In this document: piece after piece, positions 1 to 64,000 of the stretch | Layout of the letters: each line of letters opens with the position of its first letter | Position numbering within the stretch: position 1 is the first letter of the stretch | Assembly (NCBI RefSeq): GCF_000160575.1 | Contig: NZ_GG697133.1 | Location: 1-64,000, forward strand | From: Weissella paramesenteroides ATCC 33313 | GTDB taxonomy: Bacteria; Bacillota; Bacilli; Lactobacillales; Lactobacillaceae | Direction of reading: 5' to 3' | Length of the DNA stretch: 64,000 bases | Translations under genes and position numbers: made by a program | The notes under the pieces: model-generated | What the model was told of the DNA's origin: nothing | The model's database searches: none | The model's input: only the letters and a program-made list of their open reading frames with translations

Positions 1-17
1 TGTCGACAACTTAATTA

Positions 18-46
18 ATTATACAGACATAATTTTTAAAAGTCAA
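18..46 (-). promoter_or_regulatory. strong sigma-A promoter P2 reading off the left edge
   Basis: On the minus strand TTGACT (41-46) is followed after exactly 17 bases by TATAAT (18-23). It must drive a leftward gene outside the window. It is the second of two tandem promoters behind the ltaS terminator. Confidence 0.6.
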
Positions 47-101
47 CAACTTTTTTTATCATCATAATTTGTATAAGCTCGGCTTTTTTAACCGCTCATA
101 T

Positions 102-130
102 AATATACCTTAGAAAAGAATGTTCGTCAA
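102..130 (-). promoter_or_regulatory. strong sigma-A promoter P1 reading off the left edge
   Basis: Minus strand TTGACG (125-130), 17-base spacer, TATATT (102-107). Both tandem promoters carry GTTGTTGAC at the -35. Apart from these promoters and the ltaS terminator, bases 1-306 hold nothing I can recognise as a gene. Confidence 0.6.
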
Positions 131-217
131 CAACAAGTTTCAGCTTCTTTACTTACGAATATTTTTTACTCACCTTGCATTTACTTAAACGCAATAAATT
201 AGTTACTAACATAGCCT

Positions 218-265
218 AAAAAAGCTCACTGTAGATTCCCTTTCTTAGGGAACTTACAGTGAGCT
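218..265 (-). terminator. intrinsic terminator after ltaS
   Basis: Long inverted repeat (AAGCTCACTGTA paired with TACAGTGAGCTT, with an inner TTCCC/GGGAA arm) followed on the minus strand by a run of T. It lies about 40 bases past the ltaS stop. Confidence 0.85.
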
Positions 266-306
266 TCTCACTTTAAATTTATTAACAATAATTAACTCAA
301 AGAAAA

Positions 307-2487
307 CTACTGATTATCATTTGAACTAGATGATGAACTGCTATCACTACTATTATTTTTATCATCTTGACTAGAAGACGTTGCTTCCTGAATAGTTTGT
401 GGTTTTCCACCCAACTCTGGTGCATCAGTAATATAGTCTTTCAGTGTTGACTGGTTATTATGCTTAGCTTTGACTGATGTTGGGTTGTCCTTATTGGCTT
501 TCTTCAATTGCTTCAATCCGCTTGCCTTCTGGTATGAATAATCTTTGCGATTAACCTTCTTAAATCCTTCCGGTGTATAGAAACGTAGTAAGTCACCCGT
601 TTGGACATCATCTGAATACGTTAGCATTTTATCAACATCTTTTTGTGTTGCATCAATAATTTGTTTAGCTCTTGGATCCTCTTTTGGATTAATTTTTGTA
701 CCAGTGGTCGTTACATAATAATTACCACCATACTTCATATATTCCGCAGAAACCCAATCACCATTTCTAAATGGTACAACTTGACGACGATTTGTTGCTA
801 ATAAATCTTGACCAAATTGAATATCGTTATCTGTTGAAACACCTAACAGGTGCAGCAATGTTGGCATGACATCAATTTCACCACCATAGGTATGATTAAT
901 ACCACCCTTCAATCCAGGTGCATGTACCATGAATGGTACCTTTTGCCAATTAGCTAGGTCATAATCAGATACGCTATCTTTTCCGGTCAATTTAGCAATT
1001 GCTGCCTTATGGTTTTCTGAAATACCATAATGATCACCATATAGGACAATCATTGAGTTATCATATAGGCCAGACTTTTTGAGCCAACTTAAGAATTCGC
1101 CAAAGGATTGATCCAAATAACGGGCCGTTTGGACATATCCGTCAACGGTCTTATCATTGGTTTTAGTTTTAGCAATAGAGGCATTTTGACTATCTAAATC
1201 ATATGGATAATGATTTGTGACTGTAATAATTTTTGAATAAAACGGCTGTGGTAATTGTTCGAGGTATTTCGATGCATCCTTCAAGAAAATTTTATCCTTC
1301 ATACCATATCCTATATTATAATCTGCATTATTTGCATTCTTATAATATGGCTTACTGAAGAAATAATCATATCCCCAAGACTTATACGTATTATCACGAT
1401 TCCAGAAAGAAGCCACATCTCCGTGGAATGCTGCTGTCGTATATCCTTGTTGATCTAGAATAGCTGGCACAGCTTGATATGTGTTAGAAGTACCATAATT
1501 AACCATTGCTGATCCTGATGCTGTACCAAATAACCCTGTTTCAAGCATCATTTCCGCATCAGCTGTTTTACCTTGTCCCACTTCATTGTAGAAATTATCA
1601 AATGATAAAGTATTTTGATCATGATAGAACTTGTTTAAATTAGGAGTTACTTCAACGCCATTAACTTTGTAATCCATTAAAAATTGTTGGAATGACTCTA
1701 AATGAAAGACAATGACATTTTTGCCTTTTTCTTTACCGAAATAGGTCGCATTTTGTAAGGTTTTGTTTCCCTTAACATAATTCTTGATTTTATTAAGATC
1801 ATCGGCTTTGGCATCTTTTTTAATATCCGCCGTTTGTTTGGTCTTAAAGATATTATATGCGGCATACTCATTTAAACCTAAGTATTTAACAATATAATTA
1901 TTATCAAAAGTTCGAGTTAATAGACCAGAACGATCTTTGCTTGAAATGCCGTATCCAACAAGCATCAAGACAATTCCGAATACAGTTGTCAAGGCAGCAA
2001 AGCGTTTCTGAACGACTTCTTTATCGAACTTAATGCGTTTAAAGACTAATAATAGCACTAAAATTATGATATCCAGAAATACTAGAAAATCAAATGGGCT
2101 GATAATTCCTGCAATTGATTTTCCTAAATTATTATCTACTGAGCTACCTGAGTTAAGGATGTTCAACGATAAAAAGTCTGAAAATTCCCGATAATACAGC
2201 ATATTGGCAAACAACCAAATTGACTGGATCAGATTTATCAGAATCATTAACCAATAAGCAACTTTACCTCTAAAGTAAAGTGCAATACTCAACAGTATAA
2301 TCGCTGTTGGTAACGGATTAATGACTAGGATAAATTCTTGTAGGGTGCCTTGAACACCTAAAGAAAAGCTTGTCTTGTATGCCCAGTAGGTCTTAAGCCA
2401 TACTAAGAATACAGATAACAAGAAGAAGCCAACGGTATCGTTGAAATCTGGCCATTTTTTCTTAATGGTTAACATAACTCGTTGCAT
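307..2487 (-). CDS. ltaS: lipoteichoic acid synthase (LtaS family, sulfatase fold)
   Basis: Membrane enzyme that polymerises glycerol phosphate from phosphatidylglycerol onto a glycolipid anchor. The 726-residue protein has about five N-terminal membrane segments (residues 18-180) and then an extracellular sulfatase-type domain. The nucleophile Thr308 sits in GQGKTADAEM and a metal-ligand Glu263 in FHLESF; YGDHYG supplies further ligands. The C-terminus ends in a Ser/Asp/Asn-rich low-complexity tail. GGAG lies eight bases before the ATG. The adjacent glycolipid genes at 2.9-6.1 kb make its anchor. The LTA-synthase rather than LTA-primase role is inferred from its being the only such gene in view. 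Confidence 0.93.
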   Translation of the reverse strand: MQRVMLTIKKKWPDFNDTVGFFLLSVFLVWLKTYWAYKTSFSLGVQGTLQEFILVINPLPTAIILLSIALYFRGKVAYWLMILINLIQSIWLFANMLYYREFSDFLSLNILNSGSSVDNNLGKSIAGIISPFDFLVFLDIIILVLLLVFKRIKFDKEVVQKRFAALTTVFGIVLMLVGYGISSKDRSGLLTRTFDNNYIVKYLGLNEYAAYNIFKTKQTADIKKDAKADDLNKIKNYVKGNKTLQNATYFGKEKGKNVIVFHLESFQQFLMDYKVNGVEVTPNLNKFYHDQNTLSFDNFYNEVGQGKTADAEMMLETGLFGTASGSAMVNYGTSNTYQAVPAILDQQGYTTAAFHGDVASFWNRDNTYKSWGYDYFFSKPYYKNANNADYNIGYGMKDKIFLKDASKYLEQLPQPFYSKIITVTNHYPYDLDSQNASIAKTKTNDKTVDGYVQTARYLDQSFGEFLSWLKKSGLYDNSMIVLYGDHYGISENHKAAIAKLTGKDSVSDYDLANWQKVPFMVHAPGLKGGINHTYGGEIDVMPTLLHLLGVSTDNDIQFGQDLLATNRRQVVPFRNGDWVSAEYMKYGGNYYVTTTGTKINPKEDPRAKQIIDATQKDVDKMLTYSDDVQTGDLLRFYTPEGFKKVNRKDYSYQKASGLKQLKKANKDNPTSVKAKHNNQSTLKDYITDAPELGGKPQTIQEATSSSQDDKNNSSDSSSSSSSNDNQ

Positions 2488-2601
2488 TTTATTATCTCCA
2501 AATATTTTTTTAATTATTTGTTATATTGAAAACAAACTACCAAATTCTGGTTATCAACCTAACATATTATAAAAGACACCATAAAAATTTCTTATAATTC
2601 A

Positions 2602-2856
2602 TCAGAATGATTCTCTAAACTCAGCTAGCGCCTCATAAATATCAATTGCCAGTAAGTCAACATCATCAAAAGCAAATCGATGTTGGTGCCGTTCATTTGT
2701 TTCTAAAGCAAACATACCTGACATAGAATCATACAATACGGTCACTACTGGCACACCAAACACACTAAAATCACGCTGTTGGATCGTTGACCGCTTGTCT
2801 AGGCGCATAGCCTGAACCCGTCGCACAATTTTACTTAAATCATTCTCTGCCAGCAT
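2602..2856 (-). CDS. YkuJ-like protein (DUF1797 family)
   Basis: An 84-residue soluble protein of unknown function. The C-terminal half (FALETNERHQHRFAFDDVD and then IDIYEAL) matches the pattern of the Bacillus YkuJ family, a small alpha/beta protein that binds nothing known. It starts 10 bases after the flippase-like gene stops and is probably the last gene of the glycolipid operon. No catalytic motif is visible. Assignment rests on remembered family pattern only. Confidence 0.6.
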   Translation of the reverse strand: MLAENDLSKIVRRVQAMRLDKRSTIQQRDFSVFGVPVVTVLYDSMSGMFALETNERHQHRFAFDDVDLLAIDIYEALAEFRESF

Positions 2857-2866
2857 AAATCTAACC

Positions 2867-3868
2867 TCACTGTTTGGATTTTATATTAAACGCGACAATG
2901 CCTGCAAACATCCCCAAGTAATAGGTAATGATTCGCCACAATGCCATCGCACATACTAACAATGCTGCATTTGGCAAAAACGTTGAAAACAGCATTGAAA
3001 AACCAATCTCAGCTCCACCTGTACCACCAGGAATTGGGAACAGAGAAATAACCATCACTATTAACACATGAAGTGACATCACTAAAATAATATTAACCTG
3101 TGAAGCTCCCAATGCTAATAAAATGAAATATGGGATTAAATAATAAACTGTCAATTGAACTAATGTCAAAACAATAGCTTTAAATAATACCCACCAATCA
3201 TGGCTCATTCGTATACTTTCAGAATGAAAATTTTTAATTTTTTCATTTACAACTTGTTGCCATTCTTCTGCCTTATTTGGTTTTATCCATTTAATTGGTT
3301 TAAATACTACTCTGACCAGTGCTTTAGTTAAACCTGGCCAGTACATCACTAATAATAACGTAATTATCACAACTAGATGGATAATAAATCCTAAAATGAC
3401 AAATAAAGACCACGCCTTTAATTTATCAGCAATAAATTGATAACCCACAACAATTGCAATGAAAAAATTAATGACAATCATCGCCTGATAGACCACAAAT
3501 TTCATCAGTAAAATGGACCCTGCGCGACCGGGATCAACGCCAGCCTGAATAAGCGTAATCAATTGCATGGGTTGTCCCCCTGCAGAAAATGGTGTTATCC
3601 CATTACCAAATTGTTCAACCAAAGGGATTCGAATAGCATCGGACCATGATAATTTCTCATGAGAATCATCCACGAAAACTTTCACAACAATTGATTCCAA
3701 TAATAAATAAACAACCATTGCTAACAAGGCAACCAGTAGCCACCACCAATTGGCATCCCGAAGATCTTGCATAAGTTGTACCATACTAACATTACGAAAG
3801 GACCAATAAAATATGGCTACACCAGCAATCATCATTAAAACAAATACAATGCCATTTCGCCTTGTCAT
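2867..3868 (-). CDS. flippase-like membrane protein (LPG_synthase_TM / YbhN family)
   Basis: A 333-residue integral membrane protein with about eight hydrophobic segments. It carries the family's PFSAGGQPMQ and PIPGGTGGAEIGF signatures (the second near residue 275). It corresponds to the membrane half of MprF without the lysyl-transferase domain, so it is not itself a lysyl-PG synthase. Its start overlaps the upstream glycosyltransferase by 4 bases (ATGA type), so it is translationally coupled to glycolipid synthesis. A role in moving the glycolipid anchor across the membrane is an attractive inference but unproven. Confidence 0.75.
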   Translation of the reverse strand: MTRRNGIVFVLMMIAGVAIFYWSFRNVSMVQLMQDLRDANWWWLLVALLAMVVYLLLESIVVKVFVDDSHEKLSWSDAIRIPLVEQFGNGITPFSAGGQPMQLITLIQAGVDPGRAGSILLMKFVVYQAMIVINFFIAIVVGYQFIADKLKAWSLFVILGFIIHLVVIITLLLVMYWPGLTKALVRVVFKPIKWIKPNKAEEWQQVVNEKIKNFHSESIRMSHDWWVLFKAIVLTLVQLTVYYLIPYFILLALGASQVNIILVMSLHVLIVMVISLFPIPGGTGGAEIGFSMLFSTFLPNAALLVCAMALWRIITYYLGMFAGIVAFNIKSKQ

Positions 3869-4905
3869 TGATGACCCCCATCATTTTTGTCATTAACCTG
3901 ATTTGTATAATAAGCGTCCCAAATTTTAGAAACATGTGTTGCTGAATAATATTCAGACGCCGCCAATGATTGTTTTGCCATCTGTTTCTGTAAATCATTA
4001 TCTGCTTCAAGCGTATCAAGTTGTTTCTGCATCCCATCTTTATCAACAGCAGGTAAATAATAGCCATCAATAATAGCACGATATAAATCTAAATCGCGTA
4101 AAATTGTTGGCGTTCCAGTGCTAAAGGCCTCTAAAGCTGACATCGGAAACAGTTCTGTATAACTTGGCAGCAAAAAAACATCAGCTGCATTATAATAATC
4201 ATTCATCAATCTTCTATCCACTATACCAGGAAAAATCAAGTTTTTAGGTGGATTATCAACCACTTTTTTAAGTGTTTCATAGCCGGCCGTTATAGCGCCA
4301 AACGAGAAACCACCAACCCAAACGAATGTCCAATTCGGATTGTCTTTTGCTAACTGAATAAAATCTAACACACCTTTTCGAACTTGAACCTGCCCTACAC
4401 CCAAGATCATGAATGTATCTTCAGGTAAGACCAATTTTTTACGAATATTTACTTTTTGATTTTCAGGAACAGGAAAGAAATCGTCTTTGGAAACAAAATT
4501 AGGAATATAGGTGATTTTTTCTTTTGACACACCTAACGCCACTAGTTTATCAATGAATACTGGATTAACTACCACAATTTGGTCCATTCGTTTATAGAAG
4601 GTCATCACATACCAATAAAAAATCTTTTTAAATGGCCACCATAAATTAATTGAACCTTCTAGGGTTTCAGGTAAAAAATGTACATATCCTACTTTTTTAC
4701 CTCTTCCTGGAAGAAATGTATTTAAAAAGAAGCCAAAATTAATAGTATGATAATGACTAATATCAGTCTTTGACAAACTGTTAAATTTTAGTTGGAATTT
4801 ATCGGGAAACCTACTAGTTAATAAATTAACTAGTTCACGGTAGGCTGAACCAACACCTTGACCGGGAACTGTTTCAGCTGCAGAGAACATTGTGATTCGA
4901 ATCAT
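3865..4905 (-). CDS. family 4-type glycosyltransferase, probable second glycolipid transferase (LafB-like)
   Basis: A 346-residue GT-B fold enzyme. The C-terminal donor-binding half contains VGQVQVRKGV (near residue 172) and the ELFPMSALEAFSTGTP motif with the EX7E-type glutamates. It overlaps both neighbours by 4 bases. Placed between a monoglucosyl-diacylglycerol synthase-like gene and a flippase-like gene, it most likely adds the second hexose to the LTA glycolipid anchor, as LafB does in lactobacilli and listeria. The sugar added cannot be read from sequence. Confidence 0.75.
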   Translation of the reverse strand: MIRITMFSAAETVPGQGVGSAYRELVNLLTSRFPDKFQLKFNSLSKTDISHYHTINFGFFLNTFLPGRGKKVGYVHFLPETLEGSINLWWPFKKIFYWYVMTFYKRMDQIVVVNPVFIDKLVALGVSKEKITYIPNFVSKDDFFPVPENQKVNIRKKLVLPEDTFMILGVGQVQVRKGVLDFIQLAKDNPNWTFVWVGGFSFGAITAGYETLKKVVDNPPKNLIFPGIVDRRLMNDYYNAADVFLLPSYTELFPMSALEAFSTGTPTILRDLDLYRAIIDGYYLPAVDKDGMQKQLDTLEADNDLQKQMAKQSLAASEYYSATHVSKIWDAYYTNQVNDKNDGGHQ

Positions 4906-6149
4906 TTATTATTTTTATGGAATGGCGTCCTAGATAAAAATGATTTTGCATACTCAAAATCATTACTATCCGCTTCTTCCATATCCTCCTCTTCATGGTA
5001 CACAACTAGTGCCTCAGAGTAGAAATCTAACACTCGTTGTCCAAAAGTAACTTCATCAATATCATGCAGCACTTTCTGCCGTACTGCTGGATTTCCTATC
5101 ACTTGCTGTTGTTTCTTTGCATTTAAGTACATGATTAGTGGTGCCATTAGATCATAACTATCATCCGCAAGCGATCCAATATTTTTATCTAAAACAACTG
5201 TCTCTAAATAAGGACTACGAATCGCAACAACGGGTGTATCAGCCGTCATTGCTTCAATAAAGGTCAATCCTTGCGTTTCCGATACGGAAGCAGATAAGAA
5301 AACATCAGCTAATTTATAATAACCATAGACCTCTTTATGATCCACTTCTCCGGTAAAAATCACATGATCTGCAATTTCTAATGACCGTACATGATCCTTT
5401 AAAGCAGACATTGCTGGTCCATCTCCAACAATTACAAACATCGCCTCGGGTACCTGTTCTAATACCTCTGCAAATATCGTTAATGCAGTATCAATATTTT
5501 TTTCAAAGGCCACGCGCCCTAGTGATAGGACAACCGGTGTCTGACTAGCTAATCCTAATTTTTCACGCAAATAAGTGCTGGTATCATCTTGTTTTGCATG
5601 TTTTACACTAACACCAGTCGGAATAATCTCAATTGGTGCAGAAACTTTATATTTGGTTAGTGTATCAAATGTTTGTTTAGATGGTGCAATTACGCCAGTC
5701 ATTCCTGCCATGTAACTTCGCGCAATCACTGCTACACTAGCTGGCCGAATGATTTTCCCGTTAGCAACATAATGTAAATAATCTTCATAATTTGTATGAA
5801 AAGTATGTACAACGGGTATTTTCAATTGTCTAGCAACTAATTTTCCCATTAAACCTAATGAGAATTCAGTTTGAGTATGTACAATATCAAGTTCTAACTT
5901 TTTTGCTAGCTGAATCGCTTGAATAGCACCACGATACGATAACCGCCGATCCTTGAAACCAATAAATGGAAAACTTGGAAAGCGATAGACATCAGGTTCT
6001 AAAACTTCCTTTGGCACATTTGGATCAGTTGAAGTAAAGATATACACCCGATGTCCATGGTCAATAAGCTGCTGTCGGAGTGTCTGAATTGATGATACAA
6101 CACCGGAAACTTGTGGTGCATATGTATCTGTAAATAATCCAATATTCAT
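4902..6149 (-). CDS. 1,2-diacylglycerol 3-alpha-glucosyltransferase-like (LafA/monoglucosyl-DAG synthase)
   Basis: A 415-residue GT4 enzyme expected to transfer glucose from UDP-glucose to diacylglycerol, the first step of the LTA anchor. It starts NIGLFTDTYAPQVSGV, typical of the family. It has HTFHTNYEDY mid-way and SVSETQGLTFIEAM with the catalytic glutamates. An upstream in-frame GTG at 6167 has no Shine-Dalgarno. The ATG at 6149 has AAAGG about ten bases upstream and is preferred. UDP-glucose would come from GalU (41 kb). The C-terminus has an acidic linker absent from short homologues. Confidence 0.82.
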   Translation of the reverse strand: MNIGLFTDTYAPQVSGVVSSIQTLRQQLIDHGHRVYIFTSTDPNVPKEVLEPDVYRFPSFPFIGFKDRRLSYRGAIQAIQLAKKLELDIVHTQTEFSLGLMGKLVARQLKIPVVHTFHTNYEDYLHYVANGKIIRPASVAVIARSYMAGMTGVIAPSKQTFDTLTKYKVSAPIEIIPTGVSVKHAKQDDTSTYLREKLGLASQTPVVLSLGRVAFEKNIDTALTIFAEVLEQVPEAMFVIVGDGPAMSALKDHVRSLEIADHVIFTGEVDHKEVYGYYKLADVFLSASVSETQGLTFIEAMTADTPVVAIRSPYLETVVLDKNIGSLADDSYDLMAPLIMYLNAKKQQQVIGNPAVRQKVLHDIDEVTFGQRVLDFYSEALVVYHEEEDMEEADSNDFEYAKSFLSRTPFHKNNK

Positions 6150-6228
6150 AACTGACCAACCTTTCACAAAATTACTTATTACTTATAATAACAAATTTCT
6201 ATTTATAACGGAAAAAAAGCATGTAAAA

Positions 6229-6296
6229 AGAGCCATTAAATACCACCATTACGCTTGATGTTTTCAAGGTATGATAGTATTTCTGACTCTTTCATT
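6229..6296 (-). terminator. terminator of the tsaE-to-glmM gene string
   Basis: Minus strand AAAGAGTCA pairs with TGGCTCTTT. An inner AATACTATCATACC/GGTGGTATT arm extends it, and T5 follows. It lies immediately after the 104-residue gene and just before the glycolipid operon. Confidence 0.75.
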
Positions 6297-6300
6297 AAAG

Positions 6301-6615
6301 TTAACTAACTTTATTCTCAGCTAAGATTTTTTCAACAACAGCGTCCATCTCTGGCGTCCGTTGCCATTCAATATACTCTGAAATAGCAATTTTTGTTGGA
6401 ATATCAAAATTCTCATTAACAAATTTTTCGTAACTAATAACATTCTTAGAGTGTGGAATGTTAATTTTTAAAATTCGAACCTTCTTGATCATTCCTTCTT
6501 CAACAGCATACTCTGCCTGACCATTATGCAACAAATTGCCAATTTCCTTATACGTTGAGCCATCATTGCGTGTAATTTCTTCAATAATATCTAACGTCTG
6601 AAAATCTGCTGACAT
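6301..6615 (-). CDS. hypothetical protein downstream of glmM
   Basis: A 104-residue soluble, acidic protein that I do not recognise. There is no signal peptide, membrane segment or cysteine pattern. Its ATG overlaps the glmM stop in a TAATG junction, so it is translated by coupling with GlmM, and a terminator follows at once. It is therefore the last gene of the cdaA-cdaR-glmM string. Its position suggests an accessory role in amino-sugar or c-di-AMP metabolism, but nothing in the sequence tests this. Confidence 0.75.
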   Translation of the reverse strand: MSADFQTLDIIEEITRNDGSTYKEIGNLLHNGQAEYAVEEGMIKKVRILKINIPHSKNVISYEKFVNENFDIPTKIAISEYIEWQRTPEMDAVVEKILAENKVS

Positions 6616-7973
6616 TACTCAACACCAACCTCTTGCTTAACAACCGTGACAATTCGATCAACATATTCATCGACAGCTTCACGAGTAGGCGCTTCCGCCA
6701 TCACTCGTAACAAATCTTGCGTCCCTGAAGGCCGTACAAGAACACGTCCATCATTGCCCATTTCAGATTCAACTTCGCTAATAATTTGCTTAATTGCTTC
6801 ATTTGACAATGCTGCTTTTTTATCTTGTACTTTAACATTTACCAATTTTTGTGGATAAACTGTCATTTCTGCAGCTAATTCAGATAATGGTTTATCTGCC
6901 TCTTGCATCACATGTAATAATTGTAGTGCGGTTAGCATGCCATCACCTGTAGTTGCCCAATCTAAAAAGACAACGTGTCCAGATTGTTCACCACCTAGGT
7001 TGTAACCAGACTTGATCATTTCTTCAACGACATAACGATCACCGACTGCCGTTTTCACAGAGTTCAGTCCGTTTTCAGACATCGCCTTATACATACCAAT
7101 ATTAGACATGACTGTCGTCACGATGGTATCTTGCTTTAAACGACCGTGTGAAGACATGTATTTACCAACGATGAACATAATTTGATCACCATCAATAATC
7201 TGCCCCTTTTCGTCGACGGCGATTAAACGATCACCATCACCATCAAATGCCAAACCAACTTGCGCTTCATTTTCAAGCACAAATTTTGCTAATGCTTCTG
7301 GGTGGGTTGAGCCGACGTTTTGGTTAATATTAAGACCATCTGGTGATGTCCCCATCGTAACAAAATCAGCGCCCATGTCTGCAAATAAATTAGCCACTAG
7401 ACCTGACGTAGCACCATTTGCTGCATCAATAGCTAATTTCATGCCATCTAGGTTACTAGGAATAGTCGTTTGCAAATATTCTAAGTATTTAGCCGTTCCC
7501 TCTTTAAAATCAGAAACAGACCCCAGGCCTTCAGCTGCTGGGCGTGGCAATGTATCTTCTGGTGCATCAAGCAGTGCTTCAATTTCTGCTTCCAGCTCAT
7601 CTGATAACTTCATACCATCAGAACCAAAGAATTTAATACCATTATCTTCTGCCGGATTGTGTGATGCTGTAATCTGTGCACCAGCATCGGCCTTTTGTGC
7701 ACGAACTAAATAAGCAACCCCCGGTGTAGAAATCACATCTAAACGTTGGATTTCAATACCAACAGAAAGTAAACCAGAAATTAGTGCATGTTCCAATAAT
7801 GGACCTGACATTCTTGTATCACGTCCAACAAGCACACGAGGCCGATGATCTACTGCATGACGAGTTAGTACTGCTCCACCCATTCGGCCAAGACGAAATG
7901 CTAACTCAGGTGTCAATTCTTTATTGGCAATGCCCCGCACGCCATCTGTTCCAAAATAATGTAATTCAACCAT
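6615..7973 (-). CDS. glmM: phosphoglucosamine mutase
   Basis: Converts glucosamine-6-phosphate to glucosamine-1-phosphate for UDP-GlcNAc synthesis. At 452 residues it has normal length. It starts FGTDGVRG, the phospho-serine loop is TASHNP with Ser104, the metal loop is DGDGDR near residue 245, and the C-terminal phosphate-binding loop is [11 protein letters not shown]. The cdaA-cdaR-glmM order is conserved in Firmicutes, where GlmM can bind and inhibit CdaA. Ten bases separate it from cdaR. Confidence 0.96.
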
Positions 7974-7983
7974 AATTCTCTTT

Positions 7984-8955
7984 CTACTCCTTAGGAGTTA
8001 TAACCACCGATACTGTCTTTGGGTCAACACTTTCAGCACCATTTGGCACATCAATCGTAACATCTTTTTGTGTTGCTGTCGTTACGCCAGACAAATCTAC
8101 AACAGCCTGGACATTCTTTAATTTGTTTAAGACATCAATATTTCCTTGTACAGCTACTTCATTAACTGAGCCAGACAATGAAAATTCTGAAGCATTACCA
8201 TTTTTTGTTTTTAAATCCAATGGTACTTGACGCGTACCATTACCTGTTTTAATTGGTATTTTAACCGTTGTAACCTGTGGTGATACAGCGACATCTACTG
8301 GATTACCATTCGCATCTACTGCCTGCAATGTGACCTTTTGTCTAACCGTTTTTTTCGTATCTCGCTTCAATTGCACATCAGCGACAACACTATCTACGAC
8401 ATTAATTGCGGACTGACGTCCCATAATTTGAACGTTGTTGACTGACGTTGTCACCGTACCAACTGTGTAACCATCAGCAATAGCATCCTTATTATAGTTA
8501 GTTTTCACTGAATAATATGAAGAAGTGCGCTTATACATGGTCAATGTTACTTTAGGTGTTTTCAGCTTATACGTCAAATCTTTATTTAACCCAGTAACTT
8601 TAAGACTAACAGTATGTGTACCATCTGATAAATTCTTTAAGTTTGCTGATACTTGAAAATTTTTCGTGTTTTTTGCAGCCGTAACTAATGCCGATGGTCC
8701 ACTTATTGTCACCGCAACATTGTCGGGCACACCACTAATATAATAATCATCTGTATTAATGCCAGAAAATTGAATAGGCACATTAACCGTTGCCGACTGT
8801 GAGGATGTTATCTTGCCAATAGTAGATAATTCATTAGTATTATTATTTGATCGACGCGTGGACGTTGTTGATTGTGAGTCAGTGTAAGCGGACATAAAGA
8901 TGGCGACAGCTAATGTTAACAGACCATACACGATTTTATCAGTACGTCGTTTCAT
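7984..8955 (-). CDS. cdaR: CdaA regulator, YbbR-repeat protein
   Basis: A 323-residue protein with one N-terminal membrane anchor (residues 8-24). The rest is extracellular YbbR repeats, seen as recurring VNVPI/VTISGP and V-x-V-x-G-x(n)-V blocks. It modulates CdaA activity at the membrane in related bacteria. It begins one base after the cdaA stop, indicating tight co-translation. Confidence 0.92.
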
Positions 8956-8956
8956 A

Positions 8957-9790
8957 TTACTTATCTCCTCGCTTTAAGAATGATCTTAACTGCGTCCACC
9001 AAGATTGGTTAGCTACCTCATCTGATGTGACAAGTTGACGGGTAAGGTACTTCCGATAATCCTCTCGAGATAACGACTGCATCAATTCCGAATTTCTAGT
9101 AATTGACACAGCACCCGTTTCTTCAGACACAACAATAGTTAGTGCATCCGTAACTTCTGAAATTCCGACTGATGCACGATGCCTTGTCCCCAACTCTTTA
9201 GGAATTGTTGCACTGTCCGACAATGGTAAATAAGCTGCAGCCGTTGCCAATCGATTATCTTTCAAGATAACTGCTCCGTCATGTAACGGTGTATTCGGAA
9301 TAAACGTATTGATCAATAGCTGACTTGAAATTTCAGCATCAATTGGAATACCGGTTTCAATATATTCTTCTAAACCTGTCTCCATTTCAATTGAAATTAA
9401 AGCACCAATACGTCGCTTAGACATATACTGAATCGCATCATCGAGCTCATTAACCAATCGTTTTTCAGATTGATATGCCTGTTTTTGTCTGAACAAACCA
9501 GAACGACCAAGGTGTTCAAGACCTCGTCGAATTTCAGGCTGAAAAACAATCACCAAGGCAATGACTCCCCAATTAATAATTTGGTCAGTTACCCAAGAAA
9601 TTGTCGCTAATCCGAAATACCAACTAACTACCTTCACTATGATAACAATTCCAACACCACGCAGTAAAGTGACCGCCTTGGTACCACGAATCAGCATCAT
9701 CAATCGGTAAAGAACCCACCAGACAATGATGACATCAATGATACGAACAATGTTTATATTTTTTAATAATGCATCAATATCAAAATTCAT
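8957..9790 (-). CDS. cdaA: diadenylate cyclase (c-di-AMP synthase)
   Basis: Makes c-di-AMP from two ATP. The 277-residue protein has three N-terminal membrane helices (residues 13-85), then a DAC domain with DGA at 171-173 and RHR at 203-205, both catalytic motifs intact. It is followed by cdaR and glmM and preceded, eight bases away, by a CPA1-type cation/proton antiporter. That link matters because c-di-AMP commonly controls cation transport. Confidence 0.96.
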   Translation of the reverse strand: MNFDIDALLKNINIVRIIDVIIVWWVLYRLMMLIRGTKAVTLLRGVGIVIIVKVVSWYFGLATISWVTDQIINWGVIALVIVFQPEIRRGLEHLGRSGLFRQKQAYQSEKRLVNELDDAIQYMSKRRIGALISIEMETGLEEYIETGIPIDAEISSQLLINTFIPNTPLHDGAVILKDNRLATAAAYLPLSDSATIPKELGTRHRASVGISEVTDALTIVVSEETGAVSITRNSELMQSLSREDYRKYLTRQLVTSDEVANQSWWTQLRSFLKRGDK

Positions 9791-9798
9791 ACTAACTC

Positions 9799-11856
9799 CT
9801 ACTCTTCCAAATTGGTCAACATGCCTGCTTCCGTAAAGTTAATATTTTGTCGAATGTTCATACTCGTCGCATTCGAGATAAAGTGAGCTTCAGTTAAATG
9901 TTGTACCGCTTCACGTTGTGCATTCAAGCCAACTAATTCGAGTTCAATTTTCAAATCTTCAATATTTTGGACACCTTTACGACCATGACGTGCACGTTCC
10001 AAGCGTGAACGGTACATAATAATTAAATTATACGCTGCCGTTTGATCCAGGTGCGAATTTTGTGCCTCTTCTGTACTAATATATTTTGAGATTGCTGCAA
10101 TTGCTTCTTTGGCAGATTCATGATGCGCTAATTCATACTCTGACATCAATGTGTCAGAAGAATCATCACTTAACCAGACACGTACCATGCGTCCAAAACT
10201 CATTAAGAATCTACGAATTTGACGCCAAGTTCGCTTACCTCGATCATGGGTAACTAAATCATCCAATTCGGATTCTGCACGATCAATACGCCGACCTTCA
10301 CTAGCAAAAACTAATGGTGTAATGCGCTCATCGACTAACAATCTTTGAATGGCACTACGTTCTGCTTCTAAGGCGATTTGCCGTAATGACATTTCTGCAT
10401 TTAAGATTGGACTCAATTTGTCAGTTTTCATAAATTGCAATTGCAATTGGCGAATTTGAATTTGATAACGTCGAATTATTTCATAGACAACCGCCTGATT
10501 TGATTCTCGGCGTCGTGCCTCAATTTCTCGCACAGCTGACTGTAAAACATAAACCCGTGCACGTGGTTCTGACATATGTTGTGCGACCTTAGCTTGCGCC
10601 TTATTCTTACCAGGTGGCACTTGTGTTTTCTTTGTTCCACCAACTATTGGTAGAAATACAATGGCAACAACCAATGATAAAATTATTGTGATAGCAGCAA
10701 TAAATAGCATTAGCGCACGTTGTGGAAATGGTTGGCCACTATCTGTTACAAGTGGTACAGATAAAACTCCGGCCATTGTCACTGCACCGCGAACCCCTGT
10801 CAGTCCAGATGTAATGGCAACCTGCCATGATGCAGTTTCATTTTTATGATTTTTTAAACGTACCCACTGTGAGACATAAGTCCAAATAACACGAATACCA
10901 AAAATAATGAACCAAGTAATTACTGAATACAAAATAGCCATTGGTAATGATATGACTTTGCCTAAATGTGTTGCTAATGGAAATTCAATTCCCAAAATAA
11001 CAAATATGTATCCATTTAATAGGTATCCGAAAACATTCCATGTATTAATACCAATAACATGGAGTTCCCCCGTATAATCAACATCATGTTTTGTATGAAT
11101 ATTTAAAATAATTGCCGCAACGACGACAGCAATAACACCAGATGAATGAATTTCTTCAGCAATAATATAAACTAAGAAAGGTGTGAATAATTGAATCACA
11201 ACCCGTAATGAGACATCATTAATGGCATGTGCAGATAGCCAGTCACCAACAGCATTAATAAGAAACCCCATTAATGCCCCTACTAAAGTTCCCACAATAG
11301 AAACATATAGGAATTCACCTGTTGCGTCCCAAAGCGAAAAGGTTCCTGCTGTTGCAGCTGCAACAGCAAATTTAAATCCAACCAGACCACTTGCATCATT
11401 AATTAGACTTTCTCCAGCCACTAAATGCATAATTGAAGGCGGCAATTTTGCTTCAGATGCAATGGCTGACACTGCTACGGGATCAGTCGGTGATAAAATA
11501 GCTGCAATCGCCAATGCTACAGGAAGTGGTAACTGTGGAATCATCCAATAAATCAAAAAGCCACCAACAATCGTTGTAATAAATACTAATAAGATTGCAT
11601 TACCAAAAATAGGTCCTCGTAATTCCCAAAGCTCTTTTTTAGGAAATCGCCACGCGTCTGAGTATAGCAACGGGGCAATAAATAAAAGTAAAAACCATTC
11701 TGTATCAAGTTCAATTTCAACATTAAAAAACACAGCCACAAGTAAACCTAATCCAATTTGGATCAAACTGACTGGTATCTTTTTTAGAAAGTTACCTAAT
11801 ACGTTGCCTAACACAACTAAAAATGTTAGACCAACAACGGTTTGTAGTAGAACCAT
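9799..11856 (-). CDS. CPA1-family Na+(K+)/H+ antiporter
   Basis: A 685-residue transporter. The first ~400 residues form about 12 membrane helices with the CPA1 signatures AAILSPTDPVAVSAI and GESLINDASGLV, which hold the ion-binding aspartates (the ND motif). The last ~260 residues are cytoplasmic and rich in charged helices, with no clear RCK domain, and are probably regulatory. The GTG at 11862 is only one base from AAGGAG. The ATG at 11856, seven bases away, is the likely start. Position between murB and cdaA suggests co-expression with c-di-AMP synthesis. Confidence 0.88.
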   Translation of the reverse strand: MVLLQTVVGLTFLVVLGNVLGNFLKKIPVSLIQIGLGLLVAVFFNVEIELDTEWFLLLFIAPLLYSDAWRFPKKELWELRGPIFGNAILLVFITTIVGGFLIYWMIPQLPLPVALAIAAILSPTDPVAVSAIASEAKLPPSIMHLVAGESLINDASGLVGFKFAVAAATAGTFSLWDATGEFLYVSIVGTLVGALMGFLINAVGDWLSAHAINDVSLRVVIQLFTPFLVYIIAEEIHSSGVIAVVVAAIILNIHTKHDVDYTGELHVIGINTWNVFGYLLNGYIFVILGIEFPLATHLGKVISLPMAILYSVITWFIIFGIRVIWTYVSQWVRLKNHKNETASWQVAITSGLTGVRGAVTMAGVLSVPLVTDSGQPFPQRALMLFIAAITIILSLVVAIVFLPIVGGTKKTQVPPGKNKAQAKVAQHMSEPRARVYVLQSAVREIEARRRESNQAVVYEIIRRYQIQIRQLQLQFMKTDKLSPILNAEMSLRQIALEAERSAIQRLLVDERITPLVFASEGRRIDRAESELDDLVTHDRGKRTWRQIRRFLMSFGRMVRVWLSDDSSDTLMSEYELAHHESAKEAIAAISKYISTEEAQNSHLDQTAAYNLIIMYRSRLERARHGRKGVQNIEDLKIELELVGLNAQREAVQHLTEAHFISNATSMNIRQNINFTEAGMLTNLEE

Positions 11857-11877
11857 ACACACACTCCTTTTCTTTGT

Positions 11878-12774
11878 TTATTTTCTCCCTAGTACCCGAA
11901 CTTCAGTTTCTAAGTTTACTGAAAACTTTTCATATACAACATCTTGAACATGCTTAATTAACTGAACATAGTCACTCCCGGTTGCTTGTCCACGATTAAC
12001 AATAAAACCTGCATGTTTTGTCGATACCTGCGCACCACCAATTTGATATCCTTGTAGACCAGAATCCATAATCAATTTACCAGCAAAATATCCAGTTGGT
12101 CGTTTAAAAACTGACCCACACGATGGAAATTCTAAAGGCTGTTTTTGCGCGCGACGGGTATTAAAATCAGCCATTTTTTCACCAATTTCTGATCGTTTCC
12201 CAGGTTGCATAGTAAATGTTGCTCTAATAATGACATCGCCCGTTTCCTGAACCAAACTATGACGATAACCGAATGCCAATTCAGCTGCAGAATATGTTTT
12301 TATTTCTCCCACCGGCGTAATTACATCAACACTTTGCAAAACTTGATCGATTTGACCGCCATATGCCCCTGCATTCATAAAAACAGCGCCACCAATCGAT
12401 CCAGGGATTCCTGCGGCCCACTCTAAACCAGTTAATGAATAGTCATAGGCTACTTGTGCCACCTCAATTATCCATGCCCCTGCTTCAGCAGTGATGCTAT
12501 TTTTTTTAAAAACTTCAATTTGATGCATATCGGTCAAGAAAATGACTACTCCTTGTCGACCATCATCAGTAATAACCAAATTCGAAGCATTACCAAGAAC
12601 TGTAATGGGTAAATCAGTCTCATTTGCAAAATGGACGACCTGCTGTAGTTCTTGTTGTGTTTTTGGCCAAAAGCACCAATCTGCTGGCCCACCAACACGT
12701 GTATTTGTATAGTCTCCTAAATTAACATTCGCCTGAATGTTATAACTTGGAAACATTTCATTCAACATTTTCAT
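11878..12774 (-). CDS. murB: UDP-N-acetylenolpyruvoylglucosamine reductase
   Basis: FAD/NADPH enzyme forming UDP-MurNAc, the second committed peptidoglycan step. The 298-residue protein shows NTRVGGPADW, GNASNLVITDDG, the FAD-site AGIPGSIGGAVFMNAGAYGG, and the catalytic-serine segment FPSCGSVFKRP. This is the short type found in Gram-positives. Fifteen bases separate it from the upstream exonuclease gene. Confidence 0.96.
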   Translation of the reverse strand: MKMLNEMFPSYNIQANVNLGDYTNTRVGGPADWCFWPKTQQELQQVVHFANETDLPITVLGNASNLVITDDGRQGVVIFLTDMHQIEVFKKNSITAEAGAWIIEVAQVAYDYSLTGLEWAAGIPGSIGGAVFMNAGAYGGQIDQVLQSVDVITPVGEIKTYSAAELAFGYRHSLVQETGDVIIRATFTMQPGKRSEIGEKMADFNTRRAQKQPLEFPSCGSVFKRPTGYFAGKLIMDSGLQGYQIGGAQVSTKHAGFIVNRGQATGSDYVQLIKHVQDVVYEKFSVNLETEVRVLGRK

Positions 12775-12789
12775 TTTTCAATTCCTTAA

Positions 12790-13323
12790 TTAAATCACTT
12801 TAACCAACTGTTTCAATGGTTCAACACCAAAATCAGTTGCTTGTCGTACTAAAATTTCAGCTGCCGCTACTGTGTCATTAAGTGCATTATGATGGTGTTT
12901 TAAATCAATTCCTAGCGCTGCTGCTACCGTATTTAATTTATGATTTGGTAATTCTGGATAAAGTTTTCGTGACGTGCGCACAGTATCTAAAGATAGATAG
13001 TGCGGCAAGTCAATATCATAATGAGTTAATGTTTCTCGCAAAACACCATTATCAAACGGCGCATTATGAGCGATAACTAATTGATTAGGTGTATAAAACT
13101 GCTGAATTTGCTCCCAAACTTCTGGAAAAATTGGTGCATTACGGACATCAGCTTCGGTAATCCCATGAATACGAGTATTACGCTTATCAAAAAAACTATC
13201 TGGTTTAATTAATGTATAAAATTCATCAACAAGTTTGTTATCGCGCACAACTGCCAATCCAAGCGATACAGCACTATAACGCTTAGCACTTGCAGTTTCA
13301 AAGTCCATTGCAATAAAATTCAT
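12790..13323 (-). CDS. DEDDh 3'-5' exonuclease (DnaQ/epsilon-like)
   Basis: A 177-residue stand-alone exonuclease. Exo I is AMDFETA (Asp7, Glu9), exo II is HNAPFDNGVL, and exo III is HHNALNDTVAAAEIL, giving the full DEDDh set. It lacks polymerase, BRCT or helicase domains. It could act in DNA or RNA 3'-end trimming and its substrate is not readable. It lies 12 bases after the GNAT gene and 15 before murB. Confidence 0.88.
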   Translation of the reverse strand: MNFIAMDFETASAKRYSAVSLGLAVVRDNKLVDEFYTLIKPDSFFDKRNTRIHGITEADVRNAPIFPEVWEQIQQFYTPNQLVIAHNAPFDNGVLRETLTHYDIDLPHYLSLDTVRTSRKLYPELPNHKLNTVAAALGIDLKHHHNALNDTVAAAEILVRQATDFGVEPLKQLVKVI

Positions 13324-13335
13324 GATTACACCTCA

Positions 13336-13848
13336 TTAATCGTTGACCGTCCAAGCCATGTCAAAAGCTGGCACCAGTTTTTGATCACTATTCATAATTT
13401 CACTTTCAGAACCGGCAATGCGCTTAAAACCCATTTTTTCATAAATATGAATGGCAATTTCATTGATTGTTTGTACTGTTAATACCAACTGATTGACTGA
13501 ACTAAAGGTTATTGCCCAGTTTAAAATTTCTGAAATCATTGCTTGCGCTAATCCATTACCTTGATAATCAGCTAACACCGCAACCCCAATTTCTGCAACT
13601 CTTGGTTGGCCAGGTTTTGCCGCAGCCGACGCCAAACCAACTAATTGTCCCTCTTCAGTGGCCGACACTAGCATAATGTTATTTGTTGTCGTCTGCAGAA
13701 TATCAATATTATCAGCTTCATCCGTTGCTTCAATCGTTTCAGGATCTTGTGCAATCATAAATGTACTAGATTCATCCTGTAATTGAAATAACAGTCCCAT
13801 CAGTTTTACTGCATCCTGTCTATCTGCAGGTCGTACAAATACTTCCAT
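13336..13848 (-). CDS. GNAT-family N-acetyltransferase
   Basis: A 170-residue GNAT protein. The acetyl-CoA segment V-A-V-L-A-D-Y-Q-G-N-G-L-A (near residue 90) fits the Q/R-x-x-G-x-G/A loop, followed by ENIHIYEKMGF-like sequence near residue 140. The start overlaps the tsaE stop (TAATG). It resembles general GNATs more than RimI, although its position beside tsaE would suit a ribosomal-protein acetylase. Substrate unknown. Confidence 0.83.
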   Translation of the reverse strand: MEVFVRPADRQDAVKLMGLLFQLQDESSTFMIAQDPETIEATDEADNIDILQTTTNNIMLVSATEEGQLVGLASAAAKPGQPRVAEIGVAVLADYQGNGLAQAMISEILNWAITFSSVNQLVLTVQTINEIAIHIYEKMGFKRIAGSESEIMNSDQKLVPAFDMAWTVND

Positions 13849-14309
13849 TATGCCTCCATTGCTGCTAATAATTGGTTTGATCGATGACCAGTTGCTGTAA
13901 TTGTAATTAGTCTTTCTGTCTCTTGACCTTCGACCCGTTCAAACGAAATTTTTAATACATCATCAGGTAGATCGGCCTTAATATACTGTGACCACTCAAC
14001 TAATGCAACACCATCGCCGCCGAAATACTCTGATAATCCTAAATCCTCTGCGTTTCCCTCTTCACCTAGACGATAAACATCCAGATGGTATAAAGGAAAC
14101 TTTTCTGTACGATATTCACGTACCAAAGTAAACGTTGGACTCTTAACGGGCCTTCTCACACCCAATTCTTTTGCAAATCCCTGTGTAAAGGTAGTTTTTC
14201 CTGCTCCTAAATCACCTGATAACAAAATTGTGTCACCAGCTATCACATTTTTTGCCAACTTAGCGGCTAATTCTTGTGTTTCATTCACTGTGTTTACTAA
14301 TATTCTCAT
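13848..14309 (-). CDS. tsaE: tRNA t6A threonylcarbamoyladenosine biosynthesis ATPase
   Basis: ATPase that works with TsaB/TsaD in t6A37 formation. The P-loop is GDLGAGKTT (residues 32-40), followed by KSPTFTLVREY and YHLDVYRL, both hallmarks. Starting at the ATG at 14309 gives 153 residues, the usual length. The longer TTG-started ORF (to 14372) would begin inside the preceding terminator. An extended -10 (TGGTATACT) sits just before the ATG, so the mRNA may be nearly leaderless. Confidence 0.92.
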   Translation of the reverse strand: MRILVNTVNETQELAAKLAKNVIAGDTILLSGDLGAGKTTFTQGFAKELGVRRPVKSPTFTLVREYRTEKFPLYHLDVYRLGEEGNAEDLGLSEYFGGDGVALVEWSQYIKADLPDDVLKISFERVEGQETERLITITATGHRSNQLLAAMEA

Positions 14310-14315
14310 AGTTAA

Positions 14316-14324
14316 AAGTATACC
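14316..14324 (-). promoter_or_regulatory. extended -10 promoter immediately before tsaE
   Basis: Minus strand TGGTATACT, with the -10 hexamer ending seven bases before the tsaE ATG. The -35 is poor. No Shine-Dalgarno can fit between a start site at the usual distance and the ATG. Confidence 0.45.
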
Positions 14325-14371
14325 ATTTTTGACTAACTGATTACAGAGCACAAACGGCTCAAATAATGGCA

Positions 14372-14405
14372 AAAAAGCTCAACATAAAATTTTTACGGAG
14401 CTTTA
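14372..14405 (-). terminator. terminator of the Ntn-hydrolase gene
   Basis: Minus strand AAAGCTC and GAGCTTT arms around a 17-base AT-rich loop, followed by T6. It separates the choloylglycine-hydrolase-like gene from tsaE. Confidence 0.75.
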
Positions 14406-14418
14406 ATGACATAATATT

Positions 14419-15396
14419 TTAATTTAATTGATTAACCGTTAACTCATCGGGAACATTATAAACGACTGCCTCAGTAGCAGTTAACATATCATCTGTTAAC
14501 TGTAGTTTGGACATTTCACCCTGATGATAAGACTGAAAATAATAACTACGGCTTTCAGCCACCGTAGCTGCTCGATAAACCGAGAATGTTTGTTGATGTG
14601 TCAAATTTTGTGGTACTGTCACGCTATCTAATAAATGCCAGCTGGTAATAATTGCCTCTGCTTCATCCGCCGGTTGATCAGCCCGTTCTTTTAGATACGC
14701 TGCTCTTAAAAAGCGTGCACCAGGTGAGTAAGAACCTGGCGGTGTCGCTTTGCCAGATAGTTTTCCCGTTGTTACTTTAGGAACATTGATTGGCATTTTG
14801 CCCGCCTTAAATTCTGGTTTAAAATCAACATATTTTTCTAATTGCTGAATTTGACGCTCAAAATGTGGACTATTGGTTACCACCCCCAATGGATTCGCCA
14901 CAATTCTCATTGGCCAAGTAGTTGGCTCAATCACGACGATTGCCCCAGTAGGATCAGTAACAGCAAAATGTAATTCAGGATTGCCATACTTTATGACACT
15001 ATTTTTTTGAGACATTAGTTGAATGTCAGCAATATGTTCAGTAATATCAGCAATTGATTTAAAATTTCCTAATAGCCAAAATACAAATTCAAATGGCGCA
15101 ATCTGTACTTTAGAATCGTCAATTTCATCCACAAAGTGTGCACCATTACCAAAAGTCAATTTTTGTGCACATAGTCCATATTCATTAACACCATCCGCAA
15201 TATCTGTTCGTTTATTGCTTAATTCACCACCACCAATGAAGGCATACTTGTTTTGTATGAGATGTCGGTTAAATGATGAATGCCATTGATATTTTCTAGG
15301 CACAAACATTGGCGAATTCTCTAACCTCGGCCAATCCATTGTTCGCGACAAAACATGTACACCATTACGTGCAACTTGAAAAATACTCGTACACAT
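14419..15396 (-). CDS. choloylglycine hydrolase / penicillin V acylase family protein
   Basis: An Ntn-hydrolase of 325 residues that cleaves linear amide bonds. Removal of Met1 exposes Cys2 (MCTSIF), with Arg18 and Asp21 in SRTMDW, Asn in VTNSPHF, and the conserved Arg in GARFLRA, so the catalytic set is complete. Whether it prefers conjugated bile salts, penicillin V or acyl-homoserine lactones cannot be decided from sequence. No signal peptide is present, so it acts in the cytoplasm. It is transcribed alone, with its own terminator. Confidence 0.85.
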   Translation of the reverse strand: MCTSIFQVARNGVHVLSRTMDWPRLENSPMFVPRKYQWHSSFNRHLIQNKYAFIGGGELSNKRTDIADGVNEYGLCAQKLTFGNGAHFVDEIDDSKVQIAPFEFVFWLLGNFKSIADITEHIADIQLMSQKNSVIKYGNPELHFAVTDPTGAIVVIEPTTWPMRIVANPLGVVTNSPHFERQIQQLEKYVDFKPEFKAGKMPINVPKVTTGKLSGKATPPGSYSPGARFLRAAYLKERADQPADEAEAIITSWHLLDSVTVPQNLTHQQTFSVYRAATVAESRSYYFQSYHQGEMSKLQLTDDMLTATEAVVYNVPDELTVNQLN

Positions 15397-15495
15397 ACGC
15401 TGTCCCTCTTACCTTATATATTAAAAAGCGCCATGACACATCTCATCGATAAATTGCCAACGAATTTGTGTTATGTCGCTCCTCTATTAATTTAT

Positions 15496-16476
15496 CTAGT
15501 TTTCTAATGCCTGTGCAGCCGTAATAATAGCGACCTTATAGACATCTTCCTCATTGGCGCCTCGTGACAAATCTGAAACCGGCTTTGCTAACCCTTGTAA
15601 AATTGGGCCAACTGCTTCAAAGCCGCCTAAACGTTGGGCAATTTTATACCCAATATTTCCAGATTGTAGATCAGGGAAGATAAAGACATTTGCTTGGCCA
15701 GCAATTTCAGAATCTGGTGCCTTTGACTTAGCAACCTCAGGAACGAACGCTGCATCAAATTGTAGCTCACCATCAAGTGCTAGTGATGGTTCTAGTTCTT
15801 TAGCAATTTTCGTTGCTTCTGAAACTTTATCAACCTGTGTTGCTTTGGCTGAGCCCTTTGTAGAAAAGCTTAGCATCGCAACCTTTGGATCAATACCAAA
15901 GACTTTTGCCGTCTTAGCTGACTGAATAGCGATTTCTGCCATCGTTTGTGCATCAATGTCAATATTGATTGCTGCATCAGCAAAGATATAACGGTCATCA
16001 TCACGTTGCATCACAAACGCACCAGAAATTCTTGATGAACCTGGCGCTGTTTTGATAATTTGCAAAGCAGGACGAACAGTATCCCCAGTTGGATGTGTTG
16101 CACCAGATACCATACCATCAGCTAAATTCATATAGACTAACATCGTACCGAAATAGTTCACATCAGTAACCCACTTTTTAGCGGTCGCTGTATCTGTCTT
16201 TCCATGGCGACGTTCAATAAGTTCATGAATCATGTCGTTCAACTTATCTTCAGGATAACTTGCTGGATCAATAACTGTTATGTTTGATAAATCAAATTGA
16301 TGTTTTTCTGCCGTCGCATCGATCAATGACTGCTTTCCTAACAAAATTGGCTTAACTAGACCATCAGCAGCTAAACGAATTGCTGCACCTTGAATACGTG
16401 CATCTTCCCCCTCTGGAAATACAAGTGTCTTATTTTGTCCTTTTATCTTATTTGCTAATTGCTCAAACAACTCCAT
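15496..16476 (-). CDS. pta: phosphate acetyltransferase
   Basis: Interconverts acetyl-CoA and acetyl phosphate. In heterofermenters this leads acetyl phosphate from phosphoketolase towards acetyl-CoA and ethanol. The 326-residue PTA domain carries GATHPTGDTVRPALQII and FPDLQSGNIGYKIAQRLG. There is no N-terminal DRTGG extension, as expected for Gram-positives. The ATG at 16476 is preferred over the upstream TTG (16485) because GGGGG lies ten bases before it. Confidence 0.95.
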   Translation of the reverse strand: MELFEQLANKIKGQNKTLVFPEGEDARIQGAAIRLAADGLVKPILLGKQSLIDATAEKHQFDLSNITVIDPASYPEDKLNDMIHELIERRHGKTDTATAKKWVTDVNYFGTMLVYMNLADGMVSGATHPTGDTVRPALQIIKTAPGSSRISGAFVMQRDDDRYIFADAAINIDIDAQTMAEIAIQSAKTAKVFGIDPKVAMLSFSTKGSAKATQVDKVSEATKIAKELEPSLALDGELQFDAAFVPEVAKSKAPDSEIAGQANVFIFPDLQSGNIGYKIAQRLGGFEAVGPILQGLAKPVSDLSRGANEEDVYKVAIITAAQALEN

Positions 16477-16604
16477 GATCAACAAACCCCCGTCTTTTTT
16501 TAAAATTATTTTTTATTACATATCCTATTATACCATAAAGGCACTAAACCCATTGATGTATAGCCGTTTCTAAGTGTTTCACTTTAGCAACAAAATATAT
16601 TGAT

Positions 16605-17270
16605 TTATACCCACTTAATAGGTGCAACATTATTTTTTTGCAAAAATTCGTTGGTTTTACTGAATGGTTTAGAGCCAAAAAAACCACGATAAGCAGACAA
16701 TGGACTTGGATGAGGCGCTTTCAACACCAAATTTTGTTCACCATTAATGAGCTGCTTTTTATTTTGCGCTTGTTTACCCCACAAAATAAATACAGTTGGT
16801 TGATTTCGTTCCGCGACTAATTTAATAATTTCATCAGTCAACTGTTCCCATACTTCGCCTGCATGTCCCCCAGCATGGTGAGCTGGTACTGTTAAAACTG
16901 TATTTAACAGTAAAACACCTTGTTTTGCCCAACGATGTAAATCACCATTGTTGGGTGCAGTAACTGCTAAATCATCTGTTAATTCTTTATAAATATTAAT
17001 CAATGACTTAGGTAAGGCCATCGTTGCTGGTACAGAAAAACTCAACCCCTGCGCTTGGCCAGGGTTTGGATATGGATCTTGCCCTAAAATCACGACTTTC
17101 ACCTTGTTTAAAGGGGTTTCTTTTAACGCAGCAAATACATTTTGTCGTTCTGGATACACCGTATCGACTAAATAAACTGTATCTAAAAACTCTTGGATGC
17201 GACCAATATAATTTGGCTGCAATACTGGTTGCAATGCATCTGCCCAATCTTTTGGTAATAGCTCTGGCAT
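16605..17270 (-). CDS. ung: uracil-DNA glycosylase (family 1)
   Basis: Removes uracil from DNA. The 221-residue protein has the water-activating loop GQDPYP (63-68, catalytic Asp65) and the leucine-loop HPSPLSAYRGFFGS. The His that usually follows PY in family 1 enzymes is Pro here. AGGAG sits five bases before the ATG at 17270 and lies inside the longer ORF, so the internal start is real. Single gene. Confidence 0.94.
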   Translation of the reverse strand: MPELLPKDWADALQPVLQPNYIGRIQEFLDTVYLVDTVYPERQNVFAALKETPLNKVKVVILGQDPYPNPGQAQGLSFSVPATMALPKSLINIYKELTDDLAVTAPNNGDLHRWAKQGVLLLNTVLTVPAHHAGGHAGEVWEQLTDEIIKLVAERNQPTVFILWGKQAQNKKQLINGEQNLVLKAPHPSPLSAYRGFFGSKPFSKTNEFLQKNNVAPIKWV

Positions 17271-17397
17271 ATCGACTCCTATTTTCATAATTTGAATTCA
17301 TGCATATATCTATTATACTGACTAAAACACGTTCAAACATGATTATGTTAGAATAAAATAATGAGTAATCTTTTTCATGTCATGACGAGGTGTTTAT

Positions 17398-17955
17398 ATG
17401 CATGATTTACTAATGTCAAAAGTACGTGAACAATTTGATGGTACAACTACTGTCACAACTTATACAAATGTCGTCAAATACATTATCTCTGGACAAATCG
17501 GTCAACGATACGATACGATCACCATTTATAATCAATCTTACGAACCACTTGCTAAGATTACACAAATTTCAAGTGGTATTATTCCTAGGTTCATTTTAGC
17601 AAACCATCAACAAGAAGTCGGTTCAATCGGCCTATCTCTGAAGTTACACGAATTATTATTTGTGAACAACTTAAACTGGTTTGTCCTTGGTAGTCTTGAA
17701 AAACGTCACTTTCAAATAAAAACAGTTAGTCAACAATTAGCAACCGCGACCCCAAGTAAAGATCAACGTCTATTAATCAAAATTTCTGATACACATCAAG
17801 AGCCACTTTTATTACTGATTATTGCCTTTTTAGATCGCTGGGAATTTATTGCTCATGGGCACCCACTAGCTTGGCCAAGTATTTTCAATATGCCAGCCCC
17901 ACGTTTGACACCATTTATTAATTCTAAAGCACTAAAATATCTACCTAAAAAATAA
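17398..17955 (+). CDS. probable LURP-one-like (tubby-fold) protein
   Basis: A 185-residue protein lacking signal peptide or membrane segment. Repeated beta-strand-like blocks (YDTITIYNQSYEPLAKI, ELLFVNNLNWFVLG, HFQIKTV) resemble the LURP-one/YxjI family, whose fold is like the tubby C-terminal barrel. Function in bacteria is unknown, and the assignment is by pattern only. One of few plus-strand genes here; a terminator follows directly. Confidence 0.5.
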   Translation: MHDLLMSKVREQFDGTTTVTTYTNVVKYIISGQIGQRYDTITIYNQSYEPLAKITQISSGIIPRFILANHQQEVGSIGLSLKLHELLFVNNLNWFVLGSLEKRHFQIKTVSQQLATATPSKDQRLLIKISDTHQEPLLLLIIAFLDRWEFIAHGHPLAWPSIFNMPAPRLTPFINSKALKYLPKK

Positions 17956-17957
17956 AA

Positions 17958-17994
17958 AGGCTGGGACAGAAATTGTCTCAGCCTCTATTTTTTT
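17958..17994 (+). terminator. terminator of the LURP-one-like gene
   Basis: AGGCTGGGACA pairs with TGTCTCAGCCT, with a GAAAT loop, and a T-run follows. It forms the left part of a longer intergenic repeat. Confidence 0.85.
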
Positions 17995-18080
17995 CGCTAA
18001 AAGTGCGTAATTAAGAGCATATTAGTTTTATAGCATAAACGCGTTCCAAGCCGGCTTCAAAACGACTTTTGTCTCGCTCT
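17958..18080. repeat. interspersed intergenic repeat element, full copy
   Basis: A terminator-type hairpin is followed by TTCGCTAAAAGTGCGTAAT, AGAGCATATTAG, GCGTTCCAAGCCGGCTTC and a GAGCGAGACAAAAGTCG-type end (minus strand). I recall related intergenic elements from other lactic acid bacteria. A shorter, diverged copy appears at 26241-26300. No ORF lies inside. Confidence 0.5.
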
Positions 18081-18085
18081 CTTAT

Positions 18086-18823
18086 TTATACATTCAAAAC
18101 TTTATCTAAGAAATCACGTGTACGTGGATCTTGTGGATGATCAAAAATTTCTTTTGGTGCACCTTCTTCGCGAATATAACCATCTGCGAAGAATACCACA
18201 CGATCAGCAACCTGCTTAGCAAAGCCCATTTCGTGAGTCACCACAATCATCGTCATACCTTCTTCAGCAAGTTCTTTCATAACTGCTAAAACATCACCAA
18301 CCATTTCTGGATCTAATGCTGATGTCGGCTCATCAAATAACATAATTTCCGGATTCATGGCCAAAGCACGCGCAATTGCCACACGTTGTTTTTGACCACC
18401 AGATAATGTGTCAGGCTTAACATCTGCCTTATCAGCTAGACCAACACGATCTAAAAGCTTTTTAGCATTTGCAATCGCTTCGCTTTTGGTCATCTTACCT
18501 AATTGTACTGGTGCTAACGTCATATTCTCCATGACTGTTAGATGAGGAAAAAGGTTAAAGTGTTGGAATACCATACCAACCTTTTCACGTATCTTGTCGA
18601 TGTTCACCTTAGGTTGGTTGATATTCTGACCATCAATAGCAATTTCGCCACTATTAATTTCTTCAAGCTTATTCAATGCACGTAGAAATGTAGATTTGCC
18701 AGAACCAGAAGGGCCAATCATTACGACAACTTCACCTTCTTCAACAGCCAAGCTCAACCCTTTTAGCACTTCATTTTTTCCAAAGCTTTTATGAACATCA
18801 CGTGCTTCAATAACTGTTGCCAT
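18086..18823 (-). CDS. glnQ: glutamine/polar amino acid ABC transporter ATPase
   Basis: A 245-residue ABC ATPase: Walker [10 protein letters not shown]-loop FQHFNLFPH, signature LSGGQKQR, Walker [14 protein letters not shown]-loop VVTHEMGFA. Its ATG overlaps the permease stop (TAATG), and GAGGA stands seven bases upstream, so the longer ORF is discarded. It powers the fused binding-protein/permease encoded just before it. Confidence 0.94.
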
Positions 18824-20274
18824 TATTTGATCCTCTTTTCTACCCAATTTGATAACCAAGTTAATAGTGTAATAACGATAAGATATAGAACCGCAATCAT
18901 TAACCAGACTCTAAATCCTTGCAAATTACGAGCAATGATTAATGTACCTGTTTGTGTTAATTCAATAATACCAATTGCTGACAGAATTGATGTATCCTTC
19001 AACGTAATAATAAATTGGTTAATAAAACTTGGTATCATTAAGCGAATTCCTTGTGGCATAACAACTTTGCGCATTGCCTTACCATATGGTAGTCCCAATG
19101 AACGTGCTGCTTCAAGCTGTCCTGAATCGACCGACTTAAATCCACCACTAACGAAAGCACCAATATAAGCACCTTCATTCAAAATCAACGTGATAACACC
19201 CGCTGTAAAGGCCGGAATTTTTTGTCCAGTTAAGTTGGGAATTCCAATATATATAAAGAAAGCTAGAACAAGCATTGGTAACCCACGGAAAATGTAAATA
19301 ATTGTCGTTGAAAGGCCACGAGCGAGCTTACTTGGCATAACGCCTAGAATACCTAGGAATATTCCCCAAATAGCTGCCAAAATAATTCCCACTAAGGTCA
19401 ACTCTAGTGTCTTAACTAGCCCACTAGATAGCGCACTCTTATTTTCTTTAACAAGATCCCAAATTGTTGTTTTTTGATTTTCAGTCTGGTTAGCTGCATT
19501 CTTTTTATAATTGTAGCCACCTTTTCCTAGATATCGGTTAACAATCTTGTCATAAGTACCATCTTTTACAATTTCTGCATAACCCGCATTGAATTTCTTT
19601 AATAGTTCAGCATTAGCAGACTTTTTGACACCAAAACCATACCAATTACCTTTGGCTGGTTTTGTGACAATTTTTAGATTTGTACCTTGCTGAATCGCAT
19701 ATGCCATAACTGGTTGATCCTCAAAAACAGCAACCGTATTACCAATCAAAACATCATTGTACATTGTATTTGAATCATTAAAGAAGGTTACTTTAAAACC
19801 ATACTTTTTTGACATCTCACGTGCGTAATCCGCTCCAGCACTACCTGTTTTTGCGGCCACTGTTTTACCTTTTAGATCAGACAATCCTTTGATTTTTGAT
19901 TTTTGTGAAACAGCCATAACAATACCACTTTTATAGTAAGGTGTTCCAAAATCAAAAGTATTTTTACGCTCGTCTGTTATGGACATACCAGCAACGATAC
20001 CATCAACTTGACCAGCCTGAACTGCCTGCACACCAGCATTGAAGCTCATTGGCTTTAGTGTATAGGTAAAGTGCTCGCGTTTTGAAATTTCTTTCAGCAT
20101 ATCCATATCAATTCCACGATACTTCCCGTTATCTGTTTGAAACTCAAATGGTGGGAATGTTGTATCAGTTGTAATGGTATAGTTTGGTGTTGCTGCATGC
20201 ACAGCTGGTGAACTTACTACTATCCCAACTGCCAGACCAACTAACGCCATTAGACTAATTAACCACTTGCGCAT
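18823..20274 (-). CDS. glnP: fused substrate-binding/permease protein of glutamine ABC transporter
   Basis: A 483-residue fusion. Residues 1-27 form a signal peptide, 30-255 a family 3 solute-binding domain ([26 protein letters not shown]), and 270-483 a membrane permease with the [20 protein letters not shown] coupling loop. One binding domain per subunit means two per transporter dimer. A consensus GlnR box lies 80-96 bases upstream, consistent with nitrogen-dependent control. Confidence 0.93.
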
Positions 20275-20353
20275 TGTCTATTCCTCCAAGACTATAATTT
20301 TTAAATTCATACCAGTTTATTTTACGCTATTCACACGATAAAAAGATATTTTG

Positions 20354-20370
20354 TGTCAGCTTTTCTGACA
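20354..20370. promoter_or_regulatory. GlnR/TnrA-type box upstream of glnPQ
   Basis: TGTCA, seven bases, TGACA: an exact match to the known GlnR/TnrA consensus TGTNA-N7-TNACA. It lies 80 bases before the glnP start. GlnR itself is not in the window. Confidence 0.7.
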
Positions 20371-20394
20371 TTAAATATTCTTTATCAGTAAAGT

Positions 20395-20449
20395 AAAAAC
20401 ACTGATTTGATGGATTCTATGCTAAATCTCCATCAAACCAATGTTTTTA
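20395..20449 (-). terminator. terminator after smpB
   Basis: Long stem formed by AACATTGGTTTGATGGA and TCCATCAAATCAGTGTT on the minus strand, then a T-run. It ends the secG-rnr-smpB string. Confidence 0.8.
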
Positions 20450-20456
20450 AAAGTTA

Positions 20457-20927
20457 TTAATAACGTTTCTTCAATGTTCGGTGTAACTCACGATCTTGAT
20501 CACGTCTTTTGATTGTTTCACGTTTATCATAATTATGTTTACCAGTTGCAACACCAATTAGAACCTTTGCAAAACCATGTTTTAGATAAACCTTCAAGGG
20601 CACAATCGTTTTACCCTGTTGCGCAACAGCCGCCTGTAATACTTGAATTTCTTTTTTATGCAATAATAATCGTCGACTACGTAACGGATCGTGATTAAAT
20701 CGATTACCTTGTTCAAATGGACTAATATGCACATTATCTAACCAGGCTTGGCCATCACGAACCTGGACAAAACCATCCCCAATCGTGATTTTACTGGCAC
20801 GAACTGATTTAATTTCTGTTCCCGTCAATTCGATACCTGCTTCATAAGTTTCAGCAATTGCATAATTATATCGTGCTTTATTATTAGTTGCCAACGCACC
20901 ATCAGCGCGCTGCTTTTTTTTAGCCAT
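20457..20927 (-). CDS. smpB: SsrA (tmRNA)-binding protein
   Basis: Delivers tmRNA to stalled ribosomes. The 156-residue protein starts with a lysine-rich segment and has NNKARYNY and the strongly conserved [13 protein letters not shown]. It ends in a basic tail ([17 protein letters not shown]) that enters the mRNA channel. It follows rnr by 22 bases; RNase R and SmpB act together in trans-translation. The tmRNA gene is not in this window. Confidence 0.96.
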
Positions 20928-20949
20928 GACAACCCCCTGATTCTAATTA

Positions 20950-23301
20950 CTAATGACGGCCTTTACGGTTGGTACCTTGATGCTTCGAATCTGGTTTACG
21001 TTTATTCTGATAGGCACCAAATGGCTTACCATCATTATGAGTTTTATTTCCCTTTGATGAATGATTACGCTTATCATGTTGACGGCGCTCACCACGATTT
21101 TTACCAAAAGCACCACGATGTTCTTCGGGTACTTTAATATCGGTCAAAGGTGCTTCATCTGGGTCTACCAATACAAAGTCAATCGATGCTTGTTCCTTAT
21201 CAACACGAACAACACGAACTTTCACTGGTTGACCAATTTGATAGATATGATGTAAGCGACGGCCAATCAATGCCATGTGTGCTTCATCGTAAACATATTG
21301 ATCATCAGTAAAGTTTGATACATGAATCAATCCTTCAACGGTGTTCTCTAATGAAACAAACATACCAAACTTTAGCACACCGTTGACAACACCATCAAAC
21401 TCTTGGCCAACTTTGTCCATCATGAACTCAGCCTTCTTCATCGCATCAGTATCACGCTCTGTATCAACTGCACGACGCTCTTTAACAGAAGTATCTTCAC
21501 CAATTTGAGCTAGTTTGTCTGCATACTTTGCCTGTGCTTCTTCACCAAGCCCATTCTTTTCATACCACTTGATCAATCGGTGAACAGTTAAATCAGGATA
21601 ACGACGAATTGGTGATGTAAAGTGCGTATAATATTGGGCGCCAATTCCAAAGTGCCCTAATGGTTCATTCGAATACTTCGCTTGTTTCATTGTACGCAGC
21701 ATCATCGTTGAAACCATCTGTTCCTCCGGACGACCGACAAAGAAATTATGGATCGCTTGCAAATCTGTTGACTGTATCTTTTCAGGATCCAACTTTACTG
21801 GTGCTCCCAAAGCTTTTACAAATTCAACGAAGTTTTGCACACGATCAGCATCCGGCGTTTCGTGAATACGATATAAGAATGGTACCTTAGCTAAGTCAAA
21901 GTGCATCGCAACAGTTTCATTTGCTGCTAACATGAACGATTCAATAATCCGTTCTGATAAACCACGTTCACGTAATTCAATATCAGTCGGCTTTCCTTGC
22001 TCATCAACAATGATTTTTGCCTCGGGTGCATCAAACTCAATTGCGCCTCGGGCCGTACGCTTTGCCGACAAAATACGATGTAACTCAGCCATATCTTCAA
22101 ACATCGGCACTAATTCTGCATATTCAGAACGGGTTTCTTCGTCACCATCCAAGATTGCATTCACTGCCTTATAAGTCATACGTGCATGTGATCGCATCAC
22201 TGATGTATGTAGACGATGATTAACCAAGTTTCCTTTTGGTGTGAACTCCATTTCAGCTGACATCGCTAATCTATCAACACCTGGATTCAATGAAGCAATG
22301 CCATTTGATATTTTACGTGGCAACATAGGAATCACACGATCCGTTAGGTAAACTGATGTGCCACGATTATAAGCTTCTTCATCCAAAGGTGTTCCTTCAA
22401 TCGCATAATGAGATACGTCAGCAATATGAACACCTAAGTGGAAATTACCATTTGGTAACTTCCAAACAACAACCGCATCATCCAAATCCTTTGATTCAAT
22501 TGAATCAATTGTAACTAATGGTTGGTCGGTAATATCTTCACGTCCCTCACGTTCACTATCTAATACTTCGTCAGGAATCGCTTCTGCCTGCTTCATTGCA
22601 TCTTCAGGAAAGACATGTGGTACATCATGGTTGTAGACAATTTCCAAAATATCAACACCTGGATCATCTTTATAACCAACTTTATCTGTTATGACACCTG
22701 TAAAGTGCTTTGGCATTTCAGCTGACGGATATGTTGCAATGGATGCCACAACGACTTCACCATCTGTAGCAACTAACCCACCTTCTTTGACTAAAAACTC
22801 AAATGAAGAAAACTTTTTATCAGTTAATCGTACGCTACCAACATAGCCCTTGTAATCACTACCGAGAGCGAATTCCCCAACAACTTGTTCACGCCCGTGC
22901 GTAATAATTTCCTCAACCTTACCCTCTGGACCACGTTTCTCATCACCTTTATTAAGTAATTTCACACGCACTTCATCACCCTGAGTAGCAAAGGCAGTAT
23001 TGTCTGGATTAATAAATACATCTGGTGCTGTTTCATCGTAATGAACAAACCCGAAGCCTTTATCATTAGCTTTAAAAATACCAATCACACCCTCATGATC
23101 AGCATTATACTGGAAAGCCCCTGCATCATTGACCTTGACTTTACCAGCACGTTCCAAAGCCGCTAATGCTTGCACAACTAACTTAAAAGCATTTGCATCA
23201 TTTAATCGCAACCCATCTGTCAACGTTTGTGCTGGATACGCTTGGGTTGGATTACCTTTCAAAAAACCAAATAATTGATTTTGTAAATTTTGTAACTCCA
23301 T
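20950..23301 (-). CDS. rnr: ribonuclease R
   Basis: Processive 3'-5' exoribonuclease that degrades structured RNA and non-stop mRNA. The 783-residue protein has an N-terminal winged-helix/cold-shock region (1-230) and an RNB domain with the metal-binding aspartates in IESKDLDDAVV and GVHIADVSHY. It also has an S1 domain near 620-705 and a basic Lys/Arg/Gly/His tail. The secG-rnr-smpB order is a conserved Firmicutes arrangement. Confidence 0.96.
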   Translation of the reverse strand: MELQNLQNQLFGFLKGNPTQAYPAQTLTDGLRLNDANAFKLVVQALAALERAGKVKVNDAGAFQYNADHEGVIGIFKANDKGFGFVHYDETAPDVFINPDNTAFATQGDEVRVKLLNKGDEKRGPEGKVEEIITHGREQVVGEFALGSDYKGYVGSVRLTDKKFSSFEFLVKEGGLVATDGEVVVASIATYPSAEMPKHFTGVITDKVGYKDDPGVDILEIVYNHDVPHVFPEDAMKQAEAIPDEVLDSEREGREDITDQPLVTIDSIESKDLDDAVVVWKLPNGNFHLGVHIADVSHYAIEGTPLDEEAYNRGTSVYLTDRVIPMLPRKISNGIASLNPGVDRLAMSAEMEFTPKGNLVNHRLHTSVMRSHARMTYKAVNAILDGDEETRSEYAELVPMFEDMAELHRILSAKRTARGAIEFDAPEAKIIVDEQGKPTDIELRERGLSERIIESFMLAANETVAMHFDLAKVPFLYRIHETPDADRVQNFVEFVKALGAPVKLDPEKIQSTDLQAIHNFFVGRPEEQMVSTMMLRTMKQAKYSNEPLGHFGIGAQYYTHFTSPIRRYPDLTVHRLIKWYEKNGLGEEAQAKYADKLAQIGEDTSVKERRAVDTERDTDAMKKAEFMMDKVGQEFDGVVNGVLKFGMFVSLENTVEGLIHVSNFTDDQYVYDEAHMALIGRRLHHIYQIGQPVKVRVVRVDKEQASIDFVLVDPDEAPLTDIKVPEEHRGAFGKNRGERRQHDKRNHSSKGNKTHNDGKPFGAYQNKRKPDSKHQGTNRKGRH

Positions 23302-23326
23302 TAATTTCTCACTATTCTTAAAATGA

Positions 23327-23360
23327 AAGACCTCTCGTAATAAATGTCACGAGAGGTCTT
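23327..23360. terminator. hairpin between secG and rnr
   Basis: Perfect 12-base stem AAGACCTCTCGT/ACGAGAGGTCTT with a ten-base loop. The T-run on the minus strand is interrupted, so it may only partly terminate secG transcripts. Confidence 0.6.
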
Positions 23361-23375
23361 GAGCACTGGTTATTT

Positions 23376-23615
23376 TTAATGTGAAGAAAGGTAAACAAGC
23401 GCCAATCCCAAAATAAACCAGATTGCTGCAAGAACTGCTGTAACTCGTTGCATCACAGCGACAAATCCTCGGGCCTTTTGGGTTGCAAACAAGTCACCAC
23501 CACCGCCACCTGATAATGCTGACAAAGCATCCTGTTGCTTAGATGGTTGCATCATAACCGCAATAATAATTAGTGCACCCACTATAATCATTGCTGTTAA
23601 TAGTATGTTGTACAT
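23376..23615 (-). CDS. secG: Sec translocase subunit SecG
   Basis: A 79-residue subunit with two membrane helices (residues 3-22 and 55-76). The cytosolic loop carries the conserved QDALSALSGGGGGDLF segment. Works with SecYE in protein export. It is followed by rnr and preceded by its own spacer region. Normal length for Gram-positive SecG. Confidence 0.93.
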   Translation of the reverse strand: MYNILLTAMIIVGALIIIAVMMQPSKQQDALSALSGGGGGDLFATQKARGFVAVMQRVTAVLAAIWFILGLALVYLSSH

Positions 23616-23692
23616 CCTGGTGCCTCCTCTTTCTTCTATCTCTAATCATATATACTTTTATAGCATAACATAGGTAATAAATTGTCTCAATA

Positions 23693-23732
23693 AAAAAAGT
23701 GAGACTGATCAATAATTTCATCAGTCTCACTT
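23693..23732 (-). terminator. terminator after eno
   Basis: AGTGAGACTGAT and ATCAGTCTCACT form a 12-base stem followed on the minus strand by seven T. Confidence 0.9.
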
Positions 23733-23749
23733 ATCTTTATATTAATTAA

Positions 23750-25120
<1,371 letters not shown>

Positions 25121-25170
25121 TTACTTATTCTTGAAAGTATAGTTAAATATGGGAATATCCCTCGAGACTT

Positions 25171-25199
25171 ATTGTAACATAATTCACAGTATATGCTAA
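25171..25199 (-). promoter_or_regulatory. eno promoter
   Basis: Minus strand TTAGCA, 17 bases, TACAAT with an upstream TG (extended -10), about 65 bases before the eno ATG. The 304-base gap 25109-25413 holds this and the divergent promoter, and no further gene. Confidence 0.55.
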
Positions 25200-25308
25200 C
25201 AACGACGTCTGTAAGTTTAATAACGGACACAAAAAATTCACATTACCTTCACAATCAAACGATCACTTTTTAATTATTCTTAAAAATCAATGCGCTGACG
25301 TCACTAAT

Positions 25309-25337
25309 TTGCAAGTGATTTGTTGTTGTTTTGTTAT
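25309..25337 (+). promoter_or_regulatory. promoter of the Ser-rich protein gene
   Basis: TTGCAA, 17 bases, TATACT preceded by TG (extended -10), 77 bases before the ATG. AAGGGAGA stands before the start. Confidence 0.6.
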
Positions 25338-25413
25338 ACTAATGACTGTCATGTAATTGTTAAGCACGTTAAACTATACTTGTTATGACATTATTTTTTA
25401 AGGGAGAAGATTT

Positions 25414-26199
25414 ATGAAAAGAGCAATTTTTACTATTTCATTATTAGTTAGTCTATTATTCATTATTCCCATCTTCTTTCTAAGTACATCACAAGCATTT
25501 TCGGGCTGGTTAACAAACCCAAAAGAGCAGGTCACCCATCTACAAGCACAAAAGCAATCTCAAGCGGAATCAAGATCGAACTTAGCAAAATTTAGTTCAA
25601 GATTAGCTGCTAGTGGTGTCTCGGTCATCTCTAGTAACTCAGAAGATGCCGTTGATCCCCATCGTACAGTGATGACTTCTCAAAATCCTAAAAATTCCCG
25701 GACCTCCCAGCAAGCCACAAGCCAAGAAATGTCATCTCATTCAACCAGCACTAATCGAGATAAATCATCAAACCAACCGACAAGTTCTAGTGCTAATTCA
25801 CAACATAGTTCAAGTAGCTATAGTTCATCTAGCATGCCAAGTTCTTCTACTTCGAGCAATTCTTCAAGTAACTCTAGTTCTTCAAGTAGTTCTAGCTCTT
25901 CAAGTAGTTCTAGCTCTTCAAGCAGTTCTAGTTCTTCAAGCAGTTCTAGTTCTTCAAGTACTTCTAGCAGCTCTAATTCTTCAAGTACCTCAAATAGCTC
26001 GAGCTCTTCTGACTCTTCAAGCAATAGCAGTTCTAGCTCAGTTAATAGCGAAAGTTCTAGCACTAGTGGTTCTGAAAGCTCAACAACAAATCATGATTCA
26101 AGTTCAAAAGAATCTGGTAGTAATAAAGAAACAAGCAATACACAGGGAAGTTCAGTTGTAACTCCCGCACCTGACACGGCTATCTCATCTGTTGATTAA
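25414..26199 (+). CDS. secreted or membrane-anchored serine-rich protein
   Basis: A 261-residue protein of unknown function. Residues 1-28 form a hydrophobic N-terminal signal/anchor with a possible signal peptidase site after SQA. Residues 30-100 are charged and mixed. Residues 105-235 are mostly serine with Asn, Thr, Asp and Glu. There is no LPxTG, LysM or SH3b domain. Five 18-base tandem units lie in the serine tract. It could be a cell-wall stalk or glycosylated surface protein. Unrelated to its metabolic neighbours. Confidence 0.75.
   Translation: MKRAIFTISLLVSLLFIIPIFFLSTSQAFSGWLTNPKEQVTHLQAQKQSQAESRSNLAKFSSRLAASGVSVISSNSEDAVDPHRTVMTSQNPKNSRTSQQATSQEMSSHSTSTNRDKSSNQPTSSSANSQHSSSSYSSSSMPSSSTSSNSSSNSSSSSSSSSSSSSSSSSSSSSSSSSSSSSTSSSSNSSSTSNSSSSSDSSSNSSSSSVNSESSSTSGSESSTTNHDSSSKESGSNKETSNTQGSSVVTPAPDTAISSVD
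25870..25959 (+). repeat. five tandem 18-base units coding for serine
   Basis: Units at 25870, 25888, 25906, 25924 and 25942 read AGTTCTAGYTCTTCAAGY with few changes, each six Ser codons (the first begins with Asn). The unit is a multiple of three, so copy-number change would alter length but not frame. Confidence 0.85.
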
Positions 26200-26240
26200 C
26201 AATGAAACGCGTCTGAAACATAAGTAACTATTATAAACTG

Positions 26241-26275
26241 AAAGAGGTTGAGACAAAAAATGTCTCAACCTCTTT
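26241..26275. terminator. bidirectional terminator between the Ser-rich gene and tpiA
   Basis: A perfect 15-base stem (AAAGAGGTTGAGACA/TGTCTCAACCTCTTT) with A and T runs serves both converging genes. Sequence just to its right matches the 17958 repeat element. Confidence 0.85.
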
Positions 26276-26300
26276 GTGCTAAAATGTCTTAATTATAAGA

Positions 26301-27077
26301 TTATAAATTACGTTTTGCTTGCTCTGCTAAACTAATCAGCTCAATAAATGTTGCGGCATCCAATGCAGCATCCCCAACTAAAACACCATCAATGTCTGGC
26401 TGCTTCAAAAGTTCATACGCATTTGCTGGTTTCACAGAACCCCCATACAAAATCCGAACATGGTCAGCAACTTCTTGATCAAACATATCCGCAACTGTTT
26501 GACGAATCACATGTAAACTTTTTTGGGCTGCTTCGGGGCCCATTGCTTGCCCCGACCCAATCGCTGCCGTTGGTTCATAAGCCAACATTAATCGACTCAT
26601 TTCTTCACGTGTCACACCCTTTAATGATTCAACGACCTGGTTTACAATCCAGTGTGCGTGGTCATTGAGTGATTCCAATTGAACAGCTTCATCAATTGCA
26701 ATAATTGGTGAAACGCCATTACGCAAAGCAGCCAACGTTTTTAAATTAACCATTTCATCCGTTTCACGAAAATAGTTTCGGCGTTCAGAGTGACCAATAA
26801 TCACTCGACTAATACCTAGGTCAGCAAGTGCTGCTGGACTTGTTTCACCCGTATATGCACCTTTATCCTGCCAGTACATATTTTCAGCCCCAATTTCAAT
26901 TGATGTTCCCTTAGCAGCAGTCACCATTGCATTTAATAAGACATCTTGTCCTGCTAATACTGCATCCACATGCGGATATGCTGCTAATTTTGGTGAAACC
27001 TCAGCAATATAACGTTCTACCTCACTTGGCAATTTGTTCATTTTCCAATTTGCTATAACAATTGGTCGTCGTAACAT
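26301..27077 (-). CDS. tpiA: triosephosphate isomerase, divergent
   Basis: Interconverts DHAP and glyceraldehyde-3-phosphate. The 258-residue TIM barrel retains Asn10/Lys12 (ANWKMNK), His96 (GHSERR), Glu168 (AYEP) and the phosphate-binding LYGGSVKP. Two usually invariant parts differ. The C-x-G-E segment reads AIDE (127-130), and the flexible loop 6, normally VWAIGTG, is TAAIGSG with the Trp lost. The catalytic set is complete, so activity is likely. Extended -10 TGGTATAAT at 27111-27116 precedes it. Confidence 0.88.
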   Translation of the reverse strand: MLRRPIVIANWKMNKLPSEVERYIAEVSPKLAAYPHVDAVLAGQDVLLNAMVTAAKGTSIEIGAENMYWQDKGAYTGETSPAALADLGISRVIIGHSERRNYFRETDEMVNLKTLAALRNGVSPIIAIDEAVQLESLNDHAHWIVNQVVESLKGVTREEMSRLMLAYEPTAAIGSGQAMGPEAAQKSLHVIRQTVADMFDQEVADHVRILYGGSVKPANAYELLKQPDIDGVLVGDAALDAATFIELISLAEQAKRNL

Positions 27078-27203
27078 CCTCTTTTACCACCCCTCATCGT
27101 GCTTATTCTGATTATACCACGCTTACCAATTCAAATTTACTTAATGCACAAATCAAAGTTTTGATAGATTTGCTAATAACATTTACTTAATTGACCATCT
27201 TAA

Positions 27204-28952
27204 TCACAAAACTTCATAGATAATCGCTGTTTTTGGTGCTAAATATATGCCCTCGTCTAAAGTGCCTAACAACACTTTTGCAGTTGACTCTAAATTGACC
27301 ATTAATTTTGCATTTGTCGCAAAAATCCCTTTAACTATGTGATTATCTTTTATCCGCTGGACAATAACGCCATCGCCGTCAGTTGAAAACTCAATACGGC
27401 CATCAGATAGAATATCCGCATAGGCATGACGAATGCCAATTAATTTTTTCATATAAGTGTACATTGCATTTTCGTCATCCTTTTGCCAATCCATTGGGCG
27501 TCGATTGTCAGGATCATCACCACCAACCATGCCTAATTCAGTACCATAGTAAATATCCGGTGTGCCAGGTTGTATAAACATGAAGGCTAACAACTCTTTA
27601 ACAACTTGTTCGTCATTTTTAGCAATTGTTTTTATTCGTGCTGTATCATGAGAATCTAATAAATTAAACATCATGCGGTTTGTTTGATCTGAATATAACA
27701 TCAGTTCATGTTTTAGTTGGTTAATGAAGTTTTGTGGTGATTGTTGTTCTGTTAAGAAGAAATCCTTAATATGCTGCATATATGCGTAGTTCATCACACC
27801 ATCAAATTGACTACCATCTAGCCAAGCCTGAGCTGTATGCCAAATTTCACCAAGAATATAAATATCTGGTTTTAGCTTTACCATCGCTGATCGGAAAGCT
27901 CGCCAAAAATGATGATCAACCTCATTGGCAACATCCAACCGCCACGCATCAATATCAAAATTTTCTACCCAATACTTCGCTACATTAATTAAATATTGTT
28001 GCACTTCTACGTTACTTGTATTCCATTTAGGCATATGTGGTGTGAAAGCAAACGTATCATATAAATAATGCTTTTCAAACGTCGCATCTGTCACCTGCTC
28101 ATCAATAGCTACAGGAAATTGATTAATATGGAACCATTCCGCATAACGTGAATTTTGCCCGTTTGTTATAACATCTTGCCAAATAGGTGATTTATCACCA
28201 ATGTGGTTAAATACAGCATCTAACATGACATGCATATGTCGCTTGTGCGCCTCTGCAATTAATGTATGAAGTGTCTCCTTATTACCAAAAGCTGTGTCAA
28301 TCTCATAATAATCTGTCGTGTCATATTTATGATTAGTTGGCGCACTGAAAATTGGTGTTAAATATAGCCCGTTAATTCCCAAATCCTGCAAATAATCTAA
28401 ATGATCAATGATTCCTTGTAAGTCTCCACCAAAAAAACTATCTGGTGCGGGTTTAATATTTGCTTGCCACGGTAACGAATCTTTAGGATCATTTGTTTTA
28501 TCACCATTTGCAAAACGTTCAGGAAAAATTTGATACCAAACCGTTTCTTTAACCCATGCAGGTCCTTGGTTACTATCTATCATATGAAAGTATGGTAATT
28601 TAAAAAAATTACTACCATTGTGTAACGATGTATCATTCACTTCATAAAATCGTTGATCACCATACAATATTTGATTTTCCTGTTCGTCTTTAAGTAAAAA
28701 CGCATAGGCCAATCGTTTAGTTACTTGTTCTATGGTAATTTGCCAATAATCATATATGTTGTCATTTCCCAAATATGTCATTTCTGTTCTTTTCCCTGGC
28801 CTATCCATTGATAGAGCATACGGATCCGCAGAAATTAAAGTTACCTGTTTAATATCATTGCATGCTGTCTTAATTCTGATACTCACTTGATTATCAGAAA
28901 CTAGCGAAATATCTGCACTTTCGGGTTGATGATGAATACCAGCTTTTAACAT
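27204..28952 (-). CDS. GH13_20 neopullulanase / cyclomaltodextrinase-type alpha-glycosidase
   Basis: A 582-residue cytoplasmic enzyme that hydrolyses maltodextrins, cyclodextrins or pullulan. An N-terminal beta domain (about 1-125) typical of subfamily 20 precedes the barrel. Catalytic residues lie in DAWRLDVANEVD (Asp nucleophile), LGEIWH (Glu acid/base) and LDSHDTARI. No signal peptide, so it acts on imported dextrins. GGAGGT stands seven bases before the ATG at 28952, so the longer GTG-started ORF is rejected. Last gene of the malEFG-msmK string. Confidence 0.9.
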   Translation of the reverse strand: MLKAGIHHQPESADISLVSDNQVSIRIKTACNDIKQVTLISADPYALSMDRPGKRTEMTYLGNDNIYDYWQITIEQVTKRLAYAFLLKDEQENQILYGDQRFYEVNDTSLHNGSNFFKLPYFHMIDSNQGPAWVKETVWYQIFPERFANGDKTNDPKDSLPWQANIKPAPDSFFGGDLQGIIDHLDYLQDLGINGLYLTPIFSAPTNHKYDTTDYYEIDTAFGNKETLHTLIAEAHKRHMHVMLDAVFNHIGDKSPIWQDVITNGQNSRYAEWFHINQFPVAIDEQVTDATFEKHYLYDTFAFTPHMPKWNTSNVEVQQYLINVAKYWVENFDIDAWRLDVANEVDHHFWRAFRSAMVKLKPDIYILGEIWHTAQAWLDGSQFDGVMNYAYMQHIKDFFLTEQQSPQNFINQLKHELMLYSDQTNRMMFNLLDSHDTARIKTIAKNDEQVVKELLAFMFIQPGTPDIYYGTELGMVGGDDPDNRRPMDWQKDDENAMYTYMKKLIGIRHAYADILSDGRIEFSTDGDGVIVQRIKDNHIVKGIFATNAKLMVNLESTAKVLLGTLDEGIYLAPKTAIIYEVL

Positions 28953-28967
28953 ATTTATCACCTCCAC

Positions 28968-30071
28968 TTAAATAATACGATTGGTTGTTTCTGCATCGAA
29001 ATAGTGTGCCTTTGATAAGTTAGCTGCAACTTCAATTTGTGTTCCTGGATCAACAAAGTCGCTACCTTTACTGCGCACAACAACCTCCGTCTCACCAACT
29101 TTCGTATACAGCATTGCATCCGCACCTAACAATTCAGATACTTCCACCGTTGTATTAAATTTGCCTCCAATGTACGTTTCAACAGCAATTGGATCGAGAT
29201 GCAAATCTTCTGGTCGGATTCCAAACACAATCTGTTTGTCGTCATAGCCACCATTAGTTAATTGTTTCGCAATTCCTTCAGGCAATTTTACTGAAAAGCC
29301 AGAATTATTTTCAATGATTCCGTCATGATAAGTGACAGTTAATAAATTCATGGATGGTGAACCAATAAAACCAGCCACGAAAGTATTTTTAGGTTGATTA
29401 TATAACTCGCTTGGCGTACCCACTTGCTGGATATCTCCATTATCGATAATTACAATCCGATCCGCTAATGTCATTGCTTCAGTTTGATCATGTGTCACAT
29501 AAATTGTTGTGCCACCCATTCGTTGATGTATCTTTGCGATTTCAGCACGCATTTGCACACGAAGTTTGGCATCCAAATTTGACAGTGGCTCATCCATCAA
29601 CAAAATTTTTGCATCACGAACGATCGCCCGTCCCATTGCGACACGTTGTCGTTGTCCACCAGATAAATCTGCTGGTTTACGTTCTAGATATTGCTCAATA
29701 CCCAGTACAGCAGCAGCCTCATGCACCCGCGTATTAATTTCTTTTTTAGGAAGTTTTCTCAATTTTAGTCCGTAGGCAATATTGTCAAATACGGACATAT
29801 GGGGATACAAGGCATAATTTTGAAAAACCATGGCAATTTCTCTGTCTTTTGGCGCAACATCATTCATAATTTTGCCGTCAATGGAAAAAATACCATCGGT
29901 AATATCTTCCAAACCTGCTATCATTCTCAAAACCGTTGACTTACCAGAACCAGATGGTCCAACAAAAACCATAAACTCTTTATCATGTATTTCTAAATTA
30001 TAATCAGCGACTGCTGGAATATCCGTATTTGGGTATGTTTTTTTAATATGTTCTAATTTAATCTCTGCCAT
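28968..30071 (-). CDS. msmK: sugar ABC transporter ATPase (MsmK/MalK type)
   Basis: A 367-residue ATPase: Walker [10 protein letters not shown], signature LSGGQRQR, Walker B ILLMDEPLSNLD. It has a C-terminal OB-type regulatory domain (about 235-367, with GIRPEDLHLD). This class energises maltodextrin and other oligosaccharide importers. It lies 13 bases after malG and just before the amylase gene. Confidence 0.92.
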   Translation of the reverse strand: MAEIKLEHIKKTYPNTDIPAVADYNLEIHDKEFMVFVGPSGSGKSTVLRMIAGLEDITDGIFSIDGKIMNDVAPKDREIAMVFQNYALYPHMSVFDNIAYGLKLRKLPKKEINTRVHEAAAVLGIEQYLERKPADLSGGQRQRVAMGRAIVRDAKILLMDEPLSNLDAKLRVQMRAEIAKIHQRMGGTTIYVTHDQTEAMTLADRIVIIDNGDIQQVGTPSELYNQPKNTFVAGFIGSPSMNLLTVTYHDGIIENNSGFSVKLPEGIAKQLTNGGYDDKQIVFGIRPEDLHLDPIAVETYIGGKFNTTVEVSELLGADAMLYTKVGETEVVVRSKGSDFVDPGTQIEVAANLSKAHYFDAETTNRII

Positions 30072-30084
30072 GTTTTTTCCCTTT

Positions 30085-30924
30085 TTAACCCTTTACTGCA
30101 CCTGATGTAACGCCCTCAACAAAGAAACGTTGCAAGACAATAAACAATATCGTAATTGGTACTGCAATTAAAACTGAACCTGCGGCAAATGCCATAAACA
30201 ATGAGTTTGCTGACTCTCTTGTCATCATTGTATAAAGTCCAATTGCAACCGTATAATTTTGTATATTATCTCCCATAATTACTCGTGCAAAAATAAAATC
30301 CATCCATGGACCTGTAAAAGCCATTAATGTGGTATAGACAATAATTGGTTTTGAAAGTGGTAATGTAATCGTACGAAAAATATCCCACTTTGTTGCCCCA
30401 TCTAGCATTGCTGATTCATCAAGAGATATTGGAATTGTATCAAAGAAACCTTTTTGCACGTAGAATCCCAAAGCAGCTCCTGCGACATACACTAAAATTA
30501 AGGCAAGTAAAGATTGTGTTAATCCAATTGCTTTTAAAATATAATAAATAGCAATCATACTCATAAAGCCAGGAAACATGTTAAGAATCAAAGCAATCTG
30601 CAAAAATCGACCTCGCCAATGAAACTTCAAACGGGATAACGAATATGCCATAACAACAGTAATAAAAGTTGACAAAACCGCACTAACTACTGCAACAACC
30701 AGAGTATTCATAAACCATCTACCAAACGGATACGTTGAATTGGTAAATAATGTTTTATAGTTATCTAAAGTAAAATGATGTGGAATGAAGTAATCCACAA
30801 ACATGCCACCCTCGGCACGAAAACTAGTTAACACGATCCAAATAATCGGTAAAATCCAAATAATCGCCAAAACGGTTAATACAATATATATTAACGTTCG
30901 TGAGCGTCTCTTTTTATTTTTCAT
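30085..30924 (-). CDS. malG: maltodextrin ABC transporter permease (MalG type)
   Basis: A 279-residue permease with six membrane helices. The coupling loop DESAMLDGATKWDIFRTITLPLSKP near residues 187-211 fits the EAA motif of sugar permeases. It pairs with the MalF-type protein whose stop lies nine bases upstream. Substrate assigned from context with two GH13 enzymes. Confidence 0.9.
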   Translation of the reverse strand: MKNKKRRSRTLIYIVLTVLAIIWILPIIWIVLTSFRAEGGMFVDYFIPHHFTLDNYKTLFTNSTYPFGRWFMNTLVVAVVSAVLSTFITVVMAYSLSRLKFHWRGRFLQIALILNMFPGFMSMIAIYYILKAIGLTQSLLALILVYVAGAALGFYVQKGFFDTIPISLDESAMLDGATKWDIFRTITLPLSKPIIVYTTLMAFTGPWMDFIFARVIMGDNIQNYTVAIGLYTMMTRESANSLFMAFAAGSVLIAVPITILFIVLQRFFVEGVTSGAVKG

Positions 30925-30933
30925 GACTGCTCC

Positions 30934-32271
30934 TTATCCTAAATTACTCATCTTATTAACACGTTTATATGCAAATAATGAAAAGATTGCTGATAATGTG
31001 AAAATCAAAATACCAATAACTGATGCTAAATTATAATCAGCCGAATCAATCGTCAACTTATATAACCAAGTCACCAGTAAATCTGTGTCCCCTGCATTAT
31101 AGTAATTAGAATTCATGGGTCCACCACTAGTTAACAAATAAATAACATTAAAGTTATTGATATTACCAATAAACTGCTGGATCAAGCTAGGAGCCATAAC
31201 AAACAATATTTGAGGAAATGTCAAATCACGGAAAATTTGAAACTTATTCGCACCATCAATTTCTGCAGCTTCAACCTGATCTTGACTTAAATTCTGTAAA
31301 ATGCCTGTTGTGACCAACATCGTGGCTGGAATTCCAATCCACATATTAACAACAATAACTGTAACTTTTGCCAATGTTCCATCTGTCAAAAAAGGAATTG
31401 GATGGCTAATTAAATGCCAATTCATTAGCATTGTATTTACCATGCCGGAATCATTTAATAAATTATTCATAATTAATAAGGTAATAAATTGTGGCACAGC
31501 CATCGTAAGAATAAAGAGGGTTCGATAAACCTTTTTCCCTTTAATTCCCTTTGCATTTATTAACATTGCCAATAAAACACCAAACAAAAATGATGTTGCA
31601 GTTGCCATAACTGCCCAAACTAATGTCCATCCAAGAAGTGGAAAGAACGTGCCCGCGACATCACCGCTTAGTACATTTCCAAAATTTTCAAATCCTACCC
31701 ATGTAAACAAATTTTTAGGTGGTAAATGATTATGGTCATAATTCGTAAAAGCAATAGAAATCATGTAAATCAACGGTAGAATTGTGAAAGCCAAAACTCC
31801 TATCATAGGTATCGACATCAAAAGAATGTGTAATTTACTATCAAGTAATTTTGCCAGATCTTCTTTCAAGTTTGGTACTTTACTATGATTTAAATCAAAT
31901 TCCAGTAAAGTTCGTGCAGATTTTAAATTCACCCAATACTGGTATAAAAATATACTGACTACCAGAATTGTCGCGATACCAAACAACAAGAGCAACATAG
32001 AATTATCGCCTTGTTGCAAAATATTAATTCCTAGTTTTTTGTCAAATACGAAACCCTGTTTGTGTGTACCTAATGTCAACAAATAATTTAAGCTTTTAAT
32101 TCCTCGCATCAAAAACCATGTAAAAAATGATATTTCAACGGCTAGAAACCAAATCCCTTTTAAAACTTGTCCGTGTAATAATTGTGAACTTCCCATAATA
32201 ACAGCAGATAGTTTCATCCGCCAGTCACCCACCTGCAAAGCTTTTAACACTGTTAATCCTTGCTTTTGCAT
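30934..32271 (-). CDS. malF: maltodextrin ABC transporter permease (MalF type)
   Basis: A 445-residue permease. An N-terminal extension of ~145 residues with extra membrane segments precedes the six-helix core, as in Gram-positive MalF proteins. The coupling loop is EAAEIDGANKFQIFRDLTFP. It follows the binding-protein gene by 68 bases and shares its promoter. Confidence 0.9.
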   Translation of the reverse strand: MQKQGLTVLKALQVGDWRMKLSAVIMGSSQLLHGQVLKGIWFLAVEISFFTWFLMRGIKSLNYLLTLGTHKQGFVFDKKLGINILQQGDNSMLLLLFGIATILVVSIFLYQYWVNLKSARTLLEFDLNHSKVPNLKEDLAKLLDSKLHILLMSIPMIGVLAFTILPLIYMISIAFTNYDHNHLPPKNLFTWVGFENFGNVLSGDVAGTFFPLLGWTLVWAVMATATSFLFGVLLAMLINAKGIKGKKVYRTLFILTMAVPQFITLLIMNNLLNDSGMVNTMLMNWHLISHPIPFLTDGTLAKVTVIVVNMWIGIPATMLVTTGILQNLSQDQVEAAEIDGANKFQIFRDLTFPQILFVMAPSLIQQFIGNINNFNVIYLLTSGGPMNSNYYNAGDTDLLVTWLYKLTIDSADYNLASVIGILIFTLSAIFSLFAYKRVNKMSNLG

Positions 32272-32339
32272 ATGACAACCTCCATTTAGTGCTTATAAAA
32301 AGATATGCCTATATAGACATATCTTTGATAGTAATTACA

Positions 32340-33551
32340 TTAGTTCTTGTCAGATTTTTCGGATTGCTTGACCAACTTATCTAACTTACTTTGCATGTCC
32401 GTATCAGACTTAATCTTTCCCTTATAAGCATCGTTAATCAACGCATCAGAAGGTCCCCAGAAAGTAACCATTTGAGGTAGTTTAGGCATAACAACTGAAT
32501 TTTCTGGTTTTGCCATCTCAATCACAGCAGCAGCAACATCATCTTTTTGCACTTGATCGTTAGCTTGAACTGCTTTACTTGAAGGCACATAACCTAACTT
32601 ATCAAAAATTTGTTGTTGTACCTTATCTGAAGATAAGTAGTTAGCCAACTTCATAGAATTCAAAGCATTCTTAGTTTGTGCATTGACCCCAAATAACTTA
32701 ACCCCGAGAAAGGCTTTCATTTGCTTATCCCCATCACCAAAGTTTACAGTTGGATATTTTGCCACGCCCAACTTGTCACCAAGTTCTTTCTGCAAAGCTA
32801 CCTTATCCCACGGTCCTGAAAGATAAGCATCTGCTTTACCATCAGCCATTTTATTCAATGATGCTGCATCAGTACTTTGAATAACCCCCTTGTTCTTCTT
32901 TTGTGAAGCAATCCATTTTAGAACTTGCACGCCTTTATCATTATTAAAGTTTGTACCCTTTACAGATTCTCCATTTTTACCGTACAAGTAATCACCATTA
33001 CTCATGAACAATGGCACATATTTATAATTTGCACCATCATCTGCCAAGTTTGTAGTTAACTTACCTTTACTGGTAAGTGAGTCCCAAGACTTAATGTCAT
33101 TTGCTGATAACTTTTCTTTGTTATAGTACAAAACTTGAGTTTCTACACCGTAAGGATATCCATACATCTTCCCTTTATACTTTGCACCTGCAACAGCAGA
33201 CTCAGTTTGATTTTTTTCAATTGTTTTTTCATACTTTGTATTCTGATAAATCAATCCAGCTTGTACCATTTGTCCCAATTGATCATGTGGAAACATAAAT
33301 ACGTCTGCTGCTGCAGATGGATCCTTTTTTAAATCAGCTTGCGCATCTGCCGATTGCCCAATTTTAAAATCTACTTTAATCCCTGTATCTTTTGTAAACT
33401 GCTTAACAATTGGTTTATAGGCTTTGTTATCAACCCATAATTTAACAACCTTATCATTCGCAGAAGCAGATTGTGTTGTTATCACCATTCCTGTTGTCGT
33501 AGCAGTTACAGCTAAAGCAGCGATCATCGCAATTTTTTGTGTCTTGCCCAT
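32340..33551 (-). CDS. malE: maltose/maltodextrin-binding protein without lipobox
   Basis: A 403-residue family 1 solute-binding protein (VKLWVDNKAY, VFMFPHDQLG, YGYPYGVETQVLYYNK). Residues 1-32 form a signal peptide ending SASA, which suits signal peptidase I. No cysteine occurs in the first 40 residues, so the usual lipid anchor of Gram-positive binding proteins is missing. How it stays at the cell surface is unclear. First gene of the importer operon, behind an operator and a cre. Confidence 0.92.
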   Translation of the reverse strand: MGKTQKIAMIAALAVTATTTGMVITTQSASANDKVVKLWVDNKAYKPIVKQFTKDTGIKVDFKIGQSADAQADLKKDPSAAADVFMFPHDQLGQMVQAGLIYQNTKYEKTIEKNQTESAVAGAKYKGKMYGYPYGVETQVLYYNKEKLSANDIKSWDSLTSKGKLTTNLADDGANYKYVPLFMSNGDYLYGKNGESVKGTNFNNDKGVQVLKWIASQKKNKGVIQSTDAASLNKMADGKADAYLSGPWDKVALQKELGDKLGVAKYPTVNFGDGDKQMKAFLGVKLFGVNAQTKNALNSMKLANYLSSDKVQQQIFDKLGYVPSSKAVQANDQVQKDDVAAAVIEMAKPENSVVMPKLPQMVTFWGPSDALINDAYKGKIKSDTDMQSKLDKLVKQSEKSDKN

Positions 33552-33585
33552 TTTTCTATTCCTCTTTCAAAAAAATATACAATAA

Positions 33586-33599
33586 TGTAAGCGTTTTCA
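33586..33599. promoter_or_regulatory. cre site at the malE promoter
   Basis: TGTAAGCGTTTTCA matches the CcpA consensus TGWNANCGNTNWCA at all positions. It overlaps the expected transcription start, a position for repression by CcpA/HPr-Ser-P. Confidence 0.8.
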
Positions 33600-33606
33600 T
33601 ATGTAT

Positions 33607-33615
33607 ATTTTAGCA
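33607..33615 (-). promoter_or_regulatory. extended -10 of the malE operon
   Basis: Minus strand TGCTAAAAT. No good -35 lies 16-18 bases upstream, which suits a promoter that needs an activator bound at 33647-33660. Confidence 0.5.
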
Positions 33616-33646
33616 AACTATTTGCAAAAAGCACGTTAAAATTCAA

Positions 33647-33660
33647 TGTTACCGGTAACA
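33647..33660. promoter_or_regulatory. palindromic LacI-family operator upstream of malE
   Basis: TGTTACCGGTAACA, a perfect 14-base palindrome centred about 53 bases upstream of the expected start. The identical sequence stands upstream of the glucosidase gene at 35640. A MalR-type regulator is the likely reader; its gene is not in the window. Confidence 0.75.
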
Positions 33661-33743
33661 TAAATTTTAACTAGTTGACCAATAAAAAAAAAAATATTAA
33701 ATCACTGTTCAATATGTCTTTATTGTTTTATTATTCACAATCG

Positions 33744-35429
33744 TTAATTGTCATTAAGTCCCATAACTACAGCTGAGTATCCAGCCATTTTAACATGGTC
33801 GTTATCGATTGTGATATCTCCTACTTTTTCTAACACGTCTCCAACATTGTGTGCATCAAATTCTGCTAGTTCATGACTTAGATTAACAAATACCGTTAAT
33901 ACTTGTCCATCAAGGATGCGCTGATAGCCAATAACAGTTTCAGGCAATGAATCAATTGGTTGGAAATCACCTGTAGTTATAACTGATTGCCATGCTAGAT
34001 CATGATGCAGTTGCCCTAATTTCTTGTAATAGTTCAAAACAGAATTTTCGTCTGCTAACTCTGTCTGCACATCAATACCTTCTCTATCATTTCCCATGCC
34101 TAGCCATGGTTCTGTGTCAGAGAATCCCGCAAAGTTAGAATTATTCCATTGCATTGGGACTCGTGCATTATCACGTGATTTATCGTTAATCGATGCGAGA
34201 GCACTTTCTTTAGAATAACCATCCTTAAGTGCCATTTGATAATTATTGATTGATGACACATCATTAAATTCTGAAATATCCTTACGGACGAAATTCTTCA
34301 TTCCTATCTCTTGGCCTTGGTAAATAAATGGCACACCTGGTAAGAAATAATACATGGTTGCCAATGCCTTTGCGGCTGTGGGTGTTTGATCATGCTTATC
34401 AGGTACTAACTTTGATAATACTCTGGGTTGATCATGATTCTCTAAAACATTGGCAAGTGTACCATGAACCTGCCCAGCAACCTGTTGTGACTCAAATAGA
34501 GCTTCACGCAGATCCTTTACTGTCCATTGGCTACGACCGCGATACCATTCATCAGTATTTAGGACATCGATATTCATATATGAAAAGTCAAAGATCATTG
34601 AAAAGTAGCCATTTGGGCCAATATATTTCTTTAAATCTTTCTCCGGAACACCGTATGCTTCACCAACTGTAATAGCGTCATATTTATCAAATGTTTCTTG
34701 CTTTAGTTCATTCAAGAAGACATCAATACCTGATCGATTTTGTCCCTTCTTAATAACCGAGACAAGGCCATCACTGCCATCGGCAGGTAAACTAGCCCAA
34801 TCTAAGTCTTTCTTCAAATGAGTAATCGCATCAACTCTAAATCCTGCCACACCTAATTCCAACCACCAGTTAATCATTTGATATATTTCCTGACGCAACG
34901 CCGGATTTTCCCAATTCAGATCTGGTTGTTGTGGGGCAAAAGTATGAAAATAGAACGTATTTGGTTCATCAGCAACTGGCTCCCAAGTTGAGCCACCGAA
35001 AATACTACGCCAATTATTTGGTACATCACCGTCATCAGTCGTTTTAAAAATAAAGTAATCACGGTACTTACTTTTGGGATCAGCTAATGCTTGTTTAAAC
35101 CATTCATGTTGATCAGAAGTATGATTGACAACTAAATCCATAATTACTTTAATATGACGCTTTTTAGCTTCAGACAAGAAAACTTTAAACTCATCCAGTG
35201 AACCAAATTGCGGATCAATATCTTGATAATCAGCAATATCATAACCCATATCAACCATTGGTGATTTGTAAATTGGTGAGACCCAAATCATTGTGACCCC
35301 TAATTCTTGAATGTAATCCAAGTGATCAATCATTCCCTGAATATCACCAATTCCATCATGATTCGTATCTTGAAAAGAACGTGGATAAATCTGATAAACA
35401 ATCTCGTTTTGCCACCATTTTGTAGACAT
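33744..35429 (-). CDS. GH13_31 alpha-glucosidase (oligo-1,6-glucosidase/maltase family)
   Basis: A 561-residue cytoplasmic exo-glucosidase. Catalytic residues are Asp in GFRVDAITHL, Glu in VGEAYG and Asp in ENHDQPR; the calcium-type loop is DTNHDGIGD. Val after the nucleophile usually marks alpha-1,6 activity in this subfamily. Ala here suggests alpha-1,4 (maltase-like) preference. Dextran glucosidase and trehalose-6-phosphate hydrolase are alternative names for related proteins. Own operator and cre upstream; its products would be glucose from imported dextrins. Confidence 0.88.
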   Translation of the reverse strand: MSTKWWQNEIVYQIYPRSFQDTNHDGIGDIQGMIDHLDYIQELGVTMIWVSPIYKSPMVDMGYDIADYQDIDPQFGSLDEFKVFLSEAKKRHIKVIMDLVVNHTSDQHEWFKQALADPKSKYRDYFIFKTTDDGDVPNNWRSIFGGSTWEPVADEPNTFYFHTFAPQQPDLNWENPALRQEIYQMINWWLELGVAGFRVDAITHLKKDLDWASLPADGSDGLVSVIKKGQNRSGIDVFLNELKQETFDKYDAITVGEAYGVPEKDLKKYIGPNGYFSMIFDFSYMNIDVLNTDEWYRGRSQWTVKDLREALFESQQVAGQVHGTLANVLENHDQPRVLSKLVPDKHDQTPTAAKALATMYYFLPGVPFIYQGQEIGMKNFVRKDISEFNDVSSINNYQMALKDGYSKESALASINDKSRDNARVPMQWNNSNFAGFSDTEPWLGMGNDREGIDVQTELADENSVLNYYKKLGQLHHDLAWQSVITTGDFQPIDSLPETVIGYQRILDGQVLTVFVNLSHELAEFDAHNVGDVLEKVGDITIDNDHVKMAGYSAVVMGLNDN

Positions 35430-35510
35430 CTATATATTCCCCCAAATATTCATTAATGTTTTTAGCATATATGAGCTAGGTTAAATATTCAATCCTAATT
35501 CGCTACAAAA

Positions 35511-35524
35511 AGAAAACGCTTACA
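35511..35524. promoter_or_regulatory. cre site upstream of the GH13_31 gene
   Basis: Minus strand TGTAAGCGTTTTCT matches the cre consensus at 13 of 14 positions, 82-95 bases before the start codon. It is the same sequence as the malE cre but for the last base. Confidence 0.7.
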
Positions 35525-35639
35525 TTTTATTCTTTTCAACAATTTAATCATAATTACTATTAAAATAAACATATATGTATATTTAAAAAATCATTTAAAA
35601 TAAAATTAATATAAAAATTATATTTAACCTGCCATGGAA

Positions 35640-35653
35640 TGTTACCGGTAACA
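35640..35653. promoter_or_regulatory. second copy of the LacI-family operator
   Basis: TGTTACCGGTAACA, identical to the malE copy. A TATAAT (35617-35622, minus strand) with no good -35 lies just downstream. The gap 35430-35726 holds this operator, the cre and the ptsI terminator, with no gene. Confidence 0.75.
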
Positions 35654-35679
35654 TATTTGAAGAAAAAATTACTAACTAT

Positions 35680-35709
35680 AAAAAAAAGAACAACCCTTTT
35701 TGGTCGCTC
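35680..35709 (-). terminator. terminator after ptsI
   Basis: Minus strand GAGCGACC pairs with GGTTGTTC (two G-T pairs) around AAAAAG, then T8. Confidence 0.75.
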
Positions 35710-35726
35710 TCACAATTTTTTATCAA

Positions 35727-37454
35727 CTAGTCAGCTGAAACATTAGATTTTACTAACGCAACAACTTCATCATTTGTTTCGGCATCAACAGCTTTAGCAG
35801 CTAATTCAGCCATATCCTTCGTATCCAACTTCTTCATCAATGAACGTGCCTGTAGAATAGAAGTTGCAGACATTGAGAACTCATCTAATCCCATACCAAC
35901 AAGAATTGGCAATGCAATTGGGTCCCCTGCCATCTCACCACACATTGCAGCAAACTTACCATACTTATGTGCAGAATCAATCACATTCTTAACCAAACGT
36001 AAGATTGATGGATTGTATGGCTGGTACAAATATGACACACGATCATTACCACGATCAGCAGCCATAGAGTATCCAATTAGATCATTGGTTCCAATTGAGA
36101 AAAAGTCCACTTCTTGTGCAAACTTATCTGCCAAAACAGCAGCCGCTGGAATTTCAATCATAATACCAAGCTTAATGTCATCTGATACTGGCGTACCCTC
36201 TGCAACTAACTTAGCCTTTTCTTCATTGAAAATATCACGAGCTGCACGGAATTCTGGTAACGTTGCAACCATTGGGAACATGATCCAAAGTTGTCCGTAA
36301 ACTGAAGCACGTAGTAATGCACGTAACTGTGTACGGAAAATATCATCACGATCTAGAGAAATACGAATAGCACGGTAACCAAGGAAAGGATTCTCCTCTT
36401 CAGGCAATGGCAAATATGGCAAGTGCTTATCACCACCAATATCCATTGTACGAACCGTAACTGGCTTGCCGTCCATACTCTTTAATACCTTCTTGTAAGA
36501 CTCAAATTGATCATCTTCTGTTGGCAATTCTGAAGAATCCATGTACAAGAACTCTGTACGATATAGTCCAACACCTTCAGCACCATTATCAATGACACCA
36601 TCAAGATCTTTTGGTGTTCCAATATTTGCTCCAATGACAAATTCCTTGCCATCGGCTGATACAGACTTTTCGTCTTTCAACTTAGCCCATTCCGCTTTCT
36701 TAGCAGCGTATCGATTACCTTTAGCTTGATAAGTTGTGATTTCATCTTCTGTTGGATTTACCAACGCCACACCATCAAGACCATCTAAGATAACTGTGTC
36801 ACCCTCATTGATTTCCTTCGTAGCAACTTCAGAACCAACAACTGCAGGAATTTCCAATGTACGAGCCATAATAGCAGCGTGTGCCGTACGACCACCAACA
36901 TTTGTAATAAATCCTTTGACATAGCGACGATCTAATTGCGCAGTATCAGAAGGTGTCATATCTTGCGCAACAATAACAACTTCTTCATTGATCAATGCTG
37001 GATTTGGTAATTCCTTATCAAGCAAGTGACTTAACACACGCTTGGTTACATCGCGGATGTCAGCAGCACGTTCAGCCATGTATGGATTATCATCTGCCAT
37101 GCCTTCAAACATGCCAATAAACATATCTGTAACAGCCTTTAAAGCTGCCTCAGCATTTGTTTTATCACTATCAATTTTATCGTTAATGTTACCCAAAAGC
37201 TCCGGATCTTCAGTAACCATGATGTGTGCTGTAAAGACTTCAGCTTCATCCGCACCCATTGATTCTTCTGCTTTTGCACGAATCTTTTCCAAATCTGCCT
37301 TAGAAGACAAAAAGGCCGCCTTGATGCGGTCTTTCTCACCTTGAGTATCGTCGATTGTGCGAGTCTCAAAAGACAGATCTGGGTCAACTAACTTATAAGC
37401 TTTCGCAATTGCGACACCATTTGATGCAGCAATTCCTGTAATTTTATTAGTCAT
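35727..37454 (-). CDS. ptsI: PTS enzyme I
   Basis: Transfers phosphate from PEP to HPr. The 575-residue protein has phospho-His192 in [21 protein letters not shown] and the PEP-binding [10 protein letters not shown]. It also has TEFLYMD and the C-terminal MCGEMAGD with the conserved cysteine. It follows ptsH by 39 bases. In the absence of any EII gene in the window its substrates are unknown; it also feeds HPr for CcpA control. Confidence 0.97.
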
Positions 37455-37493
37455 TCTATTTCCCCTAGAACCTGTTTAACCTAATCTAAAAAA

Positions 37494-37760
37494 CTAGTCC
37501 GTCAAACCTTCTGCTGACATTGTTTCTGCAATGGCTGCCAAAGCGTCTGCTTCGTCATCACCTTCAGCAGAAATCTTAACATCTGCGTTTTGACCAACAC
37601 CTAGTGACATAACACCCATGATTGACTTCAAGTTAACGTCCTTACCTTGGTATGATAGTGTAACGTTTGATGAGAACTTTGAAGCTGCTTGTACCAACAA
37701 AGTTGCTGGGCGAGCGTGAATACCAGTTTCGGCTACAATGTGAAATTCGCGTGATTCCAT
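37494..37760 (-). CDS. ptsH: phosphocarrier protein HPr
   Basis: An 88-residue protein with His15 (GIHARPA) for phosphotransfer and Ser46 ([11 protein letters not shown]) for regulatory phosphorylation by HprK. Ser46-phosphorylated HPr is the CcpA co-repressor. HprK is encoded at 43.1-44.0 kb. Strong GAGGAG Shine-Dalgarno. First gene of ptsHI. Confidence 0.97.
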
Positions 37761-37857
37761 GGTGATAATCTCCTCTAAATTTAAATATTATTCTTTTACT
37801 TTGGGTTAAGTTAAATTATGCTTTCTACAATCAATTTTAACCAACCTTCATACATTC

Positions 37858-37895
37858 ATTTTATCAGGTATAAGACATATTCGCAAGCGCTTACA
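37858..37895 (-). promoter_or_regulatory. ptsH promoter overlapping a cre
   Basis: Minus strand TTGCGA (37881-37886), 17 bases, TAAAAT with TG (extended -10, 37858-37863). TGTAAGCGCTTGCG (37882-37895) matches the cre consensus except for the final base and overlaps the -35. Confidence 0.65.
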
Positions 37896-37945
37896 TATTT
37901 TTTTCATAAAATATAATTTGTTATCGTTAAGCTATAAATTTTATT

Positions 37946-38131
37946 CTATGATGCTTCGTCATCTTTTGCTGTATATGTAATTATACCACCACGTTCGGCA
38001 GTGCCCCTAATTGCATTCTGATAGGGATAATCTCGCCATACAACATAAAAATCAGAAAACTCTTTTGCAGTTACCACAAATTCATCTAATTCGCCTGATC
38101 TTAGTTGATCTAATATCTGACTATAATCCAT
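37946..38131 (-). CDS. small hypothetical protein after fabH
   Basis: A 61-residue soluble protein, acidic and rich in Tyr and Phe in the middle. Not recognised. The Shine-Dalgarno GAGGAGG is strong and well placed, and the gene lies 32 bases after fabH on the same strand, so it is very probably translated. No membrane or metal-binding motif. Confidence 0.7.
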   Translation of the reverse strand: MDYSQILDQLRSGELDEFVVTAKEFSDFYVVWRDYPYQNAIRGTAERGGIITYTAKDDEAS

Positions 38132-38163
38132 TCTGCCTCCTCAATTACATTATACAGCGATAA

Positions 38164-39135
38164 TTAAAATTGGCACAATATACTTCCATATGTAAATCCC
38201 GCACCAAATCCAGTTAACAACACTTTCTTACCAGCTAGTTGCTTATTGTGTCGCAATTCATCTAAGCCCATTGCAATACCAGCCGACGATGTGTTTCCAT
38301 ATTTCGTAACATTTGTCACAAATTTTTCCATAGGCTGTTCTAATTTTTTAGCAATCATTTCAATTATTCTTAAATTAGCTTGGTGTGGTATGAAATAATC
38401 AACATCCGATGGTGTCACATCATTTTTCTTTAAAAAGTTGATAATATGATCAGGAATCAAACGTTCAACTTCACTAAAAACTTGCCGTCCTTCCTGATGA
38501 AAGGCTTCGGTTTTCGGATAGTTATCTGCAGAAAGTTCATGTAGCGGTTGAATACGTCCTGAATGCACCACCTCCGCATTACCAATCGTATGCATTTCTT
38601 CTGCCACTAGTAGTGATTGTTCACTAGCTTCCAATATGAACGCTCCCGCACCATCCCCAAAAAATACTGAAGAGGCACGGTCTTTAAAGTCCATCATTTT
38701 TGAATTAACTTCAGCAGATATAACTAACGCATACTTTGCGGTACCGGCCTTTAAAAATTTATCTGCGGTACTTAAACCAAAGATAAATCCCGCACATGCT
38801 GTGGAAATGTCATACGCCCATGCATTCTCTGCCTGTATATTTTTTTGTACCAGGGCTGATGTCGATGGTGCCAATCCGTCTGGTGTAAATGTTGTTACAA
38901 TTATTAACCCAATCTCAGCTGGTGTAAGTGATGTTTGAGCGAGTGCTTGTTGCGCTGCCTTAGTGGCTAAGTCCGAAGTATTTTCTCCTCGCAATGAAAC
39001 ATGCCGAGTCTTTATACCCGTATGTGCTTGAATCCATTCATCATTTGTATCCATGATTGTAGCTAAATTATCATTAGTCACAATGTCTTGCGGCACATAA
39101 TGAGATGAAGCAACAATTTTTACGCCTTGCGCCAT
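38164..39135 (-). CDS. fabH: beta-ketoacyl-ACP synthase III
   Basis: Condenses acetyl-CoA with malonyl-ACP to start fatty-acid synthesis. The 323-residue protein carries the catalytic Cys114 (STACAGF), His in FIPHQANLRI and Asn in KYGNTSSAG. In most Lactobacillales fabH sits in the fabT-fab cluster. Here it stands apart, followed only by a small unknown gene, so a second copy may exist elsewhere. Confidence 0.93.
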   Translation of the reverse strand: MAQGVKIVASSHYVPQDIVTNDNLATIMDTNDEWIQAHTGIKTRHVSLRGENTSDLATKAAQQALAQTSLTPAEIGLIIVTTFTPDGLAPSTSALVQKNIQAENAWAYDISTACAGFIFGLSTADKFLKAGTAKYALVISAEVNSKMMDFKDRASSVFFGDGAGAFILEASEQSLLVAEEMHTIGNAEVVHSGRIQPLHELSADNYPKTEAFHQEGRQVFSEVERLIPDHIINFLKKNDVTPSDVDYFIPHQANLRIIEMIAKKLEQPMEKFVTNVTKYGNTSSAGIAMGLDELRHNKQLAGKKVLLTGFGAGFTYGSILCQF

Positions 39136-39230
39136 GCTTTGCTCTCCTCCTAATTTCTATTCAAAAGATATTATACGCATGCTAACCACAAAAAGACATT
39201 AATATTTTACTAAAAAAAAATATTTCATAA

Positions 39231-39845
39231 CTAATTTCGATTGAAATAATGTAAATATCGGTTGCCATCAGAAGTTTGGGTCAGTTTAGTCACGCTGGCA
39301 TTATCTGGTTCAGGTATATTGCTAGTTACATGGTTTATGCCAAAAGTAGCCATTAATATCGCCTTAATCGTAAAACCATGCGTAACAACAATTATTTGTT
39401 CATTTGGATGCTGCAAGCTTGTTTCATTCAAAAATAGGTTAACTCTTTCAACAACCTGTGCAAATGTTTCACCTGCCGTGGCATATTTCGTATAATTTGC
39501 GGTCACATCGTGTAAAACAGGATTAAAGACATCCGGAAATTGCATTTCAAGTTGCTGATTTTTTTGTCCATCCCATTCACCATACGAAATTTCTAATAAA
39601 CGTTGATCCTGTTGCATAGGAATACCAGCCGAATTATTAAGGATATCTGCCGTTTGCATGGTTCTGTGCAACGGACTACTTATTAACAAATCTGCAAAGC
39701 TAATATCAAAATGATCCGCTAATTGGCGAACTTGTAATTTACCTTTGTCATTCAATCGTGTCATAGCAGAATTAATTTGTCCTTGTTTCAAACCCGCTGC
39801 GTTAGCTGCCGTCTGTCCATGACGTACAAAATAAAAAGTTGTCAT
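39231..39845 (-). CDS. histidine phosphatase family protein (phosphoglycerate mutase-like)
   Basis: A 204-residue phosphatase with the phospho-His signature YFVRHGQTAANAAG (residues 5-18), Arg/Glu in SSPLHRTMQTAD and LEISYGEWDG, and the second His in VVTHGF. It resembles the broad PhoE/CobC group rather than the glycolytic dPGM. Substrate unknown. Confidence 0.88.
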   Translation of the reverse strand: MTTFYFVRHGQTAANAAGLKQGQINSAMTRLNDKGKLQVRQLADHFDISFADLLISSPLHRTMQTADILNNSAGIPMQQDQRLLEISYGEWDGQKNQQLEMQFPDVFNPVLHDVTANYTKYATAGETFAQVVERVNLFLNETSLQHPNEQIIVVTHGFTIKAILMATFGINHVTSNIPEPDNASVTKLTQTSDGNRYLHYFNRN

Positions 39846-39879
39846 ATGTTACCCTCTGTTATCTTCTTACCATGTAAGT

Positions 39880-39919
39880 TAAAAAAGAGGCCGAGCCAGA
39901 ATTTCTCTAACTCAGCCTA
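39880..39919 (-). terminator. terminator after trxB
   Basis: Minus strand AGGCTGAG/CTCGGCCT stem with an inner AGA/TCT arm, followed by T6. Confidence 0.75.
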
Positions 39920-39965
39920 TAAACCGCATTTTACTATGCATGAAGCATCAAAAATAAATTTTATC

Positions 39966-40922
39966 TTATGCTTCCGCTATCTTTTTCTGCTGTTGTAGTT
40001 TGAAATTTTCATTGTATGAAAAGACGTTTTGTCCAGCGATTGCTGCATCCCCAACGGCTGTCGTGATTTGACGTAATTCTTTTTCACGAACGTCACCAAG
40101 TGCATAAATACCTGGCAATGATGTTTCCATCCGCTCATTTGTTTTGATCCAACCTTGATCATTTGTAATACCCAAATCAGCAACAACATCAGAAACTGGT
40201 AAGACACCAACATAGATGAATACACCTGCAGCATCAACCGTATAAACTTCATCAGTTACATTATTGTGTACTCGGACCCCTGTAACCTTTTTATCATCAC
40301 CTAAAATTTCTTCAACTTCAGTATTCCAAACGAACTCAATCTTTTCATTGGCAAATGCACGTTCTTGCAAAATTTGCTGTGCTCTCAACTTGTCACGACG
40401 ATGGAAAACAGTAACCTTATCTGCTAACCCAGCTAAATAGGTTGCTTCTTCAACTGCAGAGTCACCACCACCAACAACGATGACATGTTGTCCACGGAAA
40501 AACGCACCATCACAGACAGCACAATAAGATACACCTCGTCCTGAATATTGGTCTTCACCAGGTACGGCTAATTTCTTGTAATCGGAACCAGTCGCCACGA
40601 TAACTGTGTTAGTTGTATATTCGTCCATATCAGTAACAACGCGCCATGAGCCATCCTCTTGTGCTTGAACATGTAACACTGTTCCAAAAGCATACTCAGC
40701 ACCGAATTGTGTTGAAGACTGATACATTTTTTCAGCCAAGTCTGGACCTAATACACTACTAAAACCAGGATAGTTTTCTACCTCAGCCGTGTTATTCATC
40801 TGGCCACCATATATCCCTCGATCAATCATTAGTACCGACAGATTTGCACGTGAAGCATAAGTCGCTGCCGTCATACCACCAGGACCTGCACCCAAAATTA
40901 TTGTGTCATAGTGTTGGGTCAT
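39966..40922 (-). CDS. trxB: thioredoxin-disulfide reductase
   Basis: FAD/NADPH enzyme reducing thioredoxin. The 318-residue protein has the FAD loop GAGPGG (11-16), redox-active Cys134 and Cys137 in CAVCDG, the NADPH loop GGGDSAVEEA and the C-terminal ALGDVREKELRQI. GGGGAGG stands before the ATG. Flanked by its own terminator and, on the other side, the galU terminator. Confidence 0.96.
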   Translation of the reverse strand: MTQHYDTIILGAGPGGMTAATYASRANLSVLMIDRGIYGGQMNNTAEVENYPGFSSVLGPDLAEKMYQSSTQFGAEYAFGTVLHVQAQEDGSWRVVTDMDEYTTNTVIVATGSDYKKLAVPGEDQYSGRGVSYCAVCDGAFFRGQHVIVVGGGDSAVEEATYLAGLADKVTVFHRRDKLRAQQILQERAFANEKIEFVWNTEVEEILGDDKKVTGVRVHNNVTDEVYTVDAAGVFIYVGVLPVSDVVADLGITNDQGWIKTNERMETSLPGIYALGDVREKELRQITTAVGDAAIAGQNVFSYNENFKLQQQKKIAEA

Positions 40923-41030
40923 AACAACACCTCCCCTTCAAGTACTTGCTTATCAAACTCATATTGACTATCTACTACATTTTACATTCTTTTAATTAGA
41001 AAGCAAGTTTTTTAACTTACTTTTTGTAAA

Positions 41031-41076
41031 CAAAAAACTGCAAGCCCGATAGATACCGAAACACTTGCAGTTTTTG
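41031..41076 (-). terminator. terminator after galU
   Basis: AAAACTGCAAG/CTTGCAGTTTT stem with T-run on the minus strand, closing gpsA-galU. Confidence 0.85.
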
Positions 41077-41091
41077 TGAGTTCATCAATGA

Positions 41092-41967
41092 CTAATCTAG
41101 CTTAGCAGCTAATTCCTTGATATATGCCTTCAAATCTTCAGACGTTTGTGGGTGCTTTAGCCCAAATTCAATATTAGTTGTTAAGAAACCAATCTTTGAT
41201 CCAATATCATAACGGCTACCCTTAAATTCATGAGCATAAACGTGTTGACGCTTGTTCAATGAATCAATGGCATCAGTTAATTGAATTTCGTTTCCCTTAC
41301 CTGGCTTAGTATTCTCTAATTCCTCAAAAATTTCGGGTGTTAATAGATAACGACCAATAATTGCCAAATTAGATGGTGCATCTTCTGGCTTTGGCTTCTC
41401 AACGAAAGTATTAACCTGGTGTAGTCCAGGTTCAACTTCCTTTTCAGGTGCAATCACACCATACTCAGAAACTTGATCATGTGGTACTTGCATCACGGCC
41501 AGCGTTGACTCACCAGTTGTGTTGTAGCGATCAATCAATTGCTTTGTCAAAGGCACCTCATCACTCATCAAATCATCACCTAGCATTACAACGAATGGTT
41601 CGTCGCCAATGAATGATTTTGCGGTCAACACAGCATCCCCTAAGCCACGTGGATGAGATTGACGAATAAAGTACAAGTTAATATCAGTTGTCTCTTGAAC
41701 AAGCTTTAGTAACTCATCCTTACCTTTTTCACGTAAATTGTTTTCCAATTCAGGATTTGAATCAAAATGATCCTCGATTGAACGCTTTGACTTACCGTCA
41801 ACGATCACAATATCTTCAATTCCTGAAGCCAAAGCTTCTTCAATAATGAATTGGATAGTTGGCTTATCAACAATTGGTAGCATTTCCTTTGCTAATGCCT
41901 TTGTGGCAGGCAAAAAACGAGTTCCTAATCCTGCGGCTGGAATGATTGCTTTACGTACTGGTTTCAT
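41092..41967 (-). CDS. galU: UTP-glucose-1-phosphate uridylyltransferase
   Basis: Makes UDP-glucose, the donor for the LTA glycolipids. The 291-residue protein has the nucleotide loop [20 protein letters not shown], the VEEA-type [13 protein letters not shown] and [12 protein letters not shown]. It starts seven bases after gpsA stops. Normal length and all motifs present. Confidence 0.96.
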
Positions 41968-41974
41968 GATTAAT

Positions 41975-42994
41975 TTACTTCCCTTCTTGTGAGACTGGAC
42001 GTCCCATTAATGTTTGAATAGCTTCTTTAACATCTTGATTTTCGTAAAGTACGCGATAAATCGCTGACGTAATTGGCATCTCAACATGTTTCTTTTGTGC
42101 TAATTCATGGGCAACTTTGGTTGTTGAAATCCCCTCAATAACCATTCCCATATGTTCAATAATATCTGCTAATTTCTTACCTTCACCTAATTGGACACCA
42201 GCTCGATAGTTTCGAGAATGTACCGAGGTAGCTGTGGCAAATAAGTCCCCCACACCAGACAATCCCATAAAAGTAATTGGATTAGCTCCAAAAGCCTGTC
42301 CTAAACGACTGATTTCTGCTAAGCCACGGGTGAACAATGCTGCTTTAGCATTAGCGTCATACCCAAGACTTTCCAGTGCTCCTGCCCCAATGGCAATCAC
42401 GTTCTTCAATGCGCCACCGATTTCTGATCCGATCATATCAGTATTGGTGTAAACACGGAACACCTGATTACTTAATGCATGTTGGACCTTTTCAGCAACT
42501 GCCACGTCTGTACTAACTGCTGTAACCAAGGTTGGGTCATGTGTAATAACTCCTTCAGCATGTGAAGGTCCTGAAATCACACCAAGTCCACGTAAATACT
42601 TAGCTGGTACTTCTTCGGCTAGCATTTCTGATACACGTTTGTATGTCCCTGGTTCTAATCCCTTGGTTGCAGCCATTAGAATGATACTTTGATCTAAGTT
42701 TTTAAGGGCTGCAACTAATTGCTTTGCAACCTCTCGTGTCGCCTTAGTTGGCACAACACTTAATACAATATCAGCATCCTGGACTGCAGCTTGCATATCT
42801 GCGACACCAACAACCCCTTCATTTAATGGATTATCACCCAAATATTTTGTATTTCGATGCGTTTCATTAATTTCGGCAACTTGTGATGCTCGATGACTCC
42901 ATAAACGAACGTCATGCCCATTTTCAGCAGCAACATTTGCCAGTGCGGTTCCCCACGATCCAGCACCTAAAACTGCAATAATTTCGTTACTCAC
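41975..42994 (-). CDS. gpsA: NAD(P)-dependent glycerol-3-phosphate dehydrogenase
   Basis: Reduces DHAP to sn-glycerol-3-phosphate for phospholipids and LTA. The 339-residue protein has the dinucleotide loop [10 protein letters not shown], the catalytic-lysine segment [13 protein letters not shown], and [16 protein letters not shown]. It lies in one string with galU; hprK ends about 107 bases upstream. Confidence 0.96.
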
Positions 42995-43101
42995 GAGATT
43001 CCTCCTTTTTATTGCATGAGCGCCAATATCATAATAATACCATATTCTAATATCTTAGCAATCTTATCATGAATGGATCGCTACAGAACAACGTTACTAG
43101 C

Positions 43102-44031
43102 CTATTTTGAGTTTTCGGCAATCAAACTATTTAAGTTGTTATTAAAGGTTTCTGTTGCATCAAATCCCATTTGCTTAGCCCGGAAATTTTTGGCTGCCGT
43201 TTCAATAAGCACCGCCAAATTTCGTCCAGCTTGAACAGGCAAAACAAAACGTGGTAAATCAACGCCTTGAATCGTAATAACTTCTTCACCATTACCTAAA
43301 CGATCCACTTTTTGATCATCATGCCATTTAGCAAGATGTAGATTAAAAGCAATTGTCGCGTGTGAGCGGACCGCACCAGCGCCAAACAAGTCCATCACAT
43401 CAATGATCCCTACACCACGTAATTCCATCAAATTGCGCAAAATTGCAGGCGGTTCTCCAACTAAGCGTTCCTCATCTTGTGCATAAACATCAACACGATC
43501 ATCAGCAATCAATCGATGTCCTCGTTGTACTAATTCCAATGCTGTTTCTGACTTTCCAACACCTGAATCACCAGTAATTAACACACCTAACCCATAAATA
43601 TCAACTAAAACACCATGTACAGATTGACGTTCCGCTAATCCACCACTTAAGAAATAAGTCATATTAGCTAATATTTTTGAAGATGTTAATTCCGTTGCCA
43701 ATACCGGAATATGATTTTCCTTTGCAGATTGCATGAACTCTTCCGGTAATTTTCGACCCGTTGACACAACAAAGGTTGGCGTATTTGGTTGCATCATCTT
43801 TCTTGCAATCAATAATAATTCTGAATGATTCATTCGATGAGCAAATGAAGTTTCAGTAATTCCCATCAACTGAATTCGCTCAGGTGCATAATAATTAAAA
43901 TAACCTGTCATTTCAAGACCGGGTCTTGAAATATCTGGGGTTGTAATCTTGCGATCTAGGTATTCCTCACCTGCTACAATTTTTAGGCGAGTATTATCCA
44001 ATAAATCTTTTACTGTTAATTCTTTTGCCAT
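43102..44031 (-). CDS. hprK: HPr kinase/phosphorylase
   Basis: Phosphorylates and dephosphorylates HPr at Ser46. The 309-residue protein has a P-loop GDSGVGKS (154-161), His139 and the family signature LRGVGIIDVMDLFGAGAVR. Sensor arm of carbon catabolite control, acting on the HPr encoded at 37.5 kb. Begins 19 bases after the YvlD-like gene. Confidence 0.96.
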   Translation of the reverse strand: MAKELTVKDLLDNTRLKIVAGEEYLDRKITTPDISRPGLEMTGYFNYYAPERIQLMGITETSFAHRMNHSELLLIARKMMQPNTPTFVVSTGRKLPEEFMQSAKENHIPVLATELTSSKILANMTYFLSGGLAERQSVHGVLVDIYGLGVLITGDSGVGKSETALELVQRGHRLIADDRVDVYAQDEERLVGEPPAILRNLMELRGVGIIDVMDLFGAGAVRSHATIAFNLHLAKWHDDQKVDRLGNGEEVITIQGVDLPRFVLPVQAGRNLAVLIETAAKNFRAKQMGFDATETFNNNLNSLIAENSK

Positions 44032-44050
44032 TTTCTACTACCTGTCTTAA

Positions 44051-44431
44051 TTATTGATTATCATTTTTACTAAAGTAACTAGAAATTATCATGTTAACCA
44101 CGGACATCACAATAGCAATAAACATTGCCCAACCAAAACTAGCAAATCTGAACCCGTCACCAACGACCCAAGCCGTCAGCCACAATACAACGCCGTTTAT
44201 AACTAGCCCAAACAAGCCAAATGATAGAATAGTTAGTGGCAAAGCAAGTAATTGTAAGAATGGCTTCACCAAGGCATTTAAAATTCCTAGGATCACAGCA
44301 GCCAGTATTGCTGTCCAAATATTTTTAATATAGAGACCATTTCTAAATAGTCCCGCCATTGCTAATAACATAACTGTATTAATAATAATTCGTTGCCAAA
44401 ATGAGAAATTTTTAAAAGTAACTGTCTTCAT
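44051..44431 (-). CDS. YvlD-type small membrane protein (phage holin 4 superfamily)
   Basis: A 126-residue protein with four membrane segments (about 13-28, 33-53, 57-80, 90-115). The pattern ILNALVKPFLQLLALPLTILSFGLFGLVINGVVLWL is diagnostic of the family though only partly quoted here as a region (44-78). Not a phage gene: the neighbours are housekeeping. It often accompanies hprK in Firmicutes. Function unknown. Confidence 0.85.
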   Translation of the reverse strand: MKTVTFKNFSFWQRIIINTVMLLAMAGLFRNGLYIKNIWTAILAAVILGILNALVKPFLQLLALPLTILSFGLFGLVINGVVLWLTAWVVGDGFRFASFGWAMFIAIVMSVVNMIISSYFSKNDNQ

Positions 44432-44525
44432 CTATTTCCTCCAGTTATTCTTAGCACCAGTATATCAAAATTAGGCTAATATTTGGCTAAATGTTCGGTA
44501 ATTTATATACTTAATTGTGATAAAT

Positions 44526-44556
44526 AAAAACCAGAAACGGACGCGTCCATTTCTAG
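44526..44556 (-). terminator. terminator after the RelB-like gene
   Basis: Stem AGAAATGGACG/CGTCCGTTTCT containing ACGCGT, followed on the minus strand by GG and a T-rich run. Confidence 0.75.
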
Positions 44557-44580
44557 TATTATCAGAATCTATTAATAAAC

Positions 44581-44751
44581 TTATTTGTGCTTTGCCCGAA
44601 ATAGATCATTGAATGGTGACTCCCCACTATGTGCCACCTGAGTCAAAAACATCTTAACGGCTTGCTGTGTCGTTAACCCGTTTTCTTTAAATACTGTATC
44701 TGCTGCATTGCGTACTTCTTCTTCAACCCGAATTTGAATTAATTTTTCCAT
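44581..44751 (-). CDS. orphan RelB/DinJ-family antitoxin
   Basis: A 56-residue protein read directly from the DNA. It begins MEKLIQIRVEEEVRNAAD, a ribbon-helix-helix start typical of RelB/DinJ antitoxins, then GLTTQQAVKMFLTQVA. The tail SGESPFND is the toxin-binding type. GGGGGG lies about nine bases before the ATG. No RelE/YafQ toxin follows: the terminator comes 25 bases after the stop. It may be an orphan antitoxin or a repurposed regulator. Confidence 0.8.
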   Translation of the reverse strand: MEKLIQIRVEEEVRNAADTVFKENGLTTQQAVKMFLTQVAHSGESPFNDLFRAKHK

Positions 44752-44909
44752 GTGATACGTCCCCCCTGTATCCTAAAAGATATATCCAACTCACTCATTA
44801 TTATATACCATTTTACAGAAAATAACTTAACCAAACATATTTTTAAAATACATGTTATTCAAAATGCATGACTTACATAACAATATTTTCTCTAGATTGG
44901 TTTTTCGAC

Positions 44910-44944
44910 AAAAAAACACACTGTCAAATAATGACAGTGTGTTT
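44910..44944 (-). terminator. terminator of the small RNA
   Basis: 13-base stem AAACACACTGTCA/TGACAGTGTGTTT, five-base loop, then seven T on the minus strand. Confidence 0.9.
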
Positions 44945-45143
44945 CATTTGGCATTGCTAAGATTGACGCGTCTTAGCTCACGTGATGGTTACCCACCAGT
45001 CAACGTACACCCATTAGGTAACCCTAAAGGTAGTCATGTGCAGTAAAGCAAGTTCCACAACTTGCTTTACACCCTCCAGTAATACGACTGTTAATGAGGG
45101 CCGTTTATCAAAGATCATTTAAGATCCTCTCGACTCATCGCAT
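44910..45143 (-). ncRNA. structured small RNA gene, possibly 6S RNA / Lacto-usp type
   Basis: About 234 bases between a strong promoter and an intrinsic terminator, with no credible ORF. Hairpins on the minus strand include CCCTC/GAGGG with inner CAGT/ACTG, a perfect 12-base stem GTAAAGCAAGTT/AACTTGCTTTAC, GGTTACC/GGTAACC, and CTAAGA/TCTTAG before the terminator. A known motif, Lacto-usp, proposed as a 6S RNA, occurs next to usp genes in lactic acid bacteria. Here the RNA is divergent from usp, so identity is inference. tmRNA and RNase P RNA signatures are absent. Confidence 0.65.
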
Positions 45144-45150
45144 AAAAATA

Positions 45151-45179
45151 ATTATAGCACAATGACTACCATCAAACAA
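45151..45179 (-). promoter_or_regulatory. promoter of the small RNA
   Basis: TTGTTT, 17 bases, TATAAT with TG one base upstream (extended -10, TGCTATAAT). The start is expected near 45143. Confidence 0.7.
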
Positions 45180-45261
45180 TCTTTTTATTTAAAATAGACT
45201 ATAATTTTTCAACTATACATAACGCATACATGTATCATTACTAAGCTAAAATTTAAGATGG

Positions 45262-45293
45262 CGCTTACAATAAAGTGTTATTAGGTATATAAT
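45262..45293 (+). promoter_or_regulatory. usp promoter with overlapping cre-like site
   Basis: TTACAA (45265-45270), 17 bases, TATAAT (45288-45293). On the minus strand, TGTAAGCGCC overlaps the -35 and matches a cre at about 12 of 14 positions; this site is uncertain. Confidence 0.6.
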
Positions 45294-45351
45294 ATAAGCA
45301 TATAAAGAATTTTATGTAATTAATAACTAATTTATAAGGATGGTGACTTCC

Positions 45352-45801
45352 ATGGCAGAGGACAAAATTGCATACAAGAATATTTTGGCACCAATTGATG
45401 GTTCAAAAATTTCTGAGGCCATAGTTGAAAAGGCTGCTGCTGTTGCGGTACGTAACCAAACCGTTTTAGATTTATTGTACGTCATTGATACCAATTCAAT
45501 TTCAGGATTAGCCGGTATGTCAATTTCTGGTGACGTTGTTTACCAACTAGTGCAGGATGCAGAAGAAAAGTTATCTAAGTACGCAGAAATTGCACGTAAG
45601 CAAGGTGCTAAAGAAGTTAACATCCACGTTCGTTTTGGATCGCCAAAAACCGTTATTGCTCGCGACTTTCCTAAAGACCATGACACTGGTCTAATTATGT
45701 TAGGTAAATCTGGATTAAACACGCTGGAACGACTACTGGTTGGTTCAGTTACGACTTTTGTTGTTCAAAATGCTAAAGCAGATATTTTAATTGTGCAGTA
45801 A
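45352..45801 (+). CDS. universal stress protein (UspA family)
   Basis: A 149-residue nucleotide-binding stress protein. It has ILAPIDGSKISEAIVEKA at the start and the ATP-binding G-x2-G-x9-G-S region as MLGKSGLNTLERLLVGSVT. An in-frame ATG at 45340 is too close to AAGGA; the ATG at 45352 has GGTGA five bases upstream. Followed by a terminator and an unknown gene. Confidence 0.9.
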   Translation: MAEDKIAYKNILAPIDGSKISEAIVEKAAAVAVRNQTVLDLLYVIDTNSISGLAGMSISGDVVYQLVQDAEEKLSKYAEIARKQGAKEVNIHVRFGSPKTVIARDFPKDHDTGLIMLGKSGLNTLERLLVGSVTTFVVQNAKADILIVQ

Positions 45802-45805
45802 AAAT

Positions 45806-45839
45806 AAATACCAGCCACCCTGTGGTTGGTATTTTTATT
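45806..45839 (+). terminator. terminator after usp
   Basis: ATACCAGCCAC/GTGGTTGGTAT stem with a short loop, then a T-rich run. Confidence 0.85.
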
Positions 45840-45949
45840 ATCTGCGGATGCTCATTATACCTATATACAATAGAATTCAATGTATTTTTATTAAAGTTAG
45901 GTTATAATAATTTTATATTTCTAATCAATATCAAAGTAGAGGAAGAATT

Positions 45950-46315
45950 ATGAAAATTATAGGCAATACACTAGAAACAATTCACAAATTTCGACACGGA
46001 CACCTTAGCAAACGTTGGTTGGAGGATCCCTTCTTAACTTCAACGACTGCATTGGGTGCAAACCGAAACATTAAATTACAATTACTATATTTAGATACGA
46101 ATGACACTTTTTACTTAGTTGAAAGCACCTCATCGATTGCTCACTCTTTGCAATATCAAGATGGTGCAATTAGTGTTTCTGAGTGGTCACCGGCTGATTT
46201 TGCTGGCTTATTACGCAGTTATAATCAACCCGGTTTTGATAATTATTTCCAATTAATTGTTACCAACACTGCGATGGCTTACTCTGATTCGAAACAAAAG
46301 GACTATGTGAAGTAG
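45950..46315 (+). CDS. hypothetical protein next to usp
   Basis: A 121-residue soluble protein I do not recognise. It has no signal peptide or known motif. AGAGGAAG precedes the ATG. It follows usp on the same strand but behind a terminator, so it has its own transcription. A hypothetical gene beside usp is part of the context reported for the Lacto-usp RNA motif. Confidence 0.7.
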   Translation: MKIIGNTLETIHKFRHGHLSKRWLEDPFLTSTTALGANRNIKLQLLYLDTNDTFYLVESTSSIAHSLQYQDGAISVSEWSPADFAGLLRSYNQPGFDNYFQLIVTNTAMAYSDSKQKDYVK

Positions 46316-46355
46316 CCACCTCGTTTTAAAAATCACAGTCACAAATAAGTATAAT

Positions 46356-46404
46356 AAAACAACGTCATCAAGAATCAAATTGCATTCTGATGACGTTGTT
46401 TTAT
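46356..46404. terminator. bidirectional terminator between converging genes
   Basis: Perfect stem AAAACAACGTCATCA/TGATGACGTTGTTTT, serving the plus-strand hypothetical and the minus-strand cyclophilin. Confidence 0.85.
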
Positions 46405-46421
46405 TATATTGCCACATCAAA

Positions 46422-47198
46422 CTATTTTTTAATAACAGTTGTACTTAAAATTTTAACCGGATTCACAGGTGCAGATTTTTCAGAACCATCCGCATTATCC
46501 TTAACTTCAGCACTAGCAATTTTATCTACCACATCCATACCACTAATAACCTGTCCAAATACTGTATAGTTGCCATCAAGTGAGGGATTGCCACCCTTTT
46601 GATATGCTTTAATAATTTTATCTGGATAATTTTTCTTCTTTAATTGCGAAGCGACATTTTCATGATTTTGGTTGATAAAAAATTGTGAGCCATTTGTATC
46701 TGCACCAGCATTAGCCATTGATAATGCCCCTCTGATATTATACAAAGATGCCGAAATTTCATTCTTAAACCCTGAGCCAGAATCAATTTTTGAATTTTTA
46801 TTTTTCCAAATTGACGAACCACCAATTCCTGTACCAGTAGGATCACCACCTTGTATCATAAAATCATTAATGACACGATGGAAAATTGTGTTATTGTAAT
46901 ATCCTGTCTCTGCATGTTTCACAAAATTCTTTACCGCAAGTGGTGCGTATTTATTAAATAATTTCACCTTAACATTACCGACCGTCGTTTTTATTTCAAC
47001 AACCGTTTCATTCTTATGAACTGCGTTCGAAAGTTGTGGTAACGGTTGTTTATTTAATTCTTTTTTTGACAACGTCTGTTTCGTCTGAGTGGTTGACTGC
47101 TGGTTAGAATGCGATGATAGAAACGCAATGCCAATGACAGCTAGAACGACGACAACTACTACGCTAGCAACAATCATTTCTGATCGACCCTTCTTCAT
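46422..47198 (-). CDS. membrane-anchored cyclophilin-type peptidyl-prolyl isomerase
   Basis: A 258-residue protein with one N-terminal membrane helix (about 9-30) and an extracellular cyclophilin domain. The catalytic set is visible: FHRVINDFMIQGGD (Arg and Phe), GALSMANAG and GSQFFIN. No lipobox Cys. GGGAG lies eight bases before the ATG at 47198 and within the longer ORF, so the inner start is chosen. Likely helps fold exported proteins. Confidence 0.9.
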   Translation of the reverse strand: MKKGRSEMIVASVVVVVVLAVIGIAFLSSHSNQQSTTQTKQTLSKKELNKQPLPQLSNAVHKNETVVEIKTTVGNVKVKLFNKYAPLAVKNFVKHAETGYYNNTIFHRVINDFMIQGGDPTGTGIGGSSIWKNKNSKIDSGSGFKNEISASLYNIRGALSMANAGADTNGSQFFINQNHENVASQLKKKNYPDKIIKAYQKGGNPSLDGNYTVFGQVISGMDVVDKIASAEVKDNADGSEKSAPVNPVKILSTTVIKK

Positions 47199-47294
47199 TT
47201 TGTTAACTCCCATTCTTTATTAACACTAAAGCATAAATATTATGAACCATTGTATAATTTTTTGCTTAGCCTAAAGATAAAATAATCACTTAAA

Positions 47295-48386
47295 TTAGCG
47301 ACTTGTCATCTTAAATTCTAAGAAATAATCATTATATGTGCCTACCCAAGATGGTCCTAAATCTTTATAAACTTCTAAATGTGACAAAGTCTTTTTTGAA
47401 GGATACCAAGCTTTATTATTTTTGATTGAACGTGGCAATAATTTTACCGCCTCTTTATTAGGAGTTGCATAACCAACATATTCAGCATTTTGTTCTGCAT
47501 GCTTTGGCTCACTCATAAAATTGAGAAAAGCATACGCTGCTCGCTTATTGGTAACAGTTTTAGGCATGACAATATTATCAAACCACAAGTTACCACCATC
47601 ACTGGGAACAATATAATGTAAATGCTTATTTTCGGCTATCATCTCAGAGGCATCTCCAGAGTAATCAACCGCTAATGGCGCTTCATTCTGAGCCATATAC
47701 ATCTTAATCTCATCAGCAACAATTGCCTTAACGTTAGGCATCAATGTATCTAGCTTTCCTTTAGCAGCTGCTAACTCAGGAATACTTTTTGTATTAACAG
47801 ATTGCCCGCTCGAAGCTAAAGCCATTCCCATAACGTCACGGGATGAATCAATCAACATAATACTTTTCTTATACTTTGGTCGCCATAAATCATTCCAAGT
47901 CTTTATCTCGCCAGGTTTAATATATTTATCGTTATAAACGATTCCCAATGTGCCCCAAAAATAAGGTATTGAGTATTTATTACCTGGATCAAACGATTGA
48001 TTCATAAATTGTTTATCATAATTTTTCAATCCAGTTAACTTACTATGATCTAATGGTACGAGCAAATTGGCTGATTTCATTTTTTGAATCATATAATCAG
48101 AAGGAACCGCTAAATCATAGTGCGTACCTCCTTGTTGAATTTTTGTAAACATTGCTTCATTAGAGTCAAATGTTTCATAATCAACTTTATAACCCGTTTC
48201 TTTTTGAAATTCTTTTATCAAAGATGGGTCAATATAGTCACCCCAATTGTATATAGTGAGTTTTTTGTTGCCTGTACCTTTTGCACTAGTACTTGAATTT
48301 TCAGAATGCTGAAAACCTAGATTAATACCAAAAAGTAATAATACAGCTACTAAGATAACCCCTGATAACCAAATAATTCTTTTCAT
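47295..48386 (-). CDS. potD: spermidine/putrescine-binding protein
   Basis: A 363-residue polyamine-binding protein (LTIYNWGDYIDPSLIKEF, VPSDYMIQKM, WDFWGT-like PYFWGTLGIVYN). The N-terminus has an uncleaved-type hydrophobic anchor (5-23) without a lipobox Cys. Lactobacillus PotD proteins that I recall share this. Start overlaps the potC stop by one base. Last gene of potABCD. Confidence 0.93.
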   Translation of the reverse strand: MKRIIWLSGVILVAVLLLFGINLGFQHSENSSTSAKGTGNKKLTIYNWGDYIDPSLIKEFQKETGYKVDYETFDSNEAMFTKIQQGGTHYDLAVPSDYMIQKMKSANLLVPLDHSKLTGLKNYDKQFMNQSFDPGNKYSIPYFWGTLGIVYNDKYIKPGEIKTWNDLWRPKYKKSIMLIDSSRDVMGMALASSGQSVNTKSIPELAAAKGKLDTLMPNVKAIVADEIKMYMAQNEAPLAVDYSGDASEMIAENKHLHYIVPSDGGNLWFDNIVMPKTVTNKRAAYAFLNFMSEPKHAEQNAEYVGYATPNKEAVKLLPRSIKNNKAWYPSKKTLSHLEVYKDLGPSWVGTYNDYFLEFKMTSR

Positions 48387-49210
48387 TACTGATGCACCAC
48401 CATTCTTGCACCACGCTTTTTCTTACCATTTTTTGAACTATAATTTGAAATAAAGTAATAGATAATTACTAAAATCAAAGATAGTAAAAACATAAGCGCT
48501 GACATTGCGTTAATTGATAAATCAATTCCCTGTCGTGCACGCGAGTAAATTTCAACTGATAGCGTTGAGAAACCATTACCTGTAACGAAAAAGGTAACTG
48601 CAAAATCATCTAAGGAATAAGTGATTGCCATAAAGAAACCTGATAAAATACCAGGCCAAGCATAAGGCAAAACAACGCGAGACAAGACTTGATAATTATT
48701 CGCCCCTAAATCACGAGCTGCATCTACCAATGCAGGATTCATCTCATTTAGTTTTGGTAAGACCATCAAAACAACTATTGGAATTGAAAAAGCAATATGT
48801 GACAGAACTACTGACCCAAAACCTAATTTTAATCCCACTATTGTAAAGAAGATCAAAAAACTTGCACCAATAATAACATCTGGTGAAACCATCAAAATAT
48901 TATTCAATGACAGTAGTATATTTTTAACACTTTGCCGTTTTGTATTATAAATTCCTAACGCACCAAAAAGACCAATCAAAGTCGCAATCAAAGCAGATAA
49001 CAACGCAACAATGAATGTGTTGACCAATATTTGCATCAACCGTGTGTCAGCAAACATATCGACATAATGACGCCATGAAAATCCTGAAAAATCGGTCATA
49101 AAGTCACCTTTATTGAACGAATAAAAGATTAAATAAAAGATTGGTGCGTACATTAAAATAAATACAAAAACCAAATAGAGATTAGCCCATTTTTTTGATT
49201 TACTTGCCAT
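48386..49210 (-). CDS. potC: spermidine/putrescine ABC transporter permease
   Basis: A 274-residue permease with six membrane helices and the coupling loop [21 protein letters not shown]. Overlaps potB by 11 bases and potD by one, indicating one translationally coupled operon. Confidence 0.93.
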   Translation of the reverse strand: MASKSKKWANLYLVFVFILMYAPIFYLIFYSFNKGDFMTDFSGFSWRHYVDMFADTRLMQILVNTFIVALLSALIATLIGLFGALGIYNTKRQSVKNILLSLNNILMVSPDVIIGASFLIFFTIVGLKLGFGSVVLSHIAFSIPIVVLMVLPKLNEMNPALVDAARDLGANNYQVLSRVVLPYAWPGILSGFFMAITYSLDDFAVTFFVTGNGFSTLSVEIYSRARQGIDLSINAMSALMFLLSLILVIIYYFISNYSSKNGKKKRGARMVVHQ

Positions 49211-50018
49211 GTTTTGCCCCTTTCTTTTTATGATCTCTGGTCAATAACATCGTTAGTCCCATTGCAAGAATAAGAATAACACCAATTGTCGAGCCCATGC
49301 CCCAATTTTGTGTGACTAAGAAATGTTCCTCAATTGCCGTTCCTAGTGTAATGACACGGTTACCACCAATCAATCGTGTAATCATGAATAATGATAGCGT
49401 TGGAATAAATACAGCCTGAATACCAGCTTTAACACCACCCATTGACATAGGAAAAATGACCCTGACTAACGTTTGCCATGAATTTGCACCAAGATCACGG
49501 GCAGCATTAATATAACTTTGATCCAGCTCAACAAGGGAATTAAAAATAGGCATTATCATAAACGGAATTTCAATATACGCTGCCACAATCAAAAACGATG
49601 CATCAGTAAACATAATCTGTTGTGGACCAATACCAATTAAAGTTAAAAAATTATTGACTGTGCCAGTTTTAGAAAATAAACCAATAAATGCATAGGCTTT
49701 TAATAATAAGTTAACCCACGTGGGTAAAATCACCAGTAATAACCAAAATTGTGCATGCTTTAATCTGCTCATAATATAAGCCATTGGATAACTGATTAAT
49801 AGCGTTATGACCGTAACGACGAATGCAAAAAACACCGAATTAAAGGTCATGCGTAAGTATGTACCCGAACTAAAATAAGCCTCATAATTTGCTAACGTAA
49901 AGTGTCCAGATAGATTACCAAATGACTGAATAACAAGTAGGATAACTGGCGCAATAACAAACAATCCCAACCACAAGAAGTAAGGGATTGTATAACTAAA
50001 TGTATGATTACGATTCAT
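49200..50018 (-). CDS. potB: spermidine/putrescine ABC transporter permease
   Basis: A 272-residue permease with six membrane helices and the coupling loop [28 protein letters not shown] about nine bases before the ATG at 50018 marks the start. The longer ORF to 50084 lies inside potA and is rejected. Overlaps potA by 11 bases. Confidence 0.93.
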
Positions 50019-51120
50019 GCAAACCATCCTCCTCTGAATCCTCATACTCTTCCATACGTGCATCGAAATCTTCCTCAGATTCATTTAACCGCATAATATG
50101 AATATCTTCTGGATCAAAGAATAACCCACGTCTTTCCCCGATAACTGCTGGGTTTGTTGCTTGAATTTGCCAGTCATTTTGATCATCATCATGAGCTGTG
50201 ATTTCGTAATAATCTCCTCGGAACGATTGATCATCAATGGTAACAACTAATTTACCTTTGTCAACCGCTACCAAATCTAAGTCTTCAGGTCGCAGGACAA
50301 CTTCAACTTGCTCATTTGGTCGCATACCACCATCAACATTTTCAAACTCTTTACCCGCAAATGATACCAAATAATCTTTTCGCATGACACCTGGTAAAAT
50401 ATTTGATTCACCAATAAAATCTGCAACAAAGTGATTAATTGGCTCATCATAAATATCCACTGGTGTACCGTTTTGGACAATCTCACCATCATTCGTAACA
50501 AAAATCCAGTCCGACATTGCCAAGGCTTCTTCCTGATCATGCGTTACAAAAATAAAAGTGATGCCTAATCTTTTTTGTATTTCACGTAATTCATATTGCA
50601 TATCCTTACGTAATTTGTAGTCTAATGCCGATAGCGGCTCATCCAATAATAGGACTTCTGGGTCATTTGCTAGTGCTCTAGCAATTGCGACTCGTTGTTG
50701 CTGTCCACCAGATAACTCAGATATTTCTCGGTCCTCAAAACCATCTAACTTTACGAGCGCCAACATTTCAGAAACTTTGGCTTTTATATCACCTTTATTG
50801 ATGCCTTTAATTGACATGCCAAATGCAACGTTATCAAAGACGTTCATATTCGGAAATAGTGCATAATTTTGAAAAACAGTATTTACGCGACGTTTTTCAG
50901 GCGGTAAATCATTCATCCGTTTACCCTCAAATAAAATATCTCCTGAAGTCGCTTCCAAAAATCCTGCGATAAGACGTAAGATAGTTGTTTTACCAGACCC
51001 TGATGGTCCTAATAAAGTATAAAATTTGCCAGCCTCTATTTCTAAATCTACTGACTTTAAAACAATATTATCATCATATTGTTTGGCAACATTTTTAAAT
51101 TCGATAATTGGTTGTGCCAC
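50008..51120 (-). CDS. potA: spermidine/putrescine ABC transporter ATPase
   Basis: A 370-residue ATPase with Walker [11 protein letters not shown], signature LSGGQQQR, Walker [13 protein letters not shown] and a C-terminal OB-type domain ([10 protein letters not shown]). GTG at 51120 is preferred: AAGGTGG lies eight bases before it, within the longer ATG-started ORF (51144). The C-terminus is very acidic. Confidence 0.93.
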
Positions 51121-51151
51121 TATCAGTACCACCTTTCTTTGCATAACCTTA

Positions 51152-51180
51152 ATTATACAAATTTATCAAAAAATAGTCGA
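51152..51180 (-). promoter_or_regulatory. pot operon promoter
   Basis: Minus strand TCGACT, 17 bases, TATAAT, 32 bases before the potA start. Confidence 0.6.
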
Positions 51181-51205
51181 TAACGAAAGATAGGCACTTA
51201 CAATT

Positions 51206-51245
51206 AAAAAAAGAAGATGTTGATTTAATAATCAACATCTTCTTT
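51206..51245 (-). terminator. terminator after fusA
   Basis: AAGAAGATGTTGAT/ATCAACATCTTCTT, a 14-base perfect stem, then T7 on the minus strand. Confidence 0.9.
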
Positions 51246-51268
51246 ATATACATATCTAAAAACTAAGT

Positions 51269-53386
51269 TTAGTCATTTGACTCCCCATACTTAGCAATGA
51301 TATCTTCTTGAACGTTCTTAGGAACTGCTTCATAGTGATCAAATGACATTTGGAATGTTCCACGACCTTGCGTAGCTGAACGCAAAGTAGTTGCATATCC
51401 AAACATTTCTGATAGCGGAACCTTAGCATGGATCAACATTTGCTTACCACGTTGTTCTTGACCTTCAAGCAAACCACGACGAGCTGAAACGTGACCCATT
51501 GCATCACCCAAGTTATCCTCAGGAACAACAATGTCAACCTTCATGATAGGCTCCAAAATAACAGCACCAGCGGTCTTTGCAGCTTCACGTAGTGCCAATG
51601 AAGCAGCAATCTTGAAGGCAGCTTCAGATGAGTCGACATCGTGGTATGAACCATCATACAACTTTGCCTTCAAATCAACCAATGGGAATCCAGCCAAAGG
51701 ACCATTGTTCAATGAATCCTTCAAACCAGCTTCAACTGAAGGGATGTATTCACGAGGAACAACACCACCAACGATGGCATCTTCGAATTCGAATCCAGCA
51801 CCTTCTTCGTTTGGTGCGAACTCAATCCAAACATCACCATATTGTCCCTTACCACCTGATTGACGCTTGAAGTATCCACGAGCTTGAACAGTCTTTGTAA
51901 ATGCTTCACGGTAAGCAACTTGTGGTGCACCAACAGTAACATCAACGTGGAACTCACGCTTCATACGGTCAACAATAATATCTAAGTGAAGCTCACCCAT
52001 TCCAGAAATCAAAGTGTCACCAGTTTCTTGATTCGTTTCTGCACGGAATGATGGATCTTCTTCAGCAAGCTTTTGCAAAGCAACAGTCATCTTTGCTTGG
52101 TCTGCCTTAGTCTTAGGCTCAACGGCTAATTGAATAACTGGGTCAGGGAACTCCATTGACTCCAAAATCAATTGACGATCTGGTGAAGTCAAAGAATCTC
52201 CAGTAGTCGTATCCTTCAAACCAATGGCAGCAGCGATATCACCTGAGAATACCTCAGGGATCTCTTTACGGTCAGTTGCGTGCATTTGTAGCAAACGACC
52301 AACACGCTCACGCTTACCCTTTGAAGTGTTCATAATGTATGAACCTGACTCCAATGATCCAGTATATACACGCAAGAATGTCAAACGACCAACGAATGGA
52401 TCAGTCATAACCTTGAAAGCCAAAGCAGCGAATGGATCTTCGTCGTTCGCAATCAAGTCAATTTCTTCACCCGTCTCTGGATCGTTAGCAACATATGGCT
52501 TAACATCCAATGGAGATGGCAAGTAATCAACAACCGCGTCCAACATCATTTGAACACCCTTATCCTTGTAGGCTGAACCTGCAAGAACTGGGTAGAATTG
52601 TAGTGAGATTGTTGCACGACGAATAGCTGCCTTTAACTCGGCTTCAGTGATTTCTTCACCTTCCAAGTACTTGTCCATGATTTCATCATCAACATCAGCA
52701 ATAGCTTCAACCAATTCGTTGTACTTTTCCTCTACTAAGTCTGTGTATTCAGCTGGGATTTCACGTTCTTCCCATTCCTCACCAAGTTCAGTAGTTGGAT
52801 ACATTGCCTTCTTTTCAATCAAGTCAATGACACCAGCAAAGTCATCTTCTGCACCAATTGGCCATTGGATAGCTTTTGCGTTTGCATCCAAACGTTCCTT
52901 CAATGAGTCAACAGACATACCAAAATCAGCACCTAGCTTGTCCATCTTATTAACGAACACAATACGTGGTACTTGATAAGTCTCAGCTTGACGCCAAACT
53001 GTTTCAGTTTGTGGCTCAACACCAGCGGCACCATCCAAAACGGCTACGGCACCATCAAGCACACGTAGTGAACGCTCAACTTCAATAGTAAAGTCCACGT
53101 GACCTGGTGTGTCAATGATGTTAACACGGTATGGATCATTCTTAAATTGGTCATAGAAACCATGCCAAACAGCAGTAGTTGCGGCAGATTGGATCGTGAT
53201 TCCACGTTCCTTTTCTTGATCCATAAAGTCCATTTGTGAGGCACCATCGTGCGTTTCACCAATTTTGTGAATCTTACCAGTGTAGTACAAAATACGCTCT
53301 GTCGTCGTTGTCTTACCAGCGTCGATGTGGGCCATGATTCCAATGTTACGAGTACGTAGCAAAGGGTATTCACGCTTGTTAGCCAT
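51269..53386 (-). CDS. fusA: elongation factor G
   Basis: Translocation GTPase of 705 residues. G1 is [13 protein letters not shown]2 is RGITI, G3 is [10 protein letters not shown]4 is NKMDK. C-terminal domains IV-V contain [16 protein letters not shown]. tuf does not follow. Strong Shine-Dalgarno AAGGAGA, with heavy codon bias. Confidence 0.97.
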
Positions 53387-53410
53387 GAGTAAATTCTCCT
53401 TGAGTTTCTT

Positions 53411-53440
53411 AACATTTAATTTTGTAATTGGTTAAATGTT
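53411..53440 (-). other. inverted repeat in the fusA leader
   Basis: AACATTTAA and TTAAATGTT pair across 12 bases, about 25 bases before the fusA ATG. Could affect stability or initiation; function not known. Confidence 0.4.
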
Positions 53441-53478
53441 TGGTTGTCTACTTTTATTATACCTTAAATACACCAAAA

Positions 53479-53506
53479 GTGGCTACTGTCATTTGACTGC
53501 AGCCAC
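53479..53506 (-). terminator. hairpin between rpsG and fusA
   Basis: GTGGCT/AGCCAC with inner GTC/GAC, then TTTT on the minus strand. A TATAAT (53456-53461) follows at once. Partial termination plus an internal start could set fusA level apart from rpsG. Confidence 0.55.
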
Positions 53507-53518
53507 AAAATTGGAATA

Positions 53519-53989
53519 TTACCAACGGTAGTGTGCGAAGGCACGGTTGGCTTCAGCCATCTTGTGTGTGTCTTCACGCTTCTTAACAGATGCACCAGTA
53601 TTGTTAGCAGCATCCATAATTTCCTTCGCCAAACGTTCTTCCATAGTGTGCTCACCGCGGGCACGTGAGTATTGCACCAACCAGCGCAATCCCAATGTCA
53701 CACGACGCTCTGGACGAACTTCGACAGGAACTTGGTAGTTAGAACCACCGATACGGCGTGCTTTAACTTCCAATACGGGCATAATATTGTTCAATGCTTC
53801 TTCAAAGACAGCTAATGGTTCGTTACCAGTAACTTCCTTAATACGATCAAAAGCATCGTATAAAATTGTTGAAGCAGTTCCACGCTTACCATCAAGCATC
53901 AAGCGATTGATTAAACGTGAAACAAGCTTTGAGTTGTAAATTGGATCTGGCAGAACTTCAGCCTGCTTAGTGTAACTCTTACGTGGCAT
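53519..53989 (-). CDS. rpsG: 30S ribosomal protein S7
   Basis: A 156-residue head protein that binds 16S rRNA. It has MPRK start, [14 protein letters not shown], the [11 protein letters not shown] beta-hairpin and [21 protein letters not shown] at the end. Lies 17 bases after rpsL. Confidence 0.97.
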
Positions 53990-54006
53990 TATTTAGTCCT
54001 CCCTGA

Positions 54007-54429
54007 TTATTTTTTCTTGTTCTTAGGGCGCTTTGCACCGTACTTAGAACGTGATTGCATACGACCGTCAACACCAGCAGTATCTAGTGCACCACGGATA
54101 ATGTGGTAACGAACTCCAGGCAAGTCCTTAACACGACCACCACGGATCAAAACAACTGAGTGTTCTTGAAGGTTGTGTCCAATACCTGGAATATATGCAG
54201 TAACCTCAATCAAGTTTGACAAACGTACACGGGCGTACTTACGCAAAGCTGAGTTAGGCTTCTTAGGAGTCATAGTACCAACACGGGTAGCAACACCACG
54301 CTTTTGTGGTGAAGAAACATGAGTGGCCTTCTTTGATTGTGAGTTATAACCAAAGTTCAAAGCAGGTGACTTTGACTTTGTGCTCTGTGACTTACGAGGC
54401 TTACGAACCAATTGGTTAATTGTAGGCAT
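54007..54429 (-). CDS. rpsL: 30S ribosomal protein S12
   Basis: A 140-residue decoding-centre protein. Both streptomycin-relevant loops ([11 protein letters not shown] and [13 protein letters not shown]) read as the sensitive type. First gene of rpsL-rpsG-fusA. The short Lys/Ser-rich insertion near residues 17-40 is usual in low-GC Gram-positives. Confidence 0.97.
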
Positions 54430-54600
54430 TTCGAAGAGTCCCCTTTCAATTTTTCTTTTTATAGTAGTTAGTCCACATTTCCAGGCGTGTCATTTATTAG
54501 ACAACAGTACTGGCAAATAGACTTTATTTGGTACTTCTCGTTTACGAGTTCAGCACGTCGCGTAACCGCAAACACCCTGCTAACTAAAAGCACAATTAAT

Positions 54601-54629
54601 AATATAACACCATTTCGTTCCTTATGCAA
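54601..54629 (-). promoter_or_regulatory. str operon promoter
   Basis: TTGCAT, 17 bases, TATATT on the minus strand, giving a leader of about 165 bases before rpsL. The gap 54430-54761 holds this promoter, its leader and the start region of the divergent peptidase gene. Confidence 0.65.
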
Positions 54630-54761
54630 CCCTTTTATCACATAAAAACGTTGATAGATTGGCTTTTAGTTTGCAAACAATACCGGGCGTGTCATTTTTG
54701 CTAAATATAGGTTTTATAGTGTCTTTATTTCTAATTAATTTAGAAAAAGGAATATACACTG

Positions 54762-55154
54762 ATGTTTTTTGACTTATTACTATTAACGACATTATTAACT
54801 CTTTCTTACCAAGACGTCTGTCATCAATATATTAATAGCTTATGGTTGATCCTACCATTACTATTTGGTGCTTTATTTTACCGCACCCCTATCTGGTTAT
54901 TATTTTCAATTTATTGTCTTTGTTTGGTAATTAATATACTTAGTGGTGAACGCTTTATTGGCAATGGCGATTTAGATGTTTTAGCAACCTTAAGTTTATA
55001 TGTTACGTTTCAACAATTTTGGTTTATTTGTACAATTGCCTGCGCTTGCCAATTATTTTTTCATTTACTGACTCACAAACAAATGATTGCATTTATCCCG
55101 GCCATCACCATGGGATATATCGTGTTCTTAGTACAGCAAATTTGGATAAAATAA
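54762..55154 (+). CDS. short prepilin peptidase (A24 family, ComC-like)
   Basis: A 130-residue protein with about five membrane segments. Asp18 in SYQDVCHQYI and Asp70 in FIGNGDLDVL fit the two catalytic aspartates (second in the G-x-G-D motif). The N-terminal methyltransferase region of full PilD/ComC is absent. It would process pseudopilins of the competence DNA-uptake machine, encoded elsewhere if at all. AAAAGGA precedes the ATG. Lies alone on the plus strand between str and rplT genes. Confidence 0.72.
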   Translation: MFFDLLLLTTLLTLSYQDVCHQYINSLWLILPLLFGALFYRTPIWLLFSIYCLCLVINILSGERFIGNGDLDVLATLSLYVTFQQFWFICTIACACQLFFHLLTHKQMIAFIPAITMGYIVFLVQQIWIK

Positions 55155-55184
55155 AAACGCCATGATTAATATCATAGCGTTTTA
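55153..55184. terminator. bidirectional terminator after rplT and the peptidase gene
   Basis: AAAACGC-ATGAT/ATCAT-GCGTTTT stem with one mismatch, flanked by A and T runs. Confidence 0.8.
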
Positions 55185-55198
55185 TTACTTACTAAGCA

Positions 55199-55756
55199 TT
55201 AAACCAATGCTAACAAGTCAGCCTTCTTTGCTGAAGAAGCAAATTCAATACCGTTTTCTGACAAGTATGCCTTAATTTCAGCAACAGTGTTCTTATCAGT
55301 TGGCTTTGAAACAGACTTTGATGCAGCTTTTGGTGCAGCAGCGTTGATAACAACACCCTTTTCCAAAGTAGCAGCTGACTTCTCTGCAACAACTTGACCG
55401 TTGTCAGCCAAAGCCTTCTTTGCTGATTCAACCAAAGCTGAGAAAGCTTCAAAGTCTGAAACAGCTAATTCTGCCAACATCTTACGGTTCAAAGTTGAAC
55501 CCATCAATGACAAACCGTTCATGAAACGTGAGTATGACAAACCGTTCATACGTGCACCAGCATTAATACGTGCAATCCACAACTTACGGAAGTTGCGCTT
55601 TGTTTGCTTACGGTCACGGAATGCATAGAACCATGACTTCCAAACTTGTTGCTTAGCAACTTTGTAGTTGATATGACGTTGACCACGGTAACCCTTGGCC
55701 AACTTGATCATCTTCTTACGACGTGAACGCGTAACGTTACCACCCTTAACTCGCAT
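55199..55756 (-). CDS. rplT: 50S ribosomal protein L20 with C-terminal HeH/SAP-like extension
   Basis: Residues 1-117 are a normal L20 ([34 protein letters not shown]), which binds 23S rRNA and commonly represses its own operon. Residues 118-185 are extra: an Ala/Ser/Lys linker and then [16 protein letters not shown] and [12 protein letters not shown]. That helix-extended loop-helix pattern resembles HeH/SAP-type nucleic-acid-binding domains. L20 normally has ~118 residues. The frame is open throughout and a terminator follows the stop, so it is not an assembly error on its face. Confidence 0.93.
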
Positions 55757-55822
55757 GGGTATTTCCTCCAGTAATTTCTAATTTTTTATTCGGAACCAGT
55801 TATAATTATTAAAAATTAATAA

Positions 55823-56017
55823 TTAACGGCTCAACAAGTGCGTATATGTCTTCAAAGTTGTGTGGTTCATCATTGAAGTTCCACGCAATTGACGACGTTG
55901 CTTCTTAGTCTTACCGTGGAAACGGTGTGACGTATAGGCGTTAGCTGACTTCAACCCACCATTAGCAGTCTTCTTGAAACGCTTTGCTGAAGCGCGGTGT
56001 GTCTTATACTTAGGCAT
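55823..56017 (-). CDS. rpmI: 50S ribosomal protein L35
   Basis: A 64-residue basic protein ([20 protein letters not shown]). GGAGG eight bases before the ATG at 56017 fixes the start; the ATG at 56032 is too far out. Between infC and rplT. Confidence 0.96.
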
Positions 56018-56042
56018 TGATATGTCCTCCAAACTGGTTTAA

Positions 56043-56576
56043 TTACTTAGTCTCTTTGGGTGCAAGCACCATAAACATGCTGCGCCCTTCCATCTTAGCT
56101 CTTGATTCCACCTTTGCGATTTCTTCAAGATCCATTGCCATACGGTTCATTACTTCACGCCCAATTTCCTTGTGTGTGATAGCACGTCCGCGGAAACGAA
56201 TTGACACTTTAACTTTATTACCCTTATTTAAGAACTTGATTGCATTGTTCTTTTTGGTATTAAAGTCATTAACATCAATAGTTGGGCTAAGACGAATTTC
56301 TTTAATATTGACAACTTTTTGATTCTTTCGTTGCTCACGTTGCTTTTTCTGAGCTTCAAATTTGAACTTACCATAGTTCATAATCTTTGCTACAGGTGGT
56401 TTCGCGTTGGCTTGCACCAATACCAAATCCAAATCCGCATCGTCAGCAAGGCGTTGTGCATCTGCTGTTGACATGACACCTTGGTCACCGTCATCAGTAA
56501 TCAGACGAACTTCACGAGCACGAATGCGATCATTGATTAAATCTTTTTGTTGTTGTGGTTGGCGTGCGTTTGCTAT
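56043..56576 (-). CDS. infC: translation initiation factor IF-3 with non-AUG start
   Basis: A 177-residue factor that rejects non-canonical initiation. The first internal ATG (56474) would drop the conserved [12 protein letters not shown] segment. The real start is ATA at 56576, eight bases after GGAGG, or the adjacent ATC at 56579. Rare starts on infC are a known autoregulatory device, because IF-3 discriminates against them. First gene of infC-rpmI-rplT. Confidence 0.92.
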
Positions 56577-56601
56577 GATCCTTACCTCCGAAAAAACTTG
56601 C

Positions 56602-56712
56602 GATAAAGTAAAAGCGGCTTGCCGTTACACACGACAACCCGCCATCTATCATCTTTACGATAAAATGATTAACCTGATAAGTAATCTTAACTAGGTGAAT
56701 AGCGGGTATGCC
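56602..56712 (-). promoter_or_regulatory. L20-leader-like attenuator upstream of infC
   Basis: A stem formed by 56614-56625 and 56631-56642 is followed on the minus strand by a T-rich run (56602-56613), an intrinsic terminator. An upstream ACCCGC within 56702-56712 can pair with GCGGGT of the terminator stem, giving an alternative antiterminator. Ribosomal protein L20 binding is the known switch in Firmicutes. Confidence 0.7.
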
Positions 56713-56738
56713 ATTACTTTATTTCCTAACAAATATTA

Positions 56739-56766
56739 ATTATACACTGGGCTAATTTAAAGTCAA
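56739..56766 (-). promoter_or_regulatory. infC operon promoter
   Basis: TTGACT, 16 bases, TATAAT on the minus strand. The -35 lies inside the last codons of nusB. Confidence 0.65.
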
Positions 56767-57171
56767 GGACTTGTTTAGAATACCGTTGATAAATTTACGC
56801 GACTTATCATCAGTAAAATCATGGGCTAATTGTAAAGCCTCATTAACCGCAATTTTAGCCGGCACATCCGTAAATTTTGCTTCATACAAAGCTAAACGCA
56901 TCAAAACTAAATCAGTTGTATTTAAACGATCCAATGTCCAATCTGATGATAAATGATCTGTAATCATTAAATCCAACTCATCTTGTTTAGCTACAACTCC
57001 TAAGACAACTGAAGTTAAATCTGCTGGTATTTCATCTTCCCAAGCAATTTCAGGATCGCCTACTAAAACTTGGGTAATTGTCGTATCAACATCTGCTGTT
57101 GGATTTAAAGCTAACCCAAAAAGTGATTGGAACGCTGCTTGACGAATTTGGTGTCGATTTAGTTCGGTCAT
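56752..57171 (-). CDS. nusB: transcription antitermination protein NusB
   Basis: A 139-residue helical protein acting with NusE in rRNA antitermination. It has the RHQIRQAAFQSLF start and PAKIAVNEALQLAHDFTDDKSRKFINGIL near the end. Its ATG shares one base with the asp23 stop. Last gene of efp-asp23-nusB. Confidence 0.95.
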   Translation of the reverse strand: MTELNRHQIRQAAFQSLFGLALNPTADVDTTITQVLVGDPEIAWEDEIPADLTSVVLGVVAKQDELDLMITDHLSSDWTLDRLNTTDLVLMRLALYEAKFTDVPAKIAVNEALQLAHDFTDDKSRKFINGILNKSLTLN

Positions 57172-57605
57172 TATTTGGTTCCTTCCGTGTCTGATTCTTC
57201 ACCAAACAAATTGTTAACATCAACAGAACTAGTGATTTTTTGTGAAACAACACCTTGTACGTGAACATTAACGAGGTTCACTTGTAATTCTGTCATTGCT
57301 GCAACCTGTGAGGTTACTCGTTGCTGAATTGCATGAGATACTTTCGGTACGCTCACACCATAGTTAAGGTATACGTATACATCCACAGTTAAGCCATCTG
57401 CAGTTTGCTGTAATGCGACACCCTTACCATGGACACGTCGACCAAACGCCTCTTGCGCACGTTCAGATAATGAACCAGATAAACGAGAAACGCCTTCGAC
57501 TTCTTGTGCAGCTAAACCTGCGATAATCTCTAACACGCGCATACTAACTAATGTTTCACCAGAAGCCTCACTTGAGTGTGTTAATACGATTGTCTCCTCT
57601 GCCAT
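57171..57605 (-). CDS. Asp23/Gls24 family envelope stress protein
   Basis: A 144-residue family member (VLEIIAGLAAQEVEGVSRLSG, DVYVYLNYGVSVPKV). Members attach to the membrane through partners and respond to alkaline or envelope stress. Position between efp and nusB is the common Firmicutes YqhY arrangement, linked to acetyl-CoA carboxylase control in Bacillus. Confidence 0.9.
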   Translation of the reverse strand: MAEETIVLTHSSEASGETLVSMRVLEIIAGLAAQEVEGVSRLSGSLSERAQEAFGRRVHGKGVALQQTADGLTVDVYVYLNYGVSVPKVSHAIQQRVTSQVAAMTELQVNLVNVHVQGVVSQKITSSVDVNNLFGEESDTEGTK

Positions 57606-57632
57606 ACGGAACTAACCTCCCTAAGATAGTTT

Positions 57633-57665
57633 GAAAGCGCCGGCCGGCTGCCGGTCGGCGCTTTC
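57633..57665. terminator. very GC-rich hairpin between efp and asp23
   Basis: A 16-base GC-rich stem with one mismatch and a minimal loop. The base content contrasts with the AT-rich surroundings. The minus-strand T-run is short, so it may be partial or a processing site. Confidence 0.6.
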
Positions 57666-57707
57666 TCAATTGATATAGTTAATTATACCCAATTTTGCCA
57701 GTAAAGA

Positions 57708-58274
57708 CTAGGCACGTGAAGTATATGATCCACCATTGTCAGTATTAACAACAAGCTTGTCACCTTCATTAATGAAGTCAGGCACGATGATAACCAAACC
57801 AGTTTCCATCGTTGCGGGCTTACCACCACCATTAGCAGTTGCACCCTTGATACCTGGTTGTGTTTCCTTAACTGTAAGTTCAACAGTCTTAGGTAGTTCG
57901 ACATCTAAGATTTCACCATTATAAGTTGTAATCTTAACGCTCATGTTTTCTAGCAAAAACTTCAATGCATCAGCGATTTTGTCTGCTGGAATAGAAATTT
58001 GCTCATATGTTTCATTATCCATGAATACATGTTGATCACCATCAGCATACAAATATTGCATATCCGTTTGGTCAATGTTTGCCGTTTCAAACTTATCACC
58101 AGGACGGAAAGTTACTTCGTTTACTGCACCTGTACGTAAGTTCTTCAACTTTGAACGCACAAAGGCTGCACCTTTACCTGGCTTAACGTGTTGGAATTCC
58201 AAAACGCGCCAGATTGATTGGTTATACAAAATTGTTAAACCAGTTTTCAAGTCATTCATACCAATAGTTGCCAT
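57708..58274 (-). CDS. efp: elongation factor P
   Basis: Rescues ribosomes at polyproline. The 188-residue protein has the domain I loop [11 protein letters not shown] with Lys34 at the modified position and the C-terminal [16 protein letters not shown]. It is the Lys type; no epmA/B in view. AGGAG precedes the ATG. Confidence 0.96.
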
Positions 58275-58404
58275 GATTGAATTCTCCTAAATTTATGTCT
58301 TTCTGAATTATATTATCAGTTTTCTTCGCTAAAAACCAGTTTTATATATATTTTTAACAGAATGTTTTTTAATTCTTTGTTCGTCAAAAAAAATTACACA
58401 CCAA

Positions 58405-58438
58405 TCAAAAAAACCGAAACAACCCTGCTTCGATTTTT
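58405..58438 (-). terminator. terminator after pgi
   Basis: CGAAGCA/TGTTTCG (one G-T pair) with flanking A/T, then T7 on the minus strand. Confidence 0.7.
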
Positions 58439-58457
58439 AAACTTCTATTTTCAAGAA

Positions 58458-59801
58458 TTACAAACGTGCTTGTAATGATTCTGTCAATTCTTCGTATCCT
58501 GGCTTACCAAGCAAACCAAACATATTGCGCTTGTATGCCTCGACTCCCGGTTGATTGAACGGATTAATACCATTCAAATAACCTGAAATACCAACAGCGA
58601 CCTCAAAGAAATAAATCATTTGCCCCAAAGCAAATTCATTTTGCTTATCAATCTCAACAATCATGTTAGGTACGCCACCATCAACGTGGGCAAGCATAGT
58701 TCCTTCAGAAGCCGTGCGATTAACATAGCTCATTTGCTTTCCTTGCAAATAACCCAAGCCATCATCAGCATCCATCGTTGGAATGGTTACGTCAGTGACT
58801 GGTTCTGTGACACGAATCAACGTTTCAAACAAATTGCGACGACCGTCTTGAATATATTGTCCAAAACTATGCAAATCAGTAGAGAAGTTTCCAGATGCTG
58901 GGAAGATTCCCTTGCCATCCTTACCCTCTGACTCTCCTTGCAATTGCTTCCACCACTCACCAAATTGTGTCAAAGTTGGATCATAATTAATCAATAATTC
59001 CGTTGTATAGCCTTTACGGTACAAAATATTACGGTAGGCTGCATACTGGTAAGCTGGGTTTTTTGATAAATCAGCATCTGCGTACGCCTTTTCACCAGCT
59101 GCCGCTCCGGCCATCAATTGTTCAATATCGCCACCACCAACGGCAATTGGCAACAATCCAACTGCTGTTAGTACTGAGAAACGCCCACCAACACCATCTG
59201 GCACAACAAATTCTTCGTAACCTTCTTCATCCGCTAAGGTCTTCAAAGATCCCCGGGCAGCATCCGTCGTTGCATAGATACGCTCACGGGCACCTTCAAC
59301 GCCATACTTGTCTTCTAACAATTGCTTAAATACACGGAAAGCAATCGCTGGTTCTGTCGTGGTACCAGACTTTGAGATAATGTTAACAGAGAAATCACGA
59401 TCACCAATTAACTTGATTAAGCTATTCAAGTATGCTGGCGCAATTGAATTACCAGCAAACAAAACTTGTGGGAAGTCACGATCTTCATCACGATAATAGT
59501 TAGCAAAATAATCATTAAGGAAATCATTAGCTGCACGCGCACCTAAATATGATCCACCAATTCCAACAACAACAAGCACTTTTGAATCACTCTGAATTTT
59601 CTTAGCAGCTGCTTGAATTCGAGCAAATTCATCTTTGTCATATTCTGTTGGTAGGTGCAGCCAGTCTGTGTACTCTGCACCAACACCAGTTCCCTGACGT
59701 AACAACTCATCTGCAACACTAACCATTGGTTGCATCATTGATAACTCTTCTTCTCCCACAAAAGAAGCCAACTTTGAAGTATCAAATGATAATGTGGTCA
59801 T
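58458..59801 (-). CDS. pgi: glucose-6-phosphate isomerase
   Basis: Interconverts glucose-6-P and fructose-6-P. The 447-residue short form has [22 protein letters not shown] and [14 protein letters not shown]. In a phosphoketolase organism it mainly supplies fructose-6-P for cell wall synthesis. Downstream of galM on the same strand. Confidence 0.97.
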
Positions 59802-59925
59802 AATTAAATCCTTCTTCCTCTATATCGTTATATTACTATTTTTTATATGCGGTATAGACCAATTATAGCTTTTCCTAGTAAAAAATGAAAGTGTTTCCAT
59901 GTAATCTTTTACACAATATTTTAGC

Positions 59926-60960
59926 TTAATCTAAATTCTTGAACTTATAAACCGTGCGATAAGTTTGTTTCTTACCTGCAGGCAAAACAATATCCCCAAA
60001 TCCTTCATGATTAATCGCATCTGACAATGTCTGTGCTTCCAACGCAATTGCATTATATGGATGCTTGTCAAACCACTCACGATCACCTTCATGATAAGCA
60101 ACTTCTGGATCTGCAATAAAGAAGATAATAGCATTTCTGTCTGAATAAACCTCAATACTACGGCCAGACTTAGGATCTGACACCACTGCAGCCGGACGAC
60201 CAGCAACTTGATTGATTTCAAAAGCATTATCAAATTTCACATCATATGGACCATCTAACTTAGCCAAATTATCACCAATTCTAGTTGGTTCGTTAAAATC
60301 AAATGGTGTATTTGCATTATCTAGGAAGTTTCCAGTTGGTGTTGTATCTTCTGGACGTAATTCCAAACGACGTTGTGAATGAATTTGCAAATTCAAATCA
60401 CGAGCATCAGTGTCAATACCAGCTGGATTGAAGTATCCATGGCTAGTTGGATTAAATAAAGTATCTTCGTCTGATTCGGCAGAGAAAGTCAAAGACACTT
60501 CATCATCATCAGAAAATGTATAAGTAACTGATGTTGGCATTGTACCAGGGAAATGATCAATTTCTTCAGTCATCGTGGTTGTAAATGTTACTGAATTTGT
60601 CGCCTGATCAATCGTATAATCCCACATCCGATTTGAGAAATTATCTTTACCACCGTGCAACGCATTACCTAATTCATTATCTTTCAAATGATAAGTCTTA
60701 CCATTCAACGTAAATTTTGCGCCTGTAATACGGTTACCTACGCGACCAATAACGTCCCCAACTGAATATGCTTGTTCCCATAATTTGTCAGTCGTATGTA
60801 ATCCAACCATCAAATCTTGATTATCATTTGTTTTAAAGAATTGCCATGTAGCACCCCAATTTGTCACACCAATTTTATGACCATTTTTATTTTCAATCAC
60901 AATTTGCTCTGCAATTTCGCCATTTGGCATCTTACCAATTTCATGAACAGTTACTGTCAT
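59926..60960 (-). CDS. galM: aldose 1-epimerase (mutarotase)
   Basis: A 344-residue enzyme interconverting alpha- and beta-sugars. Catalytic His is in NALHGGKDNF and PTSHGYFNPAG, and Glu in IALEAQTLSDAI. Next to pgi and glcU rather than in a Leloir operon, so glucose anomerisation after GlcU uptake or dextrin hydrolysis is its likely job here. Confidence 0.94.
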   Translation of the reverse strand: MTVTVHEIGKMPNGEIAEQIVIENKNGHKIGVTNWGATWQFFKTNDNQDLMVGLHTTDKLWEQAYSVGDVIGRVGNRITGAKFTLNGKTYHLKDNELGNALHGGKDNFSNRMWDYTIDQATNSVTFTTTMTEEIDHFPGTMPTSVTYTFSDDDEVSLTFSAESDEDTLFNPTSHGYFNPAGIDTDARDLNLQIHSQRRLELRPEDTTPTGNFLDNANTPFDFNEPTRIGDNLAKLDGPYDVKFDNAFEINQVAGRPAAVVSDPKSGRSIEVYSDRNAIIFFIADPEVAYHEGDREWFDKHPYNAIALEAQTLSDAINHEGFGDIVLPAGKKQTYRTVYKFKNLD

Positions 60961-61056
60961 TATCGTTCCCTCTTTTCAATTCCCCTAAAATATCCATCTA
61001 TAAAATTCCAATATACTTGTATTTTAACACATTATTTTGCACGCAACTGGATATAA

Positions 61057-61081
61057 ATAAACCGTTTTCATAACGATTATA
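61057..61081 (-). promoter_or_regulatory. galM promoter -10 with cre-like site
   Basis: Minus strand TATAAT (61076-61081) followed by TGAAAACGGTTTAT (61057-61070), a 12 of 14 match to cre lying at the expected start site. The -35 is poor. Confidence 0.4.
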
Positions 61082-61100
61082 ACCTCATCATAAAATAAAC

Positions 61101-61143
61101 AAAAAGTTCTAGAAAGAATTTGTTTTAAATTCTTTCTAGAACT
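61101..61143 (-). terminator. terminator after glcU
   Basis: AGTTCTAGAAAGAAT/ATTCTTTCTAGAACT, a 15-base perfect stem with T-run on the minus strand. Confidence 0.9.
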
Positions 61144-61174
61144 AATCTTAGATTGTTTTGTTAAACATATGAAA

Positions 61175-62119
61175 TTATAATTTTGCAATTAAAATTGCAC
61201 CAACAACTACCAAAACTGATCCAATTGCAATATACACCATTTGACGTGGTGTTTTCTTCTCTTTTAGTAAGAAAATTGCACCAAATGTACCTACGATAAC
61301 ACCCGTTTGTGATAAGGTTGCAGCAATTGCTTGACCAACATTTGGATTGGCAGCTGAGATAAACATGAAGACATTTCCAAGTCCCCAAACTAAACCAGTT
61401 ACCATATTACGCCAAGTTCCTTTTTCAAACATTGTCTTACCCTCTTTCATAAAGAAGATAACAATCACTAATGCGCCTAGAACTTGTCCAATTGATTGTG
61501 GACCAACAATCGCCGTCATGTAGTCCAAACCTTTGTTTTGATTATGTACATGATCAGTAATATACCCAACTTTATTGAGTAAATTAGGAAAAATAAAATA
61601 CAACATATATCCTAATGTTGAAATTAGGATAGCAATTGCACCGCTTTTTGCTTCATGATTAGCAGACGCTGTACCTGGTTGTGCTGAATCTGGCAATGCT
61701 GTCAAAACAGCACCCAAACCGACGGCAATGATAGCGATTGTTCCAAACAACCACATATGCCCAGTCTGCCATTCTCCCAACACAATAGCGGCCAATAATG
61801 CATTACCAATAATTTGACCTGCAGTTGACAATGGTTGCCCAATTGAAACACCTAATTTTTTATAACCAACAAATTGACCTGCAGTTCCAACCGCCCAAAA
61901 AATTCCAGAAACGAAACCAACTAACCAAATACGTGGATTAAAAGCAAACGACATGCCGGAATTTGGAATAACAAAAACACATAGGGTCAATAAACCAAAG
62001 ACTAATGATCCAAAAGTCATTCCTAATGTTCCTTGAGCAGCCGTACCACCCATCTTTGTGGTAACTAAGCCCACTGATCCCCACGCCAATGCCGGAATCA
62101 ATGCAATTAAAATTGACAT
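61175..62119 (-). CDS. glcU: GlcU/RbsU-family glucose uptake protein
   Basis: A 314-residue membrane protein with ten helices (GRP family), carrying ALAWGSVGLVTTKMGG at the N-terminus and NPNVGQAIAATLSQTG near the end. It imports glucose or ribose with protons. AAGGAG five bases before the ATG at 62119 discards the long upstream extension of the ORF. Position beside galM and pgi favours glucose. Confidence 0.9.
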   Translation of the reverse strand: MSILIALIPALAWGSVGLVTTKMGGTAAQGTLGMTFGSLVFGLLTLCVFVIPNSGMSFAFNPRIWLVGFVSGIFWAVGTAGQFVGYKKLGVSIGQPLSTAGQIIGNALLAAIVLGEWQTGHMWLFGTIAIIAVGLGAVLTALPDSAQPGTASANHEAKSGAIAILISTLGYMLYFIFPNLLNKVGYITDHVHNQNKGLDYMTAIVGPQSIGQVLGALVIVIFFMKEGKTMFEKGTWRNMVTGLVWGLGNVFMFISAANPNVGQAIAATLSQTGVIVGTFGAIFLLKEKKTPRQMVYIAIGSVLVVVGAILIAKL

Positions 62120-62245
62120 AATATCTCCTTCACAATTATTCAAAAAATATTCACAACATTGAATGATAACATAGTAAATCTTCAAAAACAATGTATCCGT
62201 TATCATTTTTATGATATATTTTTGAATCAAATGTAAAATGAGTTA

Positions 62246-63166
62246 TTAATTAATTTTTGATGGTAATAGAATTTCAAAAGTTGTGCCAATTCCTAACTTA
62301 GATGACACTTTTATCTCACCATGATTGGCACTAACTAGTTGTTTGACAATCGCCATCCCCAACCCAGATTCACCGCGTTTCGTACGTGATGGATCAGCCT
62401 TATAGTATCGCTGCCAAATTTTACCTAACTGGTCTTCAGTCATTCCTATCCCAGTGTCCGAAATGACAATATGTGCTTGTCCGGCTATCTCATCAACTGC
62501 CACCGTAATAATGCCATTTGTTGTAAATTGGATGGCATTAGCTAAGATATTCGTTAAAATTTGTGCAACTTGATCTGGATCTGCATAAACGATTACGTCT
62601 TGTTCGGTCAAATCTTGAATCTCATCACCAACTGACTCAGCCTGCTTAGTCAATTGTTCAATTTGACGTCGAATAACTGAAACAACACTAAATTGTTCAG
62701 GTCGGTTGTCTAGTTGTTGTTGTCGTAATCGCTCATATGAGAGCGTTGACTTAATTAACCTTGTCAATCGATCTGCTTCTTCTTTGATTAAATCATAAGA
62801 ATGTTGTTGTTCATCTGGACTGATAACGCCATATTGCAAGCCTTCAGCAATACCTGCAATCGTTGTAAGCGGTGTCCGCATTTCGTGTGAAGCATTTGAC
62901 AACATTGCCGCTTCTTCATCACGCTGTGCAACAATTTTGTTTTTTAAAAACTTTATCTCATGCTGTTGTTTTCCTAATAAACTAACTTGTTTTTTAAGCA
63001 AGATTAGACCATAAACGCCAATCGCCGTTATCAGAGTTAATACTAAAATGGTGATCAATTCATTCAAATGGCACAATATCAACAAAGTCGCCAATACAAA
63101 CATCAGAATTAATATAATTAACAATTTTTCAATGCGCCCTTTTTTCATTTGCTCATCTCTAATCAT
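62246..63166 (-). CDS. intramembrane-sensing histidine kinase
   Basis: A 306-residue kinase. Two membrane helices (14-32, 37-58) are joined by only a few residues, leaving no extracellular sensor domain. H-box SHEMRTPL has His94; N-box NILANAIQFT, G1 DTGIGM and G2 GLGMAIVKQL are complete. Its start overlaps the regulator stop by one base (TAATG). Signal unknown; this layout is common for cell-envelope stress kinases. Confidence 0.9.
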   Translation of the reverse strand: MIRDEQMKKGRIEKLLIILILMFVLATLLILCHLNELITILVLTLITAIGVYGLILLKKQVSLLGKQQHEIKFLKNKIVAQRDEEAAMLSNASHEMRTPLTTIAGIAEGLQYGVISPDEQQHSYDLIKEEADRLTRLIKSTLSYERLRQQQLDNRPEQFSVVSVIRRQIEQLTKQAESVGDEIQDLTEQDVIVYADPDQVAQILTNILANAIQFTTNGIITVAVDEIAGQAHIVISDTGIGMTEDQLGKIWQRYYKADPSRTKRGESGLGMAIVKQLVSANHGEIKVSSKLGIGTTFEILLPSKIN

Positions 63167-63894
63167 TATTTCATTGGTGTTTCAGGTACATTTGAATCAT
63201 CAAATTTGTACCCCACACCCCAAACGGTTTGGATCACTTGAGGACCAACTTTTTCAATTTTTTGACGTAGCTTTTTCACATGAGCATCTACAGTGCGCTC
63301 ATCCCCAAAATACTCATAATCCCATACCAATTGTAATAGTTGGTCGCGTGAAAATACCTGACGTTGCTTTTTTGAAAGCACACGTAATAAGTCAAACTCT
63401 TTTGGAGTTAAATCCGGAATCAACACATCATTTAGATAGGCTTCCCGTGTTCTTGAATTTAATTTAAATGTTCGTGTTTGCACATCAAAATCGTCAATTA
63501 CGCCTTCTTCATGACTGACAGGTTGCATCATTGCCCGCCGATGAATGGCTTTGATTCGTGCAATCAATGTAATTGGACTAAATGGTTTTGTAACATAATC
63601 ATCCGCACCAACATCAAAACCAAGTACTTGATCTGAATCAGAATCGCGTGCTGTTAGCATAATTAAAGGCACTTCTGCAGACACTTCTCTAATTTTCATA
63701 GCAACTTGCATCCCATCAACTTTTGGAAGATTCAAATCCAAGATGACAGCATCCCATGTCTGTGCGTTCTCGTTAAATAACTTAAGTCCTTCTTCACCAT
63801 CGTAGGCATTGGTGACATCCCATTTTTCTTTTTTATAAAACATCCCCATCATTTCTGACACGGACGTATTATCTTCTATCATTAACAATTTCAT
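63166..63894 (-). CDS. OmpR-family response regulator
   Basis: A 242-residue regulator. The receiver has acidic pocket EDN, phospho-Asp53 (VILDLNLPKVDG), Thr in LTARD and Lys in YVTKPFSP. The C-terminal winged helix has LTPKEFDLL and DERTVDAHVKKLRQKIE. The ATG at 63894, with AGG before it, gives the family length; the longer ORF is rejected. Partner of the adjacent kinase. A TATAAT lies at 63950-63955. Confidence 0.92.
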   Translation of the reverse strand: MKLLMIEDNTSVSEMMGMFYKKEKWDVTNAYDGEEGLKLFNENAQTWDAVILDLNLPKVDGMQVAMKIREVSAEVPLIMLTARDSDSDQVLGFDVGADDYVTKPFSPITLIARIKAIHRRAMMQPVSHEEGVIDDFDVQTRTFKLNSRTREAYLNDVLIPDLTPKEFDLLRVLSKKQRQVFSRDQLLQLVWDYEYFGDERTVDAHVKKLRQKIEKVGPQVIQTVWGVGYKFDDSNVPETPMK

Positions 63895-64000
63895 GTTTTT
63901 ACCTATATCCACCATCAGCACTTTTTTGTTCCATAAATCTTTAATTTCTATTATACAACGATGCTTCTTAAAACTTTTCAAATCGTTATTTCATCACTGC

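Follow-up and report, generated by a model that had tools for sequence, protein, structure and literature searches.

A Ref68/Lacto-3-type small-RNA gene in Weissella paramesenteroides, with a covarying 3' domain and an apparent kinship to streptococcal MarS

The 64,000-nucleotide stretch of Weissella paramesenteroides ATCC 33313 DNA analysed here (the window) raises the question of whether a structured RNA is really made beside its usp gene and, if so, which RNA it is and what it does. A sequence-only reading had proposed an unidentified RNA gene at this position, divergent from usp. Here, we confirm that positions 44911-45143 of the minus strand are a real small-RNA gene with several conserved hairpins, assign it to a family, and then weigh the functions that such an RNA might have, from regulation in trans to the replacement of a missing 6S RNA.

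An RNA gene with its own promoter, terminator and conserved fold

The region folds far better than its shuffled counterparts, a 261-nt stretch reaching -97.5 kcal/mol vs -62.5 +/- 4.8 (z -7.25, 0/200 shuffles). Since the fold of the plus strand is likewise strong (z -8.4), the strand cannot be read from folding, and the minus strand is therefore assigned from the promoter, the direction of the terminator and the Rfam match (Table 1). On that strand, an extended -10 element (TG at 45159-45158, TATAAT at 45156-45151) is separated by a 17-nt spacer from a weak -35-like TTGTTT (45179-45174), and from the -10 box together with the conserved 5' end we infer that the RNA starts at about 45143. The terminator was absent from the list produced by a simple terminator scan, probably because its stem runs into the T tract. 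The promoter, strand and coordinates of the sequence-only reading thus hold, as does its orientation, with promoter and terminator both pointing away from usp. Promoter and terminator features also appear to be kept in relatives, as in a free-standing small-RNA gene of the Ref68 type.

Table 1. Features of the RNA gene, with positions in the window and the evidence for each
Feature	Positions	Strand	Evidence
Full RNA, Ref68/asd-type, 233 nt	44911..45143	-	Rfam match; full-length conservation in 24 distinct Weissella sequences
Promoter	45151..45179	-	sequence; -10-like box at similar distance upstream of most homologues read
RF02840 (Ref68/Lacto-3) match, 93 nt, 5' part of RNA	45050..45142	-	62.7 bits
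Invariant 5' end AUGCGAUGAGUCGA	45130..45143	-	24/24 Weissella
P1 hairpin region	45108..45129	-	each Weissella sequence folded locally
P2 stem-internal loop-stem, apical loop CGUAUU (45086-45081)	45071..45101	-	covariation
P3 hairpin, loop segment UUGUGGAA (45060-45053)	45043..45070	-	loop invariant 24/24; stem covaries
P4, closing helix UGCAC/GUGUA, conserved bulge AUGACUA (45037-45031)	45006..45042	-	100% paired
P5 hairpin	44983..44998	-	100% paired; 5/6 pairs altered on both sides
H-type pseudoknot, CGUG (44982-44979) with CGCG of P6 loop (44970-44967)	44967..44982	-	covariation
P6 hairpin	44956..44977	-	100% paired; 4/6 pairs altered on both sides
AUGCCAA, conserved, before terminator	44948..44954	-	GCCAA invariant in Weissella
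Intrinsic terminator	44911..44942	-	covarying stem (44942-44916) and T run

The structure was derived with RNAalifold from an alignment of 24 distinct full-length Weissella sequences. The consensus comprises P2 to P6 and the terminator, and in 33 of its 56 pairs at least one sequence has both bases changed. Compensatory changes, which had been set beforehand as the test of the gene, are abundant: once the pseudoknot and two long-range helices are included, 35 of 60 pairs carry changes on both sides and 95.7% of cells are paired, with 0/500 shuffles as good for the whole RNA, in controls that do not wholly remove shared ancestry from the covariation statistics. The 3' domain of ~110 nt (P4, P5, P6 and the pseudoknot), taken by itself, is 100% paired with 72 double-change cells vs 17.3 in shuffles, slid versions of it pairing at most 47%. 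Within it, a compensatory change in P4 is seen in two of the loci (L050/L056), and the pseudoknot taken alone is 100% paired in the 24 sequences, with 12 double-change cells vs 3.1 in shuffles and with one pair occurring as CG/GC/AU and another as UA/UG/GC. Two long-range helices (GCG/UGC and GUCGA/UUGAC) are formed in 98-100% of the same sequences but are almost invariant; they suggest a possible long-range closure of the Weissella RNA, by which its 5' end may be hidden.

Conservation extends beyond the genus. The 5' end is unchanged except for its first base in 29 other Lactobacillaceae and near-identical in Streptococcus-type loci; GACUA after P3 and the AUGCCAAAC motif are common to Weissella, Fructobacillus and Convivina, Oenococcus being more divergent, and AUGCCAA is present in Fructobacillus, Convivina and two MAGs. 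A general pseudoknot of the 5' AUGCG with the P2 loop was considered and rejected: it can form in Weissella (CGUAU/CGCAU), but the loops of other genera, CGGAUU, do not allow it. As a separate observation, the RNA copy of Weissella confusa FS54 (L037 / L095) departs from the others beyond the CACGTG in its 3' domain, and the match of its usp neighbour is incomplete, so that this is likely to be either a poor assembly or a truncated copy of the RNA.

Ref68/Lacto-3 and asd/MarS, apparently one Lactobacillales family

The RNA had been called unidentified, a label that no longer stands: a cmscan of the 64-kb window returned a single match over threshold, to RF02840 (Ref68/Lacto-3), at 62.7 bits vs a gathering cut-off of 44. 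Next in this region comes RF01732 (asd/MarS), whose match has a 5' end close to that of RF02840; because it scores only 19.7 bits (E 0.34) vs a cut-off of 84 the RNA in the window is not filed as asd. The RF02840 model and the Weissella RNA share the 5' end, P1, P2, P3 and the single copy, but the model has 124 positions and ends after P3, whereas the Weissella RNA runs ~110 nt further through P4, P5, P6 and the pseudoknot; additional P1 hairpins, found in most Lactobacillaceae, are missing from it. A literature search on the Ref68 RNA found no paper.

RF02840 occurs as a single copy in all 28 Weissella genomes (above cut-off in 26) and matches 262 of 301 sampled Lactobacillaceae, one copy each, while asd is found in genomes of family f4, taken for Streptococcus, with weak matches in two more families. 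Of 290 genomes of the order, 116 contain the 13-mer TGCGATGAGTCGA, mostly those of families f1, f4, f5 and f7; in the remaining families and beyond the order it is rare, near the level of a reversed control. Neither an RF02840 match nor this 13-mer is present in a few Lactobacillaceae genera with complete genomes, above all g37 (e.g. G037). The one g37 genome tested carries a strong Lacto-usp match (96 bits).

The two Rfam entries, for which no clan is listed, appear to describe the same RNA. Among 20 loci from other families and genera, 16 are matched by both RF01732 and RF02840 at E <=0.01, in the same orientation, the 5' ends of the two matches differing by one base; since it was the asd model that had selected these loci, the independent match is that of Ref68. 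A good example is L108, which scores 53.4 bits with asd and 41.1 bits with Ref68. The Ref68 model matches streptococcal asd loci (L072, E 0.0015; L059, E 0.007) and the asd model matches lactobacillar and enterococcal Ref68 loci (L020 and L092, both E 0.01), these E values already counting all 4227 Rfam families, and co-matches with nearly the same 5' end number more than 20 in all. Because two Rfam models match the same loci at nearly the same 5' ends, we read Ref68/Lacto-3 and asd/MarS as one Lactobacillales RNA family of common ancestry, a case that rests on the two independent models, since in alignments of the core sequences P1 and P2 do not line up from family to family. Streptococcal asd/MarS has the same AUGCGAUGAGUCGA start, P1-P2-P3 order and UGUG-containing P3 loop as the Weissella RNA, but it is shorter, has another closing helix and carries the P3 loop UUGUGUGAACC in place of UUGUGGAA. 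At one asd/Ref68 locus (L123:382-499, minus strand), RF03066 (COG3610-DE) also matches, at 43 bits and below its cut-off, and this entry is possibly a third one for the same family.

Probable base pairing in trans, possible fixed partner

Our analysis favours, as the probable reading, an independently transcribed regulatory RNA that acts in trans and is the Weissella member of the Ref68 and asd/MarS family. The best-studied relative is MarS, an independent transcript of 161 nt by 5' RACE whose main band runs near 80 nt (PMC3542284), and which binds the mga 5' UTR in gel shifts, binding being lost when CC 88-89 is changed (PMC5613026). Counted on the streptococcal locus L059, rather than on S. 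pyogenes itself, positions 88-89 fall on the CC within the P3 loop UUGUGUGAACC, to which the Weissella P3 loop is homologous. Because MarS pairs with mga and the P3 loops are homologous, trans base-pairing is inferred for the Weissella RNA, both that it pairs with mRNAs and which loop it would use. In this scheme, the RNA would be made from its own promoter, start at AUGCGAUGAGUCGA and fold into P1, P2 and P3, followed in Weissella by P4, P5, P6 and the pseudoknot domain and then by the terminator; the P3 loop and possibly the 5' end would be exposed to pair with mRNAs, and the 3' domain would protect or present these contact elements.

A different use of the same conserved elements is the serious main rival, and we hold it to be possible, if clearly short of probable: the invariant 5' end and loops would contact a single conserved partner, protein or RNA, as 6S does with RNA polymerase, in a housekeeping-like ribonucleoprotein, the MarS-mga pairing being a later, local use. 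The near-constancy of the 14-nt 5' end and of the loops across the order exceeds the needs of a drifting antisense regulator, and the order as a whole does not share mga as a target, both of which count against the regulatory reading. A fixed partner is also in keeping with the single copy in most sampled genomes of several families, with single-stranded elements that are better conserved than stems, with the possible long-range closure and supported pseudoknot in Weissella, and with the reported stability of MarS (PMC5613026). On the other hand, no such partner is known, some complete Lactobacillaceae genera do without the RNA, and S. pyogenes without marS grows normally in rich medium. More speculatively, and with rather low confidence, Ref68/Lacto-3 and asd/MarS together may be one ancient, near-universal RNA of several Lactobacillales families whose shared core function is not mga control and works through a fixed partner at the invariant 5' end and loops, and which gained its pseudoknotted 3' domain in Weissella and partly in near relatives; it would then be an unrecognised housekeeping-type ribonucleoprotein RNA.

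Neighbouring genes, short frames and 6S

The gene order of Weissella bears on whether the RNA is instead a cis-acting leader or attenuator of the relB-like, holin-like or hprK genes downstream. In nearly all Weissella loci, the RNA lies in the same orientation upstream of a holin-like gene and hprK, in some with a relB-like gene between, and the asd RNA was originally predicted to be cis-acting. However, the RNA has its own terminator, a further TATAAT precedes the next gene downstream, and MarS is transcribed independently. Outside Weissella, the RNA is followed by a lemA-like, an asd-like or an unrelated gene, and 4 of 12 loci have the next gene in the opposite orientation. As the downstream genes vary in this way, the RNA is an independent gene and not a leader, an idea that we consider very unlikely. 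The usp neighbour is likewise incidental, adjoining the RNA in only part of Weissella. Just downstream of the RNA in the window, 44581-44751 (minus strand) holds a RelB-type antitoxin-like gene (PF04221).

A small mRNA or dual-function RNA encoding a short peptide is more improbable still. The window does hold a 34-aa frame (ATG at 45118, minus strand) preceded by a Shine-Dalgarno (SD)-like AGAGG, and the pneumococcal homologue srf-17 (asd RNA of S. pneumoniae) has a six-codon frame, rio56, with a strong initiating-ribosome signal over a segment containing AAGGAGGU (PMC9426450). This signal may reflect 30S binding to an SD-like segment. For F38, the TIGR4 homologue of srf-17, a nasopharynx fitness of 0 is listed (PMC9426450). 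Apart from the window, however, the frame is present in the two closest relatives alone and is not kept in other Weissella, which speaks against a peptide gene and bears out the earlier statement that the transcript lacks an ORF.

The usp gene nearby, which the locus shares with Lacto-usp (RF01710) and 6S (RF00013) RNAs, together with the absence of a canonical 6S above cut-off in all 28 Weissella genomes, could suggest that this RNA replaces the missing 6S; structure and locus in this genome differ from both. RF01710 has no match in the region at E up to 10 and none in the genome, although the model does match two other Lactobacillaceae, and RF00013 matches neither the region nor the genome. 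These scans agree with the sequence-only reading, which had doubted both identities, and its description of several hairpins rather than a 6S-like rod holds as well: in place of a single bubble-containing hairpin there are several local helices backed by covariation. Furthermore, streptococci carry the family alongside a true 6S (both listed in PMC6212727), and the weak 6S matches of two Weissella lie on contigs other than those of Ref68. In lactic acid bacteria, 6S is located between rarA and uspA, and the Weissella 6S is described as non-canonical (PMC8414754); here, contig C12, not the contig of the RNA, carries rarA and another uspA, along with a stretch of their own that holds no conserved gene. 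With no model match, the wrong locus and the wrong structure, a 6S or Lacto-usp identity is ruled out as far as the sequence can tell, the least credible of the readings. The stretch on C12 (L106:2026-2290, minus strand, on G000:C12) has a TATAAT and a terminator, lies between rarA and a small gene plus uspA, and shows no conserved gene and no 6S or Lacto-usp model match; from its syntenic position it is a candidate for the non-canonical Weissella 6S.

Most lactic acid bacteria, food and gut species among them, have an RNA of the Ref68 type, once per genome. As two families kept separate in the database appear to be one, what is known of streptococcal MarS becomes a starting point for Ref68, and the pseudoknot domain, backed by covariation, and the unvarying 5' end offer precise targets for mutation in a harmless laboratory species, by which a role common to the order becomes testable.
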